A stretch of DNA of 64,000 bases from Lachnospiraceae bacterium AB2028 (lineage in GTDB: Bacteria; Bacillota; Clostridia; Lachnospirales; Lachnospiraceae): contig JHYJ01000003.1 of assembly GCA_000621425.1 (NCBI GenBank), forward strand, positions 1-64,000, written 5' to 3'. A program made the translations under genes and the position numbers. How positions within the stretch are numbered: position 1 is the stretch's first letter; every line of letters starts with the position of its first letter. Below the pieces are notes generated by a model. The model saw nothing but the letters and a program-made list of their open reading frames with translations. It was not told the DNA's origin and did not search any database. Below, piece by piece: positions 1-64,000 of this stretch.

Positions 1-2
1 GA

Positions 3-194
3 TATCTACGATATGCCTTGTATAATGCCACCACGTATGTCTGCTTATGGGATCCAACATTCAAGGCTTACTTAGCCAAGAAACGAGCCGAAGGCAAACA
101 TTATTATGTTGCATTATCCCATGCCGCAAAGAAGCTCATTCGAGTCATATATCAACTCGAAACATCTGGTCAGAAATACGTAAAAGCTAATTAA
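3..194 (+). CDS. IS110-family transposase, C-terminal end (partial)
   Basis: The open frame enters from the left edge and ends at TAA 192-194, giving 63 residues. The tail has the look of the IS110/Transposase_20 C-terminus: an LRYALYNA helix, a proline followed by a lysine-rich AYLAKKRAEGK stretch, then ALSHAAKKLIRVIYQLE and a short polar end. This region belongs to the serine-containing C-terminal part of the DEDD-type recombinase that works with a bridge RNA. The start and the DEDD residues lie outside the window, so intactness cannot be judged. The family call rests on pattern similarity only. Confidence 0.7.
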   Translation, partial: YLRYALYNATTYVCLWDPTFKAYLAKKRAEGKHYYVALSHAAKKLIRVIYQLETSGQKYVKAN

Positions 195-562
195 TCATTC
201 CAATATCATATCTTCTTGGCAGAGCACCATTACTGATGCTCTATTTGTCATGCAATTTTCAATGTACTGATTGCGATGATATAGTCACCGCCACTATATT
301 CAAAACATTTCTGTTTTAAAAACTTTTTCTTGACTATTTCTAATAGTTAGTCTTTCATTATTATATGCCCTATATTGTAGGGTGTCAATTTGTCCAACAT
401 ATTTGACAACTTCAACTCATCATACTTTTGCCCTACTCATACAGTTTTTGGCAGGAATAACACGGTAAACAAGTACATCGAATCCCTGCCGGTTTTCTTG
501 GAATCATAAGCAGGAATTTCAGAATTACAAGAATGAGCCGACGCTCTAAAGAATTTCATAAT
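195..562. other. Non-coding stretch after the transposase
   Basis: About 370 bases without a supportable gene on either strand. It is AT-rich and directly follows the IS110-type transposase, so at least part should be the right end of that element. IS110 relatives keep their guide (bridge) RNA in a non-coding end: upstream of the transposase in the IS110 group and downstream in the IS1111 group. I cannot place the element boundary or a convincing RNA fold here. Confidence 0.4.
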
Positions 563-606
563 ATAGAAAAACTGCTTATGCGTGGATTATATCACGCACA
601 AGCAGT
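563..606 (-). terminator. Rho-independent terminator of the MATE gene
   Basis: The arms at 571-584 and 593-606 (ACTGCTTATGCGTG and CACGCACAAGCAGT) form a 14-bp stem with one mismatch and an 8-nt loop. Read on the minus strand, the stem is followed by TTTTTC. It lies 60 bases after the MATE stop codon. Confidence 0.75.
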
Positions 607-665
607 CCGGACAATTCTAACTTGATTTCAGGATAGACTCCCTTTTCTAACCAGTTTTTAACCCT

Positions 666-2069
666 TCAGATTCTCTTCATCACAAATCCTAAAAAATTAA
701 CTTTTTTCTGATCATTTTCTTTATCAGGAGCTGCTTCTGCCATCAGTGCTTTCCATGAAGGAGAAATAATATAGTAAGCTATCATGCAGATCATTCCGAA
801 ACCAAATGATATGGGAAAACTGTACATGTAATATTTTCCGTCAATAAATGCTGCTATAAGATACGCTGCGGGAATGCGCACTGCCCACAGCATCATCAGA
901 TTGATCACGGTAGTATATTTTACCCTTCCGGTTCCGTTAACAATACACGATATGCCGTTAAATACCGCATACATCCACTGGCTTAGAAGCATCACGCATA
1001 CAAATCCCTGGGCAAAATCCAGCACCGGCGCTTCATCCGTAAACATCCTGAGTATAGGCATACGCAGCATTATAAATATCACTCCGAATGAAAGGGTGAT
1101 AAGTCCCGAAACCGCCGGAATCATTATCTGTCCTTCGCGAAGGCGCTTTATATTTCCTGCGCCAAAATTCTGTCCTGAAAAAGTGGTAGCCGCTGCGGAT
1201 ATTCCCGTTATGGCCATGTTTGCAATGCCTGTCACTCTTCCGGAAATGGAGCATCCCGCCATGATCACGGAACCCTGGGAATTAACAAGTCCCTGCATCG
1301 CCATATGTCCGAAGGAAAAAAGTGAATTATTAAGTCCTATGGGAAGCCCTATTCCCAGGATCTTCCTCATCTCGCTCCAGACTATCCTGCCGGGAAACCA
1401 GGGAAGTCCAAGCTCAGGATATCTCTTCCTGATATAAACTATGCTGAATAGCCATGAAAGAAACATTGCAATAGCGGTAGCCAAAGCCACTCCGCCGACT
1501 CCCCAGCCAACATATGCAACAAATACTACATCCAGCACCACATTAGCCACACATGATACAAAAAGAAAATAAAGGGATGCCCTGCTGTCTCCTGCCCCTC
1601 GCAGTATTCCCGCATTCATATTGTAGCCTATATTTCCTACGGCTCCGCACAGCACCAGGCGTGTGTATAGCAAAGCATTATCCCATACATCCGCAGGAAC
1701 ACCTAAGAGCTTAAGCAGGAGCGGGGCTACAAACCATCCGATAACAGCTACAGATATGCCACAGTAATATACAAGAGATACCGCTGTTACACAAGCATCC
1801 TTTACCTTGTCACGATGTCCGGCACCAATATGCTGCGAAACAAGTATGCTTACACCTGTACCTATTCCGAGAAAAACACATAACAAAACCTCTATCGGCT
1901 GTGAGCTTGTTCCTACTGATGCTATAGCCTTGTAATCACAGTACTTTCCTATTACAAGTGTATCAACCGTGGTATAAAGATACTGCAGTATATTTCCCAC
2001 AATTATCGGAAGTGCAAAAAGAAGTATGTTGCCCATTATGGGACCTTTTGTCATGTCAATCTTTTTCAT
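666..2069 (-). CDS. MATE family multidrug/metabolite efflux transporter
   Basis: A 467-residue polytopic membrane protein with about 12 hydrophobic segments in two similar halves, the usual size for MATE (MatE/NorM/DinF) sodium- or proton-coupled exporters. The start MKKIDMTKGPI, a cytoplasmic helix before the first membrane segment, is typical of clostridial MATE proteins. A TTG six bases upstream is also open, but the ATG at 2069 is preferred with AGGAAT upstream. It ends the minus-strand run cupin - YetA-like protein - MATE, 101 bases after the latter, so it may be co-transcribed. Its substrate cannot be inferred. The terminator at 563-606 closes the unit. Confidence 0.9.
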   Translation of the reverse strand: MKKIDMTKGPIMGNILLFALPIIVGNILQYLYTTVDTLVIGKYCDYKAIASVGTSSQPIEVLLCVFLGIGTGVSILVSQHIGAGHRDKVKDACVTAVSLVYYCGISVAVIGWFVAPLLLKLLGVPADVWDNALLYTRLVLCGAVGNIGYNMNAGILRGAGDSRASLYFLFVSCVANVVLDVVFVAYVGWGVGGVALATAIAMFLSWLFSIVYIRKRYPELGLPWFPGRIVWSEMRKILGIGLPIGLNNSLFSFGHMAMQGLVNSQGSVIMAGCSISGRVTGIANMAITGISAAATTFSGQNFGAGNIKRLREGQIMIPAVSGLITLSFGVIFIMLRMPILRMFTDEAPVLDFAQGFVCVMLLSQWMYAVFNGISCIVNGTGRVKYTTVINLMMLWAVRIPAAYLIAAFIDGKYYMYSFPISFGFGMICMIAYYIISPSWKALMAEAAPDKENDQKKVNFLGFVMKRI

Positions 2070-2170
2070 AATCAAATTCCTGTATTGCTCTACACAGATC
2101 TACAATAATGTTTAGACCAGTCACAATTTAAATAACAAACAAAAATCTCCCACTCCGCCGACTCATTCAA

Positions 2171-4561
2171 TCAGCATTCTGAAACTGCCCTATAATAAGT
2201 ACTGAGCGGTATCATACTCTGAGCAAAGCCCTTGCTGCTTGTGCTCCCGACCAGAACCGCACTTTCTTCCTTTCTCTTAGCTCCGCCGGCTAACGGCTGT
2301 TTATCCGATATCGCGTTGTTAAATGTCTCAATACCGTAGTCGAGATATTTTCTGTCTCCACTTAAGTCGTATGCCGCAGTAAGAGCCTCCAGCAAAAGTG
2401 TGTTATTTCCCACGCGGTTAAGGCTCGGAAGTTCTTTATAGTAGAACACACCCCACTCTTCCACATAGCAGTTCTCCACCAGATCATCCACAGCTCTGAG
2501 TATCATTTCTTTCAGTTCCTGATCCGGAAATACACGGTAATAACGCATCAGGCTTCCCACAGCAATGGAAATCATAAAGCCTACACGCACCAGCGTATTG
2601 TCGGTATAAGGTGCAAGCCAGTGACCGTACTGCTCTTCCCATACTTTGAAATCATTAACTATCCTGTCACATTTCTCCAGCCATTTTTTATCATTTGTTT
2701 CAACATACAGAGCCGTCAGTGTCCTGAGAGCCCAGCCGGTCTCTCTCGCATTAGCTTCTCCGGCCTTGGCATACATGGGAAGTTCCAGCAGCCTGTTCAC
2801 ATTTTCACCGATACCGACTGCCGTCTCCAGCCCTCTCTCATCTCCGGTAAAATGATAGTAATCAAGAAGCCCTTCCACCCATTCATGCGAACATACCATT
2901 ACACCGTTCTCACAATGCCCTGCCGTATGTTCCCACTGACCGCCAATATAAAGAGAATCACTATGGTAGTGGCACACATCAACATCCATCCAGTGGCTGC
3001 ATGATGCGATGTTATAATCAAGAAAGCGTCGTATGCCTGTCCTTGCATAAAGCAGCGCACAGGAGTGCGGATAATCATACTCATTATTGCACCATACAAG
3101 CCTTCCGCCCCCGCGTCCCTGGGCTGTGTAATTGCTGTCATAGGAATCTCCAAAATGAAGCATTCCATATGCACGGCCGTGGGCATCTGCACGGCATACC
3201 AGATTCTGCTCTACCTTAACATCTGTCTTTTTAGGAAATATATCAGGCCATACTCCCGATGCCGCATGTACAGCAGGTGAAACATACGGTCTGTCCGGCA
3301 TCTGGTAAATGATGCTTCGATTGTTGATCTCACTAACAGACATCGATGCATCATGAAAATGAAGCAGGCACTTCTGTTCTCTCGACATACCGCTCTGTAA
3401 TACGACATGTTCTACATCCTGTGGAACAAGCATTACACGAATACCGCCTTCTCCCGCAATTACTGTTTTGGGATAATTCTGCTGTGCCTGGAAAACTGTT
3501 GCCGCCACGCCGCCGTCCTTATCCGTACAGTCTGCGAAGAAAGTTCCGTAGAATACCTCAGCAAAATGCTCATTGGCTTCTTTTAAAAGCCACTCCGCAT
3601 CTATGACTCTGCCGACTCCTGCTCCGTTTTTTCCAATCAGATAATCTGTTTTATAATTCGAAGTTGCTGCAATGGTACGCACTTCATCTGAAGAAAGAGA
3701 CTCCACGATCTTCTCTGCCACATCTGTAGACGGAGCATGGCACACCATCTCATTATCCGTACCTTTTGCCGTATCCCCGCATCCTGTGGAATCGGGATTC
3801 TTTGGAATGTAAGCACAGCTCGTTACCGTATCCTTAAGTGTTACATCACGCCACAGATCCAGTTCCAGGCATTTTACTTCGAAAGCCTCGTCCGTTGTAT
3901 TTATAAGTCTGTAGGAACACTCAACCCATGTCTTTCCGGCATATGCCGTAAGCTTTATCTCAAATTCAGGACCAATTTCTCCGTTTGCCTTTATGTGTTT
4001 TCCATAATTCTTAAATACCGCACATACAGGACCTTTCTCAACTTCCTGCCATTCCCCAAGCTTTATCCCATATGTATCATTGTCTTTGTCCTTAAGAACC
4101 GGCCCCTCTATCTGATTGGCAGTCCATGTTCTTACATTGGCTGTGATATATTCAAATACAAAATCAGCATGGTTCCTTATGCTGAAAGAAAAAATCTTTT
4201 TTGTTTTATCATATGTTGTCTGTATATGATATCCGTCACCTGTATCTGCGGTCTCAATCGGTGAAAAATCATACTTTTGCACCTGTCCGCGGTTCTTAAT
4301 TTCACTTTCCTCAAATTCGCATTCCAGCGTCATACCTTTATTGGCAGGAAGATCGGCAAGAAAACGCAGAAATAAAAAGCGGATAGATCCGTCATCGTAG
4401 CGTCCGGTCACCTTTGACTGTAACGGAAGTGTGATATTGCCGTCATAAAGGTAAACCTTTTTATCATCATAAAGAGTTCCTTTAGGCAGCGGAAAACCAA
4501 TAAAACATGGTTCCGACTTTCTATCGTACCTGTACAGTTTGTCGATCTTTACCTCAATCAT
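2171..4561 (-). CDS. PcRGLX/YetA-like protein, probable rhamnogalacturonan-active enzyme
   Basis: 796 residues without a signal peptide. The N-terminus (about 15-110) has the pattern of the RIFT-barrel domain of PcRGLX/YetA proteins: FIGFPLPKGTLYDDKKVYL, then LPLQSKVTGRYDDGSIRFLFL. A middle beta-rich part (about 130-400) and a C-terminal aromatic-rich alpha-toroid-like part (about 480-790, with HCENGVMVCSHEWVEGLLDYYHFTGD and repeated helices) follow. PcRGLX is an exo-rhamnogalacturonan lyase (PL26) and B. subtilis yetA lies in a rhamnogalacturonan locus, so action on rhamnogalacturonan-derived oligosaccharides is inferred. The start overlaps the cupin stop by ATGA, indicating translational coupling. 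A different glycoside-processing reaction is possible. Confidence 0.65.
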   Translation of the reverse strand: MIEVKIDKLYRYDRKSEPCFIGFPLPKGTLYDDKKVYLYDGNITLPLQSKVTGRYDDGSIRFLFLRFLADLPANKGMTLECEFEESEIKNRGQVQKYDFSPIETADTGDGYHIQTTYDKTKKIFSFSIRNHADFVFEYITANVRTWTANQIEGPVLKDKDNDTYGIKLGEWQEVEKGPVCAVFKNYGKHIKANGEIGPEFEIKLTAYAGKTWVECSYRLINTTDEAFEVKCLELDLWRDVTLKDTVTSCAYIPKNPDSTGCGDTAKGTDNEMVCHAPSTDVAEKIVESLSSDEVRTIAATSNYKTDYLIGKNGAGVGRVIDAEWLLKEANEHFAEVFYGTFFADCTDKDGGVAATVFQAQQNYPKTVIAGEGGIRVMLVPQDVEHVVLQSGMSREQKCLLHFHDASMSVSEINNRSIIYQMPDRPYVSPAVHAASGVWPDIFPKKTDVKVEQNLVCRADAHGRAYGMLHFGDSYDSNYTAQGRGGGRLVWCNNEYDYPHSCALLYARTGIRRFLDYNIASCSHWMDVDVCHYHSDSLYIGGQWEHTAGHCENGVMVCSHEWVEGLLDYYHFTGDERGLETAVGIGENVNRLLELPMYAKAGEANARETGWALRTLTALYVETNDKKWLEKCDRIVNDFKVWEEQYGHWLAPYTDNTLVRVGFMISIAVGSLMRYYRVFPDQELKEMILRAVDDLVENCYVEEWGVFYYKELPSLNRVGNNTLLLEALTAAYDLSGDRKYLDYGIETFNNAISDKQPLAGGAKRKEESAVLVGSTSSKGFAQSMIPLSTYYRAVSEC

Positions 4562-4899
4562 ACAAAATCCTCTCTCATGGGTGAAAAGATATCAAGGAGC
4601 ACGCCTTCTTCAAGACACACACAGCCGTGAAGGATACCGTCCTTTTTTAACAACGTGTCTCCACAGTTTACAACCTTTGTCTCATCGCCTATCGTAAACT
4701 CAAAACTTCCGGATATAACATAAGTTATCTGCGTGTGCGGATGGCTGTGCAGTGCCCCCACAGCGCCCTTTTTGAAGTGATTCTCCACAACCATCACTTC
4801 ATCAGTGTAGCTCTTAACATAACGAACCACGCCTTCCCCTGCATTTTCTCCTTCAATATCCTTTGCAAAAAGCCATCTCTGATCTTTTACTGATTTCAT
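4558..4899 (-). CDS. Small cupin-domain protein
   Basis: 113 residues, a single cupin barrel. Metal-site residues are visible in the first cupin motif (HSHPHTQITYVISGSFEF) and the second motif includes GDTLLKKDGILHGCVC. The ATG at 4899 is chosen because AGGAGG lies 7 bases upstream; a longer upstream frame has no ribosome site. Such cupins in pectin loci often act on uronates or related sugars (KdgF-like proteins linearise unsaturated uronates), and KdgF activity is a reasonable but unproven idea here. It is first in an operon with the YetA-like gene (4-base overlap) and divergent from the AraC regulator. Confidence 0.75.
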   Translation of the reverse strand: MKSVKDQRWLFAKDIEGENAGEGVVRYVKSYTDEVMVVENHFKKGAVGALHSHPHTQITYVISGSFEFTIGDETKVVNCGDTLLKKDGILHGCVCLEEGVLLDIFSPMREDFV

Positions 4900-5093
4900 G
4901 ACACGCCTCCTTATTTGTATGTTTGCCTGACTTCCCTTACCGGTTTCCACCTGAAATCAGGTAAAGATATACTCAGCTTATTGTTTATTATATGTCATAA
5001 AAATAAGGATTTCCTTTGTTATAATGTGAAGTTGATACAAAAAACTTAGATATTATGATATTATGGAAATAGATTGGCTGAATTGGAATCCGA

Positions 5094-5157
5094 GGTTCCG
5101 GTTTGCAAAAGCAAATGCCTGTGTCGGATAACTCTTGCAAGAGTAAATTCCGGAATC
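5094..5157 (+). promoter_or_regulatory. Structured 5' leader of the AraC-type gene
   Basis: Just before the AraC ribosome site the plus strand can form a three-way junction. The closing stem is GGTTCCGG (5094-5101) with CCGGAATC (5150-5157). Inside are TTTGC-AAAA-GCAAA (5102-5115) and the 14-base palindrome ACTCTTGCAAGAGT (5131-5144). A promoter-like TTGATA is present near 5032. No known riboswitch class is recognised. Confidence 0.4.
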
Positions 5158-5176
5158 GTGAAAAGGAGGTGTGGAC

Positions 5177-6004
5177 ATGCCGATACGGATGCCGAAAAAT
5201 ACCATTATCACAGTACAGAAGCGCCATCTTGCCGCTGACTACCGCATGCCGCAGATGGAAATAGCACAGTCACACTACAGCATAGGCTATCTTATCTCAG
5301 GAGACCGCCGTATCATTACACCTACGACGCGATTTGAAGCCCACGCCGGAAATGTGACTCTGATGCCGCCCCTTGTCTACCACCGTACTTTTTCCATAAG
5401 TGATAAACCCTACGAAAACTATCTCATCAAAGTATCCGACAAACTGGCCGAAAGATTTTGCAGCGAAGTCGATCCATACATATGGAACCGCATCTTTGAA
5501 CAAAAACTCCTTACCTTCAGCGAAGAAGACTCCGCAAAAATTGCACTATACTTTGAAGATATGCTGAGAATATATAAAGAAAACGCACCCTACAGCGAGA
5601 CTGTACTCTGCGGCATGCTCTACAGACTGATGCTGCTTATCAATGAATGCGACAAGGGCTCACAGATACTGCATTTTAAGAACGAGCTTTCCGATACCAT
5701 ACTTAATGCTACATTTTATATAGAACAGCATTATATGGAAGATATACGTCTGGCTGACGCAGCCGAAGATGCCGGCTTTTCCGAGGGTCATTTTTCCAGA
5801 CTCTTTTCCGCACAGGTCGGCACATCATTTTCCCGCTACCTTACCAATGTAAGGATACGCCATGCAAAGGAACTGCTCCTTAACACAAAAAAACCGGTTT
5901 CCGAGATTGCTCTGGATACCGGCTTTTCCAACTCCGATTATTTTTCTTCATGCTTCACAAAAAGTGTGGGCATAACACCTGTTGCTTTTCGGAAAAAGGG
6001 ATAA
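5177..6004 (+). CDS. AraC-family transcriptional regulator
   Basis: 275 residues. The N-terminal half (about 20-130) is a cupin-like ligand-binding domain with a conserved YLISGDRRIITP segment and HAGNVTLMPPLVYHRTF. The C-terminal half (about 175-275) carries two AraC helix-turn-helix units, IRLADAAEDAGFSEGHFSRLF and VSEIALDTGFSNSDYFSSCF, followed by VGITPVAFRKK. The ATG at 5177 is preferred to the GTG at 5171 because AGGAGG ends 7 bases before it. The gene is divergent from the cupin/YetA-like operon, so it probably activates that operon in response to a pectin-derived sugar. The effector is unknown. Confidence 0.9.
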   Translation: MPIRMPKNTIITVQKRHLAADYRMPQMEIAQSHYSIGYLISGDRRIITPTTRFEAHAGNVTLMPPLVYHRTFSISDKPYENYLIKVSDKLAERFCSEVDPYIWNRIFEQKLLTFSEEDSAKIALYFEDMLRIYKENAPYSETVLCGMLYRLMLLINECDKGSQILHFKNELSDTILNATFYIEQHYMEDIRLADAAEDAGFSEGHFSRLFSAQVGTSFSRYLTNVRIRHAKELLLNTKKPVSEIALDTGFSNSDYFSSCFTKSVGITPVAFRKKG

Positions 6005-6049
6005 ACCACCGTCAGACAAGACTACACAGTGTGGGAAGTTTTAGTTCAA

Positions 6050-7165
6050 TTACTTATCATTACTTATCAGTGAAAGATAATCCTCAAAATATCCGGCTTT
6101 GTCTACATCCGTGATCAGATCCACATTGTAGATCATATCATTTGGAACTGCGTCGTAGGTAAATCCCTCCTTGTAAAAAAGCACCATACCGTAAGTCTCT
6201 CCTTCATCCGCTATGCAGCTTCCATGAGTGCTTATCCTGTCTTTGATAAAAGCAGGATACAGTGCGCACATCATAGCGACACTATCACAGTTCATGACAG
6301 TTTCAGAACCATTAGCCTTGTAAAAATCGCGGATCTTTCCAAAAGACAATGAAACAAACTCCCCCACTTCGCCCTGTGTCTTTAGCTTCTCAAACTGATC
6401 ATCCGTCCATTGTGCTTCATCATCGCACACATCCAGTCCTACCACCGTTACAGGCAGTCCCGAATCCAACATGATCTTATATGCCATTGCATCTGCGTAT
6501 ACATTGAACTCTGCCACCGGTGATGCATTACCCGGTCCAAGACCCGCCGTACCCATTGACCATATCATCTTTACATTCTTCATAGCCTCAGGATCCTTTT
6601 CGATAGCCTTGGCCACATTTGTCGCCGGTCCCAGTGCTATGATCTCTATCTCGCCCGGATTTGCCTTAACGGTGTCAATGATAAAATCTATAGCATCACC
6701 ATCTTCTGCCTCTCTTGAAGGATGGATTATATCTGCATCACCCATTCCGTCACTTCCAAATACGCTGAAAGCTATCTTTTCCGTACCATCAAAGGTTTCA
6801 GCAGATCCTTTGTATACAGGTGCATCACACCCCGCTATCTCCAGTGCCATAAGCGCATTCTTTGTACTCTGTTCCAGATCCACATTTCCCACCAGCACCG
6901 TTACGCCTTCAATCTCTATATAAGGATCCTTAGCAGCCAGTATAAGCGCTGATGCGTCATCCGCACCGGTATCGGTATCGATTATAACCTTTCTTTTGCT
7001 TCCCTCTGCCGATGCCAACAGCTCGGATGCATTACCGGCATTTTCCAAAACTGCGCCCTCATCCGGCAGATCAGCCTGAGGTTTTTCCCCACATGCCGCA
7101 AGAGAAGCACACAGGCACAACGCTGCTAAACTCTTTATTCCTTTGTTCTTTAAGTTCAGATTCAT
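6050..7165 (-). CDS. Lipid-anchored inosine/uridine-preferring nucleoside hydrolase
   Basis: 371 residues with a lipoprotein signal: lysines, a hydrophobic stretch and the lipobox LAAC near residue 25. After a short linker the mature part begins VIIDTDTGADDASALILA, the calcium-binding DTDxGxDDA motif of nucleoside hydrolases. The later NVDLEQSTKNAL, EIIALGPATNVAKAI and EFNVYADAMA segments are also family hallmarks. It should hydrolyse ribonucleosides to ribose and base outside the membrane, whereas most family members are cytoplasmic. It is transcribed alone on the minus strand. Ribose or base scavenging from plant or microbial nucleosides is the likely role. Confidence 0.85.
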   Translation of the reverse strand: MNLNLKNKGIKSLAALCLCASLAACGEKPQADLPDEGAVLENAGNASELLASAEGSKRKVIIDTDTGADDASALILAAKDPYIEIEGVTVLVGNVDLEQSTKNALMALEIAGCDAPVYKGSAETFDGTEKIAFSVFGSDGMGDADIIHPSREAEDGDAIDFIIDTVKANPGEIEIIALGPATNVAKAIEKDPEAMKNVKMIWSMGTAGLGPGNASPVAEFNVYADAMAYKIMLDSGLPVTVVGLDVCDDEAQWTDDQFEKLKTQGEVGEFVSLSFGKIRDFYKANGSETVMNCDSVAMMCALYPAFIKDRISTHGSCIADEGETYGMVLFYKEGFTYDAVPNDMIYNVDLITDVDKAGYFEDYLSLISNDK

Positions 7166-7355
7166 TCCAAGATTCCTTTCTTAATATCTAAAAACACACA
7201 ATACACAGTTTGTTCCACTTGCAGTGTACCACTAATTTTCTAAAACCGGCAGCTTGCCTAATGTGATGTCATTCGCCAGACGCTGCTTCGCTTTTTAGCT
7301 CATTCTTTCAAACCTGCCGGCATAAACAGATCATCAAGTCAGAACATATAGATTT

Positions 7356-7958
7356 TTACCGATTTAAGATCTCGCTGAGTCTGGAAGCCGCATCTTCATA
7401 TCCGGTAAATACTATTCCTATTACCCCAAGCTTTCCGGCGCCAATTACATTTTCTTCCGTATCATCGATAAACACACATTCTTCTGCTTTCAGGCTATAG
7501 CGGTTTAACAGGATCTTATATATCTCCGGATCCGGCTTCGCAACGCCCTCCCTAAACGAATAGACACACCCATCAAATTTCTCTACAAAAGAAATACAGT
7601 CGTAGCACTGCTCATACCCGGCAGGTGTAAAATTAGTAATGCAGTAAAGCTTATAACCGGCTTCCTTTAACGAACTTATCCAGTCCTCGGTGTATTCATA
7701 TCTGCCCATAATTCCCGAGCACGAGTCATAGGCTTTACGCAGTTCATCTGCAATATCAGGATCTGTACTGATAAAACCATTCATTGCTTCCTCATATGTA
7801 AGCTTCCCCTTTTCATATTCAGTCCAGTACGGCGTCATGGCGGAAGCCTTGATAATCCTTTTTATCATAGCTCCGTCAAAACCCTTTTCTGCAAGGAACT
7901 CTTTAAACCTGAAGGGAGCCAGGACATTGCTGATGTCAAAGACTATATTCTTTATCAT
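7356..7958 (-). CDS. HAD-superfamily (subfamily IA) phosphatase
   Basis: 200 residues. Motif I is FDISNVL, where the second aspartate of DxD is replaced by serine, as in the YihX-type FDxGNVx branch. Motif II is the Thr in YCITNFT, and motifs III/IV are KPDPEIYKILL and FIDDTEENVIGA. An alpha-helical cap lies between residues 15 and 85. YihX-like members dephosphorylate sugar phosphates; the substrate here is unknown. The gene stands between the nucleoside hydrolase and the pectinesterase with its own spacing and no overlap. Confidence 0.8.
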   Translation of the reverse strand: MIKNIVFDISNVLAPFRFKEFLAEKGFDGAMIKRIIKASAMTPYWTEYEKGKLTYEEAMNGFISTDPDIADELRKAYDSCSGIMGRYEYTEDWISSLKEAGYKLYCITNFTPAGYEQCYDCISFVEKFDGCVYSFREGVAKPDPEIYKILLNRYSLKAEECVFIDDTEENVIGAGKLGVIGIVFTGYEDAASRLSEILNR

Positions 7959-8158
7959 TCTATTCTCCTTACATAACAGTATTTTTTTCCAAGTAATTCA
8001 GATATCGTTACAGTTAAGCTCTCGTAATACATGTGATATATTTTCCGATGACAAATCCGTAACAAACAATGAAACAAGTGAATGAGACTTTTCCACATTT
8101 TATTAAAAAAGGCATAAGAAAAACAGCAGATAATTAATATCTTCTGTTTTCAAATGCT

Positions 8159-8914
8159 TCATCCCCTGCGTACCCACGGCAGGCGGGACATCTTGTCTGC
8201 TCCCGGACCGTATGAGCCGTGCTCTTCGAATACCACTCCGCCGAGAATACCGCGGCCGTTCCAGTCTGCAAAACCTTCCGGATGAATATGGGCATCCAGA
8301 TAGCAGTCTTCAAGCAAAACTTTTGCATACTCTCTCCAGGGGCGTCCTATGTAGCAGCTTCCATCCGCAACATTCTCCGTACGGAGGAATTTGCAGCGCC
8401 TTGCTACGAAACCGGTCTCCACATCCTTTGGGGTACAGGGGGCAAACACATAGCCGGGCTCGATATTAACAAACTCACAGTCATCAAAGTATGCTGTTGC
8501 ACCACCGAATATAAAATCTACACCACCTTCTATACGGCAGCGTTTAAAGTGCACTGTCCTTGGAATCCTCGGTGTCACCTGTCTTGCACCGAGAAACCCA
8601 TCCTTCTGTACTTCCTTAACGGGAAGAGGCGCAAGGAATAATGTATCCTGATGTCCCTTTAATACACAATCCTCCAATGAAATATCATCACCATCCAGAT
8701 AAAGAGCAATCGCCTGCCCCACCTGCTTTCCAGGTCCTGCAGTATTTTCAAAAGTGCAGTTTTTGAAGACAGCACGGTCTCCATAAACCCTTAAAGTGGA
8801 TGTGCGGAATGTCCCATAGGGACGGCCATCAGGGTGGATTGCATATGCACCGGTATCACCTGTATAATATTCCCCCGCAATAACTATATCCGACTCTTCC
8901 AGTATTGTCTGCAT
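8159..8914 (-). CDS. Pectin methylesterase (CE8), N-terminally short
   Basis: 251 residues. The CE8 signature blocks are all present: GTFRTSTLRVYGD, GQAIALYLDGDDISLEDC, KGHQDTLF, VDFIFGGATAYFDDC and YIGRPW. These supply the two catalytic aspartates and the arginine. The enzyme removes methyl esters from homogalacturonan to give methanol and free carboxylates. No signal peptide is present, and the protein begins about where the family's third strand turn (ITIxGE) normally sits, so 45-60 N-terminal residues of a standard CE8 are absent. A good ribosome site (GGAAGGAG) precedes the ATG, so this is probably the true start. It may act on imported oligosaccharides. It lies downstream of the ackA terminator. 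Confidence 0.85.
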   Translation of the reverse strand: MQTILEESDIVIAGEYYTGDTGAYAIHPDGRPYGTFRTSTLRVYGDRAVFKNCTFENTAGPGKQVGQAIALYLDGDDISLEDCVLKGHQDTLFLAPLPVKEVQKDGFLGARQVTPRIPRTVHFKRCRIEGGVDFIFGGATAYFDDCEFVNIEPGYVFAPCTPKDVETGFVARRCKFLRTENVADGSCYIGRPWREYAKVLLEDCYLDAHIHPEGFADWNGRGILGGVVFEEHGSYGPGADKMSRLPWVRRG

Positions 8915-9095
8915 ATTTACTCCTTCCGTTACAAAACTTTTTTACTGTTCCGGATCGTTCTTACTTTTAGTTGAGCAGTCCTTAATCAATGATCCACTCT
9001 ATGTGAATAGGCACAGATTTTGAGATTTTGTATTGAAATGCACCTCTTGAAGCTGTCAAAATTGTCGTTTGTTATACTTTTGACTCAGCATATAT

Positions 9096-9132
9096 AAAAC
9101 CGCAGACTTTTTAGTTTATAGTCTGCGGTTTT
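9096..9132 (-). terminator. Terminator of the uronate operon
   Basis: Arms AAAACCGCAGAC (9096-9107) and GTCTGCGGTTTT (9121-9132) form a perfect 12-bp stem around a 13-nt loop, 55 bases after the ackA stop codon. It is bidirectional in form. Confidence 0.8.
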
Positions 9133-9187
9133 CACATTATTGCAATTATCCTGAAAAAATATTAGCAATAGTCTTGTTATATTCTTC

Positions 9188-10381
9188 TTATAACAGTGCC
9201 AATGTCTGTCTTGCAATAGACAGCTCTTCATTTGTAGGAACAACCATCACTGTCACTTTGCTCTCAGGCTCTGTGATAACTTTTTCTTCACCGCGCACCT
9301 TATTAGCTTCCTCATTAACCACAGCTCCAAGAAATCCCAAATATGAACATACATCTGCGCGTACACCGGCACTGTTCTCTCCGATACCTGCAGTAAATGC
9401 GATCACATCCACACCCTGCATTGCTATTGCATATGAACCGATATACTTAGCTACACGGTAGCAATATGCACTTAATGCAAGTTTTGCAAGCTTGTTCCCC
9501 TTTTCCGCAGCATCATCAAGATCACGGAAATCACTGGAAAGCCCGCCGGAAAGTCCCAGTACACCTGACTTTTTATTAAGCACCGTATTCATCTCCGATG
9601 AAGACAGCCCCTCCTTTTCACAGAGGAAATCAAGAATAGCAGGATCAAGATCACCGGAACGGGTTCCCATAATAAGACCTTCCAAAGGAGTCAGTCCCAT
9701 TGAGGTATCGATACATTTTCCATTCTTTACTGCTGAAATACTGGCTCCGTTTCCCAGGTGACATACTATGATCTTCAGATCTTCCCTTTTCTTTCCAAGG
9801 ATCTCAGCAGCACGGGCAGAAACATAATCATGGCTTGTACCGTGGAAACCATAACGACGGATCTTGTACTTCTCATAGTACTCGTAAGGAATACCATACA
9901 TATATGCCTTCTCCGGCATTGTCTGATGAAATGCCGTATCAAATACTGCCACCTGCTTAACGCCCGGCATATTTTCAGCACAGGCATGTATACCGATAAG
10001 GTTTGCAGGATTGTGCAACGGTGCCAGCGCACTCAGCTCCTCGATGTCCTTTATCACGCTGTCATCTATGACAACTGCCCTATTGAATTTTTCCCCACCA
10101 TGCACTACTCTGTGTCCCACAGCTCCGATTTCGGACAGTGAACCTATAACGCCGTGCTCAGCATCCAGCAGTGCCTCGATCACGAGACGAACCGCCTCCT
10201 TATGATCAGGCATGGGTATTTCAAGCTTTACTTTGTCCTTTCCTGCAGGCGTATGTGTAAGCAAGCTTCCGTCGATCCCTATACGCTCGGCAAGTCCCTT
10301 TGCCAGTACGGACTCATTATCGGAATTAATGAGCTGATACTTCAAAGATGAGCTGCCACAGTTTATAACCAAAATGTTCAT
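9188..10381 (-). CDS. ackA: Acetate kinase, copy 1 (uronate operon)
   Basis: 397 residues, the full family length. The start [18 protein letters not shown] carries the ASKHA phosphate-binding motif. Also seen are [10 protein letters not shown], the signature [10 protein letters not shown], the catalytic region [33 protein letters not shown] and FTAGIGEN. It interconverts acetyl phosphate and acetate with ATP formation. It is the last gene of the run uxaC-uxaB-uxaA-pta-kduI-rpiB-like-ackA and is followed by a terminator. A second, similar copy lies at 56775-57968. Confidence 0.97.
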
Positions 10382-10405
10382 CTTAATATTTCTCCTTTGC
10401 TGTGA

Positions 10406-11044
10406 TCAGGACTTGAGTTCCTTTACCAGTGCGATAAGCTTCTCATCCTTTGCGGACGCAGAGAAAAGCTCATCAAACTTCTCGCCTGCGATCGCACCTT
10501 TCACAAGCTCCCTGTCAAGGCTTTTCAGGATCTCATCAAGAGGCTTGAATGCCTGCTCCCTTACGCCGTCAAGGATCTTCTTATTACGCTGTTCAGGCAC
10601 TACCCTCTCCTTGGGATATCCACCGCCAAAGGGTTCGGAAAAAAGCTTTTCAAAAATATATTCCAGATTAAGATCTCCGCCCCATCCGAAACCGAGGGCA
10701 AAAGGAATGGCAATTGCATTGCCGTCATTGATCTGTGCAAATGTATATGCATCAAGAGGATTTGTCACATGTCCGCAAATAACTCCCGGAAAAGAATTAA
10801 GCGCAAGCATAGCCCCTTCGCCTGTGCCGCATCCGGTAACAACAAAATCAGCCGCGCCGGAATTGAGCAGAATCGCTGCCAGGATACCATTCTGTACATA
10901 GGTGAGCTGTGCTTTATCATCAGCACTGTACATTCCGTAATTATCAACATCGTATCCCTTTTCATCCGCTACTTTTTTAAGGGCATTGTATATGATACCG
11001 TTTTTTGCAGCCTGCGAATTTTCATTTATAAGTGCAATTTTCAT
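10406..11044 (-). CDS. RpiB/LacAB-family sugar isomerase, probable uronate isomerase
   Basis: 212 residues. The N-terminal Rossmann-like part has MKIALINENSQAAKN and the RpiB/LacAB motif ADFVVTGCGTGEGAMLALN with the catalytic cysteine, then GVICGHVTNPLDAYTFAQINDGN. The protein is longer than RpiB (about 150 residues) through a C-terminal extension containing GGGYPKERV. DhuI, an RpiB-family isomerase of streptococcal unsaturated-uronate clusters, does the same reaction as KduI (4-deoxy-L-threo-5-hexosulose uronate to 3-deoxy-D-glycero-2,5-hexodiulosonate). Because this gene sits next to kduI, that role is plausible, but a different ketose/aldose pair is equally open. Confidence 0.75.
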   Translation of the reverse strand: MKIALINENSQAAKNGIIYNALKKVADEKGYDVDNYGMYSADDKAQLTYVQNGILAAILLNSGAADFVVTGCGTGEGAMLALNSFPGVICGHVTNPLDAYTFAQINDGNAIAIPFALGFGWGGDLNLEYIFEKLFSEPFGGGYPKERVVPEQRNKKILDGVREQAFKPLDEILKSLDRELVKGAIAGEKFDELFSASAKDEKLIALVKELKS

Positions 11045-11092
11045 TTTCTCTCCTTCCGCCGCTTTGCGGCATCAATGGTAACTGCTCAGAAT

Positions 11093-11956
11093 TTATAACA
11101 GATCCTGATTCCTCACATCATCCATATCATCAAAGTCCTGGTTCTCGCCTACCATGCCCCATATGAATGTGTAGTTTCTGGAGCCTGCACCGGAGTGAAT
11201 GGACCAGCTGGGTGAGATCACTGCCTGTTCATTCCTCATGACGATGTGGCGTGTTTCCCGGGGTTCTCCCATGTAATGCATTACGAATGCATCCTCGGGA
11301 AGATCAAAATACAGGTATACTTCCATGCGTCGGTCATGGGTATGGCAGGGCATCGTGTTCCATACACTTCCGGGTTCAAGCTGTGTCATTCCCATCTCCA
11401 GCTGGCAGCTCTCTACCTGTCCCGGAAGAATGTACTTATTTATGGTACGCCTGTTAGCATCCTCCACTGTACCCAGGTGTTTCTTGTTTTCATCCTTTAT
11501 TACTACTTCGCCCTCACCCGCTACACCTTCACGCTTAATGAGCACTGTAGGATAAGTGGTATGAGCAGGTGCGGAATTGATATAGAACTTTGCAGGTGCG
11601 GATGAGTCAATGCTTTCAAAAGTGATATCCTTTGCACCCATACCGATATACATGCCGTTTCGGCTCTCTACCTCATATTTTTTACCGTCAATGGTGATAA
11701 CACCCGCACCGCCTATATTGATAACTCCCATTTCCCTTCTCTCAAGGAAATATGATGCACGAAGCTCATCGCCGGCTTCAAGCTTTAATACCTTTCCCAC
11801 AGGCATCGCCGAGCCTGTGATAATACGGTCTATATGACTGTAAACAAGATAAATCTCGTCCTCATGAAAAACCTTCTCTATAAGGAATTCCTCACGAAGC
11901 CTCTTTGTATCGTAATGTTTCACATCCCTGGGTGATGCTGCGGTTCTTAATTCCAT
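11093..11956 (-). CDS. kduI: 5-keto-4-deoxyuronate isomerase (KduI)
   Basis: 287 residues, close to the E. coli enzyme (278). The ATG at 11956, reading [17 protein letters not shown], is preceded by AAGGGG; the longer upstream frame has no ribosome site. Family blocks are present: [27 protein letters not shown], and the cupin metal site [18 protein letters not shown] with [15 protein letters not shown] near the end. The enzyme converts 4-deoxy-L-threo-5-hexosulose uronate, the product of unsaturated digalacturonate cleavage, to 2,5-diketo-3-deoxygluconate, which KduD then reduces. It follows pta after a 139-base gap with a perfect palindrome. Confidence 0.95.
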
Positions 11957-12070
11957 TTTCTTACCCCTTTCATGTTTTATCTTCAGCCATCCGTCAGTCA
12001 CCGGATCATATAATCGATCCGTGTGTCATCCTGATGCAGTTATTGTTCATAAAATGTAATCAAAGTACTG

Positions 12071-12097
12071 GATATACTGTTACTGTAACAGTATATC
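12071..12097. repeat. Perfect 27-bp palindrome between pta and kduI
   Basis: The arm GATATACTGTTAC (12071-12083) and its exact complement at 12085-12097 flank a single central base. The dyad overlaps the pta stop codon (12096-12098). No T-run follows on either strand, so it does not look like a terminator. It could be an operator or an mRNA-stabilising intercistronic hairpin. Confidence 0.8.
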
Positions 12098-13079
12098 AGG
12101 TCAGCGCAGCTGTGATTATTGCCATTGAATAAACTTCCAGCGCGTTACAGCCTCTCGACAGATCGTTAACCTGTGCGTTAAGGCCAAGAAGGATCGGGCC
12201 ATATGCCTCGAAATTACCCATACGCTGTGCTATCTTGTAGCCCAGATTGCCGGCATTAATGTCCGGGAAAATAAATGTATTTGCATAGCCTGCAACCGAG
12301 GATCCCGGTGCCTTCTGTCTTGCAACTCTGGGTGAAACAGCTGCGTCAAACTGAAGCTCTCCATCGATAGGAACATCGGGATATTCCTCCCTTGCTTTTG
12401 CTGCTGCGTTACGCATCTTATCTACGGAATCACCCTTTCCTGAGCCATGTGTTGAGTAGCTTAAGAATGCAACCTTGGGATCAACGCCGAATATCTTCGC
12501 ACAGTTTATCGTCTCACCGCATATCTCAACCAGCTCATCCTCTGAAGGCTGTATATTGATAGCGCAGTCTGCCATTGCCAGCACTTCATTTTCACCGGTA
12601 GCACCGGGACGAACAAGAATGAAGCATGAGCTTACTATGGAGTTGCGGGGTTTGGTCTTTATGATCTGAAGTGCAGGACGGACAGTATCAGCAGTTGAAT
12701 AGGTAGCTCCGCCGAGCAGACAGTCCGCAACGCCCATCTTTACGAGCATCGTTCCGAAATAATTACGTTGCTGCATAAGCTTGGCAGCTTTCTCCATTGT
12801 CATGCCCTTTTCCTTGCGGATTTCATAGAATTCTTTTACAACATCATCTATCTTATCATAGGTCAGGGGATTGATGATATGTGCGCCCCTGATATTGAAT
12901 CCGGCTTCCTCCGCCGCATTCATGACTTCCTGCTCATCTCCAAGAAGAATGGGAGTTAAGAAGCTACTGGCCAAAAGACGGGATGCCGCCTCGAGTATGC
13001 GGGGATCCTCACCCTCAGTCAGAACGATCCTCTTGGGATCAGCCTTAAGCTTCTGTATCATTGCACCAAAACCAAACAT
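12096..13079 (-). CDS. pta: Phosphate acetyltransferase
   Basis: 327 residues, the single-domain Pta length. Motifs include IVLTEGEDPRILEAASRLL, LMQQRNYFGTMLVKMG, ADCLLGGATYSTADTVRPALQ, SYSTHGSGKGDSVDKMRNA and ANTFIFPDINAGNLGYKIAQR. It transfers the acetyl group of acetyl-CoA to phosphate, giving the acetyl phosphate used by AckA. AGGAGGAAATAAAA precedes the ATG. It lies inside the uronate operon, between uxaA and kduI, four genes before ackA. Confidence 0.95.
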   Translation of the reverse strand: MFGFGAMIQKLKADPKRIVLTEGEDPRILEAASRLLASSFLTPILLGDEQEVMNAAEEAGFNIRGAHIINPLTYDKIDDVVKEFYEIRKEKGMTMEKAAKLMQQRNYFGTMLVKMGVADCLLGGATYSTADTVRPALQIIKTKPRNSIVSSCFILVRPGATGENEVLAMADCAINIQPSEDELVEICGETINCAKIFGVDPKVAFLSYSTHGSGKGDSVDKMRNAAAKAREEYPDVPIDGELQFDAAVSPRVARQKAPGSSVAGYANTFIFPDINAGNLGYKIAQRMGNFEAYGPILLGLNAQVNDLSRGCNALEVYSMAIITAALT

Positions 13080-13117
13080 TTTTATTTCCTCCTGTGGATT
13101 ACTAATATATTAATAAT

Positions 13118-14596
13118 TTATAGTACTACGCCGTCCTTGAAAATTGATATCTCACGGATGCCTCTTTCTTCTGTCTTAGTCTGCTTTCCGCTTGCTATCT
13201 CAATCACGAAGTCAAGAAGCCTCTCACCTGCATCATCAAGGTCTTCGCCTTCTGCAACCGAACCGGCATTGAAATCTATCCAGGCGGACTTCTTTTCATA
13301 CAGGGCCGTATTGGTCGAAATCTTTACCGTAGGCGCGGGTGCTCCGAAAGGTGTACCGCGTCCCGTGGTGAAAAGAATGAGGTGGGCACCTGCTGCCGTA
13401 AGATCCGTTGCCGATACAAGATCGTTTCCGGGGCCGCTAAGTACATTCAGCCCTTTCTTTGTAACAGGCTCGGCATACTTAAGCACATCTACGATCTGAG
13501 CGCTTCCGCCCTTCTGAACACAGCCGCAGGACTTATCCTCCAGCGTGGTGATTCCGCCGTCCTTGTTGCCGGGACTGGGGTTCTCATATACCACCTGGCC
13601 GTGGCTTACAAAATAGTCTTTGAAATCATTGACCATTCCAACTGCTTTTCTGAATACATCATCGTTCTCGCATCGTGAGAAAAGAATATTTTCCGCACCG
13701 AACATCTCCGGAACTTCTGTCAATACTGTTGAACCGCCGAGGGATATGAGCCTGTCAGAGAATCTGCCTACTGCAGGATTGGCGGTGATCCCGGAGAGTC
13801 CGTCACTTCCGCCGCACTTCATACCTACTACCAGCTCCGATGCCGGAATTTCCTCACGAACAAAACCTGCTACATATGACGCAAGCTCTTTAACGATCTT
13901 TACGCCTTCGCCGACATCATCGCTCACATCCTGACATTTTAGAAATTTCACCCGCTCGGGATCGTACTCACCAAGCTCACTGAGAAACAGATCGTGAGTA
14001 AGGTTTTCACAGCCAAGCTCTAAACATAGAACTCCGCCGGCATTTGGATGCCTTACAAGGGCCGCAAGCAGCCGTTTTGTCTGCTCAAGGTCGCCACCGA
14101 GCTGTGAGCAGCCGAAAGGATGAGGGAAAGTATATATGCCTTCAATGCTTCCCTTTACAAGATCCTGTGTTTCTTCAACGATCTGCTTTGCGATGCCGTT
14201 TACGCATCCGACAATAGGAATGATCCATATCTCATTGCGGATTGCCGCACGGCCGTCCTTCCTGCGGTATCCCATGAAGCTTCGCTCTTTAGTTGACGGA
14301 AGATCATAAAGCTTATGATCATATACATACTCGCCGCCTTCTTTAAGAGTGGTCTTTACATTATGGGTATGTACCCATGCTCCTTCAGCAATATCCGCTG
14401 TTGCCTCCGCTATGGTGTTGCCATACTTTGTCACAAAGCTTCCGCATGCTATGGGAGCAAGTGCCAGCTTATGTCCGCGCTTTATAAGTTCAGTGACAAT
14501 AACTTTTTTCCCATCCACAGTTACTTCAGTGCCTGCAGGAATATCTTCCAGTGCAACAGCCACATTATCTGAAGGGTGTATCTTTATAAGCTGCAT
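13118..14596 (-). CDS. uxaA: Altronate dehydratase
   Basis: 492 residues, the full UxaA/GarD length. An N-terminal SAF domain (about 1-95, IHPSDNVAVALEDIPAGT) precedes the catalytic domain, which has GYRRKDGRAAIRNEIWIIPIVGCVN, FPHPFGCSQLGGD, VGMKCGGSDGLSGITANP, ETPEMFGAE-like PEMFGAENIL, and KSCGCVQKGG near the end. It dehydrates D-altronate to 2-keto-3-deoxygluconate with an iron centre. It is third in the operon, after uxaB. Confidence 0.96.
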   Translation of the reverse strand: MQLIKIHPSDNVAVALEDIPAGTEVTVDGKKVIVTELIKRGHKLALAPIACGSFVTKYGNTIAEATADIAEGAWVHTHNVKTTLKEGGEYVYDHKLYDLPSTKERSFMGYRRKDGRAAIRNEIWIIPIVGCVNGIAKQIVEETQDLVKGSIEGIYTFPHPFGCSQLGGDLEQTKRLLAALVRHPNAGGVLCLELGCENLTHDLFLSELGEYDPERVKFLKCQDVSDDVGEGVKIVKELASYVAGFVREEIPASELVVGMKCGGSDGLSGITANPAVGRFSDRLISLGGSTVLTEVPEMFGAENILFSRCENDDVFRKAVGMVNDFKDYFVSHGQVVYENPSPGNKDGGITTLEDKSCGCVQKGGSAQIVDVLKYAEPVTKKGLNVLSGPGNDLVSATDLTAAGAHLILFTTGRGTPFGAPAPTVKISTNTALYEKKSAWIDFNAGSVAEGEDLDDAGERLLDFVIEIASGKQTKTEERGIREISIFKDGVVL

Positions 14597-14673
14597 TTTT
14601 TCCTCTTTCTTTTAAATCTTAAACATAGCCGTACGAAACGTTCTGTCCCGTACGGCCATCCTGTACTGCATTA

Positions 14674-16161
14674 TCATAAAACGCTCTTGTATGCTGCTTC
14701 TGCGCCCTCGCTGCGGATCAGCTTAAGGTCTGCAAGTACTGTATCATACAGGCCATCAATCCTGGTCAGATCCTGATCCCACATCTTCTCATTGGAGAGG
14801 ACCTCCTTAACCAGTGTCTCATCATCCGCATCCTTGTTTGCATAGTAGAAATCAAGCACCCACGCATCATCCTGTACCTTGTAGTCATTTCCCTTAGGAC
14901 GGACACAGATAAGACCGTCCTCTGTACGCTCCTTTATTCCGCTTGAATAAAAAGCAATGTATGCCGCCAGGCTCATTGTAAGTGCTGTCGGAAGCTTTCC
15001 GAACTCCTCTATGTACTCAAGGAATGACGGCATATTGCGTGCCTTCCACTTGGATGTGGAATTGAGTGAAATGCTCATCAGCTCATGATTTACAAAAGGA
15101 TTATTGAAGCGGTCTGTAACTGCCGCTGCAAAATCATCGCAGTCCTGCTTATCAAGTGGCAACACAGGGATAACTTCATCAAAAAGCATCTTGTTCATGA
15201 ATCCCTTGATGGTCTCGTTGTGCATGCAGTCGCGGACGATGTCCTGGCCGGAAAGGTATGCGCCAAGAACAAAACCTGTATGTGCGCCGTTAAGGATACG
15301 TACCTTGCGCTTCTTGTACGGTGTTACATCAGGAACAACATGTACATTTACACCGGCCTTCTTGAACGGGAGTTTCTCTTCAAGCCACTCGGGTCCTTCG
15401 ATGTACCAGACTCCGAACACCTCGCCCACATCAAGAAGGGGATCCTCATAGCCGTTGATCTTCTCAAGCTCCTCAACTTCCTTGGGATCGCGGATGCGTC
15501 CGGGAACGATACGGTCAACAAGCGTGGAGCAAAAAAGGCAGTCCTCATTGATCCATTTCTTGAAATCTTCACCCCATCCCCAGTCGTCAATATGCTTTAC
15601 GATTATCTTCTGAAGCTCTTTGCCGTTATTGTCTATAAGCTCGCAGGAAAGGATTACCAGTCCCTTTCCGCCTGCAAGGAAACGCTCATGAAGGAGTACT
15701 GCCAGCTTTGCAGGGAATGATGAAGGGGGCACCTGATCAGGTCTTGATGCGGGATCATAAACAATGCCGGCCTCAGTTGTATTGCTGGAAACATATTCGA
15801 GATCTTCGCTCTTTGCAATTTCCTTTACTGCTTCCCAGTCCGTTACAGGGCTGTAGCACTTGTCAACAACAGAGATCACACGCTTGCGATCTATCTTTTC
15901 TCCCTTTTCGGATCCACGGAGATAAAGTGTGTAGAGACCTTCCTGCTCATTTATCATATCTGAAAGTCCCTGAGCTATAGGCTGCAGCAGTGCCACCTTG
16001 CCATTCCATCCTGCCTTTTCGTTTGACATGTCGAAGAAATAGTCAACGAATGCTCGGAGGAAATTACCCTCACCGAACTGCAGCATCTTTACAGGTGCTT
16101 CCTTTAAAATATATCCGTCATAACCCGATTTTTCCAACACTTCATAGTTAAGCTTTGCCAT
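14674..16161 (-). CDS. uxaB: Tagaturonate reductase (altronate oxidoreductase)
   Basis: 495 residues of the polyol-specific long-chain dehydrogenase family. The N-terminal NAD-binding part contains VKMLQFGEGNFLRAFVDYFFD; the C-terminal part includes KVRILNGAHTGFVLGAYLSGQD, the family's lysine/asparagine/histidine catalytic segment. It reduces D-tagaturonate to D-altronate with NADH. AAAGGAG precedes the start. It lies between uxaC (46-base gap) and uxaA in one transcription unit. Confidence 0.95.
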   Translation of the reverse strand: MAKLNYEVLEKSGYDGYILKEAPVKMLQFGEGNFLRAFVDYFFDMSNEKAGWNGKVALLQPIAQGLSDMINEQEGLYTLYLRGSEKGEKIDRKRVISVVDKCYSPVTDWEAVKEIAKSEDLEYVSSNTTEAGIVYDPASRPDQVPPSSFPAKLAVLLHERFLAGGKGLVILSCELIDNNGKELQKIIVKHIDDWGWGEDFKKWINEDCLFCSTLVDRIVPGRIRDPKEVEELEKINGYEDPLLDVGEVFGVWYIEGPEWLEEKLPFKKAGVNVHVVPDVTPYKKRKVRILNGAHTGFVLGAYLSGQDIVRDCMHNETIKGFMNKMLFDEVIPVLPLDKQDCDDFAAAVTDRFNNPFVNHELMSISLNSTSKWKARNMPSFLEYIEEFGKLPTALTMSLAAYIAFYSSGIKERTEDGLICVRPKGNDYKVQDDAWVLDFYYANKDADDETLVKEVLSNEKMWDQDLTRIDGLYDTVLADLKLIRSEGAEAAYKSVL

Positions 16162-16206
16162 TGTTTTTCTCCTTTGTTAGTTTGGTTTATTTGTTGACAC
16201 TCTGAT

Positions 16207-17637
16207 TTAAATTCCGAAATATCTCTCTGCGTTGTAGTATGAGATTCCCTCCACTATCTTCTTAAGCGACTTCTCATTATTGGGATACTCGCCATCCTCT
16301 ACCCACTTGCCGATCAGGTTGCAGGCTATTCTTCTGAAATAGTCATGCCTTGTGTATGAGAGGAATGAACGTGAATCTGTAAGCATTCCTACGAAATTAC
16401 CCAAAAGGCCAAGATTTCCAAGGGATTTCATCTGCTCTTCCATGCCATCCCTGGTATCAAGGAACCACCATGCGGCACCAAGCTGCATCTTCCCCGGAAC
16501 TTCATCTGACTGGAAGGGTCCCAGGCAGGTAGTAATCTGGTTGAAATCGTTATGGTCAAGCGAGAATACTATGGTCTTTGGGAGCTCATTCGTCTTATCC
16601 AGTTCCGAGAAAAGTTCTGCAAGCTCATTGTAACAATTGCTCTTCGCTATCATATCGAAACCGGTGTCCGGCCCCTCGATCTTAAACATCCGCTCATTTA
16701 CATTCCTTGTGCAGGAATAGTGGATCTCCATCACCACATTTTCCTTATGGTATTTCCTTGCAAGGCTCAAGAGCAACTTTGTCTGGTAAACCTCTGCCTC
16801 CTCCAAGCTGATCTCCTCGCCGTTCATAGCCTTGCGGAATGCTGCATCCGCAATCTCATCGCTTCCCTTTCTGAACATCACATAATCGATGCCGTGGTCA
16901 GAAGCCTTGCATCCATGAGCCTTGAAGAAATCAAGACGTTCATTCAGCGCATCACATACTTCCTGTGCGCTCTCGAAATTTTCCTTGCCGACGCTTGCCG
17001 CCAGCTTTTTGATATAATCAGCAAATCCATCTTTTGTTATATTGATCGCCTTGTCGGGACGGAACGAAGGACATACCTTAAATCCAAGATCTTCCTTTGC
17101 AAGCTTCTCATGCCACTCCAGGCTGTCAATGGGATCATCCGTAGTGCCTACAAATGCAACATTTGATTTACTGATGATGCCGCGGACAGAAAGCTCGGGA
17201 TCGTTCTGCAGCATATCGGATGTCTTATCCCAGATTTCCTTTGCATTGTCCTCTGTCAGGGGTTCGGTGATGCCAAAATACTTCTTCAGTTCGAGATTTG
17301 ACCAGTGGTACATGGGGTTTCCAATGGCCATCTCCAGCGCCTTTGCAAACTCCAGAAATTTTTCAAAAGGCTCTGCATCCCCTGTGATCCTGTCCTCGGA
17401 TACGCCATTGGACCTCATTACACGCCATTTATAATGATCGCCGAAATAGCTGCCGTCAGGATTCTTTCCACCCAGCCAGATCTGCGCAATATTGTCATAC
17501 CGCCTGTCCTCATATATTTCCTGCGGTGAGATATGGCAGTGGTAATCGATTATAGGCAACGCCTCTGCATAGTCATGGAACAGATGCTTTGCCGTATCGT
17601 TATAGAGCATGAAATCCTCATCCATAAATTTTTTCAT
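16207..17637 (-). CDS. uxaC: Uronate isomerase
   Basis: 476 residues. The ATG at 17637 has GGAGG upstream, whereas an open extension of 22 codons has none. Metal-binding DYHCHISPQEIYEDR near the N-terminus, WHEKL, FRPDKA, and HYSCTRNVN with a late DSRSFLSYTRHDYFRR match the amidohydrolase-fold UxaC family. It isomerises D-galacturonate to D-tagaturonate and D-glucuronate to D-fructuronate. It is the first gene of the seven-gene uronate operon, with a promoter and LacI-type operator 100 bases upstream. Confidence 0.97.
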   Translation of the reverse strand: MKKFMDEDFMLYNDTAKHLFHDYAEALPIIDYHCHISPQEIYEDRRYDNIAQIWLGGKNPDGSYFGDHYKWRVMRSNGVSEDRITGDAEPFEKFLEFAKALEMAIGNPMYHWSNLELKKYFGITEPLTEDNAKEIWDKTSDMLQNDPELSVRGIISKSNVAFVGTTDDPIDSLEWHEKLAKEDLGFKVCPSFRPDKAINITKDGFADYIKKLAASVGKENFESAQEVCDALNERLDFFKAHGCKASDHGIDYVMFRKGSDEIADAAFRKAMNGEEISLEEAEVYQTKLLLSLARKYHKENVVMEIHYSCTRNVNERMFKIEGPDTGFDMIAKSNCYNELAELFSELDKTNELPKTIVFSLDHNDFNQITTCLGPFQSDEVPGKMQLGAAWWFLDTRDGMEEQMKSLGNLGLLGNFVGMLTDSRSFLSYTRHDYFRRIACNLIGKWVEDGEYPNNEKSLKKIVEGISYYNAERYFGI

Positions 17638-17738
17638 GATAATCAACCTCCGATTAGTATATTTTTTTAGTATATTTTTATCCCATGACGGATTATTGTT
17701 CACTTATTGATCTGCGCATACACATAATAAACCCATAT

Positions 17739-17788
17739 ATGTAAGCGCTTACATAATATTTATAACGCTTTTCCCTTATGTATGTCAA
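17739..17788 (-). promoter_or_regulatory. uxaC promoter with LacI-type operator
   Basis: Minus strand: -35 TTGACA (17783-17788), 18-base spacer, -10 TATAAA (17759-17764), then the perfect 16-base dyad ATGTAAGCGCTTACAT (17739-17754) immediately downstream of the -10. This is a classic repressor-roadblock layout. Confidence 0.85.
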
Positions 17789-17870
17789 TACATAATTTAA
17801 AAAAACTCCTTCTTTATTTATAAAACTGTCATGTAAATTTTTGTGAAGATATACTAAAAGAAAAAATCCG

Positions 17871-19304
17871 TCACTGATACATCTTACTGTCCAGCATGAT
17901 ATTAGGAGCCTTCTCCTTCGTCGTCCTGCGCTTCTCATCGCGGGCTACTTCCACAGTTATCTCACCCGGGGTTCCCAGGGCTGCTACTGAAGGGCCCTCA
18001 AAAAGTCCTTCCGGGTCATCATCATATACCCTGGTCCCGTCACTCATGTGCTCCAGCTGTCTGCGCCCCTCTTTGACACAGAAGATGCATATGGCCGTCA
18101 CAAAGACCGCTATGGCAATAAGCCACCCTATGAATCCGGGGCCGATTGCCATCACCGCAAGCACCGCCGCTATCATTACAGCCGCAAAGATCAGGCGGTT
18201 CACCCATATCTTAGGCTTGCCCTGTACACTTCCCATATTCTCGATCCGCCACTTTTCAGCCATTCCGGGAGGCTGCTCTATCATCGCCTCTCCCGTCTGA
18301 CCGTTCATGCCGAAAATATAGGTCATCCCTTTATAGACAAACTTGCATGTCCACATAGGAAGCAGGCAGTAGCTGTAGCTTGCACTCTTAACCTTTGAAA
18401 ACGTGAAAAGCGGTGAAACTCCGGTATACTTTGAACCCTGCAGCGCCATATCCCGCATCTGATTTCCGAGATGATGCCTGTCCACCTCAGCCTGGACGGT
18501 ATCCTTCTCCTTTTCCGGGCTCAGGTCATGCAGCATTACCTTGTATCCGCTTATGAGTGCAGGATTGAAGTCCACCATCTCATTCATATAAAAAGGATAC
18601 AGTTTCCTGACCGAGGTTTCCTTAAATCTTGAGCTCCCTCTTGCAAGGATCCCGTTTATGCGCAATGTTCCGATACGGGTGAGATTGTATTCCGCCACGT
18701 TATTTATCTTTACTCCTGCTTCCCCGTATGATGTCCAGCATTCTCTGCCGGAATAAACGCCTACTGTAGTGACACCGCAGTCAAATATCCAGTAGGGCAT
18801 ATACACCCCCTGTATGTCCTGTATCCAGCTTTCTTTTATTTTATTCTCCGGGACCCCTGCTTTTTCCGCCGCAAGCCTTCGCAGAGTCATTCTCGCAAAT
18901 TCCCTTGTCTGCTTAAACGGTATGATGCCCCGGGGCATATCTATCCCATCGAATTTATCTTCCATCACAAGATCTGAGCCGCAGTAGGGACAGCTTGCAG
19001 TAGCGGACAACGCATCAGTCATTACACCTGCGCCGCACCCCGGGCAGGTATAGACATGTACTTCTTCCCCGCTTATCTCCGGCCCCTTTAATTCCTCCCA
19101 GTCCTGCTCAACAGAGGGCTGCCACTCTTTCTCATGATCCACGAATTCCTCCACGCTGAATACAGAGGTGCATGAATCACAGCATAGCTTTCCCTCATCG
19201 GGGTCATAGCTTATCCGTCCGCCGCAGGACGGGCATTTTAAGCTGGTAGCGTTCCTTATTTTAATATTTTCCATCTTTTTAACTGTCATATCTTTTTCAC
19301 TCAT
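17871..19304 (-). CDS. Zinc-ribbon membrane protein of unknown function
   Basis: 477 residues. The N-terminus carries two zinc ribbons: KCPSCGG ... LCCDSC (about 24-46) and YTCPGCG ... ASCPYCGS (about 86-108). A beta-rich soluble middle follows (IIPFKQTREFARMTLRRLA), then two membrane segments near residues 370-410 and an acidic cytoplasmic tail. The layout resembles TFIIB-type zinc-ribbon proteins common in Lachnospiraceae, for which no function is known to me. It lies between the uronate operon and its LacI regulator, but its promoter and role in uronate use are unknown. Confidence 0.75.
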   Translation of the reverse strand: MSEKDMTVKKMENIKIRNATSLKCPSCGGRISYDPDEGKLCCDSCTSVFSVEEFVDHEKEWQPSVEQDWEELKGPEISGEEVHVYTCPGCGAGVMTDALSATASCPYCGSDLVMEDKFDGIDMPRGIIPFKQTREFARMTLRRLAAEKAGVPENKIKESWIQDIQGVYMPYWIFDCGVTTVGVYSGRECWTSYGEAGVKINNVAEYNLTRIGTLRINGILARGSSRFKETSVRKLYPFYMNEMVDFNPALISGYKVMLHDLSPEKEKDTVQAEVDRHHLGNQMRDMALQGSKYTGVSPLFTFSKVKSASYSYCLLPMWTCKFVYKGMTYIFGMNGQTGEAMIEQPPGMAEKWRIENMGSVQGKPKIWVNRLIFAAVMIAAVLAVMAIGPGFIGWLIAIAVFVTAICIFCVKEGRRQLEHMSDGTRVYDDDPEGLFEGPSVAALGTPGEITVEVARDEKRRTTKEKAPNIMLDSKMYQ

Positions 19305-19626
19305 AATTCCACCAACAGTAAACTATTCTCAAATGTATGCGCTTTCATTATAGTATATATTATTCTTCACTAAACAAAAAATTTTTTTCGATAAAAATAT
19401 ATCCCTATCGATTGTATGGGTGAAAGCATTACCTGGTGAAAACATTTTAGAAGATGAATTTATTTTCATCATCAAAGCAACAAAGAAACAGTTCGGATGA
19501 ACATTATTGAAATTAAATGAAACTATTATGTATTTGCCGGATGCTCCCCTTCTTTCCCCGGTATAAAGGTACTGCGTTCCCGCGCAGTACCCTTTTACAA
19601 TGTGGCGGTTATCGTCTTAGCGGATC

Positions 19627-20670
19627 TCAGATGTCACCCAAATACGGCCACTCCTGCATAGTCGTTTTGCGGGGAACAAGGGTACAGGTAACAGAAACCT
19701 TTTTTTCCAGCCCGCCTGACTCACCATTCAGTAAGTCCATGATACGCTCAACCGTATTTTTGCATATCTCTGCAGTATGGTTGTCTATGCTGGTGATCTC
19801 CGGCGTACTTGATATCGCAAGCACAGAATTATTGTAACCGACTATCTCCATTTCTTCCGGGATCTTTATTCCCTTTTTTGCCGCATATTTCACAGCACCT
19901 ACGGCAATTACATCATTCGATGCCACGACAGCATCGCATGTAATATTTTCCATCAGAATAAGCTGGTCACACACAGAATATAAATTATTCTCGACATAGA
20001 TTATCCCCTTCTTCGCATTATAGCCGGCCGCTTTCATAGCCTTCTCAAAGCCTTTCCTTTTCTTATTTGCGCTATACGAATGGGAGTCTGTGAGGAATAG
20101 GATTTCCTTTCTGCCGCGGCTGATCAGGGCATTGGTCACATCAAAAACAGCAGCCTCATCCTCACATACCGACACATAAATATTTTCACCATTCACATTA
20201 CCGTTTATTATAAAAACAGGAACCCGCTTCGCAGCCTCGCGTATATAATCAGTAGCCGCAGTATCCTTTCCGTTTCCGGCAAAAGTCGACCCCACATATA
20301 TAAGACAGTCTATCTGCTTAGCAAGAAGCATTTCAGTTTTTTTCTGCTTTCCTTCCTGATCATAACCGCTGCAGCCCAGGATGCACTCAAAACCATATTT
20401 CATCAGTTCACGCTCCAGATAGGCAACCGCTGTTGCCATATAGGGATCGGAAATTGTCGGCACCATGACACCTACTGTGTGCATGGTTTTAGATACCAGG
20501 CCCTGTGCATAAACATTCGGCGTGTAACCCACCTTTTCGATCACATCCATGACCTTCTTTTTTGTCTTTTCCGTGACCTTATCAGACCCGTTCATGACGC
20601 GGGATACCGTAGCAATCGATACATTTGCCATTTTCGCAATGTCATAAATATTTATTGCATCGTCCTTCAT
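19627..20670 (-). CDS. LacI-family repressor of the uronate regulon (inferred)
   Basis: 347 residues. The N-terminal HTH and hinge read INIYDIAKMANVSIATVSRVMNGSDKVTEKT, and the periplasmic-binding-protein-like effector domain starts at TVGVMVPTISDPYMA. The ATG at 20670 has GAGGA upstream; the longer frame lacks a ribosome site. LacI proteins bind dyads with a central CG such as the four TGTAAGCGCTTACA sites in this window, one of which lies upstream of this gene. Control of uxaC, kdgK and the GltD-like gene, relieved by a uronate intermediate (KDG is the effector of KdgR-type regulators), is inferred. Confidence 0.88.
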   Translation of the reverse strand: MKDDAINIYDIAKMANVSIATVSRVMNGSDKVTEKTKKKVMDVIEKVGYTPNVYAQGLVSKTMHTVGVMVPTISDPYMATAVAYLERELMKYGFECILGCSGYDQEGKQKKTEMLLAKQIDCLIYVGSTFAGNGKDTAATDYIREAAKRVPVFIINGNVNGENIYVSVCEDEAAVFDVTNALISRGRKEILFLTDSHSYSANKKRKGFEKAMKAAGYNAKKGIIYVENNLYSVCDQLILMENITCDAVVASNDVIAVGAVKYAAKKGIKIPEEMEIVGYNNSVLAISSTPEITSIDNHTAEICKNTVERIMDLLNGESGGLEKKVSVTCTLVPRKTTMQEWPYLGDI

Positions 20671-20906
20671 ATTGTATATATCCTCATTTCTCAATAAATT
20701 TTTTCTGGTTTTATTTGTTTTATATAGCAAACGCCATCACTGAAACCGCTTTCATTCCCATAATATTTTACTTATATTTTTTTTTTAAATAAATAAGCAA
20801 AAATGACAAAACCAACCTTATGTATATATTCATATTGGCTAACATTACTTGTGCATATTTGCTAACGTATTTCTTTAATCTTTGATCAATATTTCCACTT
20901 ACATTT
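20671..20906. other. AT-rich leader upstream of the lacI-type gene
   Basis: About 240 bases with no supportable gene. It should form the lacI mRNA leader: a minus-strand -10 TATAAT lies at 20907-20912. A degenerate half-site like the operator occurs near 20745 (ACCGCTTTC). Confidence 0.4.
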
Positions 20907-20933
20907 ATTATAGGGGTATGCTACTATAATTAT

Positions 20934-20947
20934 TGTAAGCGCTTACA
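20934..20947. promoter_or_regulatory. LacI-type operator between divergent -10 elements
   Basis: Perfect 14-base dyad TGTAAGCGCTTACA. A plus-strand TATAAT (20925-20930) ends three bases before it, and a minus-strand TATAAT (20907-20912) faces lacI. The site could serve both lacI autoregulation and a short plus-strand transcript. Confidence 0.75.
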
Positions 20948-21022
20948 TTGATTGAAAATGACGTGTTGCTCTTATCCTCCCCCTACTAAAACGCCGGTTC
21001 TTGCACTCCGGCGTTTTTCTTT
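20937..21022 (+). ncRNA. Candidate operator-controlled C-rich small RNA
   Basis: A transcript from the plus-strand TATAAT at 20925-20930 would start in the operator and end at the strong plus-strand terminator 20988-21022 (CGCCGG stem then TTTTTCTTTT), about 85 nt. Its unpaired middle holds TTATCCTCCCCCTACT (20972-20987), complementary to Shine-Dalgarno sequences. The -35 region is poor, so expression is uncertain. Confidence 0.35.
20988..21022. terminator. Bidirectional terminator downstream of the GH43 gene
   Basis: Arms AAAACGCCGG (20988-20997) and CCGGCGTTTT (21008-21017). On the plus strand the stem is followed by TTTTTCTTTT; on the minus strand it closes the GH43 unit 5 bases after its stop. 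Confidence 0.8.
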
Positions 21023-21026
21023 TGTC

Positions 21027-22715
21027 TTAAGTAACATATGCTTTTCCACCGGATCCCATCCTGTCTGACACGCAGAACACTCCGTATTTAACACCTACCC
21101 AGCGACCGGGAACAGATTTCATTTCTATAGCCTTTGTATATTCCTCTCTATCTAATGAGTAATATATACTGACGGTCTCCTCCGGAAAATCCTTCTCATT
21201 ACTGTTAAGATCCCTGCTTCCGGTTCGCTCCACAACATACTTTACATATATGGTCTTAATATCTGACGGCAGCTCCACAATATCCGTTATTCTTTCTTCA
21301 GTGCTTTCACAAAGAATCCTTCCAAAATGCTGCCAGCCATACACACATACAGCCCAGAGTCTTCCCCCTGCCTTTTTGAATGAAACAAGACCATATTCCA
21401 TTCCCATGGATATCACACCTGCTTCATCGCTTTCCTCCAAATCTGACAAATCCAGCTCAAATAAATCATCAAACTCCGGTGCTTCCCATTTTTTCAGAAG
21501 AAGATTTGGAATGTCACCATATACACTGTCTCTCTTTATCGCATTCAGGGTCACACGGCCGTGTAACATATTTCCCCATGATTCCTTATGGTTGGCATTC
21601 CACTGCCATTTGAGCTCCTGATGTTCCTTATCACGATCCAGAGATGTCTGATTACTATCAGCTGCATTGCCTGTAATCATTTCATCCTTGTCACCCACAT
21701 CGTGATGTGATGCTCCGGTTCCTTCCACATCCGGTTTCCTGTATGTCCGCACCGGCTCACCGTACTCATTTCCCTCCGCAGCGATACCGATCACCGGCCA
21801 GTCATTTGCCCAGTGCATAGGCTGCAGATGAACGATCCGCCCCGCCGCATATACATCCTGGAAATGGAGAAACCAGTCTTCGCCCGTAACGGTATCTACC
21901 CACGCACCCTGGTGCGGGCCATTGATATCCGTATCCCCCTGCCGCATGATCACACGGTACTCATAGGGACCGAAAATATTTCTTGATCTCAGCACAGTCT
22001 GCCACCCCGTCTTTACGCCCCCCGCCGGAGCAAAGATATAATACCAGCCGTTCCGTTTGTAGAATTTCGGGCCTTCAATGGTAACCTGGTCATTTTCATT
22101 GCCGTCAAATATCGGCACAGGCTCACCTATAAGTCCCATTCCGTCAGGTCTCATTTCCTGCACATGCAGTACACTCTTGTAGCCTGTGCGGCTCTTTGCC
22201 ACGCCGCTCACAAGATAGGCCTTTCCGTCATCATCCCAGAAAGGACACGGATCTATGCGGCCTGCGCCCTCATAAATCATGACAGGTTCTGACCACTCAC
22301 CGCAGGGATCAGCCGCAGTACACATATACAGACCCTCATCAGGCATTGGGAAACATATATAGTAAAGTCCTTCATGATAGCGTATGGAAGGGGCCCAGAC
22401 ACCGCAGCCGTGTACAGCCTTTTCATAACGCGGGGCGGGAAGTTTCTTCAAAGCATAATTAACCAGAGTCCAGTTCACCAGATCTTTTGAATGGAGTACA
22501 GGCAGTCCGGGAGCATTGCTGAAGCTTGATGCCACCATGTAATAATCAGATCCGACACGCACCGCATCAGGATCTGAATAGTCTGCGTATAATACCGGAT
22601 TTGTATATGTTCCGTCTCCGTTGTCAGGATTCCATACCCGCGTCATACCGCTTTGCCCTCCCGGGTGAATATTGCGTGAAAAGTAATCAATTAAAACTTC
22701 GTACTTGTTATGCAT
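21027..22715 (-). CDS. Glycoside hydrolase family 43 enzyme
   Basis: 562 residues, no signal peptide. The five-bladed propeller begins TYTNPVLYADYSDPDAVRVGSDYYMVASSF, whose DPD holds the general base aspartate. A second acidic residue sits in RIDPCPFWDDDGKAYLV and the general acid glutamate in VTIEGPKFYKRNGWYYIFAP. A C-terminal beta-sandwich (about 350-562) completes the xylosidase/arabinofuranosidase architecture. It probably removes arabinose or xylose from imported pectin or xylan side-chain oligosaccharides. The ATG at 22715 has GAGGAAG upstream. A hairpin shared with two other genes covers its leader. Confidence 0.88.
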   Translation of the reverse strand: MHNKYEVLIDYFSRNIHPGGQSGMTRVWNPDNGDGTYTNPVLYADYSDPDAVRVGSDYYMVASSFSNAPGLPVLHSKDLVNWTLVNYALKKLPAPRYEKAVHGCGVWAPSIRYHEGLYYICFPMPDEGLYMCTAADPCGEWSEPVMIYEGAGRIDPCPFWDDDGKAYLVSGVAKSRTGYKSVLHVQEMRPDGMGLIGEPVPIFDGNENDQVTIEGPKFYKRNGWYYIFAPAGGVKTGWQTVLRSRNIFGPYEYRVIMRQGDTDINGPHQGAWVDTVTGEDWFLHFQDVYAAGRIVHLQPMHWANDWPVIGIAAEGNEYGEPVRTYRKPDVEGTGASHHDVGDKDEMITGNAADSNQTSLDRDKEHQELKWQWNANHKESWGNMLHGRVTLNAIKRDSVYGDIPNLLLKKWEAPEFDDLFELDLSDLEESDEAGVISMGMEYGLVSFKKAGGRLWAVCVYGWQHFGRILCESTEERITDIVELPSDIKTIYVKYVVERTGSRDLNSNEKDFPEETVSIYYSLDREEYTKAIEMKSVPGRWVGVKYGVFCVSDRMGSGGKAYVT

Positions 22716-22725
22716 CACCAACTTC

Positions 22726-22796
22726 CTCACACCGGTAGTTTCCGGAACTGCTAAGGCTCACTTAAACACTGTCGGACAACGCTGCTCGGTGTGGAG
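22726..22796 (-). promoter_or_regulatory. Leader hairpin family member a (GH43 gene)
   Basis: Minus-strand arms CACACCG (22787-22793) and CGGTGTG (22728-22734) close a long hairpin with AAGTGAGC in its interior. The 3' arm runs straight into the GH43 ribosome site GAGGAAG. Members b and c share the closing ACACCG/CGGTGT, the ACTA-C-GGTGT 3' arm and the internal GTGAGC. Confidence 0.55.
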
Positions 22797-22811
22797 AGTT
22801 TTAATTTTTTA

Positions 22812-22851
22812 ATAAAAATCCGGCTATTCCATCTAATGAAACAGCCGGACA
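22812..22851 (-). terminator. Terminator of the kdgK-kdgA-kduD operon
   Basis: On the minus strand TCCGGCT (22843-22849) pairs with AGCCGGA (22819-22825), followed by TTTTTATT. It lies 32 bases after the kduD stop. Confidence 0.7.
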
Positions 22852-22882
22852 ATCTTAATTAAATATCAGATGATGAAGTTTA

Positions 22883-23644
22883 TCATCTGGCAAGCCAGCC
22901 ACCATCCACAGCAATGGTGAAACCATTCATATATGAAGAAGCTTCTGATGCAAGGAAAATCGCAGCACCTGCCATGTCCTCCGGTGTACCCCAGCGTCCT
23001 GCGGGAATACGGGCAAGTATCTCCGTGCTCCTGGACTCATCATTCCTGAGCTGCTCGGTGTTATTAGTTGCCATGTATCCGGGTGCGATGGCATTTACAT
23101 TGATATTGTATTTAGCCCATTCATTTGCAAGTGCACGGGTAAGACCAAGTACCGCACTCTTACTTGCTGTATAAGCAGGTACCCTGATTCCGCCCTGATA
23201 GCTCAGCATGGATGCGATGTTTATGATCTTTCCGCCCTTTCCGTCGGCAATCCACTTATTTGCCAGGGCCTGGCTTAAGAAGAATACAGTACGCTCATTT
23301 AAATTGATGACTGCATCCCAGTCTTCCTCGGTAACATCCTTGGCATCGTTTCTTCTGATAATGCCGGCGTTGTTAACAAGTATGTCGATACGTCCTGCAG
23401 ACTCAGTCTTTGCAAGGATCTGTGCTATAGCATCCTCGGAAGAAAGGTCAACGATTACTTCCGTAAACTCTCCGCCATTTTCCTTTATCTTAGCAGCTGT
23501 CTCATCGCAGCTCCTTCTTGCTACGCCATACACATGTGCACCTGCTGCCGCAAGACCTACACTTACGCCCTGACCAAGACCTGTATTAGCACCTGTTACT
23601 ATTGCATTTTTACCTTTTAATGAAAATAAGCTCTGAATATCCAT
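22883..23644 (-). CDS. kduD: 2-deoxy-D-gluconate/2-keto-3-deoxygluconate 5-dehydrogenase (KduD)
   Basis: 253 residues of the short-chain dehydrogenase family: GANTGLGQGVSVGLA cofactor motif, NNAGI, catalytic Ser in INIASMLSYQGG and YTASKSAVLGLTRALANEWA, then IAPGYMATNNTEQLR and GRWGTPEDMAGAAIFLASEAS. With KduI it converts the unsaturated-uronate product 2,5-diketo-3-deoxygluconate to KDG. AAAAAGGAG precedes the ATG. It is the third gene after kdgK and kdgA. Confidence 0.93.
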   Translation of the reverse strand: MDIQSLFSLKGKNAIVTGANTGLGQGVSVGLAAAGAHVYGVARRSCDETAAKIKENGGEFTEVIVDLSSEDAIAQILAKTESAGRIDILVNNAGIIRRNDAKDVTEEDWDAVINLNERTVFFLSQALANKWIADGKGGKIINIASMLSYQGGIRVPAYTASKSAVLGLTRALANEWAKYNINVNAIAPGYMATNNTEQLRNDESRSTEILARIPAGRWGTPEDMAGAAIFLASEASSYMNGFTIAVDGGWLAR

Positions 23645-23777
23645 AGTATGATCACTCCTTTTTTAGGTTTTACTGGTTTTAATTCCGATCAATTACAATA
23701 TTTCAAAAACCTGAGCAGTCAGAAAAGTTCTGAACAATTACAACAGGTTTCGTTATTGTTCTTCAATTTCAGCCGTA

Positions 23778-24428
23778 TCAGCCACGTACCGACTTTACGA
23801 TGCCGGCAGCCTCGGCAACCTTTTCTTTTATAACATCAAAATCTCCTGCCTTGATCATATCACCCTTTACCATCCAGGAACCTCCACAGCAGAAGATCTT
23901 ATCAGACTGGAGATATTCAGTTACATTCGCCGCGCTGATTCCGCCTGTAGGCATGAACTTAAGCGCTGTAAGGGCTGCGCCTACAGCCTTGATCATCTTA
24001 AGTCCGCCCGCATTCTCAGCAGGGAAAAACTTAACATGTGTAAGTCCCAGCTTGATGGCTTTCATCATCTCGCTTGCGGTCTGTGTGCCGGGGCAGACTG
24101 GGATGTCCTTCTCAAGACAATACTTAACAATTTCCTCGTCAAGCCCGGGTGCTACAATGAACTTTGCACCTGCAGCAACTGCACGGTCAACCTGCTCGAT
24201 TGTGAGCACTGTGCCTGCACCTACAAGCATATCCGGGAACTTCTCTGCCATAATACGGATGGATTCCTCAGCTGCCTCGGTACGGAATGTTACTTCTGCA
24301 GCGGGAAGGCCGCCTTCCATAAGGGCCTTTCCGAGGGGTTCCGCATCCTTCGCATCATTTAAAACAACAACGGGAATTATCCCGACTTCTGTGAATTTCT
24401 GAAATACTGCATCTGTTTTTGCGCTCAT
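23778..24428 (-). CDS. kdgA: 2-keto-3-deoxy-6-phosphogluconate aldolase
   Basis: 216 residues; the ATG at 24428 (MSAKTDAVFQKF) has AGGAG upstream. Class I aldolase features: AEVTFRTEAAEESIRIM, the catalytic glutamate region, LVGAGTVLTIEQVDRAVAAGAKFIVAPG, KFFPAENAGGLKMIKA with the Schiff-base lysine, and MPTGGI. It splits KDPG to pyruvate and glyceraldehyde 3-phosphate, the last step of uronate catabolism. It follows kdgK after an unusual 221-base structured spacer. Confidence 0.95.
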   Translation of the reverse strand: MSAKTDAVFQKFTEVGIIPVVVLNDAKDAEPLGKALMEGGLPAAEVTFRTEAAEESIRIMAEKFPDMLVGAGTVLTIEQVDRAVAAGAKFIVAPGLDEEIVKYCLEKDIPVCPGTQTASEMMKAIKLGLTHVKFFPAENAGGLKMIKAVGAALTALKFMPTGGISAANVTEYLQSDKIFCCGGSWMVKGDMIKAGDFDVIKEKVAEAAGIVKSVRG

Positions 24429-24454
24429 TTCTTTTCTCCTTTTTATATTCAGAT

Positions 24455-24694
24455 TCATCTCTTTACTCTCGCTCCGGCGCCACCCATGATTGCTTCAACA
24501 CCTGTCCGCTCACTTCGTTCACTTGGACAGGTGTGCGGTCTGCCCAATTGCAGTCGGACTTCGTCCGATGAGGCAGACCGCTGCTTTCCTCGGGATTTGC
24601 TTTGCAAATCCCTCGAGTTCATGCAACTCCGGGTGGCGCATTTTTTTAATCATCTCTTTACTCTCGCTCCGGCGCCACCCATGATTGCTTCAAC
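24455..24694. repeat. Hairpin-rich insert flanked by 45-bp copies of the kdgK 3' end
   Basis: Bases 24455-24499 are identical to 24650-24694, the last 45 bases of kdgK including its stop codon. The 150 bases between them fold into three strong hairpins: ACCTGTCC/GGACAGGT (24500-24532), GCGGTCTGCC/GGCAGACCGC (24535-24581) with a nested GTCGGAC/GTCCGAT, and GGATTTGC/GCAAATCC (24593-24611). A fourth pairing, GGGTGGCGC with GCGCCACCC, can join the kdgK end to the insert. No frame is coding. Confidence 0.8.
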
Positions 24695-25747
24695 TTCCTC
24701 CTTACTAGCCATGGAGGTGTCGCCGGGTGTTGTCATGGCAAGAGCGCCGTGAGCTGCGCCGTAGTTTACAGCCTTCTCAGCATCACCGGTTGTCATCAGG
24801 CCATATACAAGGCCGGATGCGAAAGAATCACCACCGCCTACGCGGTCAAGTATCTCAAGTCCGTTGTACTCCTTTGACATATAGATTTCGCCGTCCGCCC
24901 AGCAGATTGCCTTCCAGTCATTAACGGTTGCAGTTTTAACTGTGCGGAGCGTGGTAGCAACTGCCTTGAAATTAGGATAAGTCTTTGCAGCCTCACCGAT
25001 CATCTTCTTATAGCCGTCCAGGTTGAGTTCCTTTAGATTCTCGTCATTTCCTTCGATCTGGAAACCAAGACATGCTGTGAAATCCTCTTCGTTTCCTATC
25101 ATAACATCAACATACTTTGCAACTTCCTTATTTACTTCCTGAGCCTTAGCCTGTCCGCCGATAGCACTCCACATAGAAGGACGGTAGTTAAGGTCGTAAG
25201 AAACCATTGTGCCGTACTTCTTTGCAGCCTTACATGCAGCGATAACTGTTTCGCAGGCCTGTTCTGAAAGTGCCGCGTATATTCCGCCGGTGTGCAGCCA
25301 GCGTACGCCGAGCTCACCGAAGATATAATCAAAATCAAAATCTGCAGGTGTTGCCTGGGAGATTGCGGTGTTTGCGCGGTCTGAGCATCCTACGGCACCA
25401 CGGATTCCATAACCTCTCTCTGTGAAGTTGAGACCATTTCTGCAGATACGTCCGATTCCGTCAGTCTTCTTCCAATATATAAGCGAAGTATCAACGCCGC
25501 CCTGCTCGATAAGGTCCTTCATAAGGCGTCCTACCTCGTTGTCAGCAAATGCCGTGATAACAGCTGTATTGAGACCGAAGCACTTATGCAGTCCGCGGAT
25601 GACATTGTATTCTCCGCCGCCTTCCCATGCCTTAAACTCCCTGGCGGTACGGATTCTTCCCTCGCCCGGGTCAAGGCGCAGCATAACCTCGCCCAATGAC
25701 ACTGCATCATACCTGCATTCTTTGCTGTTACGCAATTTAAGATCCAT
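24650..25747 (-). CDS. kdgK: 2-keto-3-deoxygluconate kinase
   Basis: 365 residues of the PfkB ribokinase family. It begins YDAVSLGEVMLRLDPGEGRIR and has the N-terminal GGEYNVIRGLHKCFG signature, YDLNYRPSMW, and the C-terminal anion-hole motif VGGGDSFASGLVYGLM with the catalytic aspartate. It phosphorylates KDG to KDPG, the substrate of KdgA. AAAGGGG precedes the ATG. It is the promoter-proximal gene of kdgK-kdgA-kduD and has an operator in its leader. Its last 15 codons are repeated downstream as non-coding sequence. Confidence 0.93.
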   Translation of the reverse strand: MDLKLRNSKECRYDAVSLGEVMLRLDPGEGRIRTAREFKAWEGGGEYNVIRGLHKCFGLNTAVITAFADNEVGRLMKDLIEQGGVDTSLIYWKKTDGIGRICRNGLNFTERGYGIRGAVGCSDRANTAISQATPADFDFDYIFGELGVRWLHTGGIYAALSEQACETVIAACKAAKKYGTMVSYDLNYRPSMWSAIGGQAKAQEVNKEVAKYVDVMIGNEEDFTACLGFQIEGNDENLKELNLDGYKKMIGEAAKTYPNFKAVATTLRTVKTATVNDWKAICWADGEIYMSKEYNGLEILDRVGGGDSFASGLVYGLMTTGDAEKAVNYGAAHGALAMTTPGDTSMASKEEVEAIMGGAGARVKR

Positions 25748-25874
25748 TTTTTACCCCTTTCTTTTAAAACCTTGAAATTATACCTTTTTCTGATATCAAG
25801 TATTTACCATTCTGCCCGTTTACTATAGTTTTTAAATGCTGATGCTACATCGAGAAAACACTTATTTTGCGTTA

Positions 25875-25921
25875 ATGTAAACGCTTACATTTTATTATAT
25901 ATTCTTTTCTTTGCTTGTCAA
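25875..25921 (-). promoter_or_regulatory. kdgK promoter with LacI-type operator
   Basis: Minus strand: TTGACA (25916-25921), 16-base spacer, TATAAT (25894-25899), then the dyad at 25875-25890 (ATGTAAACGCTTACAT on the plus strand, one mismatch from the uxaC site). Confidence 0.85.
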
Positions 25922-25951
25922 TATCTAATCGAGGAAAATGAAATTCGAAGA

Positions 25952-26629
25952 TCACATAAACGGCAGCAACCTATGAGCCGCAACAGCTACCCAGCCCTTT
26001 TTTTCATATTTTTTGTACTCCTGTTTCTCTTCATAAGTTAACTTCATGTCGTTTCTAGTCGTATAGGAGAGAAATATCTGCTGATCTTCATCCTTATTTT
26101 CTTCTGACCGCTCATAACAGCTCATGGAAATCTCCGCTCCATTCCTTTCCCAGAATCCCTGAACCCACTCGCTTCCGCTAACCTGACTGATCGTTGCAAA
26201 CTCAATCTCCGGTTTCCCATACTGCCCGATTACGGCTTTCCGCCATTTATTATATACACTGCGATGAGATACCTTCGGCTCGGATATCCAGTAGTATTCC
26301 AGATCCAGTTCCTGGGTGTCCTTGCCAAAAATGTAATGGATGCTCGCGGTCTGCCCCTTTACGCCCTCATAGTCATTAACCTCCACCTTGATGGCGCCAT
26401 GGGATACTCTGGTCAGCTCATCATTTACCGTGGCATTCGGATACATTGCAAGAATCCTAGGCTTTGCCTCAGAATATGGAGTTCCCAGTTCAATGAACCC
26501 CTCCGGCGGCTCTCGGTGGAAAAATTTATCTTTTCCTATGGCAAGTATCAGAGCCAGAACGATCAACGCTATTATAGCGACCGTCCTTTTTGACATCTGC
26601 GGTGAATCATATTTAGACAGTGACTGCAT
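25952..26629 (-). CDS. Membrane-anchored protein of unknown function
   Basis: 225 residues. A short N-terminal cytoplasmic part is followed by one hydrophobic segment (about 15-32, TVAIIALIVLALILAIG) and an extracytoplasmic alpha/beta domain of about 190 residues ending in a lysine-rich stretch. No motif I recognise. GAGGGGAG precedes the ATG at 26629. It sits between the GltD-like gene and kdgK, on the same strand, but the kdgK promoter lies after it, so it is probably the second gene of the GltD-like transcript. Confidence 0.7.
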   Translation of the reverse strand: MQSLSKYDSPQMSKRTVAIIALIVLALILAIGKDKFFHREPPEGFIELGTPYSEAKPRILAMYPNATVNDELTRVSHGAIKVEVNDYEGVKGQTASIHYIFGKDTQELDLEYYWISEPKVSHRSVYNKWRKAVIGQYGKPEIEFATISQVSGSEWVQGFWERNGAEISMSCYERSEENKDEDQQIFLSYTTRNDMKLTYEEKQEYKKYEKKGWVAVAAHRLLPFM

Positions 26630-26741
26630 TTTCTCCCCTCTCTGTGTATTGTCTTGAACTTGTTAAAACCTCCCGCTTTGTATGTTTTCCTTTCTTCCGC
26701 ACGACGGCAGTTTGTTTTACAACACGAAAAACTTCGGGAAT

Positions 26742-27962
26742 TTATTTCAGTGACTGCATATATTTATCCATGTCCTCTGCAATCTGCTTTGATACAGCCA
26801 CCGCTGCCACGACAGTCTTTGCGCCGGTAACCACATCACCTGATGCGAATACGCCCGGCATCGTGGTCTCGCCATGCTCATTCGTCTCCAGTGTACCGCG
26901 CTGATTCTTCTTGAGCTCCACATCCTTGTGCAGGTTATCCTGAGGCACCTGAGAAATTGCAATGATGATACTGTCAGCCGGAATCAGCTCCTCGGTTGCA
27001 GGATTCATTTTGTATCCAGTCTCCCTGTCACCTTCCATATCACACATAACAGGACCTTCGTCCTCTATCCTGATCGGAGTCTTCCGGAAGACAAAACGCA
27101 CGCCGTCCACCTTGGCATACTCAAACTCCGTCGTGGATGCACTGACAGCATCGCCACGCACATATACCGTAACTTCCCTGGAGCCATGACGGATAGCTGT
27201 CCTGGCAACATCCATTGCGGCATTACCACCTCCGATTATGGCCACACGGTCACCAAGATCGTATACATCCGGGCTGTTCAGGTAGTTGATGGCATAAAAA
27301 ACATTTCCGAAAGTCTCTCCCGGAATACCCAGCTTCCTTGGTTTCCACGCCCCGGTTCCTACAAACACCGCTTTGTATCCGTCGGCAAAAAGATCCTTTA
27401 TCGTAGTGGACCCACCCAAGGCGAAATTCGGCCGGAACATTATGCCCATTTCCCGCATCCTCTTGTAATAACGGTCAAGTATGGACTTAGGCAGACGGAA
27501 CTCCGGAATACCATAATACAGGATGCCGCCTATCTTTTCCCTTGTTTCAAAAACAGTGATCTTATAGCCCTTCATTGCAAGCACTATGGCGATGGTGATT
27601 CCGGCGGGACCTGCACCTATTACAGCTGCCTTCATGCCATTGGGCTCGGGAACCTTTAACTCAAGTCTTTCGAAACATGAGTCTGAAATGTAATTCTCTA
27701 TGGATGAAAAATGCACAGGCTCACCTTTGATCCCTCTTACACAATGACCCTCGCACTGTTTCTCATGGTCACATACCAGTGAACAGACCATGGACAGCGG
27801 ATTATTGTCAAAAAGAATCTGCGCTGCCGTCATCATGTCCCTTTCCTTAAAAAGCCTGATCACCTCAGGAATATTTGTATGTATCGGGCATCCTTCCATT
27901 CTGCATTTTGGATTCTTACACTGAAGACACCTGTTTGCCTCGTCAATAACATGAACTGTCAT
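26742..27962 (-). CDS. GltD/SfrB-like NAD(P)-dependent oxidoreductase
   Basis: 406 residues. The N-terminus has a two-cluster ferredoxin-like helical domain: CLQCKNPKCRMEGCPIHTNIP and CSLVCDHEKQCEGHCVRG. The first dinucleotide fold is AAVIGAGPAGITIAIVLAMKGY (FAD) and the second VAIIGGGNAAMDVARTAIRHG (NAD(P)H), ending PGVFASGDVVTGAKTVVAAVA. This matches the glutamate-synthase small-subunit family, whose members pass electrons between NAD(P)H and a partner. No glutamate synthase large subunit or NfnA is adjacent. A uronate-regulon operator controls it, so a role in balancing redox during uronate use is inferred. Confidence 0.85.
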   Translation of the reverse strand: MTVHVIDEANRCLQCKNPKCRMEGCPIHTNIPEVIRLFKERDMMTAAQILFDNNPLSMVCSLVCDHEKQCEGHCVRGIKGEPVHFSSIENYISDSCFERLELKVPEPNGMKAAVIGAGPAGITIAIVLAMKGYKITVFETREKIGGILYYGIPEFRLPKSILDRYYKRMREMGIMFRPNFALGGSTTIKDLFADGYKAVFVGTGAWKPRKLGIPGETFGNVFYAINYLNSPDVYDLGDRVAIIGGGNAAMDVARTAIRHGSREVTVYVRGDAVSASTTEFEYAKVDGVRFVFRKTPIRIEDEGPVMCDMEGDRETGYKMNPATEELIPADSIIIAISQVPQDNLHKDVELKKNQRGTLETNEHGETTMPGVFASGDVVTGAKTVVAAVAVSKQIAEDMDKYMQSLK

Positions 27963-28037
27963 AATTCCCCTTTCTGCCGATACGGACGGCTATGCGGTAT
28001 TCACCCGGCATCAGACCAGATTTCTTATCGCGCCTGT

Positions 28038-28087
28038 ATGTAAGCGCTTACATTCATGATTATAAGTACCCTGTTTTTTTTTGTCAA
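28038..28087 (-). promoter_or_regulatory. Promoter and LacI-type operator of the GltD-like gene
   Basis: Minus strand: TTGACA (28082-28087), 17-base spacer, TATAAT (28059-28064), then the perfect dyad ATGTAAGCGCTTACAT (28038-28053), 76 bases before the start codon. Confidence 0.87.
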
Positions 28088-28248
28088 TATGGAAAATCAA
28101 CCCGAATCTCCCTATCCTACCGCCCGACCGCGTTCGGCGTAACCCGAAAATATCCCTTATCCAGCCCGTGCAATAAATAAAAAACCACTTTATCGCACCG
28201 GCGAAAAAGTGGTCTGCCATTCATAACAATATACTATTTAAACCATGC

Positions 28249-28854
28249 TCAATAAATATCCTTCGTCTCTTTAAGCTCCGGACTTCTCTCCAGCTCAACA
28301 GCTGCCCGGGAAAGGAGCTTTATAAGTTCTGCGATCATCCTCTCTCTTGAAGGAAGCCTGCGGATATCAAGAATCACACTGCTTATCTCATCAGGTACAT
28401 CATAGAGCTCAAGCATATCGCGAAGGTCACTCTTGTCCGCATCATCAATATGCTCTTTGCAGTATTCCATAAGCTCAACTGCTTCTTCCTGGGAATACCC
28501 CTCATCAAGCATGAACTCATATATATCCTCTGCCACAAGTATAGGATAATGCTTAAACCAGGACTCCAGATATGCATCTGTTCCGTCTACGGAATCATAA
28601 CGGGTATACATAAGCGATACCGTGTCACACATCTGCCAGAAATTCCTCGGCCTAAGATCTGCTATCACCCTGCGCTGACGCTCAGAACCGGCTACTGCAA
28701 CCAAGTCCTCCCATGTCAGCTTTCTAAATATCACGGGATCAATTCCATTTGCCCTAAGCAATTCATTGATCCAGGTAGAATTTACGCACAACGCTACAGA
28801 TCCGTTGGTAAAACCCAGATCTCTGACGATGAAACGATAGCCTCTGTTTCTCAC
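28249..28854 (-). CDS. Stand-alone protein resembling the PolC C-terminal region
   Basis: 201 residues from a GTG start with AGGAGATT upstream. The segment RPRNFWQMCDTVSLMYTRYDSVDGTDAYL (given in pieces: RPRNFWQMCDTVS, then DGTDAYL) aligns by eye with the PolC DNA polymerase III motif [22 protein letters not shown]. The following DIYEFMLDEGYSQEEAVELME aligns with DDIMVYLMYQGLDPKLAFKIME, and YDVPDEISSVILDIRRL with NNVPEWYIESCLKIKYM. No polymerase active site, PHP or exonuclease domain is present. It is therefore a free-standing relative of the PolC fingers/helical region; its function is unknown. Confidence 0.6.
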   Translation of the reverse strand: MRNRGYRFIVRDLGFTNGSVALCVNSTWINELLRANGIDPVIFRKLTWEDLVAVAGSERQRRVIADLRPRNFWQMCDTVSLMYTRYDSVDGTDAYLESWFKHYPILVAEDIYEFMLDEGYSQEEAVELMEYCKEHIDDADKSDLRDMLELYDVPDEISSVILDIRRLPSRERMIAELIKLLSRAAVELERSPELKETKDIY

Positions 28855-29204
28855 AAATAATCTCCTGCTATAAGTATTAATATCAGGAACTTATATCCTG
28901 TCCCCTCATATAGCGGTCTCAATATCTTGTATCTTAGCTTTAGCCATAGACCACGACTTTAATTATACACATTTTTTTTCAAATTGGTAGTATTTTTCAT
29001 AGATTTAGTGGAAAAATTTTCAAAAAACACATCTTGTTGATAGAGATTTTGAATGAAAAACGTTTTCCGACCGGTGAACCTGTCTTTTTTTCTGTTCTAT
29101 ATCTTGTATTCTTCCTAATTCTACTTATTTCAATGAAGTATAATATCATGCCTGACTACAGCCTGCGGCTCCGTGATATGTTTCACGGAAGATATCATTT
29201 TTAG
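28855..29204. other. AT-rich intergenic region before bioY
   Basis: No gene is supported. A short hairpin TCCGTGA-TATGT-TTCACGGA occurs at 29170-29190. The rest is AT-rich and holds the divergent leaders of bioY and the PolC-like gene. Confidence 0.4.
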
Positions 29205-29260
29205 ATTGTTAACCTAAATATTTAGATTGTTGACAATCCGTTTTTATAGTGCTAACATTC
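29205..29260 (+). promoter_or_regulatory. BirA operator and bioY promoter
   Basis: TTGTTAAC (29206-29213) and GTTGACAA (29229-29236) are inverted and separated by 15 bases, the Firmicutes BirA operator layout. The right half contains the -35 TTGACA (29230-29235), followed after 17 bases by TAACAT. Biotin-loaded BirA would block this promoter. Confidence 0.8.
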
Positions 29261-29327
29261 CGTGTGCGGGATACTTTAACCATCACAACATCCCGCATAA
29301 TAAACATAATCCTTCGGAGGCAGCAAA

Positions 29328-29912
29328 ATGGCAGCTAAAACAGACGACATAGCAAAATCATCAGAGAAAAAATTTTTCCGTACAATAGATATAACTTACA
29401 TAGGTGCTGCCGTAGCACTCATAACAGTCTGCTCATGGATAAGCATACCAACCACTATCCCATTCACGTTGCAGACTTTCGCAGTAATGCTTACCGTACT
29501 GCTCCTCGGCGGAATGCGGGGAACCATAGCAATCACCGTTTACATTCTTCTGGGTGCCGTAGGAGCCCCGGTATTTTCCGGTTTTTCCGGAGGCATCGGC
29601 AAACTGATGGGGCCTACCGGCGGTTATATTATAGGTTTTCTTGGAACCGCACTTGTAATGTGGGGATTTGAAAAATTCCTGGGAAAGAAGCTTTGGATAA
29701 ATATAGCAGCAATAGTCCTGGGGCTTATTGTCTGCTATGCCTTCGGCACGATGTGGTTCGTAAAGCTCTACACCGCTGATGATGGTAGCAAGGCAACATT
29801 AGCTATGGCACTTTCCTGGTGCGTCATACCCTATCTCATACCTGAAGTGATAAAAGTAGTTCTCGCGCTGACGCTTGGGACGAATAAAGCCATACGCAGC
29901 GTAATACAATAG
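29328..29912 (+). CDS. bioY: Biotin transporter substrate-binding subunit BioY
   Basis: 194 residues with six hydrophobic segments, the BioY (ECF S-component) size. Family segments: TIPFTLQTFAVMLTVLLLGG, ITVYILLGAVGAPVFSGFSGG and GPTGGYIIGFL. It imports biotin, alone or with the energy-coupling module. GGAGG lies 8 bases before the ATG. The BirA operator upstream supports the call. It is monocistronic and convergent with the NUDIX gene across a shared terminator. Confidence 0.95.
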   Translation: MAAKTDDIAKSSEKKFFRTIDITYIGAAVALITVCSWISIPTTIPFTLQTFAVMLTVLLLGGMRGTIAITVYILLGAVGAPVFSGFSGGIGKLMGPTGGYIIGFLGTALVMWGFEKFLGKKLWINIAAIVLGLIVCYAFGTMWFVKLYTADDGSKATLAMALSWCVIPYLIPEVIKVVLALTLGTNKAIRSVIQ

Positions 29913-29952
29913 AACAATAAATAACTCCCACCGCTACTATCCTAAACCCTTT

Positions 29953-29996
29953 AAAAAACCTCCTTCGGCCAGGCTTAAGGACGAAGGAGGTTTTTT
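29953..29996. terminator. Bidirectional terminator between bioY and the NUDIX gene
   Basis: AAAAAACCTCCTTCG (29953-29967) pairs with CGAAGGAGGTTTTTT (29982-29996), giving a 15-bp stem with U-runs on both strands. Confidence 0.9.
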
Positions 29997-30021
29997 CTTA
30001 CATATAAAATATACAGCATTA

Positions 30022-30696
30022 TTATTCCCACATTCCCGACACGAAATACATAAGAGACATCCAGGTATAAACCGAGTAATACACGCCCCTGTCATCCGTG
30101 CCGTCCTTAAGCATCTTCGTAGCCTCATCCTTATTCACCCTGACAAAGCCGGAAAAGATCTCCTTGCCCACTGCCCCTTCCTGGGTAAGCTTAAGCTCCC
30201 TGCCGTTAGTATTTATCACGGCACACACCAGGGCATTGCTTTCATCGGTAAAGCCCGGCGTAGAAAAGACAAGGGGATTTACAAGCTTCAGCACATCGCC
30301 TTTAGCCTCATCGGGTTCAATGCCTGTTTCTTCAAACAGCTCACGCTTTGCCGCCAGGAGCACCGGAGACTCAGCACCCTTATCTTCTTCATCTATAAGT
30401 CCCGCAGGAACACCTGTAATGAACTGTCCCGTGACATACCTGAACTCCCTTGATAACAGAAGAACCGGCTCCCCTTCGCCTTTGAGAATGACAAAACAGC
30501 TCACCGCATCCGGTATCATATTCTTAAAGTCTTCGCCATGCTTTACAACAGCCAGGTCATCCTTCTTACGCCTGCTGGCATCATAGTAGAACTTCCCTTC
30601 CGTGCCGTAATGCAGCTTGTAAAGGTTCGCATATTTCGACTCGTAGAGAATCTCCACATCTTCCTTATTTATTTCGGGTGCTTTATCTGAAACCAT
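30022..30696 (-). CDS. NUDIX hydrolase
   Basis: 224 residues; the ATG at 30696 has GGGAGG seven bases upstream. The Nudix box reads GLIDEEDKGAESPVLLAAKRELFEETGIEP, here seen as G(x5)E...REL-EE-G, with PAG before it and a following NPLVFSTPGFTDES loop typical of ADP-ribose or related diphosphate hydrolases. It should split nucleoside diphosphate-linked compounds. Monocistronic; its leader holds hairpin b. Confidence 0.85.
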   Translation of the reverse strand: MVSDKAPEINKEDVEILYESKYANLYKLHYGTEGKFYYDASRRKKDDLAVVKHGEDFKNMIPDAVSCFVILKGEGEPVLLLSREFRYVTGQFITGVPAGLIDEEDKGAESPVLLAAKRELFEETGIEPDEAKGDVLKLVNPLVFSTPGFTDESNALVCAVINTNGRELKLTQEGAVGKEIFSGFVRVNKDEATKMLKDGTDDRGVYYSVYTWMSLMYFVSGMWE

Positions 30697-30717
30697 TGCT
30701 ATACCTCCCATGAATAC

Positions 30718-30806
30718 TCCACCAACACCGATAGTTCTTCTGCCGGCGGGGTCAGTTCGTTAGCTCACTTTACACCGACAGAAGAGACTATACGGTGTTG
30801 AATTCA
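30718..30806 (-). promoter_or_regulatory. Leader hairpin family member b (NUDIX gene)
   Basis: Minus-strand closing arms CAACACCG (30793-30800) and CGGTGTTG (30723-30730) with an inner CTTCTG/CAGAAG stem and an AAGTGAGCTAACG interior. It ends about 26 bases before the start codon. Confidence 0.55.
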
Positions 30807-30812
30807 GTATTC

Positions 30813-32057
30813 CTACTCACTTAAAACTTCTATCAGATTATCCACATCATCCCACAGCCTGTAATCAAGCCTCTCACAAGACTCCAGTACTATGATGTCC
30901 GCATTCCTTACTTCATCCTTTATATTGAAAACGTCACTCCTGTTAGCGAAACAGGACTCCGGGAAATCACGAAGCATATAGTTCATGATAGACAGGGTGA
31001 AGGAATCCCCCAGCATTACAAGGGATTTCCCTGTCGGACTGTCAGTAGTTACTTTGTAGTGGCCGCTAAAAAGCAGGTCAGATGTCTGGGTATTGTCAAA
31101 TGTCAGTATGTTAAGCTCCGGCCTGTATGAAAAAGTATAAGCCACATCATCTGGATACATTGCCGGATCAAGACCTCCCAGGGATACCAGATCTCCGTTG
31201 GAAGCAGGGGAAGGTTCTTCTTTGTAAATCGTATTCTCTACATCCTCTGTCGGAAGCCCCATCTCCCTGTACAGCGTTTCCATGCCCACAAAGGCCCCGG
31301 CCATATTCCAGTGGGTATCGTACTTGAAATACATGGGCATCATTTTTTTGCCATCTTCTAATTCTTCCAAGGGATATACATAAACTATGTCCGAATTAGC
31401 ATTTACATACTCAGAGAAAACTCCCTGTCTGCGTTTTTCATTTTCAATCCTGTATGAAGGCATTTTTTCAGCATAAGCCGTCTCCTTGTTAGGTATCATC
31501 AGGAATGCCAGCTGTATGCCCTTCTCGTCGCAGACCCTCTGTAATTCCTTCATCCGTTCAAGATGCTCTGCCATTTCATCTTCATCCATGACATTTGTAC
31601 CTTTATAGTAATCCAGAGAATTCTCACCCAGATAGAAAAGCCAGTCATCACGACCGAAAAGCACCAGCTCGTTATCACTGGTAACAGGGAACATGTACTC
31701 GTTGCCGTTCTCATCCGTTTCCCCGGAATAAAATACCCCGGCCAAGATTACTCCCACATGCCTGCGGTATATGGACTCCAGCCTGCTGTTGGTTGCATTG
31801 TATGACTTTATCATCAGATTCCTGAAAGGCAGATGGTCGTTATAATACGCCTCATAATCTGCAGTCAGCGTAGCGGCATCCACACTCTCAGGAAACTCCG
31901 CCAATGCCCTCTTTTCCGTATTCTCAGGATCGATAAGACCTTTAAGGCTGCTGCCTTCAGGCGCAGCAGCGCTCAAACCAAGCCACAGTGGCAAAGGAAT
32001 CACCAGCAGCAATACAAACATTACGGATGATATGATGTTTAAATAATCTTTTTTCAT
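30813..32057 (-). CDS. AlgX/AlgJ-like SGNH O-acetyltransferase partner
   Basis: 414 residues. One N-terminal membrane segment (about 8-30) is followed by an extracytoplasmic SGNH-like domain with YDTHWNMAGAF (catalytic Asp/His) and LVMLGDSFTLSIM (nucleophile Ser), and RNADIIVLE. AlgX/AlgJ/DHHW proteins transfer acetyl groups, delivered by an MBOAT protein, to exopolysaccharide. The ATG at 32057 has AAAGGTG just upstream; a GTG six bases earlier is also open. It follows the MBOAT gene with an 8-base gap. Confidence 0.85.
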   Translation of the reverse strand: MKKDYLNIISSVMFVLLLVIPLPLWLGLSAAAPEGSSLKGLIDPENTEKRALAEFPESVDAATLTADYEAYYNDHLPFRNLMIKSYNATNSRLESIYRRHVGVILAGVFYSGETDENGNEYMFPVTSDNELVLFGRDDWLFYLGENSLDYYKGTNVMDEDEMAEHLERMKELQRVCDEKGIQLAFLMIPNKETAYAEKMPSYRIENEKRRQGVFSEYVNANSDIVYVYPLEELEDGKKMMPMYFKYDTHWNMAGAFVGMETLYREMGLPTEDVENTIYKEEPSPASNGDLVSLGGLDPAMYPDDVAYTFSYRPELNILTFDNTQTSDLLFSGHYKVTTDSPTGKSLVMLGDSFTLSIMNYMLRDFPESCFANRSDVFNIKDEVRNADIIVLESCERLDYRLWDDVDNLIEVLSE

Positions 32058-32065
32058 TTTCACCT

Positions 32066-33550
32066 TTAAAACTGAAAATATATAAACGGATTATATGTAC
32101 CGCTCACTATCAACACTATGGAAACAAGCAGCAGCACCATCTGTATGCAAAGATCCACGAGCCTCACTGCCACATTTCCCGAATACTTCTTATATACATT
32201 CTCCAGCAGCCTCTGCACCGGCCCGGATAAAAGCAGTGCCGGCGGAAGTACTAATAACAGCCGCATGGAAATAAAATTAAGAATGCTGTTTTCCACAGAG
32301 CCCGCTCCTGCAAAAAGCTGTCCCGTAAATTCAAAGCCCTGGATGATATTGTCCGAACGGAAGAATATCCAGCCCACCATCACCACCAAAAAGGTGTAGA
32401 TCACATTCAGTACCTTCACCGGATTCTTGTCCAGGTATTTTCCTAAGAAGAGCCTTTCTATAAGAAGGAAAACAGCATAGTATAAGCCCCAGAAGATAAA
32501 TGTGAAATTAGCTCCATGCCAGATACCTGTCAGAAGAAATACGATCACCAGATTTGTGCAAGTCCTGTTAAGCCCACGCCTGCTGCCCCCCAAGGGAATA
32601 TAGACATAATCCCTAAACCAGGATGAAAGCGATATGTGCCATCTGCGCCAGAATTCCCGAACAGACAATGATGTATAGGGATAATTAAAATTCTCCCTGA
32701 ACTCAAAGCCCAGCATTTTTCCCAGTCCTATGGCCATATCCGAATAACCGGAAAAATCATAATAGATCTGAAGAGTATAGCATACCGCTCCCAAAAAAGC
32801 GGTGGCAGTCCCCAGGCTTCCTATATCCGATGCCCATATGCTATCCGCACACTCAGCCAAAGAATTTGCGATTATAACCTTTTTACCAAGACCATAGCAG
32901 AAACGCTTAACACCTGCCGAAAACTTTTCAAAACCTTCCTGCCTGCCCCTCAGCTGCTTTTCAATATCGCTGTACTGGACAATTGGTCCGGCTATAAGCT
33001 GTGGGAATAAGGAAATGTATAACGCAAAATCAAGTACATCCTTCTGGACATCACATTTTTTACGGTATACATCCACCACATAAGACATTGCCTGAAATGT
33101 AAAGAAAGAAATGCCTATGGGAAGGACTATTTCAGGAAAGCCCAAGGCCCCTGTACCTTCCAGTGTAAAAACCGAAGCTAAAAGCCCTGCCTCCCCGGGC
33201 GCCATAACAGACTCGATCACAGCTATGACCATATTGAAATATTTGAAAAAGAAGAGGATCCCTATGTTGATCGCTAAGGTTCCGGACATGATAAGTCTGC
33301 GCTTTTTGTCTTCCGACGCCTTATCCATAAGCATGGCTCCGGTATAGTCAGCGATAATAGTAAAGATCATTATTGCCAGATAATAGATCCCGCCCCAGGC
33401 ATAAAAAAAGAGACTGGCAACAAGCAGGAAAATGTTTTTTACCCTTATCTTAAGTTCCCTCTCTTTTATGGGAAGCAGATTGATAAGAGAATATATCAGA
33501 ATGACTGCAGGCAGGAATACCCACAAAAATATCATTGAAGAAAAAAGCAT
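32066..33550 (-). CDS. MBOAT family membrane O-acyltransferase (AlgI-like)
   Basis: 494 residues with about 11 membrane segments. Family blocks: LPIGISFFTFQAMSYVVDVYR, LFPQLIAGPIVQY, YYDFSGYSDMAIGLGKMLGF, FNYPYTSLSVREFWRRWHISLS and the active-site TGIWHGANFTFIFWGLYY. It moves acetyl groups across the membrane for the SGNH partner downstream. GGTGAG precedes the ATG, and the upstream cupin stop is four bases away, so the three genes form an operon. The target polymer is unknown. Confidence 0.92.
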   Translation of the reverse strand: MLFSSMIFLWVFLPAVILIYSLINLLPIKERELKIRVKNIFLLVASLFFYAWGGIYYLAIMIFTIIADYTGAMLMDKASEDKKRRLIMSGTLAINIGILFFFKYFNMVIAVIESVMAPGEAGLLASVFTLEGTGALGFPEIVLPIGISFFTFQAMSYVVDVYRKKCDVQKDVLDFALYISLFPQLIAGPIVQYSDIEKQLRGRQEGFEKFSAGVKRFCYGLGKKVIIANSLAECADSIWASDIGSLGTATAFLGAVCYTLQIYYDFSGYSDMAIGLGKMLGFEFRENFNYPYTSLSVREFWRRWHISLSSWFRDYVYIPLGGSRRGLNRTCTNLVIVFLLTGIWHGANFTFIFWGLYYAVFLLIERLFLGKYLDKNPVKVLNVIYTFLVVMVGWIFFRSDNIIQGFEFTGQLFAGAGSVENSILNFISMRLLLVLPPALLLSGPVQRLLENVYKKYSGNVAVRLVDLCIQMVLLLVSIVLIVSGTYNPFIYFQF

Positions 33551-33554
33551 TTTC

Positions 33555-33911
33555 TCACCTGTCCGTCTTTATCACTGTCGCATATATCTCCAGGTCTTCA
33601 TCCGCAGATGCATTTTCAAGCCCATGGAAATGGTGTTCCCTGCATATGGTCACATCACCGGGATGCATCTCATAAACTTCACCGTCATCGGTACACCTGG
33701 CAGTGCCTGAAATCACCATTATGGCTTCCTCATTGCCCACATGCTCATGGTAACCTATGGTTGCCCCCGGTATCAGCACCAGTCTTGCCACCACATCCGC
33801 ATTGCCGGTAAACCCATCCTGATCAATACTGTTGTATCTCTGAACATATTTTTCCCCGCCCTTCATTTTTTCTATTATGACAGGCTTTATATCCTCTTTC
33901 CTTCTTAACAT
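33555..33911 (-). CDS. Small cupin protein
   Basis: 118 residues. A single cupin: IGYHEHVGNEEAIMVISGTARC and MHPGDVTICREHHFHGLEN contain the metal-binding histidines and glutamate. It is the first gene of the cupin-MBOAT-SGNH operon. A substrate cannot be assigned. Confidence 0.8.
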   Translation of the reverse strand: MLRRKEDIKPVIIEKMKGGEKYVQRYNSIDQDGFTGNADVVARLVLIPGATIGYHEHVGNEEAIMVISGTARCTDDGEVYEMHPGDVTICREHHFHGLENASADEDLEIYATVIKTDR

Positions 33912-33941
33912 AAACTTCCTCTTTTCTGTATTTGGCTGATT

Positions 33942-35354
33942 CTAATACTCTAAATAAATAGCAGGCCTTACACCCATATAATCATCAGGATCAGCTGTTG
34001 CAATTGCGCCATACTCATTAACTATCATTACTTTACTGCCCTCCGAAAATGTCCTGAGCAGCCAGTTGCAGCTTCCCTTCGAGCTGCCTGGTACCGATGC
34101 CTGCTCACAGGGATACAGTACAAGTGCTGCATTGCAGTTCTCAGTATCCGATACGGCAAATTCTTTCTGAACTGCCTTGCCGTTAAAGTACTCAATTGCA
34201 TCAGACTCGCTTAGCAGGAATACATTATCATCGCTCACGCCATTTGCACCACATATTATTAATGCTTTTTCTTCGTCAGAAAATGCACTTTCATAAAATT
34301 TTGTATTAAGCCATTCCCTGACATTACTGTTCTGCCAGTTAAGGTGTTCCTTGCCCAAAACCGACATATCCACATCAAAACAGCCTGATGCCAAGGCATA
34401 CCTTGATATCAGCAGAGCCTTTCCATCTTTTTTATCCACAACCAGCCACTCTATCTTTTCATTTCCGGGTGTAAATCCCTGGTCATAATTTCCAAAGAAA
34501 ACATAATCACCTTCATCTACAGAATCTAAAACCACAGAGGCTTCTCCTATAGCCAGTACAGTGTCAAGCTCACCGTTACTTTTATTAAAATGAACATAAG
34601 CATTTGCCAATTCCTCTGCCGCAGCCTCCAGAAAAGCTTTCAAACGCTCTGATTCAGCATCTTCACTCAAAAGCTGCAAATATGCTACTCCCTGAGTCGG
34701 TATGGTATCATAGTCTATTTCCTTAAATTCATCATCCCTTAAATGGGAAGATGAATCATCAGTCCAATAATAAGCCTCTTGCCCGCTAGGGGTGACTACC
34801 TCAGCTCCCATGATTAAACCACCAAAACCAGTTCTATGAGTAACAGCATTGCCGTCAAAGACAGAAATCCTTGCATCACGATCATCATATGGCGCACTTA
34901 TGCGAAAGATTGACTCAGGCGTTAAGATGCCGCAGCTGCTGGTATTAATAGTAAGCGGATGGTCTTTGTTAGGAAGAATCCTTCCCGTTATAGCACCGGA
35001 ATATATGTATACCTCCGTACTGAAACCATCTTCACCGCCTAAATCCTCAAATTTAATATCCGTTCCATCCTCTAAACACAAAACTGTGCTATTGTCTACA
35101 GTAATAACGAGAGTCCCCTTGGTAAGTATAACCTCATCATTCTCCATCAGCGGAACATTATCGTATATATTTATATATTCACCATCGCGGATCAGGGTAG
35201 CATTTCCTTTCAGCTCTGCAATCCTGACATCGCTGTATACCCGGTGACTTTCTATCCATTTTCCGTATATAATATAAGCTGCTATGAGAATTGCAATAAT
35301 GGCAATACCGGCTAATACTATGATAGTTATGATCTTTTTGATTTTTTTCTTCAT
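33942..35354 (-). CDS. Membrane-anchored FecR-like/DUF6273 surface protein
   Basis: 470 residues. One N-terminal membrane segment (about 8-30). Residues about 45-215 resemble a FecR-type beta domain (ELKGNATLIRDGEYINI ... GTLVITVDNSTVLCLEDGT). The C-terminal part (about 285-470) has the DUF6273 pattern: IEWLVVDKKDGKALLISRYAL, WQNSNVREWLNTKFYESAFSDEE, NWLLRTF and GVRPAIYL. Both domain types occur in Firmicutes surface proteins; function is unknown. It is last on the minus strand before hsp20 and has no clear ribosome site. Confidence 0.7.
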   Translation of the reverse strand: MKKKIKKIITIIVLAGIAIIAILIAAYIIYGKWIESHRVYSDVRIAELKGNATLIRDGEYINIYDNVPLMENDEVILTKGTLVITVDNSTVLCLEDGTDIKFEDLGGEDGFSTEVYIYSGAITGRILPNKDHPLTINTSSCGILTPESIFRISAPYDDRDARISVFDGNAVTHRTGFGGLIMGAEVVTPSGQEAYYWTDDSSSHLRDDEFKEIDYDTIPTQGVAYLQLLSEDAESERLKAFLEAAAEELANAYVHFNKSNGELDTVLAIGEASVVLDSVDEGDYVFFGNYDQGFTPGNEKIEWLVVDKKDGKALLISRYALASGCFDVDMSVLGKEHLNWQNSNVREWLNTKFYESAFSDEEKALIICGANGVSDDNVFLLSESDAIEYFNGKAVQKEFAVSDTENCNAALVLYPCEQASVPGSSKGSCNWLLRTFSEGSKVMIVNEYGAIATADPDDYMGVRPAIYLEY

Positions 35355-35408
35355 ATGCTGTTTATTATAGCATAATCATAATTAACTCTTCAAAAATCAT
35401 TTTTACAC

Positions 35409-35441
35409 AAAAAAGTCCGGATGAATCTTCTCCATCCGGAC
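35409..35441 (-). terminator. Terminator of hsp20
   Basis: Minus strand: GTCCGGATG (35433-35441) pairs with CATCCGGAC (35415-35423) around a 9-nt loop, then TTTTTTG. Confidence 0.85.
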
Positions 35442-35475
35442 CATAAGAGAGGTGGGAGTGATTTTCGAAATATAA

Positions 35476-35919
35476 TCAGCTTATTGCTATATATTTCTTT
35501 TCCTCAACCTGAGGATGCTTTTTTTCTGACGGGAAGTCCAGGGTGAGAATTCCGTTCTCAAAACCTGCCTTTATGTCTTCCTTATCCAGATAATCGCCTA
35601 CATGGTAGCTTCTCCTGCACTCGCCGCTGTGGCGCTCGGAATAGATAACATTGCCTTTGTCATCCTTTTTCTCTTCCACACCGTCGTCTTTGCCGGTGAT
35701 TATGAGGTAGCCGTTTTTAAGCTCTGCAGTGATGTTTTCCTTCTTGTATCCCGGCATCTCTATCTCCATATGATAGTCGCCGTCTTTCTCGGTGATGTCG
35801 GTTCTCATTGTGGCAGCCCTGGAAACCATGCCGTAATCTTTCATTCCGGGATTCTCAAACAGTCCGTCAAAAAGTGAATCCATTAATCTTTCATCAAAAA
35901 TACTAGGTGCATACATCAT
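35476..35919 (-). CDS. Hsp20/alpha-crystallin small heat-shock protein
   Basis: 147 residues. The alpha-crystallin domain (about 40-140) contains YHMEIEMPGYKKENITAELKNGYLIITG and SYHVGDYLDKEDIKAGFENGILTLDFP. It holds unfolded proteins under stress. GGAGG precedes the ATG. A CIRCE element overlapping its promoter shows HrcA repression. Confidence 0.95.
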   Translation of the reverse strand: MMYAPSIFDERLMDSLFDGLFENPGMKDYGMVSRAATMRTDITEKDGDYHMEIEMPGYKKENITAELKNGYLIITGKDDGVEEKKDDKGNVIYSERHSGECRRSYHVGDYLDKEDIKAGFENGILTLDFPSEKKHPQVEEKKYIAIS

Positions 35920-35997
35920 AAGTCATTCCTCCTTTTTCCGAGGGATCCGCAGGCCCTGTGCCTGTCCGTTTCCCGTTTCTTCTTTCGTTCTGACATT

Positions 35998-36039
35998 ATA
36001 ATAGCACCATTGTTAGCACTCGTCAAGTGAGAGTGCTAA
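35998..36039 (-). promoter_or_regulatory. hsp20 promoter with CIRCE operator
   Basis: Perfect CIRCE: TTAGCACTC (36013-36021), nine bases, GAGTGCTAA (36031-36039). The minus-strand -35 TTGACG (36021-36026) lies in the CIRCE spacer and the -10 TATTAT is at 35998-36003, 17 bases away. Confidence 0.95.
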
Positions 36040-36042
36040 CAA
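36031..36042. repeat. Left flanking direct repeat of the RiPP island (att-like)
   Basis: GAGTGCTAACAA, the right CIRCE arm plus three bases. The same 12 bases recur at 45667-45678, outside the island on the other side, and both copies run on into TTTTGT. Confidence 0.55.
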
Positions 36043-36154
36043 TTTTGTTTTTCTTTCAAAATTCCCTTTATTTACGGTACTTTCGGGAGTTTCGTTTCTC
36101 TGTTTTTTGCCCAAAATATGGTTTTACACCAAATTTACACCAAATCACACCATT

Positions 36155-36601
36155 TTAGATAACAGCATTCAGTTTCTCCATCTCTCTGATGACACGTTCT
36201 TTTCCGCACACATGATTGTAGATCCCCATCGTTATAGTGACATCCGCGTGCCCCATGATATATTGAAGTACCTTGGGATCCATCCCGGCCTCAGCCATTC
36301 GCGTACACCCGGTATGCCGTAAGATGTGAGCCGAAATATGTGGGAGCAGAACCGGCTTACGCCTTTCTTCCTTGGCCTTCACCATTTCCTGCCTGTTATA
36401 GGCTTCCACAATGTTCTTCAGGATATTATTGATCGCATTCGGCGCCAACGGTGCACCATTCTTTGATGTAAATACAAACCCACTGAGATCCTCTACCTGA
36501 AAACTCCGGTCAATCCCCAGAAGCAACTGCTGTTTCCTCTGCTCATTCAGCGCTTGACGTACCGCCTTACTCATCGGAATATCCCGTATACCTGCCTCCG
36601 T
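36155..36601 (-). pseudogene. Tn916-type tyrosine integrase, C-terminal fragment
   Basis: The frame carries the catalytic half of a tyrosine recombinase. TEAGIRDIPMSKAVRQAL opens the fragment (equivalent to the KTKSGERQVPM stretch of Tn916 Int). Then come HILRHTGCTRMAEAGMDP, LQYIMGHADVTITMGIYNHV and a short tail. The conserved H-R, H and Y residues are visible. The N-terminal and core-binding domains are missing; integrase homology stops abruptly at 36601, where a 73-bp repeat begins. Downstream of the stop are repeated TTACACCAAAT motifs like integrase arm sites. Confidence 0.85.
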
Positions 36602-36673
36602 ATGACCGGGGGATCTCCATTTGCCCTGTGTTTCGTTTTCAGACTGCCTTGAAGGCCAACTTGGCTGATGGGG
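36601..36673. repeat. 73-bp repeat, copy 1
   Basis: Matches 38716-38787 with one indel and a few substitutions. Copy 1 abuts the integrase C-terminal fragment; copy 2 abuts the integrase N-terminal fragment. Confidence 0.85.
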
Positions 36674-36715
36674 ACCACCTTATCGTCACACTGGACTGCT
36701 TGTCGTTCCTCTGAT

Positions 36716-38161
36716 TTATGATTCTAATGGTTGCAGCTCGGACAAGTGTTTGAGCTCCCAACATTCGGCGGTAGGGCGAAGCTCTGCGATCTTCGCTTCT
36801 ATCTTCTGCAGCCAGCCGTTTCGAAACAGTTCACATGTGTATTCGTCGGGTGCGAGAATGTCACCGGGGTGACACATTAGACCGGCAGCACGACAGCCGC
36901 CAAGACAAAGCTTACGATATTCACAGTTTCTACACTTCTCATTATGCTCAAGTACTGTGCCGGAACGGGTATTTATAAGCTCCATGTACTTTGATTCTGT
37001 CAGGCAATTCTTAAGGCCCAGCTCCTGGATCAGCGGATAATCCGCCTGAAACTCATCATCATTGGAAATCGGCATGCAGGTCAGAGCCCTGCCTTCTGCG
37101 GAAATGTACATGGATGTGCGTGCGTGTGCACACATACATGTATTTTCAGGATTTTTCGATACATGAACGACGGGGATACTATATACGTCCGGTTCCCGTC
37201 CATCCGCAGCAAAAAAGCCGCCCAGCATCAGATGCATATTCGGCAGATCGTTGTAATAATCCTCAAGATAGTTTAAATAGATTTCAAATGTCTCGTCATC
37301 ACTCAGACCACGCTTCCCCGCATAACCACCTTCGTGCCAGGCTCCCGTATCACTTACCGGATTAGTCTTAAGGCTGCGGCAGCCCACAGAAGCCAGGTAG
37401 TTTATACTGTCACGCAGAGTATGTGCATTCTCCTTCCATAAGCACATCTCAGCACCGGTTGGGAAACCATTGTCTCTGCATAGCTCAAATGCATGGCGTA
37501 CTGCCTTTTCAGCACCGTTAATACCCCGGAGCCAGTCGTGATAGCCCACGCCGTCGAAACTCATATTAAATTCGGGATACAGACCTCGCTGCTTGAATCT
37601 CTCCAGAAGACCTTCGTTCACAAGCAAACCATTGGAATAGATCTGGCTGATGTATACGCCCCGCTCGCTCAGAGCATCTACGATTTCCCAGAAATCGGAT
37701 CGCACCAAGGGCTCTCCGCCGGTGATCGAACACGATAACACCCCCGCATTGCCAAGCTCTTCTGTGATCTTCATCACATCATCGTGACTCAATTCTCCGT
37801 ATCTGCTATCCGCAGCAGAGAGATAACAGTGCTTGCATTTGCAGTTGCATCTGCCGGTAACAGACCAATGGGCAGACTCCATAAAACGGTTTTCGTATCG
37901 ATGATAGCGCTGGCGTTCTGACAGACCCTTACCTGCGGTACAGGTCTCTATGTAGCCCTTTTCTTCCAGGTCTTTGATGCTGTCATGCACTTCTTGCGAG
38001 ATCAGCGGAAGATCAAGATCCACAGAGCCGTCACAGAGAGTGAGAGCATCAAACATCGTCTTATCAACAAAATGTGCCTTATGCGTCTCACTGTCAACAA
38101 TAGCATATGGTAGCAGTTTCCAGCCTCTTAAATTGTACTTTTCTTTTAATCGGTAATACAC
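36716..38161 (-). CDS. RRE-radical SAM-SPASM peptide maturase
   Basis: 481 residues from GTG with GAGGAAAATAA upstream. Residues 1-75 resemble a PqqD-like RiPP recognition element. The radical SAM cluster motif is Cys105-x3-Cys109-x2-Cys112 (CNCKCKHC), with SITGGEP and SNGLLV further on. The SPASM region holds CMCAHARTSMYIS, CRNCEYRKLCLGGCRAAG and a late EYTCELF. The enzyme should bind the leader of the Nif11-type peptides just upstream and install a radical-made crosslink or epimer. It is 173 bases after precursor A, separated by a terminator-like hairpin. The type of modification cannot be told. Confidence 0.9.
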   Translation of the reverse strand: MYYRLKEKYNLRGWKLLPYAIVDSETHKAHFVDKTMFDALTLCDGSVDLDLPLISQEVHDSIKDLEEKGYIETCTAGKGLSERQRYHRYENRFMESAHWSVTGRCNCKCKHCYLSAADSRYGELSHDDVMKITEELGNAGVLSCSITGGEPLVRSDFWEIVDALSERGVYISQIYSNGLLVNEGLLERFKQRGLYPEFNMSFDGVGYHDWLRGINGAEKAVRHAFELCRDNGFPTGAEMCLWKENAHTLRDSINYLASVGCRSLKTNPVSDTGAWHEGGYAGKRGLSDDETFEIYLNYLEDYYNDLPNMHLMLGGFFAADGREPDVYSIPVVHVSKNPENTCMCAHARTSMYISAEGRALTCMPISNDDEFQADYPLIQELGLKNCLTESKYMELINTRSGTVLEHNEKCRNCEYRKLCLGGCRAAGLMCHPGDILAPDEYTCELFRNGWLQKIEAKIAELRPTAECWELKHLSELQPLES

Positions 38162-38185
38162 TTATTTTCCTCAACAAAAGAGAGT

Positions 38186-38220
38186 AAAAGCACGTCGCCC
38201 GGGTGAGCGGCGTGCTTTTT
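38186..38220 (-). terminator. Attenuator-like terminator between precursor A and maturase
   Basis: Minus strand: GCACGCCGC (38208-38216 region) pairs with GCGACGTGC (38190-38198), with A-run before and TTTTA after. Partial read-through would give more precursor than enzyme. Confidence 0.6.
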
Positions 38221-38334
38221 CATAGAAATCCCTATACAAAGGATGCCGTCAGGAGTTTCCCTCCTTAGAACAGCTAACATTCAGGTCTATTTAGGAAACG
38301 CTTACTCAGAAAAAAAGTATAATTTCCTCGTAAA

Positions 38335-38586
38335 TCACCAAACAGACCCGTTACTACAGTGGCCTATGAAACCGCTACCTCCCGCAACCTGATCAAGTTC
38401 ATCATCAGATAACACCGCTCCATGTGTCTCCTTAAAATCCTCAGTAGTAAGGGTAAATCCATACTCTTTTGCGATCTCAATTGCCTTCTCCGTGGCAGTA
38501 TCTTTGTCGGTCAGGGCCTCAAGCTTTGTTTTCAGTTCCTCATTTTTGCTTGCTTCCTCAAGGAATTTCTTCAGATTCTCGTTCAT
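38335..38586 (-). CDS. Nif11-type RiPP precursor peptide A
   Basis: 83 residues with a perfect AGGAGG ribosome site. A charged, helical Nif11/NHLP-like leader (MNENLKKFLEEASKNEELKT, then AIEIAKEYGFTLTTEDF) ends in LSDDELDQVAGG, the double-glycine cleavage site for the C39 peptidase transporter. The predicted core is only 13 residues, SGFIGHCSNGSVW, with one cysteine. The leader is nearly identical to precursor B; the cores are unrelated. Confidence 0.92.
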   Translation of the reverse strand: MNENLKKFLEEASKNEELKTKLEALTDKDTATEKAIEIAKEYGFTLTTEDFKETHGAVLSDDELDQVAGGSGFIGHCSNGSVW

Positions 38587-38642
38587 GTGTTTTCCTCCTT
38601 TTTTACCATTTACAAGATGCTGAGAGTTTTTGTTTCAAGCAA

Positions 38643-38686
38643 TTGATGCCTACATAATATTATAGGCATCAATCCGGAAAATTCAA
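38643..38686 (-). promoter_or_regulatory. Precursor A promoter with overlapping dyad
   Basis: Minus strand: TTGAAT (38681-38686), 16 bases, TATAAT (38659-38664). The -10 lies inside the perfect dyad TTGATGCCTA (38643-38652)/TAGGCATCAA (38663-38672). Confidence 0.7.
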
Positions 38687-38696
38687 CGGGATTTAT

Positions 38697-38729
38697 GAAA
38701 AAAATCCCCCGATCATATGACCGGGGGAT
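38697..38729 (-). terminator. Terminator after the truncated maturase copy
   Basis: Minus strand: ATCCCCC (38722-38728 complement) pairs with GGGGGAT (38704-38710), followed by TTTTTTT. It shields precursor A from upstream transcription. Confidence 0.85.
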
Positions 38730-38787
38730 CTCCATTTGCCCTGTGTTTCGTTTTCAGACTGCTTTGAAAGCCATTTGGCTGATGGGG
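38716..38787. repeat. 73-bp repeat, copy 2
   Basis: Homologous to 36601-36673. It links the terminator at 38697-38729 to the integrase N-terminal fragment. Confidence 0.85.
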
Positions 38788-38895
38788 GTTTCTCCAGTTC
38801 CCGAAGTGACAGGCAGGGCTTCTTTCCTTTCGGCTGCGGATCGGTCGGTTCAAGTCGCCAGCTGTATAAGAACTTGGGTTTCCCGTTCACCTGAT
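38788..38895 (-). pseudogene. Tn916-type integrase, N-terminal fragment
   Basis: The minus-strand frame reads YQVNGKPKFLYSWRLEPTD, then KGKKPCLSLRELEK, closely matching the arm-binding domain of Tn916 integrase (GxPxFVYSWKLVxTDxxPxGKxxCLSLREKEK). About 36 residues remain. It is fused at its 5' side to a truncated maturase gene and at its 3' side to the 73-bp repeat. Confidence 0.8.
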
Positions 38896-39086
38896 ACTTG
38901 GATGCTGTCACGCACAGCCCGGTGAATCAGCGGAAGATTGAAATCTACAGAACCGTCACAGAGAGTGAGCGCATCAAACTTCGTCTTATCAAGCCAGTGA
39001 ACCCGATGCATCTTGCTGTCAACAACCGCATACGGCAGCAGCTCCCAGCCTCTCAGACAGTAGTCATCCTTTAATCGGTAGTACAT
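38896..39086 (-). pseudogene. Truncated second copy of the radical SAM maturase
   Basis: The first 63 or so residues (MYYRLKDDYCLRGWELLPYA to AVRDSI) match the N-terminal RRE of the intact maturase, about 70 percent identical by eye. Homology stops near 38896 at the join with the integrase fragment. No radical SAM domain remains. The frame continues for about 15 residues and could express a free RRE-like peptide, since the start and ribosome site survive. Confidence 0.85.
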
Positions 39087-39173
39087 ATTTTTCCTTCAAC
39101 AATACAGATTGCAGCCGTCTATAAAAGGACTTATCACCCATTCCACCCTGACCGCAGGGGAAGTGAGGAGGAT

Positions 39174-39449
39174 CTAGCCTACTCTTCCAGAGAAAATACA
39201 CATATTAGGGGGAATATAACCCCCAAAGCCACATTCTGCTCCACCTGCAACCTGATCAAGTTCATCATCAGATATCACCGCTCCATGTGTCTCCTTAAAA
39301 TCCTCAGCGGTAAGGGTAAAACCATACTCTTTTGCGATCTCGATTGCCTTCTCCGTGGCAGTATCTTTGTCGGTCAGGGCCGCAAGCTTTGTTTTCAGTT
39401 CCTCATTTTTGCTTGCTTCCTCAAGGAATTTCTTCAGATTCTCGTTCAT
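39174..39449 (-). CDS. Nif11-type RiPP precursor peptide B
   Basis: 91 residues with a perfect AGGAGG site. The leader differs from precursor A at only a few positions and ends ISDDELDQVAGG. The predicted core is 21 residues: AECGFGGYIPP followed by NMCIFSGRVG, with two cysteines and two aromatic residues. It is followed by the truncated maturase copy, so its product probably relies on the intact enzyme encoded 1 kb away. Confidence 0.92.
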   Translation of the reverse strand: MNENLKKFLEEASKNEELKTKLAALTDKDTATEKAIEIAKEYGFTLTAEDFKETHGAVISDDELDQVAGGAECGFGGYIPPNMCIFSGRVG

Positions 39450-39505
39450 GTGTTTTCCTCCTTTTTTACCATTTACAAGATGCTGAGAGTTTTTGTTTCA
39501 AGCAA

Positions 39506-39549
39506 TTGATTCCTACATAATATTATACGCATCAATCCGGAAAATTCAA
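39506..39549 (-). promoter_or_regulatory. Precursor B promoter with overlapping dyad
   Basis: Minus strand: TTGAAT (39544-39549), 16 bases, TATAAT (39522-39527). The dyad TTGATTCCTA/TACGCATCAA (39506-39535) is the precursor A dyad with two mismatches. Confidence 0.65.
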
Positions 39550-39612
39550 CAGGATTTATGAAAAAGGCAGCGTAAACTTGGAGTCGGAAAACGAATAATA
39601 GGGATTCCCTCG

Positions 39613-40473
39613 TTATTTTTTATCCCAGAGTTCTTCTTTTGTATCCTCAAGCTTTATTGCAAGTTCATATGGTAACCATGATGTATCTTTACCTGCGATC
39701 TCTGAAAAACGATCAAGTACACAGCAAATCCTTTCGGTCAGAGGCGCATCAACGACTGTATAGTTCTCAAGACGTCCGCCGGTATATATATTTCCGTCTA
39801 TCCCAAGGAACATCTTTTCCATATCGGCGTTATACTTTCCAAACGCTGCCACGATCCCTACCGCATCAGCCACGAGCTCATCCCATATGGCATCCTTTTT
39901 ATCGGGATACAGGTTTCTGCATATAAAATGCGTACACTCGTGGTATTTCCTGATCTTATGCGAAAGAATGATCCATTCCTCATCAGAAACGCCCATCATT
40001 TGCGCCGGTATTGCGCTATACGGGCCTACAGAAAGCACTATCAGTGCATCCTTAAAGTTGCGCCTTTCCGATGTAAATCTCCTGAACTCTTCATCATATT
40101 CGGATCCCGAAAATCCCTCCATATGCTGCTCGATCTTCCGCCGGTTGATGACCCCGTTAATAATGGATGCGCCCTGCGTATCGGGGATATCCGTTTCCTC
40201 ACAGCGGTTAGCCATGATACGAAGGAAAGTCACAAAATCCTCGCGTTTTGAAAGCGTTATGACCGTTACGGCTCCTGCCGGTGTCTCTTCCGTAGTCATA
40301 CTGTCTTCATTACTTTTGATAAAGTGGGAAAGATTTCTTGCTTCCGGCTCATTTCCTCTTTCAACGATATCAAGGTACTTTTCCTTCCCGCCGGGTCCGG
40401 GGGATACAAATAACTGCCTGTATGTATCGGCAAGAGTTTCTATAACCGCTCTGCCGTGAATATACTTCCTCAA
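39613..40473 (-). CDS. Unrecognised HExxH protein, putative zinc metallopeptidase
   Basis: 286 residues; start TTG at 40473, 10 bases after GGAG, as no in-frame ATG precedes it. His178-Glu-Cys-Thr-His182 (HECTH) fits the HExxH zinc motif, and DELVADAVGIVAA (198-210) supplies a glutamate (199) where gluzincins place the third ligand. No signal peptide or membrane segment is seen, so it should act in the cytoplasm. I do not recognise the family. It lies 17 bases after the second ABC transporter gene and before the precursors, so a role in precursor or product processing is inferred, not shown. Confidence 0.7.
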   Translation of the reverse strand: MRKYIHGRAVIETLADTYRQLFVSPGPGGKEKYLDIVERGNEPEARNLSHFIKSNEDSMTTEETPAGAVTVITLSKREDFVTFLRIMANRCEETDIPDTQGASIINGVINRRKIEQHMEGFSGSEYDEEFRRFTSERRNFKDALIVLSVGPYSAIPAQMMGVSDEEWIILSHKIRKYHECTHFICRNLYPDKKDAIWDELVADAVGIVAAFGKYNADMEKMFLGIDGNIYTGGRLENYTVVDAPLTERICCVLDRFSEIAGKDTSWLPYELAIKLEDTKEELWDKK

Positions 40474-40490
40474 ATGGTCTTTTCTCCGGC

Positions 40491-42686
40491 TTATCCATTC
40501 TTACGCTCCACCTGCTGGCGCGACACGAGTTCGGCAAAGAAACCGTTCCCGGCGATCAGCTCGTCATAGGTTCCGTCTTCCACGATCTTTCCTTTATCAA
40601 GAACGATGATCCTGTCACAGTTCTTTATTGTGGACAGTCTGTGTGCTATCACGATCCTTGTACACTTGAGGCCATCGAGTGAATCAGATACCTGCTTCTG
40701 CGTTATATTGTCAAGTGCACTTGTTGCCTCATCAAACATTAAGATCTTCGGCTTCGGGGCGATGGCACGTGCTATCATAAGGCGCTGTTTCTGTCCACCC
40801 GATATGCCGCCACTGCCTTCTCCTATGATAGTGAACATATTCATCGGCATCTGCCTGATATCTTCGGCTACACCTGCCATTTCAGCCGCTTCCCAGGCAT
40901 CATCAAGTGTCAGCTGCGGGGCGGAGATGACAATGTTCGAATATATATCTCCCATAAAAAGCGACATGTTCTGCATGACGATTCCGATCTTGGACCTTAA
41001 GGACTTCAGATCGATCCTGTTAAGGTCCCGCCCGTCATAATAGACCGCACCCTTCTGCGGCTTCTCAAACCCGAGCATAACGCGCATAAGCGTACTCTTG
41101 CCGCATCCGCTCTTACCCGTTATCGCCACATACTGTCCCGGCTTTATCCTAAGGCTAAGATCATCGAGCACCGGAGGCATGTCCTCACTGTAGCGGAATG
41201 TAACATTATTAAGTTCAATACCGCCGGAGAGCTTTTCTATCACCGGTTTGTCCTCGGCTATCTCGGGTGCCGTCTCGATCACCGGTCGAAGCAGTTCAAA
41301 TGTCGGTACTATCCTTGCCGCGGGCTCTATCATCGGAACGAGCGTCTTAATTGCCCCGCATACGATTGCAAAAGCAGCGTTGAACGCATAGTACTGGGCA
41401 ACATCCACATGAGTTTTTATCGCTTGATAATATATGATGATCGTCCCTGTAAGGGATATCGCCGTTATGATCGCCGGGAATACCTTCACGAACATCGGCG
41501 GATCATACATATACTTTGACTGCGTGGCATATGCATTAGCCCACTTGGAAAATGCGCGACGCTCGGCACCGGAGAGCTTGATTTTCTCGATACCGGAGAT
41601 AAGCGAATAGGACAGTCCACTCTCTTTTGCGACAAGCTCCATCTGCGTCATGTTTAACCTTGATCTTATGACAAGGGCAGCGACCAGCGTTATCATCTGA
41701 AGCGCTGCCACAAGAAAAGCAGGGGCCGCAAGTGCAGGTGCGAACGATCTTATCTGGAAGATATAGAGGAACGAGAACAGCGCAGTCGTAAAACATGTCA
41801 TGACCATGTTAAGTATCTCGTATATGAGGATACTCATGTTGCTGACGCGTTGTGCAAGATCACCCGAAGTGTATTTTGTAAAGAATGAACTCGGAAGCGT
41901 CAGGATCCTCATCATCGTTGCTGACTCGATGCTTAGCTTTAACTTCTGCGTCAGCCTGTGAAGGAACAGTCCCTGTATCGTTCCGAACAGAAGGCTTGAA
42001 AGCGATGCACATATGAGAAATACCGCTATCGCAATAAATGCGGATACACTCCTCATTGCCACGATATCCGTGAACAGCAGCCTGTTTATCCATGGGATCA
42101 GCATTCCGACACAGGTCGCGATAAGCGCAAAACCGAAGTAGCCACATACACCGCCCCTGTCAAGGTTAGAGAAGATGTATCCGTACAGATCCTTCATAGT
42201 CATCGCTCTTGTAGGGAATGCTTTATAAAAAGCAAATGCCTCGCCGCTGAAGAGCTTTTCCGAAGCTGCTGTGACCTTTGTCATCATACCCGTTTCCGGA
42301 TCTGCATATTTATAGGCGTTTGCCCCTGCAGGGATAAGTGCTACAGGCTTGCCGTCATCAGCAAAGGTTGTCAGCATAGCACCCGAAGCGTCTTTTCTCC
42401 AACCCTCGCGAAGTACTACCTGCCTTGTCATGACGCCATAAGGACGAAGAAGATACTCAAGAACTTCCTCGATTGACTGCAGTCTTTCGGGAACTTCCCT
42501 GACCTTTATGTGATAGTATTTAAGGATCGATCCTATTGCATCCGTTGCCTGTTCTCGTTCATTCTGCAGTGCGGCAGACAATTTCAGCCCCATGACTGAA
42601 CCCGCGATCTTAAGGCACGAATCCTCAAATGCTTCTATATCGTTTTGTTTACGAAGCTCTATCTGCTCCTCGAACCAGCTTGCCAT
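40491..42686 (-). CDS. NHLM-type ABC exporter without peptidase domain
   Basis: 731 residues; the ATG at 42686 (MASWFEEQ) is preferred to an upstream TTG because GGGAG lies five bases before it. The N-terminal 165 residues are soluble, followed by six membrane segments (about 175-440) and an ATPase domain with Walker A GKSGCGKSTL, signature SGGQKQR and Walker B ILMFDEATSALD. This architecture fits the second ABC protein of nitrile-hydratase-leader microcin (NHLM) systems. It starts 18 bases after the C39-ABC gene. Confidence 0.9.
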   Translation of the reverse strand: MASWFEEQIELRKQNDIEAFEDSCLKIAGSVMGLKLSAALQNEREQATDAIGSILKYYHIKVREVPERLQSIEEVLEYLLRPYGVMTRQVVLREGWRKDASGAMLTTFADDGKPVALIPAGANAYKYADPETGMMTKVTAASEKLFSGEAFAFYKAFPTRAMTMKDLYGYIFSNLDRGGVCGYFGFALIATCVGMLIPWINRLLFTDIVAMRSVSAFIAIAVFLICASLSSLLFGTIQGLFLHRLTQKLKLSIESATMMRILTLPSSFFTKYTSGDLAQRVSNMSILIYEILNMVMTCFTTALFSFLYIFQIRSFAPALAAPAFLVAALQMITLVAALVIRSRLNMTQMELVAKESGLSYSLISGIEKIKLSGAERRAFSKWANAYATQSKYMYDPPMFVKVFPAIITAISLTGTIIIYYQAIKTHVDVAQYYAFNAAFAIVCGAIKTLVPMIEPAARIVPTFELLRPVIETAPEIAEDKPVIEKLSGGIELNNVTFRYSEDMPPVLDDLSLRIKPGQYVAITGKSGCGKSTLMRVMLGFEKPQKGAVYYDGRDLNRIDLKSLRSKIGIVMQNMSLFMGDIYSNIVISAPQLTLDDAWEAAEMAGVAEDIRQMPMNMFTIIGEGSGGISGGQKQRLMIARAIAPKPKILMFDEATSALDNITQKQVSDSLDGLKCTRIVIAHRLSTIKNCDRIIVLDKGKIVEDGTYDELIAGNGFFAELVSRQQVERKNG

Positions 42687-42704
42687 CTTATCTCCCAAAT
42701 GTCT

Positions 42705-44903
42705 CTATTCGCTTGTCAAAAGCTTCGCGTAAAGGCCATCCATAGCTATGAGTTCGTCATGTGTCCCGCGCTCACTGATCTTACCTTTATCAAGCACTAT
42801 TATCTCGTCACAGTCTCTTATCGTTGAGAGCCTGTGTGCCACGACTATCGTTGTGATACCTCTTTCTTTTATTGATGAGACGACATCATACTCCGTCTGA
42901 GCATCAAGTGCGCTTGTGGCCTCATCCATTATCATGATCGTCGGATCCTGCGCAAGGACACGTGCTATCTCGATCCTCTGACGTTGTCCTCCCGAAAAAT
43001 CAAGTCCGCCATCACGAATCTTATACGAGTAGCCTCCGTCCCTCTTCATGATATCATCATGAACATGTGCGTCCCTTGCCGCAAGTATCATCGCGAAATC
43101 CTCGATGGAGTTGTCCCACATTTTGATATTGTTCGCTATAGTATCCTCGAACAGTATGATGTCCTGATTTACAACCGCCACAGAGCTTGTAAACAGGTCC
43201 CTGTCTATCTCGCCCACCGGTTTGCCGTCAAACAGGATCTCTCCCTCCCACGGACGGTACAGGCCTGATATAAGGCGCGAAAGTGTACTCTTCCCGCATC
43301 CGCTCCCGCCTACGAAAGCAACGCTCTTTCCTATCTCGAGTGTAAGGTTAAAGTTCTCGATAAGCGGCGGTGAAAGCTTCGAATAACCGAATGTCACATT
43401 CTTAAGCTCGAGCTTACCTGACAATTTGTTCGAAAAAGTTTTTTCCTCACCGTCCGAAGAATCGGCATGCTCAAGTACCGCATCTTTCGGATATTCCATG
43501 ACATCATCGATACGTTCCATCTGCGTACGCATTTCCTGAAGACCCTGACCCGCTTCTATGAGTGATTGCGCCGGCAGCAGGAACTGCACAAGAAATCCCT
43601 GAAATGCGAGTACCATACCAGATGTGAACTCGCCCTTTATTATAAGGTAAACTCCCATAAGGAGCACGATATCGTTAACAAGTTCCATGACGATCACAGG
43701 TACATTTCCGAGTCTTGCATCTATCCCGGCAAACTTAACGCGCTGGCTGTTAACGCTCGCCTCATATCCGGACCATTTGGTAAAGAATCCGTTCTCGGCA
43801 CCGCTTGATTTGATAGTCTCTATCATCTCTATGCCTGATACTGTCTGTGAATACAGCTTACTTTCGTCGCGCATCATGACACGGGTGATATTGTTCCTTT
43901 TTGCGCTGACAAAATATGCCACAAAAACATTCACCGCTATGGCAACGATGCCTATCGCCGTCATCGCAACCGAATACGACAGCATCACACCGAGGTAAAA
44001 GATCAACATCGCTGTATTTATAACAAGGGGAGCAAATGTATTGACAAGAATACTTGCTATGTTTGCGTTGGCCTGACGTCTTTGTTCTATATCACCTGCC
44101 ATACGCTGTGAAAAAAAACTCATGGGAAGTTGCAGGACATGCCAGAAATATGCAGCATTTCCGACAGCGGCAAACTTACCGCTTATCCGGAATGAATAAA
44201 GCGCAGTGATCCATGCCGCAACGATCTGTACAATGGTAAGTATTATAAGCGCGGCCATAAAGCCGCCGACAAGTGAAGGATTTCTTCCGGGAACCAGTTC
44301 ATCCATGAAGAACCTGGAAAAACCTGCCAAAGCAATGGCACATATTGATGTGACTGACGTTGTTATCGCAACAAATGCGGTTGCCGATCCGGCTCCGATC
44401 ATGCGCTTTTTAGCAAATGCGATCATGCTCTTGGGTTTTCCGGAGGGCTCATATCCTTCGCCCGGAGTGATGACTACTGTAACACCGGTAAAGGCTTCGT
44501 CAAACTCCTTCTCGGTTATGATGACATCACCCCTTGCGGGGTCGTTGATGTACACCTTCCCTTTTTTGAAGCCGCATAAAACGACAAAATGATTGAATTC
44601 CCAGTGTATGATGCACGGAAATTTGGCCTGTTTTTTAAGCTGCTCCGGTTCGAACCTATATCCTGTGGCATTAAAACCATATGTCCTTGCAGCCCTTGCG
44701 ATGTTTCCGGCCTTGGATCCGTCGCGTGAAACACCACAGTCCTCCCGGACCTGCTCAAGGGGGACCCATTTCCCATAATAAGCCATGACCATGGTAAGGC
44801 TCGCCGCACCGCACTCAAGCGCCTCCATCTGCATAACGACGGGAACCTTTGCTATGCCATTTGTCACCGGCTGTTTAATCCTGTTCTTCTTATTTGATGA
44901 CAT
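42705..44903 (-). CDS. C39-peptidase ABC exporter for leader removal and export
   Basis: 732 residues. The N-terminal C39 peptidase (about 15-150) has the catalytic Cys in MEALECGAASLTMVMAYYG, the His in HFVVLCGF and the Asp in INDPARGD. Six membrane segments follow, then an ATPase with VGGSGCGKSTLSRL, SGGQRQRIEIARVL and IMIMDEATSALD. It should cut the Nif11 leaders after Gly-Gly and export the cores. Its start overlaps the HlyD-like gene by 14 bases. Confidence 0.94.
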   Translation of the reverse strand: MSSNKKNRIKQPVTNGIAKVPVVMQMEALECGAASLTMVMAYYGKWVPLEQVREDCGVSRDGSKAGNIARAARTYGFNATGYRFEPEQLKKQAKFPCIIHWEFNHFVVLCGFKKGKVYINDPARGDVIITEKEFDEAFTGVTVVITPGEGYEPSGKPKSMIAFAKKRMIGAGSATAFVAITTSVTSICAIALAGFSRFFMDELVPGRNPSLVGGFMAALIILTIVQIVAAWITALYSFRISGKFAAVGNAAYFWHVLQLPMSFFSQRMAGDIEQRRQANANIASILVNTFAPLVINTAMLIFYLGVMLSYSVAMTAIGIVAIAVNVFVAYFVSAKRNNITRVMMRDESKLYSQTVSGIEMIETIKSSGAENGFFTKWSGYEASVNSQRVKFAGIDARLGNVPVIVMELVNDIVLLMGVYLIIKGEFTSGMVLAFQGFLVQFLLPAQSLIEAGQGLQEMRTQMERIDDVMEYPKDAVLEHADSSDGEEKTFSNKLSGKLELKNVTFGYSKLSPPLIENFNLTLEIGKSVAFVGGSGCGKSTLSRLISGLYRPWEGEILFDGKPVGEIDRDLFTSSVAVVNQDIILFEDTIANNIKMWDNSIEDFAMILAARDAHVHDDIMKRDGGYSYKIRDGGLDFSGGQRQRIEIARVLAQDPTIMIMDEATSALDAQTEYDVVSSIKERGITTIVVAHRLSTIRDCDEIIVLDKGKISERGTHDELIAMDGLYAKLLTSE

Positions 44904-45114
44904 AACTTATCGGTGCCACTTCCTTTACTCCGTTTTCAGTATTGACCTGTATCTTTCCGAACACGGCCCAGAAAAAAGTCCCAGCGATAAGAAGCAGCGT
45001 TGCAAACAGTATCATCCACACAGAAGGGGTGGTCACTTTGATATAGTCGTCAAGCTGCTCGGGGGATGTAACTCTTTCAAGGCTTTTTTTACGAAATATC
45101 GATTTTTCTGCCAT
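44890..45114 (-). CDS. Very short NHLM HlyD-like protein
   Basis: 74 residues with an AAAGGA ribosome site. The start SIFRKKSLERVTSPEQLDDYIKVTTP matches the N-terminus of NHLM secretion (HlyD) proteins, followed by one membrane segment (about 32-52). The coiled-coil hairpin and barrel of normal members (about 250 residues) are absent, ending instead in a 22-residue outer tail. No frame continues it. It is either a minimal accessory subunit or a truncated gene kept for translational coupling to the transporter. Confidence 0.75.
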   Translation of the reverse strand: MAEKSIFRKKSLERVTSPEQLDDYIKVTTPSVWMILFATLLLIAGTFFWAVFGKIQVNTENGVKEVAPISYVIK

Positions 45115-45140
45115 ATATTAAGGATCCTTTCGTATGATGA

Positions 45141-45186
45141 AAAACTAAAAAGCGCATCCACCGGATCAGACTCCACGTGGATATGC
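45141..45186 (-). terminator. Attenuator-like hairpin in the RiPP transporter leader
   Basis: Minus strand: GCATATCCAC (45177-45186) pairs with GTGGATGC (45154-45161), followed by CTTTTTAGTTTTTC. It lies between the promoter and the first gene. Confidence 0.65.
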
Positions 45187-45288
45187 TTTATGATTGCTGA
45201 TATGTAATGTAGTTACGCTGTCTGTCTGATTATAGTGTACGCAAATCAAGACGTCACCCCCATTAAGTAGACACACTTCTCATATTTT

Positions 45289-45317
45289 ACAATATAGTAA
45301 TCCCCCACTAATGTCAA
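45289..45317 (-). promoter_or_regulatory. Promoter of the RiPP export genes
   Basis: Minus strand: TTGACA (45312-45317), 17-base spacer, TATTGT (45289-45294). The resulting leader is about 170 nt. Confidence 0.7.
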
Positions 45318-45586
45318 TGTTTTTCAGCATTTATGGATCTTCAAACGATTCCCGATCCGTTTGCGTCAGATATCCACATCAGATCCGTACGCTGTTAGCA
45401 CTTCTCTGGTCTAGCCGTCAGAGAATTATAAAAGGCTACTCAAAGTCTGCTTTCATTGGTAGACTTTGAAAGCGGATTTTATACTTTATTTATATTTCCA
45501 GCAAATCTTCATAATACTTTTTACACCAAATTTTACACCATTTGCGAAAATTTTGACGATTTCTGACGATCTCAGACGAAAAGTAA

Positions 45587-45626
45587 AAATCCCGCAAAGC
45601 CTTGATTTTATTGCTTTACGGGATTT
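45587..45626 (-). terminator. Terminator after the GGDEF gene
   Basis: Minus strand: AAATCCCGTAAAGC (45613-45626) pairs with GCTTTGCGGGATTT (45587-45600), then TTACTTTT. Confidence 0.8.
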
Positions 45627-45666
45627 GTCAACATCAGACGGATCACACCAAAATATTTTCAAGAGT

Positions 45667-45678
45667 GAGTGCTAACAA
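45667..45678. repeat. Right flanking direct repeat of the RiPP island (att-like)
   Basis: GAGTGCTAACAA, identical to 36031-36042. The matching left CIRCE arm is absent here, so it is not a working HrcA site. Confidence 0.55.
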
Positions 45679-45705
45679 ATTTTGTGAACTTTTTGTGTCC
45701 TGTTT

Positions 45706-46776
45706 TTAGTATACTACCCGGTTCCTTCCGCTTTCCTTACCGGTATAGAGCTTTTTGTCCGCTTCCTTTATGGTATTTTCTATGTTTCCACTAAAATCAT
45801 ATTCTGCCAGGCCATAGGTCATAGTCACATTTATCGTGTTATCCTTAACTTTGATCGGATGGTTCATTATATAAGTCCGCAGCCGTTCTATCTCAAGATA
45901 TGTCTCATCGCCGTTTTTCCCGGCAAAGATCAGCAGAAATTCCTCGCCGCCCCATCTGGTAAGAAATGCTTCCTTTCCGCAGACCTCACGCATAGCGCTT
46001 GCCACAGCTTTAAGAACCTCATCGCCTGCATCATGTCCGTAAGTATCATTTACTTTCTTGAAGAAATCGATGTCTCCCATGGCAAGGCTCACAGCCCCTA
46101 TATATGGCGCCGACATCACATTCCGGAGAAAATCCTTTGCCTTTCGCCTGTTATACAGTCCCGTGAGCTGGTCTGTGGATGCCTCCTTTACAAGCCTGTC
46201 GTTGTACTGCATCAGCTTGCTTTCAGCCTCATTTTCCTGATGGCTGTATATATACGAGACCGCGATAATCGAAACAAACACCGCTGAAATATTCGAAGTC
46301 TGTATAAAGCGGTTTCCAAGGTCGCTTATCTCTATCACAGGCAGCATTCCGCCGAAACAGAATATCATCATCACTCTTGCAACAAGGACAAGCCCCGCTA
46401 TAGTAAACTTAAAGCCTTTGCTTCCGTGTATCGTGAAAAAGCTCAGCAATAGAATTATGAAGAAATAATTCTGCATTCCGCCGCTCCAGCCGAAACATGG
46501 AACCATTTCCATTGACCAGATGAACGTAAAGAAGATATAGCACACCACTGCCGGTTCCGATTTCATATGATATGTGAGAAGGAAAAACAGAAGCAGGAAA
46601 ATAAAAGACGCAGCCATCCGGTACTTAAAAAATACCAGCACATCCGATCCTGCAAAAATGACATCAAGGATGAACGCAAAGGCCTGTATCAGATACAGTA
46701 TCCTCAATGTCACCATACCCCTGCGGGTTTCATTTTCGGATGACACATCTTTATTTATAAGGTTTAACAGTCCCAT
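45706..46776 (-). CDS. Membrane diguanylate cyclase (GGDEF)
   Basis: 356 residues. Six hydrophobic segments (about 20-185) form the sensor. A short helix leads to the GGDEF domain: TDQLTGLYNRRKAKDFL, MGDIDFFKKVNDTYGHDAGDEVL and the active loop RWGGEEFLLIF. It makes c-di-GMP from two GTP. The inhibitory RxxD site five residues before the loop is not evident. Monocistronic, with its own terminator. Confidence 0.93.
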   Translation of the reverse strand: MGLLNLINKDVSSENETRRGMVTLRILYLIQAFAFILDVIFAGSDVLVFFKYRMAASFIFLLLFFLLTYHMKSEPAVVCYIFFTFIWSMEMVPCFGWSGGMQNYFFIILLLSFFTIHGSKGFKFTIAGLVLVARVMMIFCFGGMLPVIEISDLGNRFIQTSNISAVFVSIIAVSYIYSHQENEAESKLMQYNDRLVKEASTDQLTGLYNRRKAKDFLRNVMSAPYIGAVSLAMGDIDFFKKVNDTYGHDAGDEVLKAVASAMREVCGKEAFLTRWGGEEFLLIFAGKNGDETYLEIERLRTYIMNHPIKVKDNTINVTMTYGLAEYDFSGNIENTIKEADKKLYTGKESGRNRVVY

Positions 46777-46855
46777 TTCTTTTTACCCCTCATATGATCC
46801 TGTTAATGCTGTGACGGCACACTTTTCGATTTTGTTAACTATATAAGTATAGCAC

Positions 46856-46888
46856 AAAGGCAACGACCGCAAAATGGCCGTTGCCTTT
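46856..46888 (-). terminator. Terminator after the mglC remnant
   Basis: CGTTGCCTTT (46879-46888) and AAAGGCAACG (46856-46865) form a 10-bp stem extended by GGCC/GGTC pairs. Confidence 0.7.
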
Positions 46889-46910
46889 ATTATGGTATAT
46901 GGGGAAGGTA

Positions 46911-47192
46911 TTATTTCTTTCTGCTTCTTACGTCGAATGCTACTGCTATTACAAATATCAGACCCTTTACTATGTACTGGTATGAGATATCAATGTTCAT
47001 CAGGTTCATTCCGTTTGTAAGTGACATGATAACCAGTGTACCGATGATCGTATTTGTAACTCTTCCGACACCGCCGCTTACTGCCACGCCGCCGATATAT
47101 GATGATGCAATGGCATCCATTTCGAAAGCTACGCCGGCTGTAGGTGTTGCAGACTGAAGTCTTGAGGTATAAAGGATACCGCAAAGTGCTGG
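46911..47192 (-). pseudogene. Sugar ABC permease MglC, C-terminal remnant
   Basis: The last 93 residues of a galactose/ribose-type permease: LCGILYTSRLQSATPTAG, MDAIASSYIGGVAVSGG, VGRVTNTIIGTLVIMSLTNG and a basic tail. Normal members have about 330 residues. The remnant starts 11 bases after the aminotransferase stop, with no start codon of its own, so the rest was lost when that gene arrived or by a deletion. Its original terminator is retained. Confidence 0.88.
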
Positions 47193-47202
47193 TAAAAACC
47201 AC

Positions 47203-48306
47203 TTATCCGCGTTTGATAATATCACAGATCTTACGGACCACATCTTCCTCCAAATCTGCATACATAGGTATGGTCAGTATTCCGGCAGCTATACGCTTTG
47301 CATTTTCCAGTCCGGAATCATCATACTTTCCTCTATAGCACTCATAATCAGTTATGAGTGGATAGAAATATTTTCTGGGATATATCTTCTCTGCCGCCAG
47401 CCTGGTAAAGAGCTCATCCCTGTCTGCACCGTACTCATCCGGATTCACATAGATGGGGAAATAAGCATAATTCTTCTCAAGCCCTTCCTGGGGACCGCAC
47501 AGCTTTATGCCCTTCACCTCCTGCAGCTCAGAAACATAGAGTTCATATATCTTTTTACGCTTTGCGATTTCCTCATCCAGATGGCGCAGGTTGCATATAC
47601 CCATGGCCGCCTGGAATTCACTCATTTTGGCATTGGCACCTACTTCAGCTAACTGCTCATCTTCCCGTATGCCGAAGTTCTTCAAGTTGTACATACGCTT
47701 TCCGATGCTCTCGTCATCACAGACAATTGCACCGCCCTCTATAGTATTGAAGACTTTTGTTGCATGGAATGACAGCATGGATGCATCGCCGTAGGATGCC
47801 ACACTCTTTCCCTTATATACTTCACCGAAAGTATGAGCCGCATCGTAGATTACCTTCAGCCCGTGCTTTTTTGCGATCCGGTCTATCTCCTCCACATCGC
47901 AGACATTTCCATATACATGCACCGGAACAATGGCTCTTGTTTTATCCGTGATAAGCGACTCAAGCTTGCTCACATCCATTGTATAGTGCTCAGGCTCAAT
48001 ATCACAGAATACCGGCGTAAGATTATTTCTTACTATTGCATGAGTAGTTGATGAAAAAGTAAACGGAGTGGTGATCACCTCGCCGTCCATTTCAAAAGCC
48101 TGCAGCGCAAGCTCCAGGGCCATGTGTCCGTTAGTGAAAAGCTCCACGTGGCTTACATGCATAAAATCACAAAGCTGTTTCTGCAGTTCTATGTGTTTTT
48201 CTCCCATATTGGTAAGCCAATGGCTTTCCCATATCGAACGGATCTCTTCTATATATTCCTCAAAAGGCGGCATTGACGAGCGCGTTACAAGTATAGGTTT
48301 ATCCAT
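47203..48306 (-). CDS. DegT/DnrJ/EryC1 sugar aminotransferase
   Basis: 367 residues. PLP-dependent fold with TNGHMALELALQA, TTPFTFSSTTHAIV, AIVPVHVYGNVCD, DAAHTFG and the PLP lysine in MLSFHATKVFNTIEGGAIV. These enzymes aminate keto-sugar nucleotides for surface polysaccharides. No sugar-nucleotide genes lie beside it; its 3' end adjoins the mglC remnant. Substrate unknown. Confidence 0.9.
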   Translation of the reverse strand: MDKPILVTRSSMPPFEEYIEEIRSIWESHWLTNMGEKHIELQKQLCDFMHVSHVELFTNGHMALELALQAFEMDGEVITTPFTFSSTTHAIVRNNLTPVFCDIEPEHYTMDVSKLESLITDKTRAIVPVHVYGNVCDVEEIDRIAKKHGLKVIYDAAHTFGEVYKGKSVASYGDASMLSFHATKVFNTIEGGAIVCDDESIGKRMYNLKNFGIREDEQLAEVGANAKMSEFQAAMGICNLRHLDEEIAKRKKIYELYVSELQEVKGIKLCGPQEGLEKNYAYFPIYVNPDEYGADRDELFTRLAAEKIYPRKYFYPLITDYECYRGKYDDSGLENAKRIAAGILTIPMYADLEEDVVRKICDIIKRG

Positions 48307-48661
48307 ATTGATCCTCCACGATGATCACTTAAAATTATCATCCCATTGCTTATTTATTATATGATATCAGGAACACTTAGTGTACCTCTTTGAAACTATT
48401 TAATAAATCCTCCAAAAAAGTCTCCTAAAATTGGATTTTGGCCACATTTTTGTGCAATTTTAACAACAAATTGGTACGATCATTATTGTTCTATCGTCAT
48501 TTTAACAATGTTTTAACCCCGTGTTAATATTTTATTCATATTTCTAATTTATCATATAGACAGTTAAGAAAGTTCAAGTTCAAATTGTTTTCATAGTTTT
48601 CGTGCCCGGGTGGAGTCATCACCGTCCGGGCACACCTCCTTTTATAGGGGTATTTTCGAAA
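48307..48661. other. Intergenic region with a strong hairpin
   Basis: AT-rich, no gene. GTGCCCGG (48600-48607) pairs with CCGGGCAC (48624-48631), a stable hairpin about 30 bases after the suf-side gene. It lacks a clear U-run, so termination is uncertain. Confidence 0.45.
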
Positions 48662-48928
48662 TCAAACATCTTCCTCCAGCACACTCATTTCCAGGTGATC
48701 AAAATCAATCTCGAAAATAAAGTTGTCTGCAGTAAAACGCGTTTTTGATGAGCGCTTGAACTCTTTTACATTTTTATCAAGCCAGATGGGAATATCCAGA
48801 TCTAATTCGTGACAGGCATCCTCCAAGGAATTGACAACCTTGTGGGTGCGGGTATCATCTTCGTTACGTTCGATGACCGTCTGCTTTACCAGATGTGCAT
48901 TTTTCCATATACGGAACCAGATTCTCAT
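48662..48928 (-). CDS. Small protein downstream of sufU
   Basis: 88 residues, basic N-terminus (MRIWFRIWKNAHLVKQTV) and acidic C-terminus. No motif recognised. It starts 7 bases after sufU and so is probably co-translated with the Fe-S genes, which suggests but does not prove a link to cluster assembly. Confidence 0.65.
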   Translation of the reverse strand: MRIWFRIWKNAHLVKQTVIERNEDDTRTHKVVNSLEDACHELDLDIPIWLDKNVKEFKRSSKTRFTADNFIFEIDFDHLEMSVLEEDV

Positions 48929-48934
48929 ATGTGA

Positions 48935-49408
48935 TTAAGGGGTGCAGTTCCCACAGTTCTGTCTGCTGCCGCCTTCACTCTCACCATCACGAAGCATACG
49001 CTGCATGGTCTTCCAGCCAAGTGTCGCGCATTTTACGCGGGCAGGCATATGGGAAATATCCTCAAGGGACGCTGCCTCATCCAGGGATTCGATTTCTTCC
49101 GGGGTAGCAGTGCTGCGTACCATGTTCATGAATCTCTCGGCATAGGCAAGCGCCTCTTCCTTGGTGCTTCCGATTATAAGATCCAGCATCATATCTGCGG
49201 ATGCCTGGGAAATGGCACAGCCGGAACCGTTAAAACATCCGTCCGTCACGATATCGTTCTCATCAAGCTTAAGCTGCAGATAGATATCATCACCGCAGCT
49301 TGGATTTACACCGTTAAGTATCATGGATGGTGATTCCATGTCCCCCTTATGGGTAGGATGAAGATTGTGTTCGTTAACTATTTCCCTGTATAAACTCTTA
49401 AGCTCCAT
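48935..49408 (-). CDS. sufU: SufU sulfur-transfer/zinc protein
   Basis: 157 residues. The zinc ligands are in NPSCGD, GSGCAISQASADMM and RVKCATLGWKTM. In Firmicutes SufU takes persulfide sulfur from SufS. The ATG at 49408 overlaps the sufS end by 11 bases. The C-terminus has an extra Cys-rich tail, RQNCGNCTP. Confidence 0.94.
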   Translation of the reverse strand: MELKSLYREIVNEHNLHPTHKGDMESPSMILNGVNPSCGDDIYLQLKLDENDIVTDGCFNGSGCAISQASADMMLDLIIGSTKEEALAYAERFMNMVRSTATPEEIESLDEAASLEDISHMPARVKCATLGWKTMQRMLRDGESEGGSRQNCGNCTP

Positions 49409-50636
49409 AACCAAGCCAGCCTCTTACTTTCTTTACTGCTTCAACAAATTTTTCTGCTTCTTCCTCGGTATTGTAAAAATACATGCTCGCCCTTGCGGTA
49501 GCCCTGAACTCCATATTCAGTCTTTCCTGCATGAATTCCATAAGGGGCTGCGCGCAATGATGTCCTGCCCTGACAGCAATATGCTCATCATCCAGAACTG
49601 TAGATATATCGTGGGGGTGGCATCCGTCTATATTGAATGTAACTATCCCGGAATGCTTTGACACATCTTCACTGCCATACACATGCACATAAGGAATGGC
49701 CTTCAGTCCCTCGTACACTATCTTAGTTACTTTATTTTCCTGCTCTTCTATGGCATCAAAACCGATACTGTTCAGGTATTCTGCTGCCGCTGCCATACCT
49801 GCTGCTCCTGCCGCATTTACGGTACCTGCCTCGAACTTGTGGGGGAGCTCAGCATAAGTTGCGGAATCACGCTTTACGTACTCTATCATCTCACCGCCGC
49901 TAAGGAAAGGAGGCATCTTTTCCAGAAGGTCCATACGGCCATACAATGCACCTATTCCCATAGGTCCTAACATCTTATGTCCGGAAAATGCCAAAAAGTC
50001 AGCACCGATCTCCTTAACATCCACCTTCATATGGGGAACACCCTGAGCTCCGTCGGCTACCATCACTCCGCCGTTGGCATGTACAAGTTCAGACGCAAGC
50101 TTAACGGGATTCTTTACCCCCAGCACATTTGAAACTATTGCAATGCCGATAAGCTTAGTCTTTTCAGTAACACAGTTCCTGAGGTTCTCTTCCGTAATGG
50201 TACCGTCGTCCTCAGGCTCAATATACTTAAGCACTGCCCCGGTAGTCTTTGCCACCATCTGCCAGGGAAGAATATTGCTGTGGTGCTCCATTACAGTGAT
50301 CAGTATCTCATCACCTGCATGAAGGTTGTTCAGCCCATAGGAATATGCCACCAGATTCAGTGCTTCAGTGGCATTGCGAACAAAAATGATCTCCTCGTCA
50401 TGCTCTGCACCTATGAAGTCCGCCATTGCATGCCTTGACTTTTCATATATATCCGTAGCGCCCACGCTCCATTCATACAGGCCCCTTAAGGGATTGGCAT
50501 TGGTGGTGCGGTAAAAGTTTTCTATCGCGTCAAGCACCTGCACAGGCCTCTGTGATGTGGCCGCATTGTCAAAATATATATATTCGGGATTATCAGCAAG
50601 TATGGGAAAATCCCTGCGTATTGAATTTACATCCAT
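49398..50636 (-). CDS. sufS: Cysteine desulfurase SufS
   Basis: 412 residues. YIYFDNAATSQRPVQVLDA, EHHSNILPWQ, the PLP lysine in FLAFSGHKMLGPMGIG and the active cysteine in VRAGHHCAQPLM are all present. It makes the persulfide from cysteine. It has its own promoter downstream of the ABC-F gene, separate from sufCBD. Confidence 0.96.
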   Translation of the reverse strand: MDVNSIRRDFPILADNPEYIYFDNAATSQRPVQVLDAIENFYRTTNANPLRGLYEWSVGATDIYEKSRHAMADFIGAEHDEEIIFVRNATEALNLVAYSYGLNNLHAGDEILITVMEHHSNILPWQMVAKTTGAVLKYIEPEDDGTITEENLRNCVTEKTKLIGIAIVSNVLGVKNPVKLASELVHANGGVMVADGAQGVPHMKVDVKEIGADFLAFSGHKMLGPMGIGALYGRMDLLEKMPPFLSGGEMIEYVKRDSATYAELPHKFEAGTVNAAGAAGMAAAAEYLNSIGFDAIEEQENKVTKIVYEGLKAIPYVHVYGSEDVSKHSGIVTFNIDGCHPHDISTVLDDEHIAVRAGHHCAQPLMEFMQERLNMEFRATARASMYFYNTEEEAEKFVEAVKKVRGWLGYGA

Positions 50637-50650
50637 TTATCTTTTCCATT

Positions 50651-50767
50651 CCGGCCGATCAGATAAGCCCGGCCAATTTCACTGATCTGTCCGGCACCCC
50701 TGACAGAATGCCGGACATCATTCGTCACAAACGGTGTCATTATAACATCTTTTACACAGCGCGACAA
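50651..50767 (-). promoter_or_regulatory. sufS promoter and structured leader
   Basis: Minus strand: -35 TTGTCG (50762-50767), 17 bases, TATAAT (50739-50744). The leader then forms TGTCCGGCA/TGCCGGACA (50709-50717 with 50688-50696) and GATCAG/CTGATC (50682-50687 with 50657-50662), the latter competing with a GGCCGG/CCGGCC pairing. Confidence 0.6.
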
Positions 50768-50787
50768 ATCCCAAGATTTCAGACCTT

Positions 50788-52326
50788 TTAATCGCCTATC
50801 CTGACAACCTTCGTAGCCGCTTTTTCCTGAAACCTGGCATCATGCTCCACCAGCAGCATTGTAGGCTCGTACTGAAGTATCAGTTTTTCTATCTGCATCC
50901 TTGAGAATACATCGATATAATTAAGGGGCTCGTCCCACATATACAGATGAGCCGGCGTGATCAGGCTTGCAGCTATAAGGACCTTCTTCTTCTGGCCTTC
51001 GGAATATTCCCCCATATCCTTTGTGAACTGCTCCCGTCCGAAATCCAGGTTCCTGAGTACTGCCAGAAATAAGCTCTCATCAAGGCCGCGCTTGTCGCTG
51101 AACTCCTTCAATGAGCCTGAAAGGAATGAAGTATCCTGGCTCACATAGGATACGGTCATGCCGCTTGCCGCTTCAAAGGTACCCGATACAAGCAACTCCG
51201 GATCCGTCCCGTATTCCGGCAGTTCCAGTGTATTGATGACAGCCTTCAGGATGCTCGACTTACCGCATCCGTTATTTCCCGACAGCACCACCCTTTCGCC
51301 TCTTTTCACCTGAAAGTCCAGCCCGGTAAACAGTTCCTGTTCTGCTGACTTATATTTCAGGGACAGGTCCTTTGCGTTTATCAGCACTTCCTTATGAAAC
51401 TTAAGGGGCTGTATCTTCAGGTCCGTCACCCGCTCTATATCGTTAAGCAGTCCTTCCTTTTCCTCGATCTCCCTTTCCATCCGCATTTCATAGGACTTCA
51501 CCCTGGACTGCATCTTTTTTGTCTTGGCTCCGATATAGGACCTGGTAGAAATATTTCTTTCCGGCTCCTTAACGGGATCAAAGCCGATCTTGCTGTTTTC
51601 ATTCTTTTCCGCCCAGCGGCTGCTCCTGTCTGCGGCACTTCTTAATTTACCGATTTCCTTAAGGTGCTTTTCATTTTCTGCCAGCCTGTATGCATCCTGC
51701 TTTTCCTTATTCTCCCACCAGGAAGAAAAGTTTCCCGCCTGCACCTCTATTGTAGAACGGTTCAGCACAAGCACGTGATCACACACTTTATCCAGCAGGT
51801 CCCTGTCATGGGAAACAAGAATAAAGCCTTTCTTGGAAGACAGATATTCCTTCACTATGTCCCTTGCCCTGCTGTCCAGATGGTTTGTAGGCTCGTCTAT
51901 CAGAAGGAACTCGTTTTCCCCGGCAAAAAGAACCGCCAGCATCACCCTTGTCCGCTCACCGAAACTTAAGCTCCCAAAAGGCCTGTAAAGGCACTCCGCA
52001 TCCATCTTAATCTGGTCCATCTGTATGAGCACCTGCCACATTTCTATCCGGGGTTTCCAGCTTTCGATAAGCTCTGCTGCCGTTTTTTCCGGATCCATTT
52101 CTGATACCTGATAGGGAAAATAGTCAAAGGCAGTATTCGCCGTGATGCTCCCCTGATATGAGTACCTGCCCAGCAAAAGATTTAAGAAAGTGGTCTTCCC
52201 CTTTCCGTTCCTGCCGATAAATCCCAGCTTCCAGTTAGTATCGATATTAAAAGTTACATTTTCAAAAACATCATCTGCACTGCCGTCGTATGCAAATGTA
52301 AGATTATTCACTTGTATCTGTGCCAT
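50788..52326 (-). CDS. ABC-F ATPase, Lsa-like, probable antibiotic-resistance type
   Basis: 512 residues, two ATPase domains without membrane segments. Domain 1: GFIGRNGKGKTTFL, LSFGERTRVMLA, FLLIDEPTNHLD. Domain 2: LSGNNGCGKSSIL, EYSEGQKKKVLIA, LYMWDEPLNYID. The charged linker (about 195-300) would reach into the ribosome. The start AQIQVNNLTFAYD with NWKLGFIGRNG resembles Lsa/Msr-type ribosome-protection proteins. The gene lies between sufD and sufS, with its own promoter and a leader that looks like an attenuator, which also supports a resistance role. The drug class is unknown. Confidence 0.85.
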   Translation of the reverse strand: MAQIQVNNLTFAYDGSADDVFENVTFNIDTNWKLGFIGRNGKGKTTFLNLLLGRYSYQGSITANTAFDYFPYQVSEMDPEKTAAELIESWKPRIEMWQVLIQMDQIKMDAECLYRPFGSLSFGERTRVMLAVLFAGENEFLLIDEPTNHLDSRARDIVKEYLSSKKGFILVSHDRDLLDKVCDHVLVLNRSTIEVQAGNFSSWWENKEKQDAYRLAENEKHLKEIGKLRSAADRSSRWAEKNENSKIGFDPVKEPERNISTRSYIGAKTKKMQSRVKSYEMRMEREIEEKEGLLNDIERVTDLKIQPLKFHKEVLINAKDLSLKYKSAEQELFTGLDFQVKRGERVVLSGNNGCGKSSILKAVINTLELPEYGTDPELLVSGTFEAASGMTVSYVSQDTSFLSGSLKEFSDKRGLDESLFLAVLRNLDFGREQFTKDMGEYSEGQKKKVLIAASLITPAHLYMWDEPLNYIDVFSRMQIEKLILQYEPTMLLVEHDARFQEKAATKVVRIGD

Positions 52327-52678
52327 AGTTTGTTACTCCTTCATATAAACTCACATTTTACTAATTTGCCTGACTTCTTCACACCGATAGCTCACCTGAC
52401 GGTGTGAAAAGTATTATCATGCAAACAAGAAGATCCACCCCGTACCGGAGTGGATCACATATACAAATGAAAACCTAAATTATGCCGAAATGCACACTAC
52501 ATCACTTCTGACGGTTTCAAAATGAATACGATAATCCAATCCGGCATACACAAACAGACCCTTAAAGTCCTGATCACTTGCTTGTATTTACCAAATCTGA
52601 TTATCTGTTCTTCATTTCCTCACCTACACACTCTGTGTGCCTTTCTCTTTTATGCTTGAAAGGATAACATTATGTCAA
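52327..52678 (-). promoter_or_regulatory. ABC-F leader: leader peptide, terminator/antiterminator
   Basis: Promoter TTGACA (52673-52678) with a weak -10 near 52650. A short frame MKNR-stop (52601-52615) follows AGGTGAGG. The intrinsic terminator GATCCAC/GTGGATC (52432-52456) is followed by TTCTTGTTT. Its upstream arm can instead pair with CCGGATTGGAT (52534-52544 on the complement), 10 of 11 bases. This is the usual layout for drug-stalled-ribosome attenuation. Confidence 0.65.
52371..52412 (-). promoter_or_regulatory. Leader hairpin family member c (ABC-F gene)
   Basis: Minus-strand TTCACACCG (52400-52408) and CGGTGTGAA (52378-52386) around a 13-nt loop with GTGAGCTA. It ends about 45 bases before the ABC-F start. 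Confidence 0.55.
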
Positions 52679-52706
52679 AAATAAATCAATATGTTTTTGA
52701 AGATAT

Positions 52707-53939
52707 TCAGTGCCTTCCTCCGGGACAGGTTACGCAGTTACCGTCACATTCGGAGAAAATCCTGTCCACATAGGCCTCGGCAGCGGCCCTTATCTCGCCG
52801 TTAGGGATCAGCCTGCTGACCCTTGAAATATTGGATCTTATCATCATCTCCCTGGCGGCACACTCATCAATGCCTCTGGTCTCCATATAGAAAAGCATTT
52901 CATCCGATATTCTTCCGGATGATGCCGCGTGGCGGCCATTAACTTTTTCTTCTTCACCCAGTATCATAGGAATGGTCTTGTTCACAACGCTCTTACCTAA
53001 AAGAAGTACATTTTCCTCTTCATCCCCCACGGCACCTATGGCACCTTTACGGAAATCAAGCGTCTCTCTGGATGCTTTATACGAACCTTCCAGCATTACA
53101 CCGTTAAACCGCATCACGCCTTCGGATTTCACTCCGCGGAACACATCCGTATAATTAAGGTCCATCATGCTTCCTTCCGTGGAAACAAAACCTAAGTCTG
53201 CCCTGAACTTTGACTCTTTGCCTATCTGGTCAATATATGTTCCAAGATATGAATCGCCGGCTCCTAATGAAAGCTCTGTATATGTGAACTCCGAAGAATC
53301 ATCCATCCTGCAGCCCATGTCGTTGAAATAAACGAATTTTCCCGGCAGGCACTGCACCTTTATGAGATGAAGCTTTGCATTTTTCCCAAGCACCACTCTG
53401 GTCTGGGTTCCGGCAAATCCGTTAGTAGCACCGTGCTCTGAATCCATATACTGGATGATGGTGATCTCACTGCCTTCACCTATCCTTATCAAAGTGGTAT
53501 CAATATCCTCAGCACCGGTAGGATAAGTATAGTGAAGATATACCGGATCCTTTATCTTTACATTTGCAGGAAGCTCCATTACGCGGGCAGGCACACCGGT
53601 CTTTACGATCAGCCTGTCTATATCCGCACCCATGCCGGTAGGAAATACCTGCTCCTGGTACATGGGATACTTGCCGGCCACGTACTCTTCCCTCTTTATC
53701 TCCATGCCTTCAGCTTCATAGCCTTTCAGAAGCTCTGCAGGGCTTACGCCTTCCGTGACCTTCATCTCTGCAGGAAACTGGGGCTTAACAAGGTATGCCG
53801 GATGGGAGGCTTTTGCTATGGCTTCTATCGTAGCCTCCGAAACCTCCATCTCCACATCATTAAGCTTATCGCGGTACCATGTAAGTACCGGAAGGTGATT
53901 AACTTTCAATATATCTTTTTTCTGAGTATTATCTGACAT
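52707..53939 (-). CDS. sufD: SufD, with Cys-rich tail
   Basis: 410 residues of the SufB/SufD beta-helix family: LRIGEGSEITIIQY, ELSLGAGDSYLGTY, ASRETLDFRKGAIG, GRHAASSGRISDEMLFYMETRGI, EAREMMI-like AAREMMIRSNI. With SufB and SufC it forms the scaffold complex. Unlike usual SufD it ends CDGNCVTCPGGRH, three cysteines in CxxxCxxC spacing. It begins 15 bases after sufB. Confidence 0.94.
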   Translation of the reverse strand: MSDNTQKKDILKVNHLPVLTWYRDKLNDVEMEVSEATIEAIAKASHPAYLVKPQFPAEMKVTEGVSPAELLKGYEAEGMEIKREEYVAGKYPMYQEQVFPTGMGADIDRLIVKTGVPARVMELPANVKIKDPVYLHYTYPTGAEDIDTTLIRIGEGSEITIIQYMDSEHGATNGFAGTQTRVVLGKNAKLHLIKVQCLPGKFVYFNDMGCRMDDSSEFTYTELSLGAGDSYLGTYIDQIGKESKFRADLGFVSTEGSMMDLNYTDVFRGVKSEGVMRFNGVMLEGSYKASRETLDFRKGAIGAVGDEEENVLLLGKSVVNKTIPMILGEEEKVNGRHAASSGRISDEMLFYMETRGIDECAAREMMIRSNISRVSRLIPNGEIRAAAEAYVDRIFSECDGNCVTCPGGRH

Positions 53940-53954
53940 ATATTATTCTCGCTT

Positions 53955-55406
53955 TTATCCCTGCTCCATCTCAAGCTTGATCAGGTTGTTCATCTCGGCC
54001 GCATATTCAAGAGGCAGCTCCTTGCTGACAGGATTTGCAAAGCCGCTTACTATCATCGCCCTTGCATCAGCTTCCCTTATTCCCCTGCTCATCAGGTAGA
54101 ATACAGCCTCGTCATCGATCTTACCAATCTTTGCCTCATGTCCCACATCTGCCTTGTCGGTACGAATGTCCATAGCAGGCACCGTATCGGATCTGGAAAT
54201 GCTGTCCAGCATAAGGGAACCGCAGTTTACCGAAGCCTTTGAACCTTCAGCAGTGCTCCTTATTTCTACGCTGCTGCGGTATGTGCTGATACCGCCGCTC
54301 TTGCAGATGGACTTTGTATCTATGAATGATGATGTACCTTTTCCGATATGCACCATCCTTGCGCCTGTATCCAGGTTCTGACCTTTTCCGGCAAAAGTCA
54401 CGCCGGTAAATTCTGCATGGGAATTGTCGCCCTTAAGTATGGAAGTAGGATAAAGGTAGGACTCATGGGAACCGAAGGATCCGGATATCCACTCCACTGT
54501 TCCGCCTTCCTCACAGATGGCGCGCTTAGTGTTAAGGTTGTACATATTCTTGGACCAGTTCTCTATGGTCGAATACCTGAGATGTGCATTCTTGCCTACG
54601 AAAAGCTCCACGCAGCCTGCATGAAGATTGGCAACATTATACTTAGGCGCAGAGCATCCTTCTATGAAATGCACGTCAGCACCCTCGCTGACTATGATCA
54701 GGGTATGCTCGAACTGTCCTGCTCCCGGTGCGTTAAGCCTAAAATATGACTGCAGGGGTATGTCTACCTTTACTCCGGGGGGAACATATACAAATGATCC
54801 GCCGGACCATACCGCACCGTGAAGGGCTGCAAACTTATGGTCAGTGGGGGGCACCAGTTTCATGAAATGCTCCCGCACCATTTCTTCAAACTCGCCGGTA
54901 AGCGCAGACTCCATATCGGTATATATAACGCCCTGCTTTGCCACATCCTCGCGGACATTGTGGTAAACCAGCTCTGAATCGTACTGCGCGCCCACGCCAC
55001 CAAGACTTTCACGCTCTGCCTGGGGTATGCCCAGCTTGTCAAAAGCATTCTTTATATCTTCGGGAACATCTTCCCAGGATGCCTTCATATCAGTCTTTGG
55101 CCTTACATAGGTAACGATCTTTTCCATATCAAGACCGTCAATGGGCGGGCCCCACTTGGGAACCTTCAGCTCATTGTAGATCTTCAGCGACTTAAGCCTG
55201 AAATCAAGCATCCATTCGGGGTCATGCTTGGTTTCGGAGATCTCTCTTACTATCTCCTCCGTCAGGCCCTCGTCAACTTTGAAAAAGTCTTCCTCTCGCT
55301 CCTCATCCTTAAAGTCGTAAAGCCCGCGCTCCACATCTTCAAGAAGGATTCCGGAATCCCCTTCGTCTATATCTATAGGTGTATCTTTTCTTGCAATATC
55401 CGTCAT
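53955..55406 (-). CDS. sufB: SufB Fe-S scaffold subunit
   Basis: 483 residues. Blocks: ETKHDPEWMLDFRLKSLKIY, PPGVKVDIPLQSYFRLN, CSAPKYNVANLHAGCVELFVG, YSTIENWSKNMYNLNTKRA, SIFIDTKSI-like region and GHEAKIGKIDDEAVFYLMSRGI. The start overlaps sufC by ATGA. Confidence 0.97.
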   Translation of the reverse strand: MTDIARKDTPIDIDEGDSGILLEDVERGLYDFKDEEREEDFFKVDEGLTEEIVREISETKHDPEWMLDFRLKSLKIYNELKVPKWGPPIDGLDMEKIVTYVRPKTDMKASWEDVPEDIKNAFDKLGIPQAERESLGGVGAQYDSELVYHNVREDVAKQGVIYTDMESALTGEFEEMVREHFMKLVPPTDHKFAALHGAVWSGGSFVYVPPGVKVDIPLQSYFRLNAPGAGQFEHTLIIVSEGADVHFIEGCSAPKYNVANLHAGCVELFVGKNAHLRYSTIENWSKNMYNLNTKRAICEEGGTVEWISGSFGSHESYLYPTSILKGDNSHAEFTGVTFAGKGQNLDTGARMVHIGKGTSSFIDTKSICKSGGISTYRSSVEIRSTAEGSKASVNCGSLMLDSISRSDTVPAMDIRTDKADVGHEAKIGKIDDEAVFYLMSRGIREADARAMIVSGFANPVSKELPLEYAAEMNNLIKLEMEQG

Positions 55407-56134
55407 ATGTATTTCTCGAATCCGTTTGTATTTATCTCGTCGATCAGCTCCGAACCACCTTCCGCAGCTATCTTTCCTTTAACTATTACGTGTGTATGCT
55501 CTACATTCAGAGCCTCTAAGATCCTTGTATTGTGGGTGATGATGATAAGGGCACCGCCCTGCTTGGAAAAGATCTCCACGCCCTTGGACACTATCCTTAC
55601 CGCATCCACGTCAAGGCCTGAGTCTGTCTCGTCAAGAATGGCAAGTTTGGGCTTAAGCATGAGCAGCTGGAATATCTCTGCCTTTTTCTTTTCACCGCCG
55701 GAGAAACCAACATTCAGGTCACGCTCCACAAAGGCCTCGTCCATATCCAGCAGCTTGCAGGTCTCTTCAAGTTCCTTTTTATACTGGAAAATCCTTACAG
55801 CCTTGCCGGTTCTTTCCCTCATGGCACTGCGTAAAAATGCTTCAAGCGTAAGTCCCGGTACTTCCAGGGGATTCTGGAAAGACATGAACAGTCCCTTTTT
55901 GGCACGCTCATTGGCTGCCATTTTGGTTATGTCCTCACCGTCAAAGATTATGGAACCGTCTGTCACAGAATATGCGGGGCTTCCCATGATGACATTTCCC
56001 AAAGTGGATTTGCCCGCACCGTTAGGTCCCATAATGACATGTATGGATCCTGCATCAACATTCAGGTCAATACCGCCAAGTATCTCACCTGCTTCTATTC
56101 CTGCTTTTAAGCCTTTTATCTCAAGTAATGACAT
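55403..56134 (-). CDS. sufC: SufC ATPase
   Basis: 243 residues; ATG 56134 has GGGAGGAT upstream. Walker A MGPNGAGKSTLGNVIMG, signature FSGGEKKKAEIFQ, Walker B LAILDETDSGLDVDA. It powers Fe-S assembly on SufBD. First gene of sufCBD. Confidence 0.97.
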   Translation of the reverse strand: MSLLEIKGLKAGIEAGEILGGIDLNVDAGSIHVIMGPNGAGKSTLGNVIMGSPAYSVTDGSIIFDGEDITKMAANERAKKGLFMSFQNPLEVPGLTLEAFLRSAMRERTGKAVRIFQYKKELEETCKLLDMDEAFVERDLNVGFSGGEKKKAEIFQLLMLKPKLAILDETDSGLDVDAVRIVSKGVEIFSKQGGALIIITHNTRILEALNVEHTHVIVKGKIAAEGGSELIDEINTNGFEKYI

Positions 56135-56211
56135 ATATCCTCCCGTTTCACAAAACAATCTTCTTTCGGGTTAAACACACAGAGCCTATTATAATGCCCT
56201 TTATATCTTTT

Positions 56212-56778
56212 TTACAGTACGTTTTTTGCTTCACTATCCCCTTCGGTTTCCCCGGCCCTCTTTCTGACGCCCAGAATATATATAAGCATCACCAGTGCCC
56301 ACTCCGCTGTATATACCACCAAAGGGATCACAGACGTAAATCTTGTGAGAATGAGACCTATTACCAGAGACAGGCCTATAAAGATAAAGTACATCAGACG
56401 TGTAAGATATGCCTCATCTTCATCAACTGTATACTTCTTCCTGAGTCCCACAAAGCGGAGTACCAGAACCGGTATCAGGCTCGCAAAAAAAACTATGACA
56501 AAATAGATCACGAAGACAATTAAGAAAAGTACACCCAGCATTAAGTTTCCTGCCATCCCCAGCATAACAACTGCGAAGGTGACATCAGACCCGTCTACAT
56601 ATACATCCTTAATGTCGCTAACATCCAGAAATGCACCTTTCATATTGTCCGGGACAGAAAACTCATAAGCAAATCCCGCAGACAGATATGTACACCAGAC
56701 AAGGATAAGTGCCAAAAATATAAGCCTTACCTTTGCCGGAGTGTTCAGGCCTTTTATTTTTTCTACTATACTGCTCAA
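56212..56778 (-). CDS. Integral membrane protein of unknown function
   Basis: 188 residues, about five hydrophobic segments, no recognised motif. The TTG start at 56778 overlaps the ackA2 stop (TTGA), so it depends on ackA2 translation. It ends before sufC. Confidence 0.65.
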
Positions 56779-57968
56779 AGCAGTGCGATGGTCTGCCTTG
56801 CTATAGCCAACTCTTCGTTGGTAGGAACCACCATTACGGTGATGGTCGAATCCTTTGTGGAAGCGATCACTTCCTCACCGTGAGTCTTGAATTTTTCCTT
56901 ATCTACCTTTACGCCCATAAATGCAAGATGGTCGCAGACAGCAGCACGTACGTCATAATTGTTTTCACCTACACCTGCGGTAAACGCGATTACATCTATA
57001 CCCTGCATTGCTACTGCGTAAGATGCGATATATTTTGCTACCCTGTAATTATAGGTTTCCAGAGCAGTCTTTGCCTTTTCATTTCCTTCTTCTATTGCTG
57101 CGGCAATATCCCTGAAGTCAGAAGATACACCGCCGGAAAGACCAAGTATGCCGGACTTTTTATTGAGAACGGTGTTAACCTCTGCTGCCGACAGACCTTC
57201 CTTTTCCCCTATATACTCAAGGATTGCGGGATCAAGGTCACCGGACCTGGTTCCCATTATCAGGCCCTCAAGCGGGGTAAGACCCATGGAAGTATCCATG
57301 CACTTACCGTTCTTTACTGCAGATATGGATGCGCCGTTTCCAAGGTGACACACAACGATCCTGAGCTCCTTACGGTCTTTTCCCATAAGCTCCGCAGCCC
57401 TTGCAGATACGTAGTCATGGCTGGTGCCGTGGAAACCGTAGCGGCGAACTTTATATTTCTCATAGTACTCATAAGGAAGTCCATACATATACGCTCTCTT
57501 CGGCATGGTCTGATGGAATGCCGTATCGAATACTGCAACCTGGGGAACACCCGGCATATTCTTCTCACAGGCATTTATGCCTATAAGGTTTGCAGGATTG
57601 TGAAGAGGTGCAAGTGCACTGAGCTCTTCTATGTCCTTTTTCACGCCCTTGTCTATAAGTACGGCTTTATCAAATTTCTCACCACCGTGAACTACCCTGT
57701 GTCCTACAGCTCCTATCTCAGAAAGATCCGATATTACACCGTGGTTCTTATCTACCAAAGCATCTATTACAAGCTTAACTGCTATATTGTGATCCTCCAT
57801 GGGAGTCTCGATCACAACCTTATCCTTGCCGGCAGGCCTATGTGTCAGCACGCTGCCGTCTATACCGATACGCTCCACAAGACCTTTTGCCAGTACATCC
57901 TCGGTATCGGAATCTATCAGCTGATATTTAAGAGATGAACTTCCGCAGTTTATAACCAGTACCTTCAT
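56775..57968 (-). CDS. ackA: Acetate kinase, copy 2
   Basis: 397 residues; ATG 57968 has AAAGGGG upstream. All acetate kinase motifs are present: [46 protein letters not shown] and [12 protein letters not shown]. It is about three-quarters identical to copy 1 by eye. No pta lies beside it; it is followed by a membrane protein and preceded by proS. Confidence 0.97.
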
Positions 57969-58013
57969 ATTTTCCCCTTTCTGCCGCTTTAACATCTACG
58001 GTCGAAAACTTTA

Positions 58014-59444
58014 TCAATATGCCTTGCCCCAATATACCATCTTCTTAGCAGGCTTTCCGCAGCATACGCACTTATCGGAAATATTCTCCTGCTCAAAAGG
58101 CATACAGCGGCTGGTAACTGAAAGCTCTTCCTTTATCTTGTCCTCGCATGCCTGCTCGCCGCACCACATCGCTTTTACAAAGCCCGTCTTTTCACTGAAG
58201 ATCTTCTTAAACTCTTCATAATCTGTTGCCACAAAGGTCTGGGAATCACGGCGCGCCCTTGCTGCCTCCAGCATGTCTGACTGCATCTTATCAAGGATCT
58301 CACCGATCTTTTTCTCAAGCTCCGTAAAAGCAACATCAATCTTTTCCTTAGTGTCACGTCTTACAACAACGCACTTTCCGGCTTCGATATCCTTGGGACC
58401 AACCTCTATTCTCAAAGGAATACCGCGCATCTCCTGCTCGGAGAACTTCCATCCGGGACTCTTGTCGGTATCGTCTACCTTTACCCTGAATCCCTTCAGT
58501 ACTTCCTTTATCTCATCAGCCTTTGCAAGTACACCTTCCTTCTTCTGCTGAATAGGAATGATGCACACCTGGACAGGCGCTACCTTAGGAGGAAGTACCA
58601 GACCGGAATCATCACCGTGAACCATTATGATGGCACCGATAAGCCTGGTGGTCACACCCCAGGATGTCTGATGTACATACTGAAGCTTATTTTCGTTATC
58701 TGTATACTGAATTTCAAAAGCCTTTGCGAAACCATCGCCGAAGTTGTGGGATGTACCCGACTGCAGAGCCTTACCGTCATGCATAAGCGCCTCTACTGTA
58801 TAAGTTGCTTCTGCACCGGCGAATTTTTCCTTATCTGTCTTCTTGCCCTTGATAACAGGAACAGCACAGAATTCCTCAAGGAAATCTGCATAAACATTCA
58901 GCATCTGAACTGTCCTCTCCTCAGCCTCTTCAGCAGTTGCATGAGCAGTATGCCCTTCCTGCCACAGGAACTCACGGCTGCGAAGGAAAGGCCTTGTCTC
59001 CTTTTCCCAGCGCACTACCGAGCACCACTGGTTGCAGACCTGAGGAAGGTCACGGTATGAATGAACTGTATTTTTATAATAATCGCAGAATAAAGTCTCT
59101 GATGTAGGCCTTACACAAAGTTTGTCCTGCAGGGGCTGCTGTCCGCCCTCTGTTACCCAGGCTACTTCAGGCGCAAAACCTTCAACATGATCCTTTTCTT
59201 TCTGAAGAAGGCTCTCGGGAATAAACATAGGAAGATATACATTCTGTACACCTGTCTCCTTGAATCTTCTGTCCAGCTCATTTCTGAGTCTTTCCCATAT
59301 TGCAAAGCCTGCAGGCCTGATGACCATGCAGCCCTTAACGCTGGTGTAGTCCGTCAGCTCAGCCTTCTTTACTACATCCGTATACCACTGTGCAAAGTCT
59401 TCTTCCATTGAGGTGATAGCCTCAACCATTTTCTTTTCTGCCAT
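58014..59444 (-). CDS. proS: Prolyl-tRNA synthetase
   Basis: 476 residues of the short archaeal/eukaryote-like ProRS form. Motif 2 [38 protein letters not shown] and motif 3 [22 protein letters not shown] are visible, and the C-terminal zinc-like domain has [19 protein letters not shown]. It charges tRNA-Pro. Confidence 0.96.
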
Positions 59445-59504
59445 TTTTTCTTACCTCATTTTTATTTTAACTAAAATGTTTTTAGTGACAATTTTCCGAT
59501 CGAT

Positions 59505-59873
59505 CTAATAATACATCGATGATGACACAGCTTCGTTGTAAGCCCCTACGAGCCCCACTATGCTCACTCCGGTTACAAGCGTTACTATCAAAACAACGAT
59601 AGCAGTGATCAAAGTAACCAAAAATATCCACAGCAGGAACGATCTTGCAAAATTCTTTACATTAACGTTCTCCGGTGCAAATGCCAGAATGAGCATCATA
59701 ATAAAACCAATAACAGGGATACCGAAAAGGATCTCATATCCCAGGTAGCCCCACACTGATATAGGCTTGTATTTCGCTGAATCATAATATGCAGGATTTG
59801 GCTGTGGATAACCCTGATTGTATGGCTGCTGATACTGCGGTCCGCCATTGCCGGGATTCATGTTATTATCCAT
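59505..59873 (-). CDS. Small membrane protein with Pro/Gln-rich N-terminus
   Basis: 122 residues. A PQYQQPYNQGYPQPNPAYY cytoplasmic lead is followed by two or three membrane segments. AGGAGG precedes the ATG. Function unknown; similar small proteins are common in clostridia. Confidence 0.75.
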   Translation of the reverse strand: MDNNMNPGNGGPQYQQPYNQGYPQPNPAYYDSAKYKPISVWGYLGYEILFGIPVIGFIMMLILAFAPENVNVKNFARSFLLWIFLVTLITAIVVLIVTLVTGVSIVGLVGAYNEAVSSSMYY

Positions 59874-59951
59874 TCGCGCTACCTCCTGCCTAAATATTAT
59901 GTCGCAACCGTTACAAAAACAGCCGCTTTTCGATTAACGCAAAGTATTATA

Positions 59952-60045
59952 ACATAATTGCTCGGCGCTCGCCATCCATGGCTCGCTGTTCCCTCGCAAT
60001 TATTACAAAACATCCATGTTTGACATAATTGCCCGGCGCTCGCCA
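59952..60045. repeat. Paired 23-bp direct repeats with an inverted partial copy
   Basis: 59952-59974 and 60023-60045 match at 22 of 23 bases (ATTGCYCGGCGCTCGCC core). Between them, GGCTCGCTG...GCAATT is a partial inverted copy, so each repeat can form a hairpin with it. REP-like. Confidence 0.7.
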
Positions 60046-60055
60046 CAAAGCGAAT

Positions 60056-60799
60056 TCAGGTTTTTGTTTTTATAAGACGAAAGGTATTATCAAATCCTTC
60101 ATAGTTGATTCTGTATCTATGAAAGGTTTCCCTTACCTCATCAGACATTTTCGGTGAAAGGGTAAGCTGCTGACCGTTATCGAGAAAAATATCATCTACA
60201 TTAATTCTTTCTGTATGCAGTAGTGAAACTGCCTCAAACCTTGAAGTCCTTACAAACAAGCTCTCAGGCACCATTTTCAGGAAACTGCTTATGGGCATGT
60301 ATGTCTCGTAGTCACCATCAGTTGTATGGAGTATAAGCTTTCTTCCGCCGGTCTCCACATAAAAGATATCCTGGACAAATATCTTCACCTGCTTACGTCC
60401 GGTAAATATTTCCACATATGTCCTGTCAAAAGTCTTGCAAAGGACATTCTGCATGCATTTGTCAAACAGTTCACGGGCTATCGGCTTTTTCAGGTAATAA
60501 TCGGCCTGTATCTCAAAGGCTTCCGACGCATACTCATTGCTTCCGGAAACCAGCACTATTACTATATCCTTATCCTTCTCGCGAATAGTCCGGCCCAGCT
60601 CAATTCCGCTGATTCCCTCCATATATATGTCAAGAAAAGCCAGCTGAAAACCGCTCTGCCCTGAAGCAAAGAACTCCTCTGCGCTTTTGTATTCAGTGAT
60701 GTCAAAATAAACCAGTCGCTCTTCGGAATATTTCGCAAGAAAACGCTTGATCAGAGTGCGGTCAATGTCCGAATCGTCTATGATGGCTGTTTTTATCAT
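60056..60799 (-). CDS. LytTR-type response regulator
   Basis: 247 residues. Receiver domain: IIDDSDIDRTLIKRFL, phospho-Asp in LAFLDIYMEGISGIELG, VSGSNEYASEAFE and lysine in YYLKKPI. LytTR DNA-binding domain from about 135: VKIFVQDIFYVETGGRKLILHT, MVPESLFVRTSRFEAV, LTLSPKMSDEVRETFHRY. No sensor kinase is adjacent in the window. Its promoter is well placed. Confidence 0.92.
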   Translation of the reverse strand: MIKTAIIDDSDIDRTLIKRFLAKYSEERLVYFDITEYKSAEEFFASGQSGFQLAFLDIYMEGISGIELGRTIREKDKDIVIVLVSGSNEYASEAFEIQADYYLKKPIARELFDKCMQNVLCKTFDRTYVEIFTGRKQVKIFVQDIFYVETGGRKLILHTTDGDYETYMPISSFLKMVPESLFVRTSRFEAVSLLHTERINVDDIFLDNGQQLTLSPKMSDEVRETFHRYRINYEGFDNTFRLIKTKT

Positions 60800-60832
60800 A
60801 TAGTCACCCCGGTATCTTCCCCCACAAAGGTG

Positions 60833-60861
60833 ATTATAAGACTATTTGGAAAAAAATGCAA
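60833..60861 (-). promoter_or_regulatory. Promoter of the LytTR gene
   Basis: TTGCAT (60856-60861), 17-base spacer, TATAAT (60833-60838) on the minus strand, directly after the ncRNA terminator. Confidence 0.8.
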
Positions 60862-61055
60862 AGAAAAAAGCCACATCCCATACAGGCCGGATACCCTCTG
60901 CAACCTCCCCCCGTTGGTTGTCAGATAGCATCCGCCTTATAAGATACGGCTTTTGAAAGCTCGCTCTCCGCTTTGTATCAGGTCTCACAGACCTGGACCC
61001 CTATCTCCCCCCAGAGTAACAGTCATTGTATGCGGAAAAGCTCTTTCTCCCTCAT
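60862..61055 (-). ncRNA. Independent structured RNA, 6S-like candidate
   Basis: A ~194-nt transcription unit between its own promoter and a U-run (60864-60869). The ends pair: CCGCAT near the 5' end with ATGTGG near the 3' end, extended by AGAAAGAGC/GGCTTTTTTCT and ACA/TGT. Inside are CAGGTCTGTGAGACCTG (a stable hairpin) and AAAGC/GCTTT pairings. Length, closed rod form and purine-rich internal loops fit 6S RNA, but I cannot confirm the family. Confidence 0.55.
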
Positions 61056-61061
61056 GGGTTC

Positions 61062-61091
61062 ATTATATGAAAGAAGTGTATACAAATTCAA
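61062..61091 (-). promoter_or_regulatory. Promoter of the structured RNA
   Basis: TTGAAT (61086-61091), 18-base spacer, TATAAT (61062-61067) on the minus strand. Confidence 0.75.
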
Positions 61092-61262
61092 TAAACCTTG
61101 CTTAAAATGTCCTATTGTTGTCTTAAAATTGCAGTTTCGGGGGTTATAACCCCATTTTTCCGGCCAAAATCCCACATCCTGCCGTATCAACCTTTTGACC
61201 GGCGCTTGTATTTGTGCTAATATAAACGGGTTTTTAGGGATTAATGGACAGAGAATAAATTA

Positions 61263-62393
61263 ATGAAGAAATTTTTAAAAGCTATTGGCTGGATATTCTT
61301 ATTTATAATGACTGCCGCAGCAGCCGTTTTTCTTACGCTCTATTTGCTGATGAGAATGTTCTGCTATGGGCCGTCCGAGTCCGCCAGGGATACCTTCGTG
61401 TCCACTATGCTGGAAACAGGCGGAATGAAGTTTGTCATATCCTGGTTTTTCACCGATGAAGAAGTAATGGAGATCACAGGGGCCAATGAACCTGCGGAGG
61501 TTGCTTCGGATACCAATGCCGAACTGGTAAATATCCCTTCTGCATCTGATAATGAAGTTTCACAATCCGATGCCGGCCAGACAGAAACAGATCTTCCGGA
61601 GGCATTACTGGCTGCATACGAAGCAGATGATGACGGCGACGGGCTTATACTTGTCCCAATTACTTCACATACTTTTTCAGCATCCCTTCTGGTAATCAGG
61701 GATCCTTCAAGAATACGCTTGTCATCCTCATATCCCTGGTCAACGGAAGCCCGGGAACGTAATGGACTTACTGTCGGTCAGCATTGTGAACAGTCTGATG
61801 CCGTTGCAGGCATAAATGCCGGCGAATATGTGACATCAGGAACCAACTGGGGCGGCATGCCTGTGGGTGTAGTAGTCCAGGATGGAGAGATTCTTTACAA
61901 TGGTCCCACCTATGGGGATGTAATGGTGGGCTTTAATGAAGACAATGTCCTTGTGGTCAAGGATGTAAGCGGAATGTCTGCAGCAGCTTTCCAGAGCTAT
62001 GTGACAGAAAACCACATAACCGATGCAGCCTCTTTCAAAGACATTTCCGGCGGCAATATCAACCACTTTACCAAGCTTATAATAAACGGCGAGGCAGTAG
62101 AACTCGGCGGAAAGGGTTCAGGAGCCAATCCCCGCACAGCCATAGCACAGTGTGCCGACGGGACAGTTCTTTTCCTCTGTACCGACGGAAGGGGCACAGG
62201 CGGACATTTAGGCGCTACCGGCCAGGACCTTATAGACCTGCTGCTGCAGTACGGCGCCGTAAATGCAGCCAATCTCGACGGCGGGAGCTCCTCCGCACTG
62301 TTTTTCAACGGAGAATACACTACCGGTTCCACACATATGTTATATGCTGACACATCAAGAAATGTGCCTACGGCATTTGTGGTAATGAAGTGA
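61263..62393 (+). CDS. Phosphodiester glycosidase (NAGPA-like) membrane protein
   Basis: 376 residues. One N-terminal membrane segment (about 8-30), an acidic linker, then the NAGPA/DUF2233 domain (about 130-376): INAGEYVTSGTNWGGMPVGVVVQDG, NPRTAIAQCADGTVLFLCTDGR and NLDGGSSSALFFNGEY. Family members split GlcNAc-1-phosphodiesters or act in exopolysaccharide turnover. It overlaps the next gene by four bases. Confidence 0.88.
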   Translation: MKKFLKAIGWIFLFIMTAAAAVFLTLYLLMRMFCYGPSESARDTFVSTMLETGGMKFVISWFFTDEEVMEITGANEPAEVASDTNAELVNIPSASDNEVSQSDAGQTETDLPEALLAAYEADDDGDGLILVPITSHTFSASLLVIRDPSRIRLSSSYPWSTEARERNGLTVGQHCEQSDAVAGINAGEYVTSGTNWGGMPVGVVVQDGEILYNGPTYGDVMVGFNEDNVLVVKDVSGMSAAAFQSYVTENHITDAASFKDISGGNINHFTKLIINGEAVELGGKGSGANPRTAIAQCADGTVLFLCTDGRGTGGHLGATGQDLIDLLLQYGAVNAANLDGGSSSALFFNGEYTTGSTHMLYADTSRNVPTAFVVMK

Positions 62394-63775
62394 TCATGAA
62401 AGATAACGAAAGAGATGAAAACAGAATAAACGAGCGTCAGTGGAACGAACATCCCCGCAGGAAGAGAAAGCCTTCAAACGAAAACAAGTCTGAGCAGACT
62501 CCCACGTCTGACCTGACAGAGGATCTCGAGCTTACGGATGTTGAAAAAAATAAAACTCACACTCCTTTTTCACCACTATGGATCATCTATGCAGTATGGT
62601 GCCTTATCCTTATTGCCGGGATGTTTTATACCCTTGATTATGCCAAAAAGAGCCTGACACTTTATGAAGCCGCAAGACCTGAGCACCTGATGGACAGCCT
62701 TGTAGCTTCGGTATCTGCAGACGGCCTCAGCGACCACGCTGTCCTTTCAAAATCTATGGACGGCGAAAATACAATAAGCTACAACATCGCAGTCAATAAC
62801 ACTGTAAGCTGTAATTACTTTGAAAATCCCTACACCTATGTGGCACAGCTGAACGACATATTGGATAAAGAACCCCTTACATACGAAAAGACCGGCCAGG
62901 ATTTCACAACCGGGGCACTTACCTATGCGCTCTTTGCAGGCGACCTTCATTTCGGGGATATAACACTGCTTCCGGGCAGCTCCTATACAAGGATGAAACT
63001 GCTGACCATGACAGACTGGGCGCCGGAAAGCATCACGATATTCAAAGAGCCTGAAGACTACAGCATACAGATCGATATCCCGGATAATTTCACAGTAGAG
63101 GTAAACGGCATGCCTGTTCCCGATGAATACACCGTCGCTGAAAAAGAAAGCAGCAATCTCGAATTCTGTGAAAAATATGTCGATGTTCCCGGCACAAAAA
63201 CAATCTTTATCGAAGGTTTTCAGGACGAAGCTGTCATTGATATAAAGGATTCCAACGGCGAGGATGTCGAGTATGCTGCGGAAAAGATTCCTGAAAACAG
63301 TGGAGAAAGCATTTCAGATAATACCGACGATATAGATTATCCCGGCCGGTATGCTTCTTCGATAGAGCAGATTAATTACAGCTGCGGTTTCCCTTCACCG
63401 GAAATGCCTGCTGAATTAAAGGATACCGTACTTGATATGACAGAAACCTATTCCCTGTTTTTCACAAGGGACCTTCCGGGGTCAACTGCAAGCATTGATC
63501 CAATACGCTATATCTTCCCCGAGGATTCGGAATACCTGAAACTTGCGGAAACATACCGCAGGCAGGATATGGAAATAATCGTTGCACACAGCAACACCCA
63601 TTTTGAAAATGTGACAGTAGATGACTATACCGTTTATAACAATGAATGTTTTTCCTGCCGCGTGGCCTTTGACAAGATAATGACCATGTACGGCAAGGAA
63701 GTCACGGATGACACAGACAGTGTCTACTACTTTGTATTAATCGACGGAGAGTGGAAGATTGCGGATATCCGATAA
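62390..63775 (+). CDS. Membrane-anchored protein of unknown function
   Basis: 461 residues from GTG 62390 (GTGA overlap), or 459 from ATG 62396. A charged cytoplasmic lead (about 65 residues) is followed by one membrane segment (about 66-85) and a large acidic outer domain with two beta-rich parts (about 95-275 and 315-461). No motif recognised. Coupled to the phosphodiester glycosidase gene, so an envelope role is likely. Confidence 0.75.
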   Translation: MIMKDNERDENRINERQWNEHPRRKRKPSNENKSEQTPTSDLTEDLELTDVEKNKTHTPFSPLWIIYAVWCLILIAGMFYTLDYAKKSLTLYEAARPEHLMDSLVASVSADGLSDHAVLSKSMDGENTISYNIAVNNTVSCNYFENPYTYVAQLNDILDKEPLTYEKTGQDFTTGALTYALFAGDLHFGDITLLPGSSYTRMKLLTMTDWAPESITIFKEPEDYSIQIDIPDNFTVEVNGMPVPDEYTVAEKESSNLEFCEKYVDVPGTKTIFIEGFQDEAVIDIKDSNGEDVEYAAEKIPENSGESISDNTDDIDYPGRYASSIEQINYSCGFPSPEMPAELKDTVLDMTETYSLFFTRDLPGSTASIDPIRYIFPEDSEYLKLAETYRRQDMEIIVAHSNTHFENVTVDDYTVYNNECFSCRVAFDKIMTMYGKEVTDDTDSVYYFVLIDGEWKIADIR

Positions 63776-64000
63776 GAAAAATAAATACCGCAAAAAAAGA
63801 TATGTAACGGCAGCATCAGTTCTGGCCACTGTTACAATATCAATAGAACAGCTTACAGTCTGTGCCGGAAGCATTTTCGCTCCCGGCAACAATCCCATCA
63901 TACCCAATTCGCCTTCGGCTGTTCCTTCAGACCAGGTTTTGCCTATATCAGGAGCAGCATACTGTACGGATTCAGCCTTTCTTTCCGAAAGAAACAATAC
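63759..64000 (+). CDS. Secreted protein, N-terminal part (runs off the window)
   Basis: A frame from TTG 63759 with GGAGAG upstream overlaps the previous stop and stays open to the edge (80 codons). It begins with a basic stretch KKNKYRKKRYV, a hydrophobic signal-like part and a small-residue/Pro/Ser-rich sequence, so it is probably exported. The rest is outside the window. Confidence 0.6.
   Translation, partial: MRISDKKNKYRKKRYVTAASVLATVTISIEQLTVCAGSIFAPGNNPIIPNSPSAVPSDQVLPISGAAYCTDSAFLSERNN

What the first reader, a model, noticed from the sequence alone, without database searches (positions are those of the whole stretch)
36155..45114. Compact Nif11-leader RiPP island with a radical SAM maturase and NHLM exporters
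Two precursors with near-identical Nif11-type leaders but unrelated cores of only 13 and 21 residues are encoded with an RRE-radical SAM-SPASM enzyme, a C39-ABC exporter, a second NHLM ABC exporter and a HExxH protein. The tiny cores and single maturase suggest a small crosslinked peptide family that I cannot match to a described class.
Basis: partly seen in the sequence, partly recalled or inferred. Interest (0 to 1): 0.85.

Follow-up and report, generated by a model that had tools for sequence, protein, structure and literature searches.

The report
Modified-peptide island with variable cores
A gene cluster in a relative of rumen Butyrivibrio appears to make very short, cysteine-bearing modified peptides of unknown chemistry; close relatives keep nearly every gene alike but differ in the few residues that would become the final peptide.

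Summary
The genes are real: two Nif11-leader precursors, a radical SAM-SPASM protein, two NHLM exporters, a 74-aa HlyD-type protein and an HExxH protein. Four corrections. (1) A second maturase existed: 39086-38850 is an N-terminal remnant, so the island is a decayed tandem pair of precursor-maturase cassettes. (2) PRE1 and the intact maturase lie between two pieces of tyrosine-integrase sequence. (3) PRE2's 21-residue core has kin: maturases at least 54% identical come with Cys/Gly cores rich in C-x-C (29 against 8.4 in shuffles, 25 cores); more distant ones with C-x-x-[DN]-[YFH]-x-C. PRE1's 13-residue core fits poorly. (4) In three near-identical islands the exporter stretch is 98.5-99.1% identical and leaders 96-100%, but cores of the five precursors other than PRE1 are 56-71% (one pair 91%) and PRE1 33-44%. 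Nif11 clusters with radical SAM genes were reported in anaerobes in 2014 (PMC4289311), so the broad kind is known; the window maturase reaches no listed NCBIfam cut-off, and I found no description of this core pattern in ten searches. Likeliest product: short Cys-centred cross-linked peptides, perhaps thioethers. The chemistry is inferred.

The parts
44890..45114 (-). Short HlyD-type NHLM secretion protein (74 aa)
   Evidence: TIGR03794 N-terminal 45 of 421 positions, 32.1 bits, cut-off 156.2; 74 aa and 98% identical in L038 and L039; 133-167 aa in five other relatives
42705..44903 (-). NHLM exporter with C39 peptidase, likely cleaves after VAGG
   Evidence: TIGR03796 885.5 bits, above cut-off; PF03412
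40491..42698 (-). Second NHLM ABC exporter
   Evidence: TIGR03797 702.4 bits, cut-off 709.4
39613..40473 (-). DUF7005 protein with HECTH, optional accessory
   Evidence: PF22541 E 5.1e-51; H178, E179, H182, D198, E199, D203 invariant in 10 rows; present in L038, absent from L039
39522..39549 (-). Promoter-like site before PRE2 (TTGAAT-16-TATAAT)
   Evidence: 10 of 12; consensus match only, 20 such sites found against 14.8 in shuffles
39174..39449 (-). Precursor PRE2, Nif11 leader plus 21-residue core
   Evidence: TIGR03798 48.3 bits; core resembles L038 and L039 cores
38850..39086 (-). Maturase remnant, N-terminal part only
   Evidence: 212 nt at 76% to the intact maturase; 97-100% to the L038 and L039 maturase start over the first 150 alignment columns
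38693..38911 (-). ORF with Tn916-type integrase DNA-binding fragment and downstream repeat
   Evidence: PF02920 E 2.9e-13, positions 28-64 of 70; the same fragment in L039 before a precursor
38690..38745 (-). Terminator-like hairpin after the remnant unit
   Evidence: -24 kcal/mol, z -4.84, 0 of 200 shuffles as stable
38659..38686 (-). Promoter-like site before PRE1, same sequence as at PRE2
   Evidence: 10 of 12; consensus match only
38335..38586 (-). Precursor PRE1, Nif11 leader plus 13-residue core
   Evidence: TIGR03798 52.0 bits; core and spacer unlike the other five precursors
38185..38225 (-). Hairpin between PRE1 and maturase, attenuator-like
   Evidence: -20.2 kcal/mol, z -5.09
36716..38161 (-). 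Radical SAM-SPASM maturase
   Evidence: PF04055; C105, C109, C112 and SPASM cysteines invariant in 27 rows
36601..36658 (-). Second copy of the 58-nt repeat, hairpin cut by the integrase piece
   Evidence: 97% to 38716-38773; stretch 36640-36585 does not form the hairpin (-6.3 kcal/mol, z 1.38)
36155..36574 (-). Tyrosine integrase C-terminal piece (neighbour, not part of the peptide system)
   Evidence: PF00589 positions 76-168 of 172, E 2.5e-18; phrog_1

Best explanation
A RiPP island. The radical SAM-SPASM enzyme recognises the Nif11 leader and installs Cys-centred cross-links in a very short core, most likely thioethers from a Cys to a nearby residue of a C-(x-C)-hydrophobic-hydrophobic-x-G module. 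The C39-ABC exporter cuts after VAGG and the NHLM exporters release a 13-21 residue peptide, probably an inter-bacterial inhibitor or signal. Shown by sequence: the genes and domains, leader, Gly-Gly site, core pattern in relatives, linkage, patchy spread over several phyla, duplication with loss of one maturase. Inferred: leader binding by the N-terminal domain, the cross-link and its type, cleavage, activity. DUF7005 is read as an optional peptidase.
For: Nif11 precursors near the maturase in 58 of 79 fetched loci and in 15 of 15 loci whose maturase is at least 54% identical; NHLM-like ABC genes (34% identity or more over 70 aa) in 29 of 79, and in 7 of 8 of the at-least-54% loci with both 8-kb flanks. 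C-x-C 29 against 8.4 (0 of 500 shuffles) and C-hydrophobic-hydrophobic 35 against 7.6 in 25 cores; 21 of these 25 have two or more Cys. Window maturase in a supported set of 17 rows, 13 labelled C-x-C. C39 exporter above cut-off. Best solved match by profile is SkfB, E 1.1e-24; that SkfB makes a thioether is named in a reference title seen.
Against: No product or mass shift is known. The SkfB match covers profile positions 101-295, mainly the radical SAM core, which many families share. RRE evidence is weak. PRE1's core has one Cys and fits the module poorly; two of the 25 cores (L044, L045) have no Cys. C-x-C enrichment is weaker in the 39-50% group (13 against 6.6, 9 of 500 shuffles as high) and absent below 39% (0 against 8.5). 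21 of 79 loci had no precursor found. Cores are related by descent, which the shuffle test ignores.
Confidence: 0.5

Rival explanations
1. The maturase does other radical chemistry on the core (carbon-carbon or ether cross-links, epimerisation, backbone change), and Cys serves otherwise, for instance as a disulfide or metal ligand.
For: The maturase belongs to no listed curated family, and Nif11-leader substrates elsewhere go to epimerases and the tyramine-excising PlpX (PMC11002830 passages). Cys pairs recur at close spacing, which would suit disulfides or metal binding too. L040 and L042 cores carry extra C-x-x-C pairs of zinc-ribbon look.
Against: Cores of the near clade share mainly Cys, Gly and aliphatic residues; I saw no recurring aromatic cross-link site in them (by eye; not tested).
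Confidence: 0.3
2. The window copy is a decaying locus that makes little or no mature product.
For: Maturase remnant and repeat, cut hairpin, integrase pieces, 74-aa HlyD-type protein, PRE1 core plus spacer found in no other of 144 genomes searched.
Against: One maturase, both exporters and both precursors have intact frames. Leaders stay at 96-100% nt identity with L038 and L039. The 74-aa HlyD form is 98% identical in both, so it is not a fresh break.
Confidence: 0.15

Closest known systems
Nif11/NHLP-leader clusters with radical SAM genes in anaerobes (Letzel 2014, PMC4289311; passages and section 10 read)
   Same: Nif11-type leader ending in VAGG or VSGG, peptidase transporter, radical SAM proteins nearby, cores of 14-59 residues
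   Different: Other organisms in its table; text seen gives no core grammar like the one here; its clusters were not compared by sequence here
Nif11-derived peptide family with NHLM exporters (Haft 2010, PMC2887384; passages and section 7 read)
   Same: TIGR03798 leader, TIGR03794/03796/03797 exporters, hypervariable core under a conserved leader (shown there for NHLP)
   Different: There the modifying enzymes are cyclodehydratases or LanM-like; 'radical SAM' occurs 0 times in the main text
Sactipeptide and ranthipeptide maturases (SkfB, AlbA, StsB; CteB and PapB from PMC11002830 passages)
   Same: Radical SAM-SPASM enzyme acting on Cys-bearing cores
   Different: Window maturase far below the NCBIfam cut-offs (StsB 79.5 against 625, AlbA 65.2 against 850); no bond shown
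PlpX spliceotide enzymes (PMC11002830 passages)
   Same: Nif11 or nitrile-hydratase leaders with a SPASM enzyme
   Different: A separate truncated RRE protein there; Xaa-Tyr-Gly excision site, absent from both window cores; nif11-class maturase 3 model (TIGR04103) 63.5 bits against 725; that TIGR04103 corresponds to PlpX is recalled

Membership tests
Nif11-leader (N11P) RiPP precursors | TIGR03798 leader above cut-off | tested here: met
   52.0 and 48.3 bits against 32.3
Nif11-leader (N11P) RiPP precursors | Gly-Gly site followed by a variable core | tested here: met
   VAGG then 13 and 21 residues; core divergence; cleavage itself not tested
NHLM exporter system | TIGR03796, TIGR03797 and TIGR03794 members | tested here: inconclusive
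   TIGR03796 above cut-off; TIGR03797 7 bits below; TIGR03794 only its N-terminal 45 positions, below cut-off
RRE-containing radical SAM maturases | N-terminal PqqD-fold domain | tested here: inconclusive
   No Pfam hit for the window domain, no significant PDB hit, hhalign 17% against controls under 1%; a PDB match of the whole-protein profile to 5wgg runs from position 22.
SPASM radical SAM proteins | CxxxCxxC and the SPASM cysteines | tested here: met
   C105, C109, C112 and seven C-terminal cysteines invariant in 27 rows; Pfam SPASM score itself below cut-off
Sactipeptide or ranthipeptide | Maturase in a curated family of that class | tested here: not met
   StsB 79.5 against 625, AlbA 65.2 against 850 bits
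Sactipeptide or ranthipeptide | Sulfur-carbon bond in the core | not testable with these tools
   Needs expression and mass spectrometry
Spliceotide (PlpX type) | Tyr-Gly splice site in the core | tested here: not met
   No YG in SGFIGHCSNGSVW or AECGFGGYIPPNMCIFSGRVG

The most novel reading that the evidence does not exclude
A widespread gut and rumen peptide class with a new radical SAM cross-link built on repeated C-x-C-hydrophobic-hydrophobic-G modules, of which the window holds the shortest form, and whose core is exchanged or rapidly remade as a cassette between strains under a fixed leader, spacer and exporter.
Probability: 0.35. Interest if true: 0.8.

Novelty: new variant of a known kind. 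Interest (0 to 1): 0.55.

Why it matters
Related maturases paired with two core patterns (C-x-C and C-x-x-[DN]-[YFH]-x-C) in Bacillota, Actinomycetota and (for C-x-C) Synergistota give a comparative set for asking what one radical SAM scaffold does to different cores. Cores of 13-21 residues are easy to synthesise and to read by mass spectrometry. Divergence confined to the core, between near-identical flanks, makes core exchange or selection directly testable in strain collections.

Tried and rejected
Rejected: that both cores are simply unrelated. PRE2's core aligns with the L038 and L039 cores at 56-67% nt between conserved flanks; PRE1's does not. Rejected: membership of the window maturase in a listed curated NCBIfam maturase family; for the other 26 rows only best E-values were shown, not scores against cut-offs. 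Rejected as a fixed part: DUF7005, found in 8 of 79 loci and missing from L039. In a separate search it is in 12 of 299 family genomes; of the 11 other than the window's, 5 fetched stretches show NHLM, NHLP or Nif11 genes nearby (L140, L144, L145, L147, L149), 6 do not, some of these being short or contig-end stretches.

Led nowhere: PDB profile for DUF7005 (best E 0.75); plasmids (no match at E 1e-30); viral contigs (1 distant partial locus); Rfam at gathering cut-offs (0); DUF7005 in papers (0).

Limits: cores were cut by a regular expression after Gly-Gly. One search dropped rows without a parsed core, repeats of an identical core, and precursors outside about 1.2 kb upstream or 1 kb downstream. 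At least three cores look mis-cut or unrelated (L067 keeps leader residues; L062 starts late; L043 9770 is a distant precursor). The 54% and 39% groups were set after seeing the data. The tree is a quick one without bootstraps; one ORF over 640 aa was left out, labels were assigned by motif count over precursors near each maturase, so L054_5664 may be labelled by a neighbour's core. One search kept the best 80 of 449 candidate stretches, so the 79 loci are not a census.

Full report
What is there. On the minus strand, in order: a 74-aa HlyD-type protein, the NHLM exporter with C39 peptidase, the second NHLM exporter, DUF7005 with HECTH, precursor PRE2, a maturase remnant, an integrase fragment, precursor PRE1, the intact radical SAM-SPASM maturase and the C-terminal piece of an integrase. 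Both precursors pass the Nif11-leader cut-off and end in VAGG plus 21 (PRE2) or 13 (PRE1) residues. In the host genome no other Nif11 match passes the cut-off.

Repeats of 300 nt (97%), 212 nt (76%) and 58 nt (97%) show a duplicated precursor-maturase unit. In the PRE2 unit only the start of the maturase is left. That remnant is 97-100% identical to the maturase start of L038 (Butyrivibrio sp. MC2013) and L039 (Lachnospiraceae bacterium YSB2008) over the first 150 alignment columns and 75% in the next 75; the intact window maturase is 68-79% there, then 97-100% over most of the gene with dips to 89-93% (columns 300-450) and 84-88% (columns 1275-1425). Both copies look like mosaics. Between the units lies a Tn916-type integrase DNA-binding fragment (PF02920, E 2.9e-13); the same fragment lies just before a precursor in L039. 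The remnant unit ends in a strong terminator-like hairpin (z -4.84); in the second copy the repeat breaks off at the integrase piece and the hairpin is gone. Whether the cassette entered an integrase gene or was joined to its pieces by rearrangement is not settled.

Relatives. A scan of named genomes gave 449 stretches encoding a relative, of which 79 loci were kept. Nif11 precursors lie near the maturase in 58 of 79, NHLM-like ABC genes (34% identity or more over 70 aa) in 29 of 79; many loci are cut by contig ends. Of 28 loci with both 8-kb flanks, 23 have a precursor and 19 an NHLM-like ABC gene. Hosts of the loci include Lachnospiraceae, Selenomonadaceae, Atopobiaceae and Synergistaceae, many from rumen and gut metagenomes by their titles. 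Spread is patchy: 2 of 35 genomes of the genus at E 1e-60 (the window's own and a 123-residue partial hit at a contig end), 12 of 299 of the family at E 1e-40, 14 of 392 of the order at E 1e-60 with a profile. Each count includes the window's genome; samples overlap and thresholds differ. The precursor itself was found in 6 of 299 family genomes at E 0.001.

Cores. With maturases at least 54% identical to the window's there are 25 different cores (22 from loci, two from the window, one from L025): 10.5% Cys, 21.1% Gly, 29 C-x-C against 8.4 in shuffles, 0 of 500 as high. Examples: AECGFGGYIPPNMCIFSGRVG (PRE2), ACGFLGGSNPCGCMFSGIGG (L038), and three-module cores in L049 and, at 48% maturase identity, L055. 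In the 39-50% group (23 cores) C-x-C is 13 against 6.6 (9 of 500). Among 54 cores by maturases under 39% there are 0 C-x-C against 8.5, but 34 C-x-x-[DN]-[YFH]-x-C against 0.2. On a quick tree of 90 maturases the window sits in a supported set of 17, 13 labelled C-x-C; the C-x-C label needs 10 changes on the whole tree (shuffled mean 19.1) and the other motif 4 (14.1), so the labels cluster but C-x-C is not one clade. PRE1's core (SGFIGHCSNGSVW) has one Cys; L044 and L045 have a Cys-free core just upstream of the maturase.

Core divergence. Across the window, L038 and L039 the 4.87-kb exporter stretch is 98.5-99.1% identical. Over six precursors leaders are 96-100% identical. For the five other than PRE1, spacers are 92-99% and cores 56-71%, except the two L039 cores (91%). 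PRE1 has cores at 33-44% and spacer at 53-55% to the others, and its core-plus-spacer segment was found in no other of 144 genomes. Haft 2010 described core hypervariability for nitrile-hydratase leaders; here both flanks of the core are conserved, which fits local exchange, conversion of flanks, or strong selection on the core. These were not told apart.

Mechanism. Likely path: leader recognition, radical SAM modification of the core, C39 cleavage after VAGG, export. The modification is inferred. Thioether is favoured because Cys recurs at fixed spacing and the best solved match by profile is SkfB (E 1.1e-24), but that match covers mainly the shared radical SAM core. An RRE is plausible, not shown. 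DUF7005's HExxH followed by DE(L/I)xAD recalls the gluzincin peptidase pattern (recalled, not tested). Promoter-like TTGAAT-16-TATAAT sites precede both precursors; such sites were not significantly enriched in the region.

Prior knowledge. Ten paper searches were made. Seen: PMC4289311 passages and section 10; PMC2887384 passages and section 7; PMC11002830, PMC7470986 and PMC13289728 passages; PMC12636437 abstract and section 6; PMC9062424 a term search without hits; the rest as listings. The parts seen do not describe this core pattern. The Hungate1000 bacteriocin survey text has no mention of MC2013, YSB2008 or Nif11. Subscription journals are mostly absent from the library, so prior description cannot be excluded.

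Verdict. A real RiPP island of a known broad kind, with a maturase outside the listed curated families, a recognisable core pattern in its near relatives and divergence concentrated in the core. Product, chemistry and activity are untested.

Noticed in passing
L085, L086, L087, L092, L093, L095, L097-L101, L107, L116 (precursors near the maturase): A sister set of Nif11 precursors with repeated C-x-x-[DN]-[YFH]-x-C cores (34 motifs against 0.2 in shuffles over 54 cores), also undescribed in what I read.
   Followed up: partly
L031 6705-7427 and 8912-11863: A Lachnospiraceae locus with DUF7005, a related maturase and several Nif11-type precursors whose cores look like small zinc ribbons (CPxC pairs).
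   Followed up: no
L040 2363-7852: One island with two DUF7005 genes and seven Nif11-like small ORFs, several sharing an N-terminal leader like the window's but with CxxC-rich tails.
   Followed up: no
window 38185-38225: Stable hairpin between PRE1 and the maturase (z -5.09), possibly an attenuator that keeps precursor above maturase; the other precursors compared have a different spacer.
   Followed up: partly
L053, L056-L058, L070, L071, L102: Loci with two or three tandem related maturases, suggesting that cassette duplication is common in the family.
   Followed up: no
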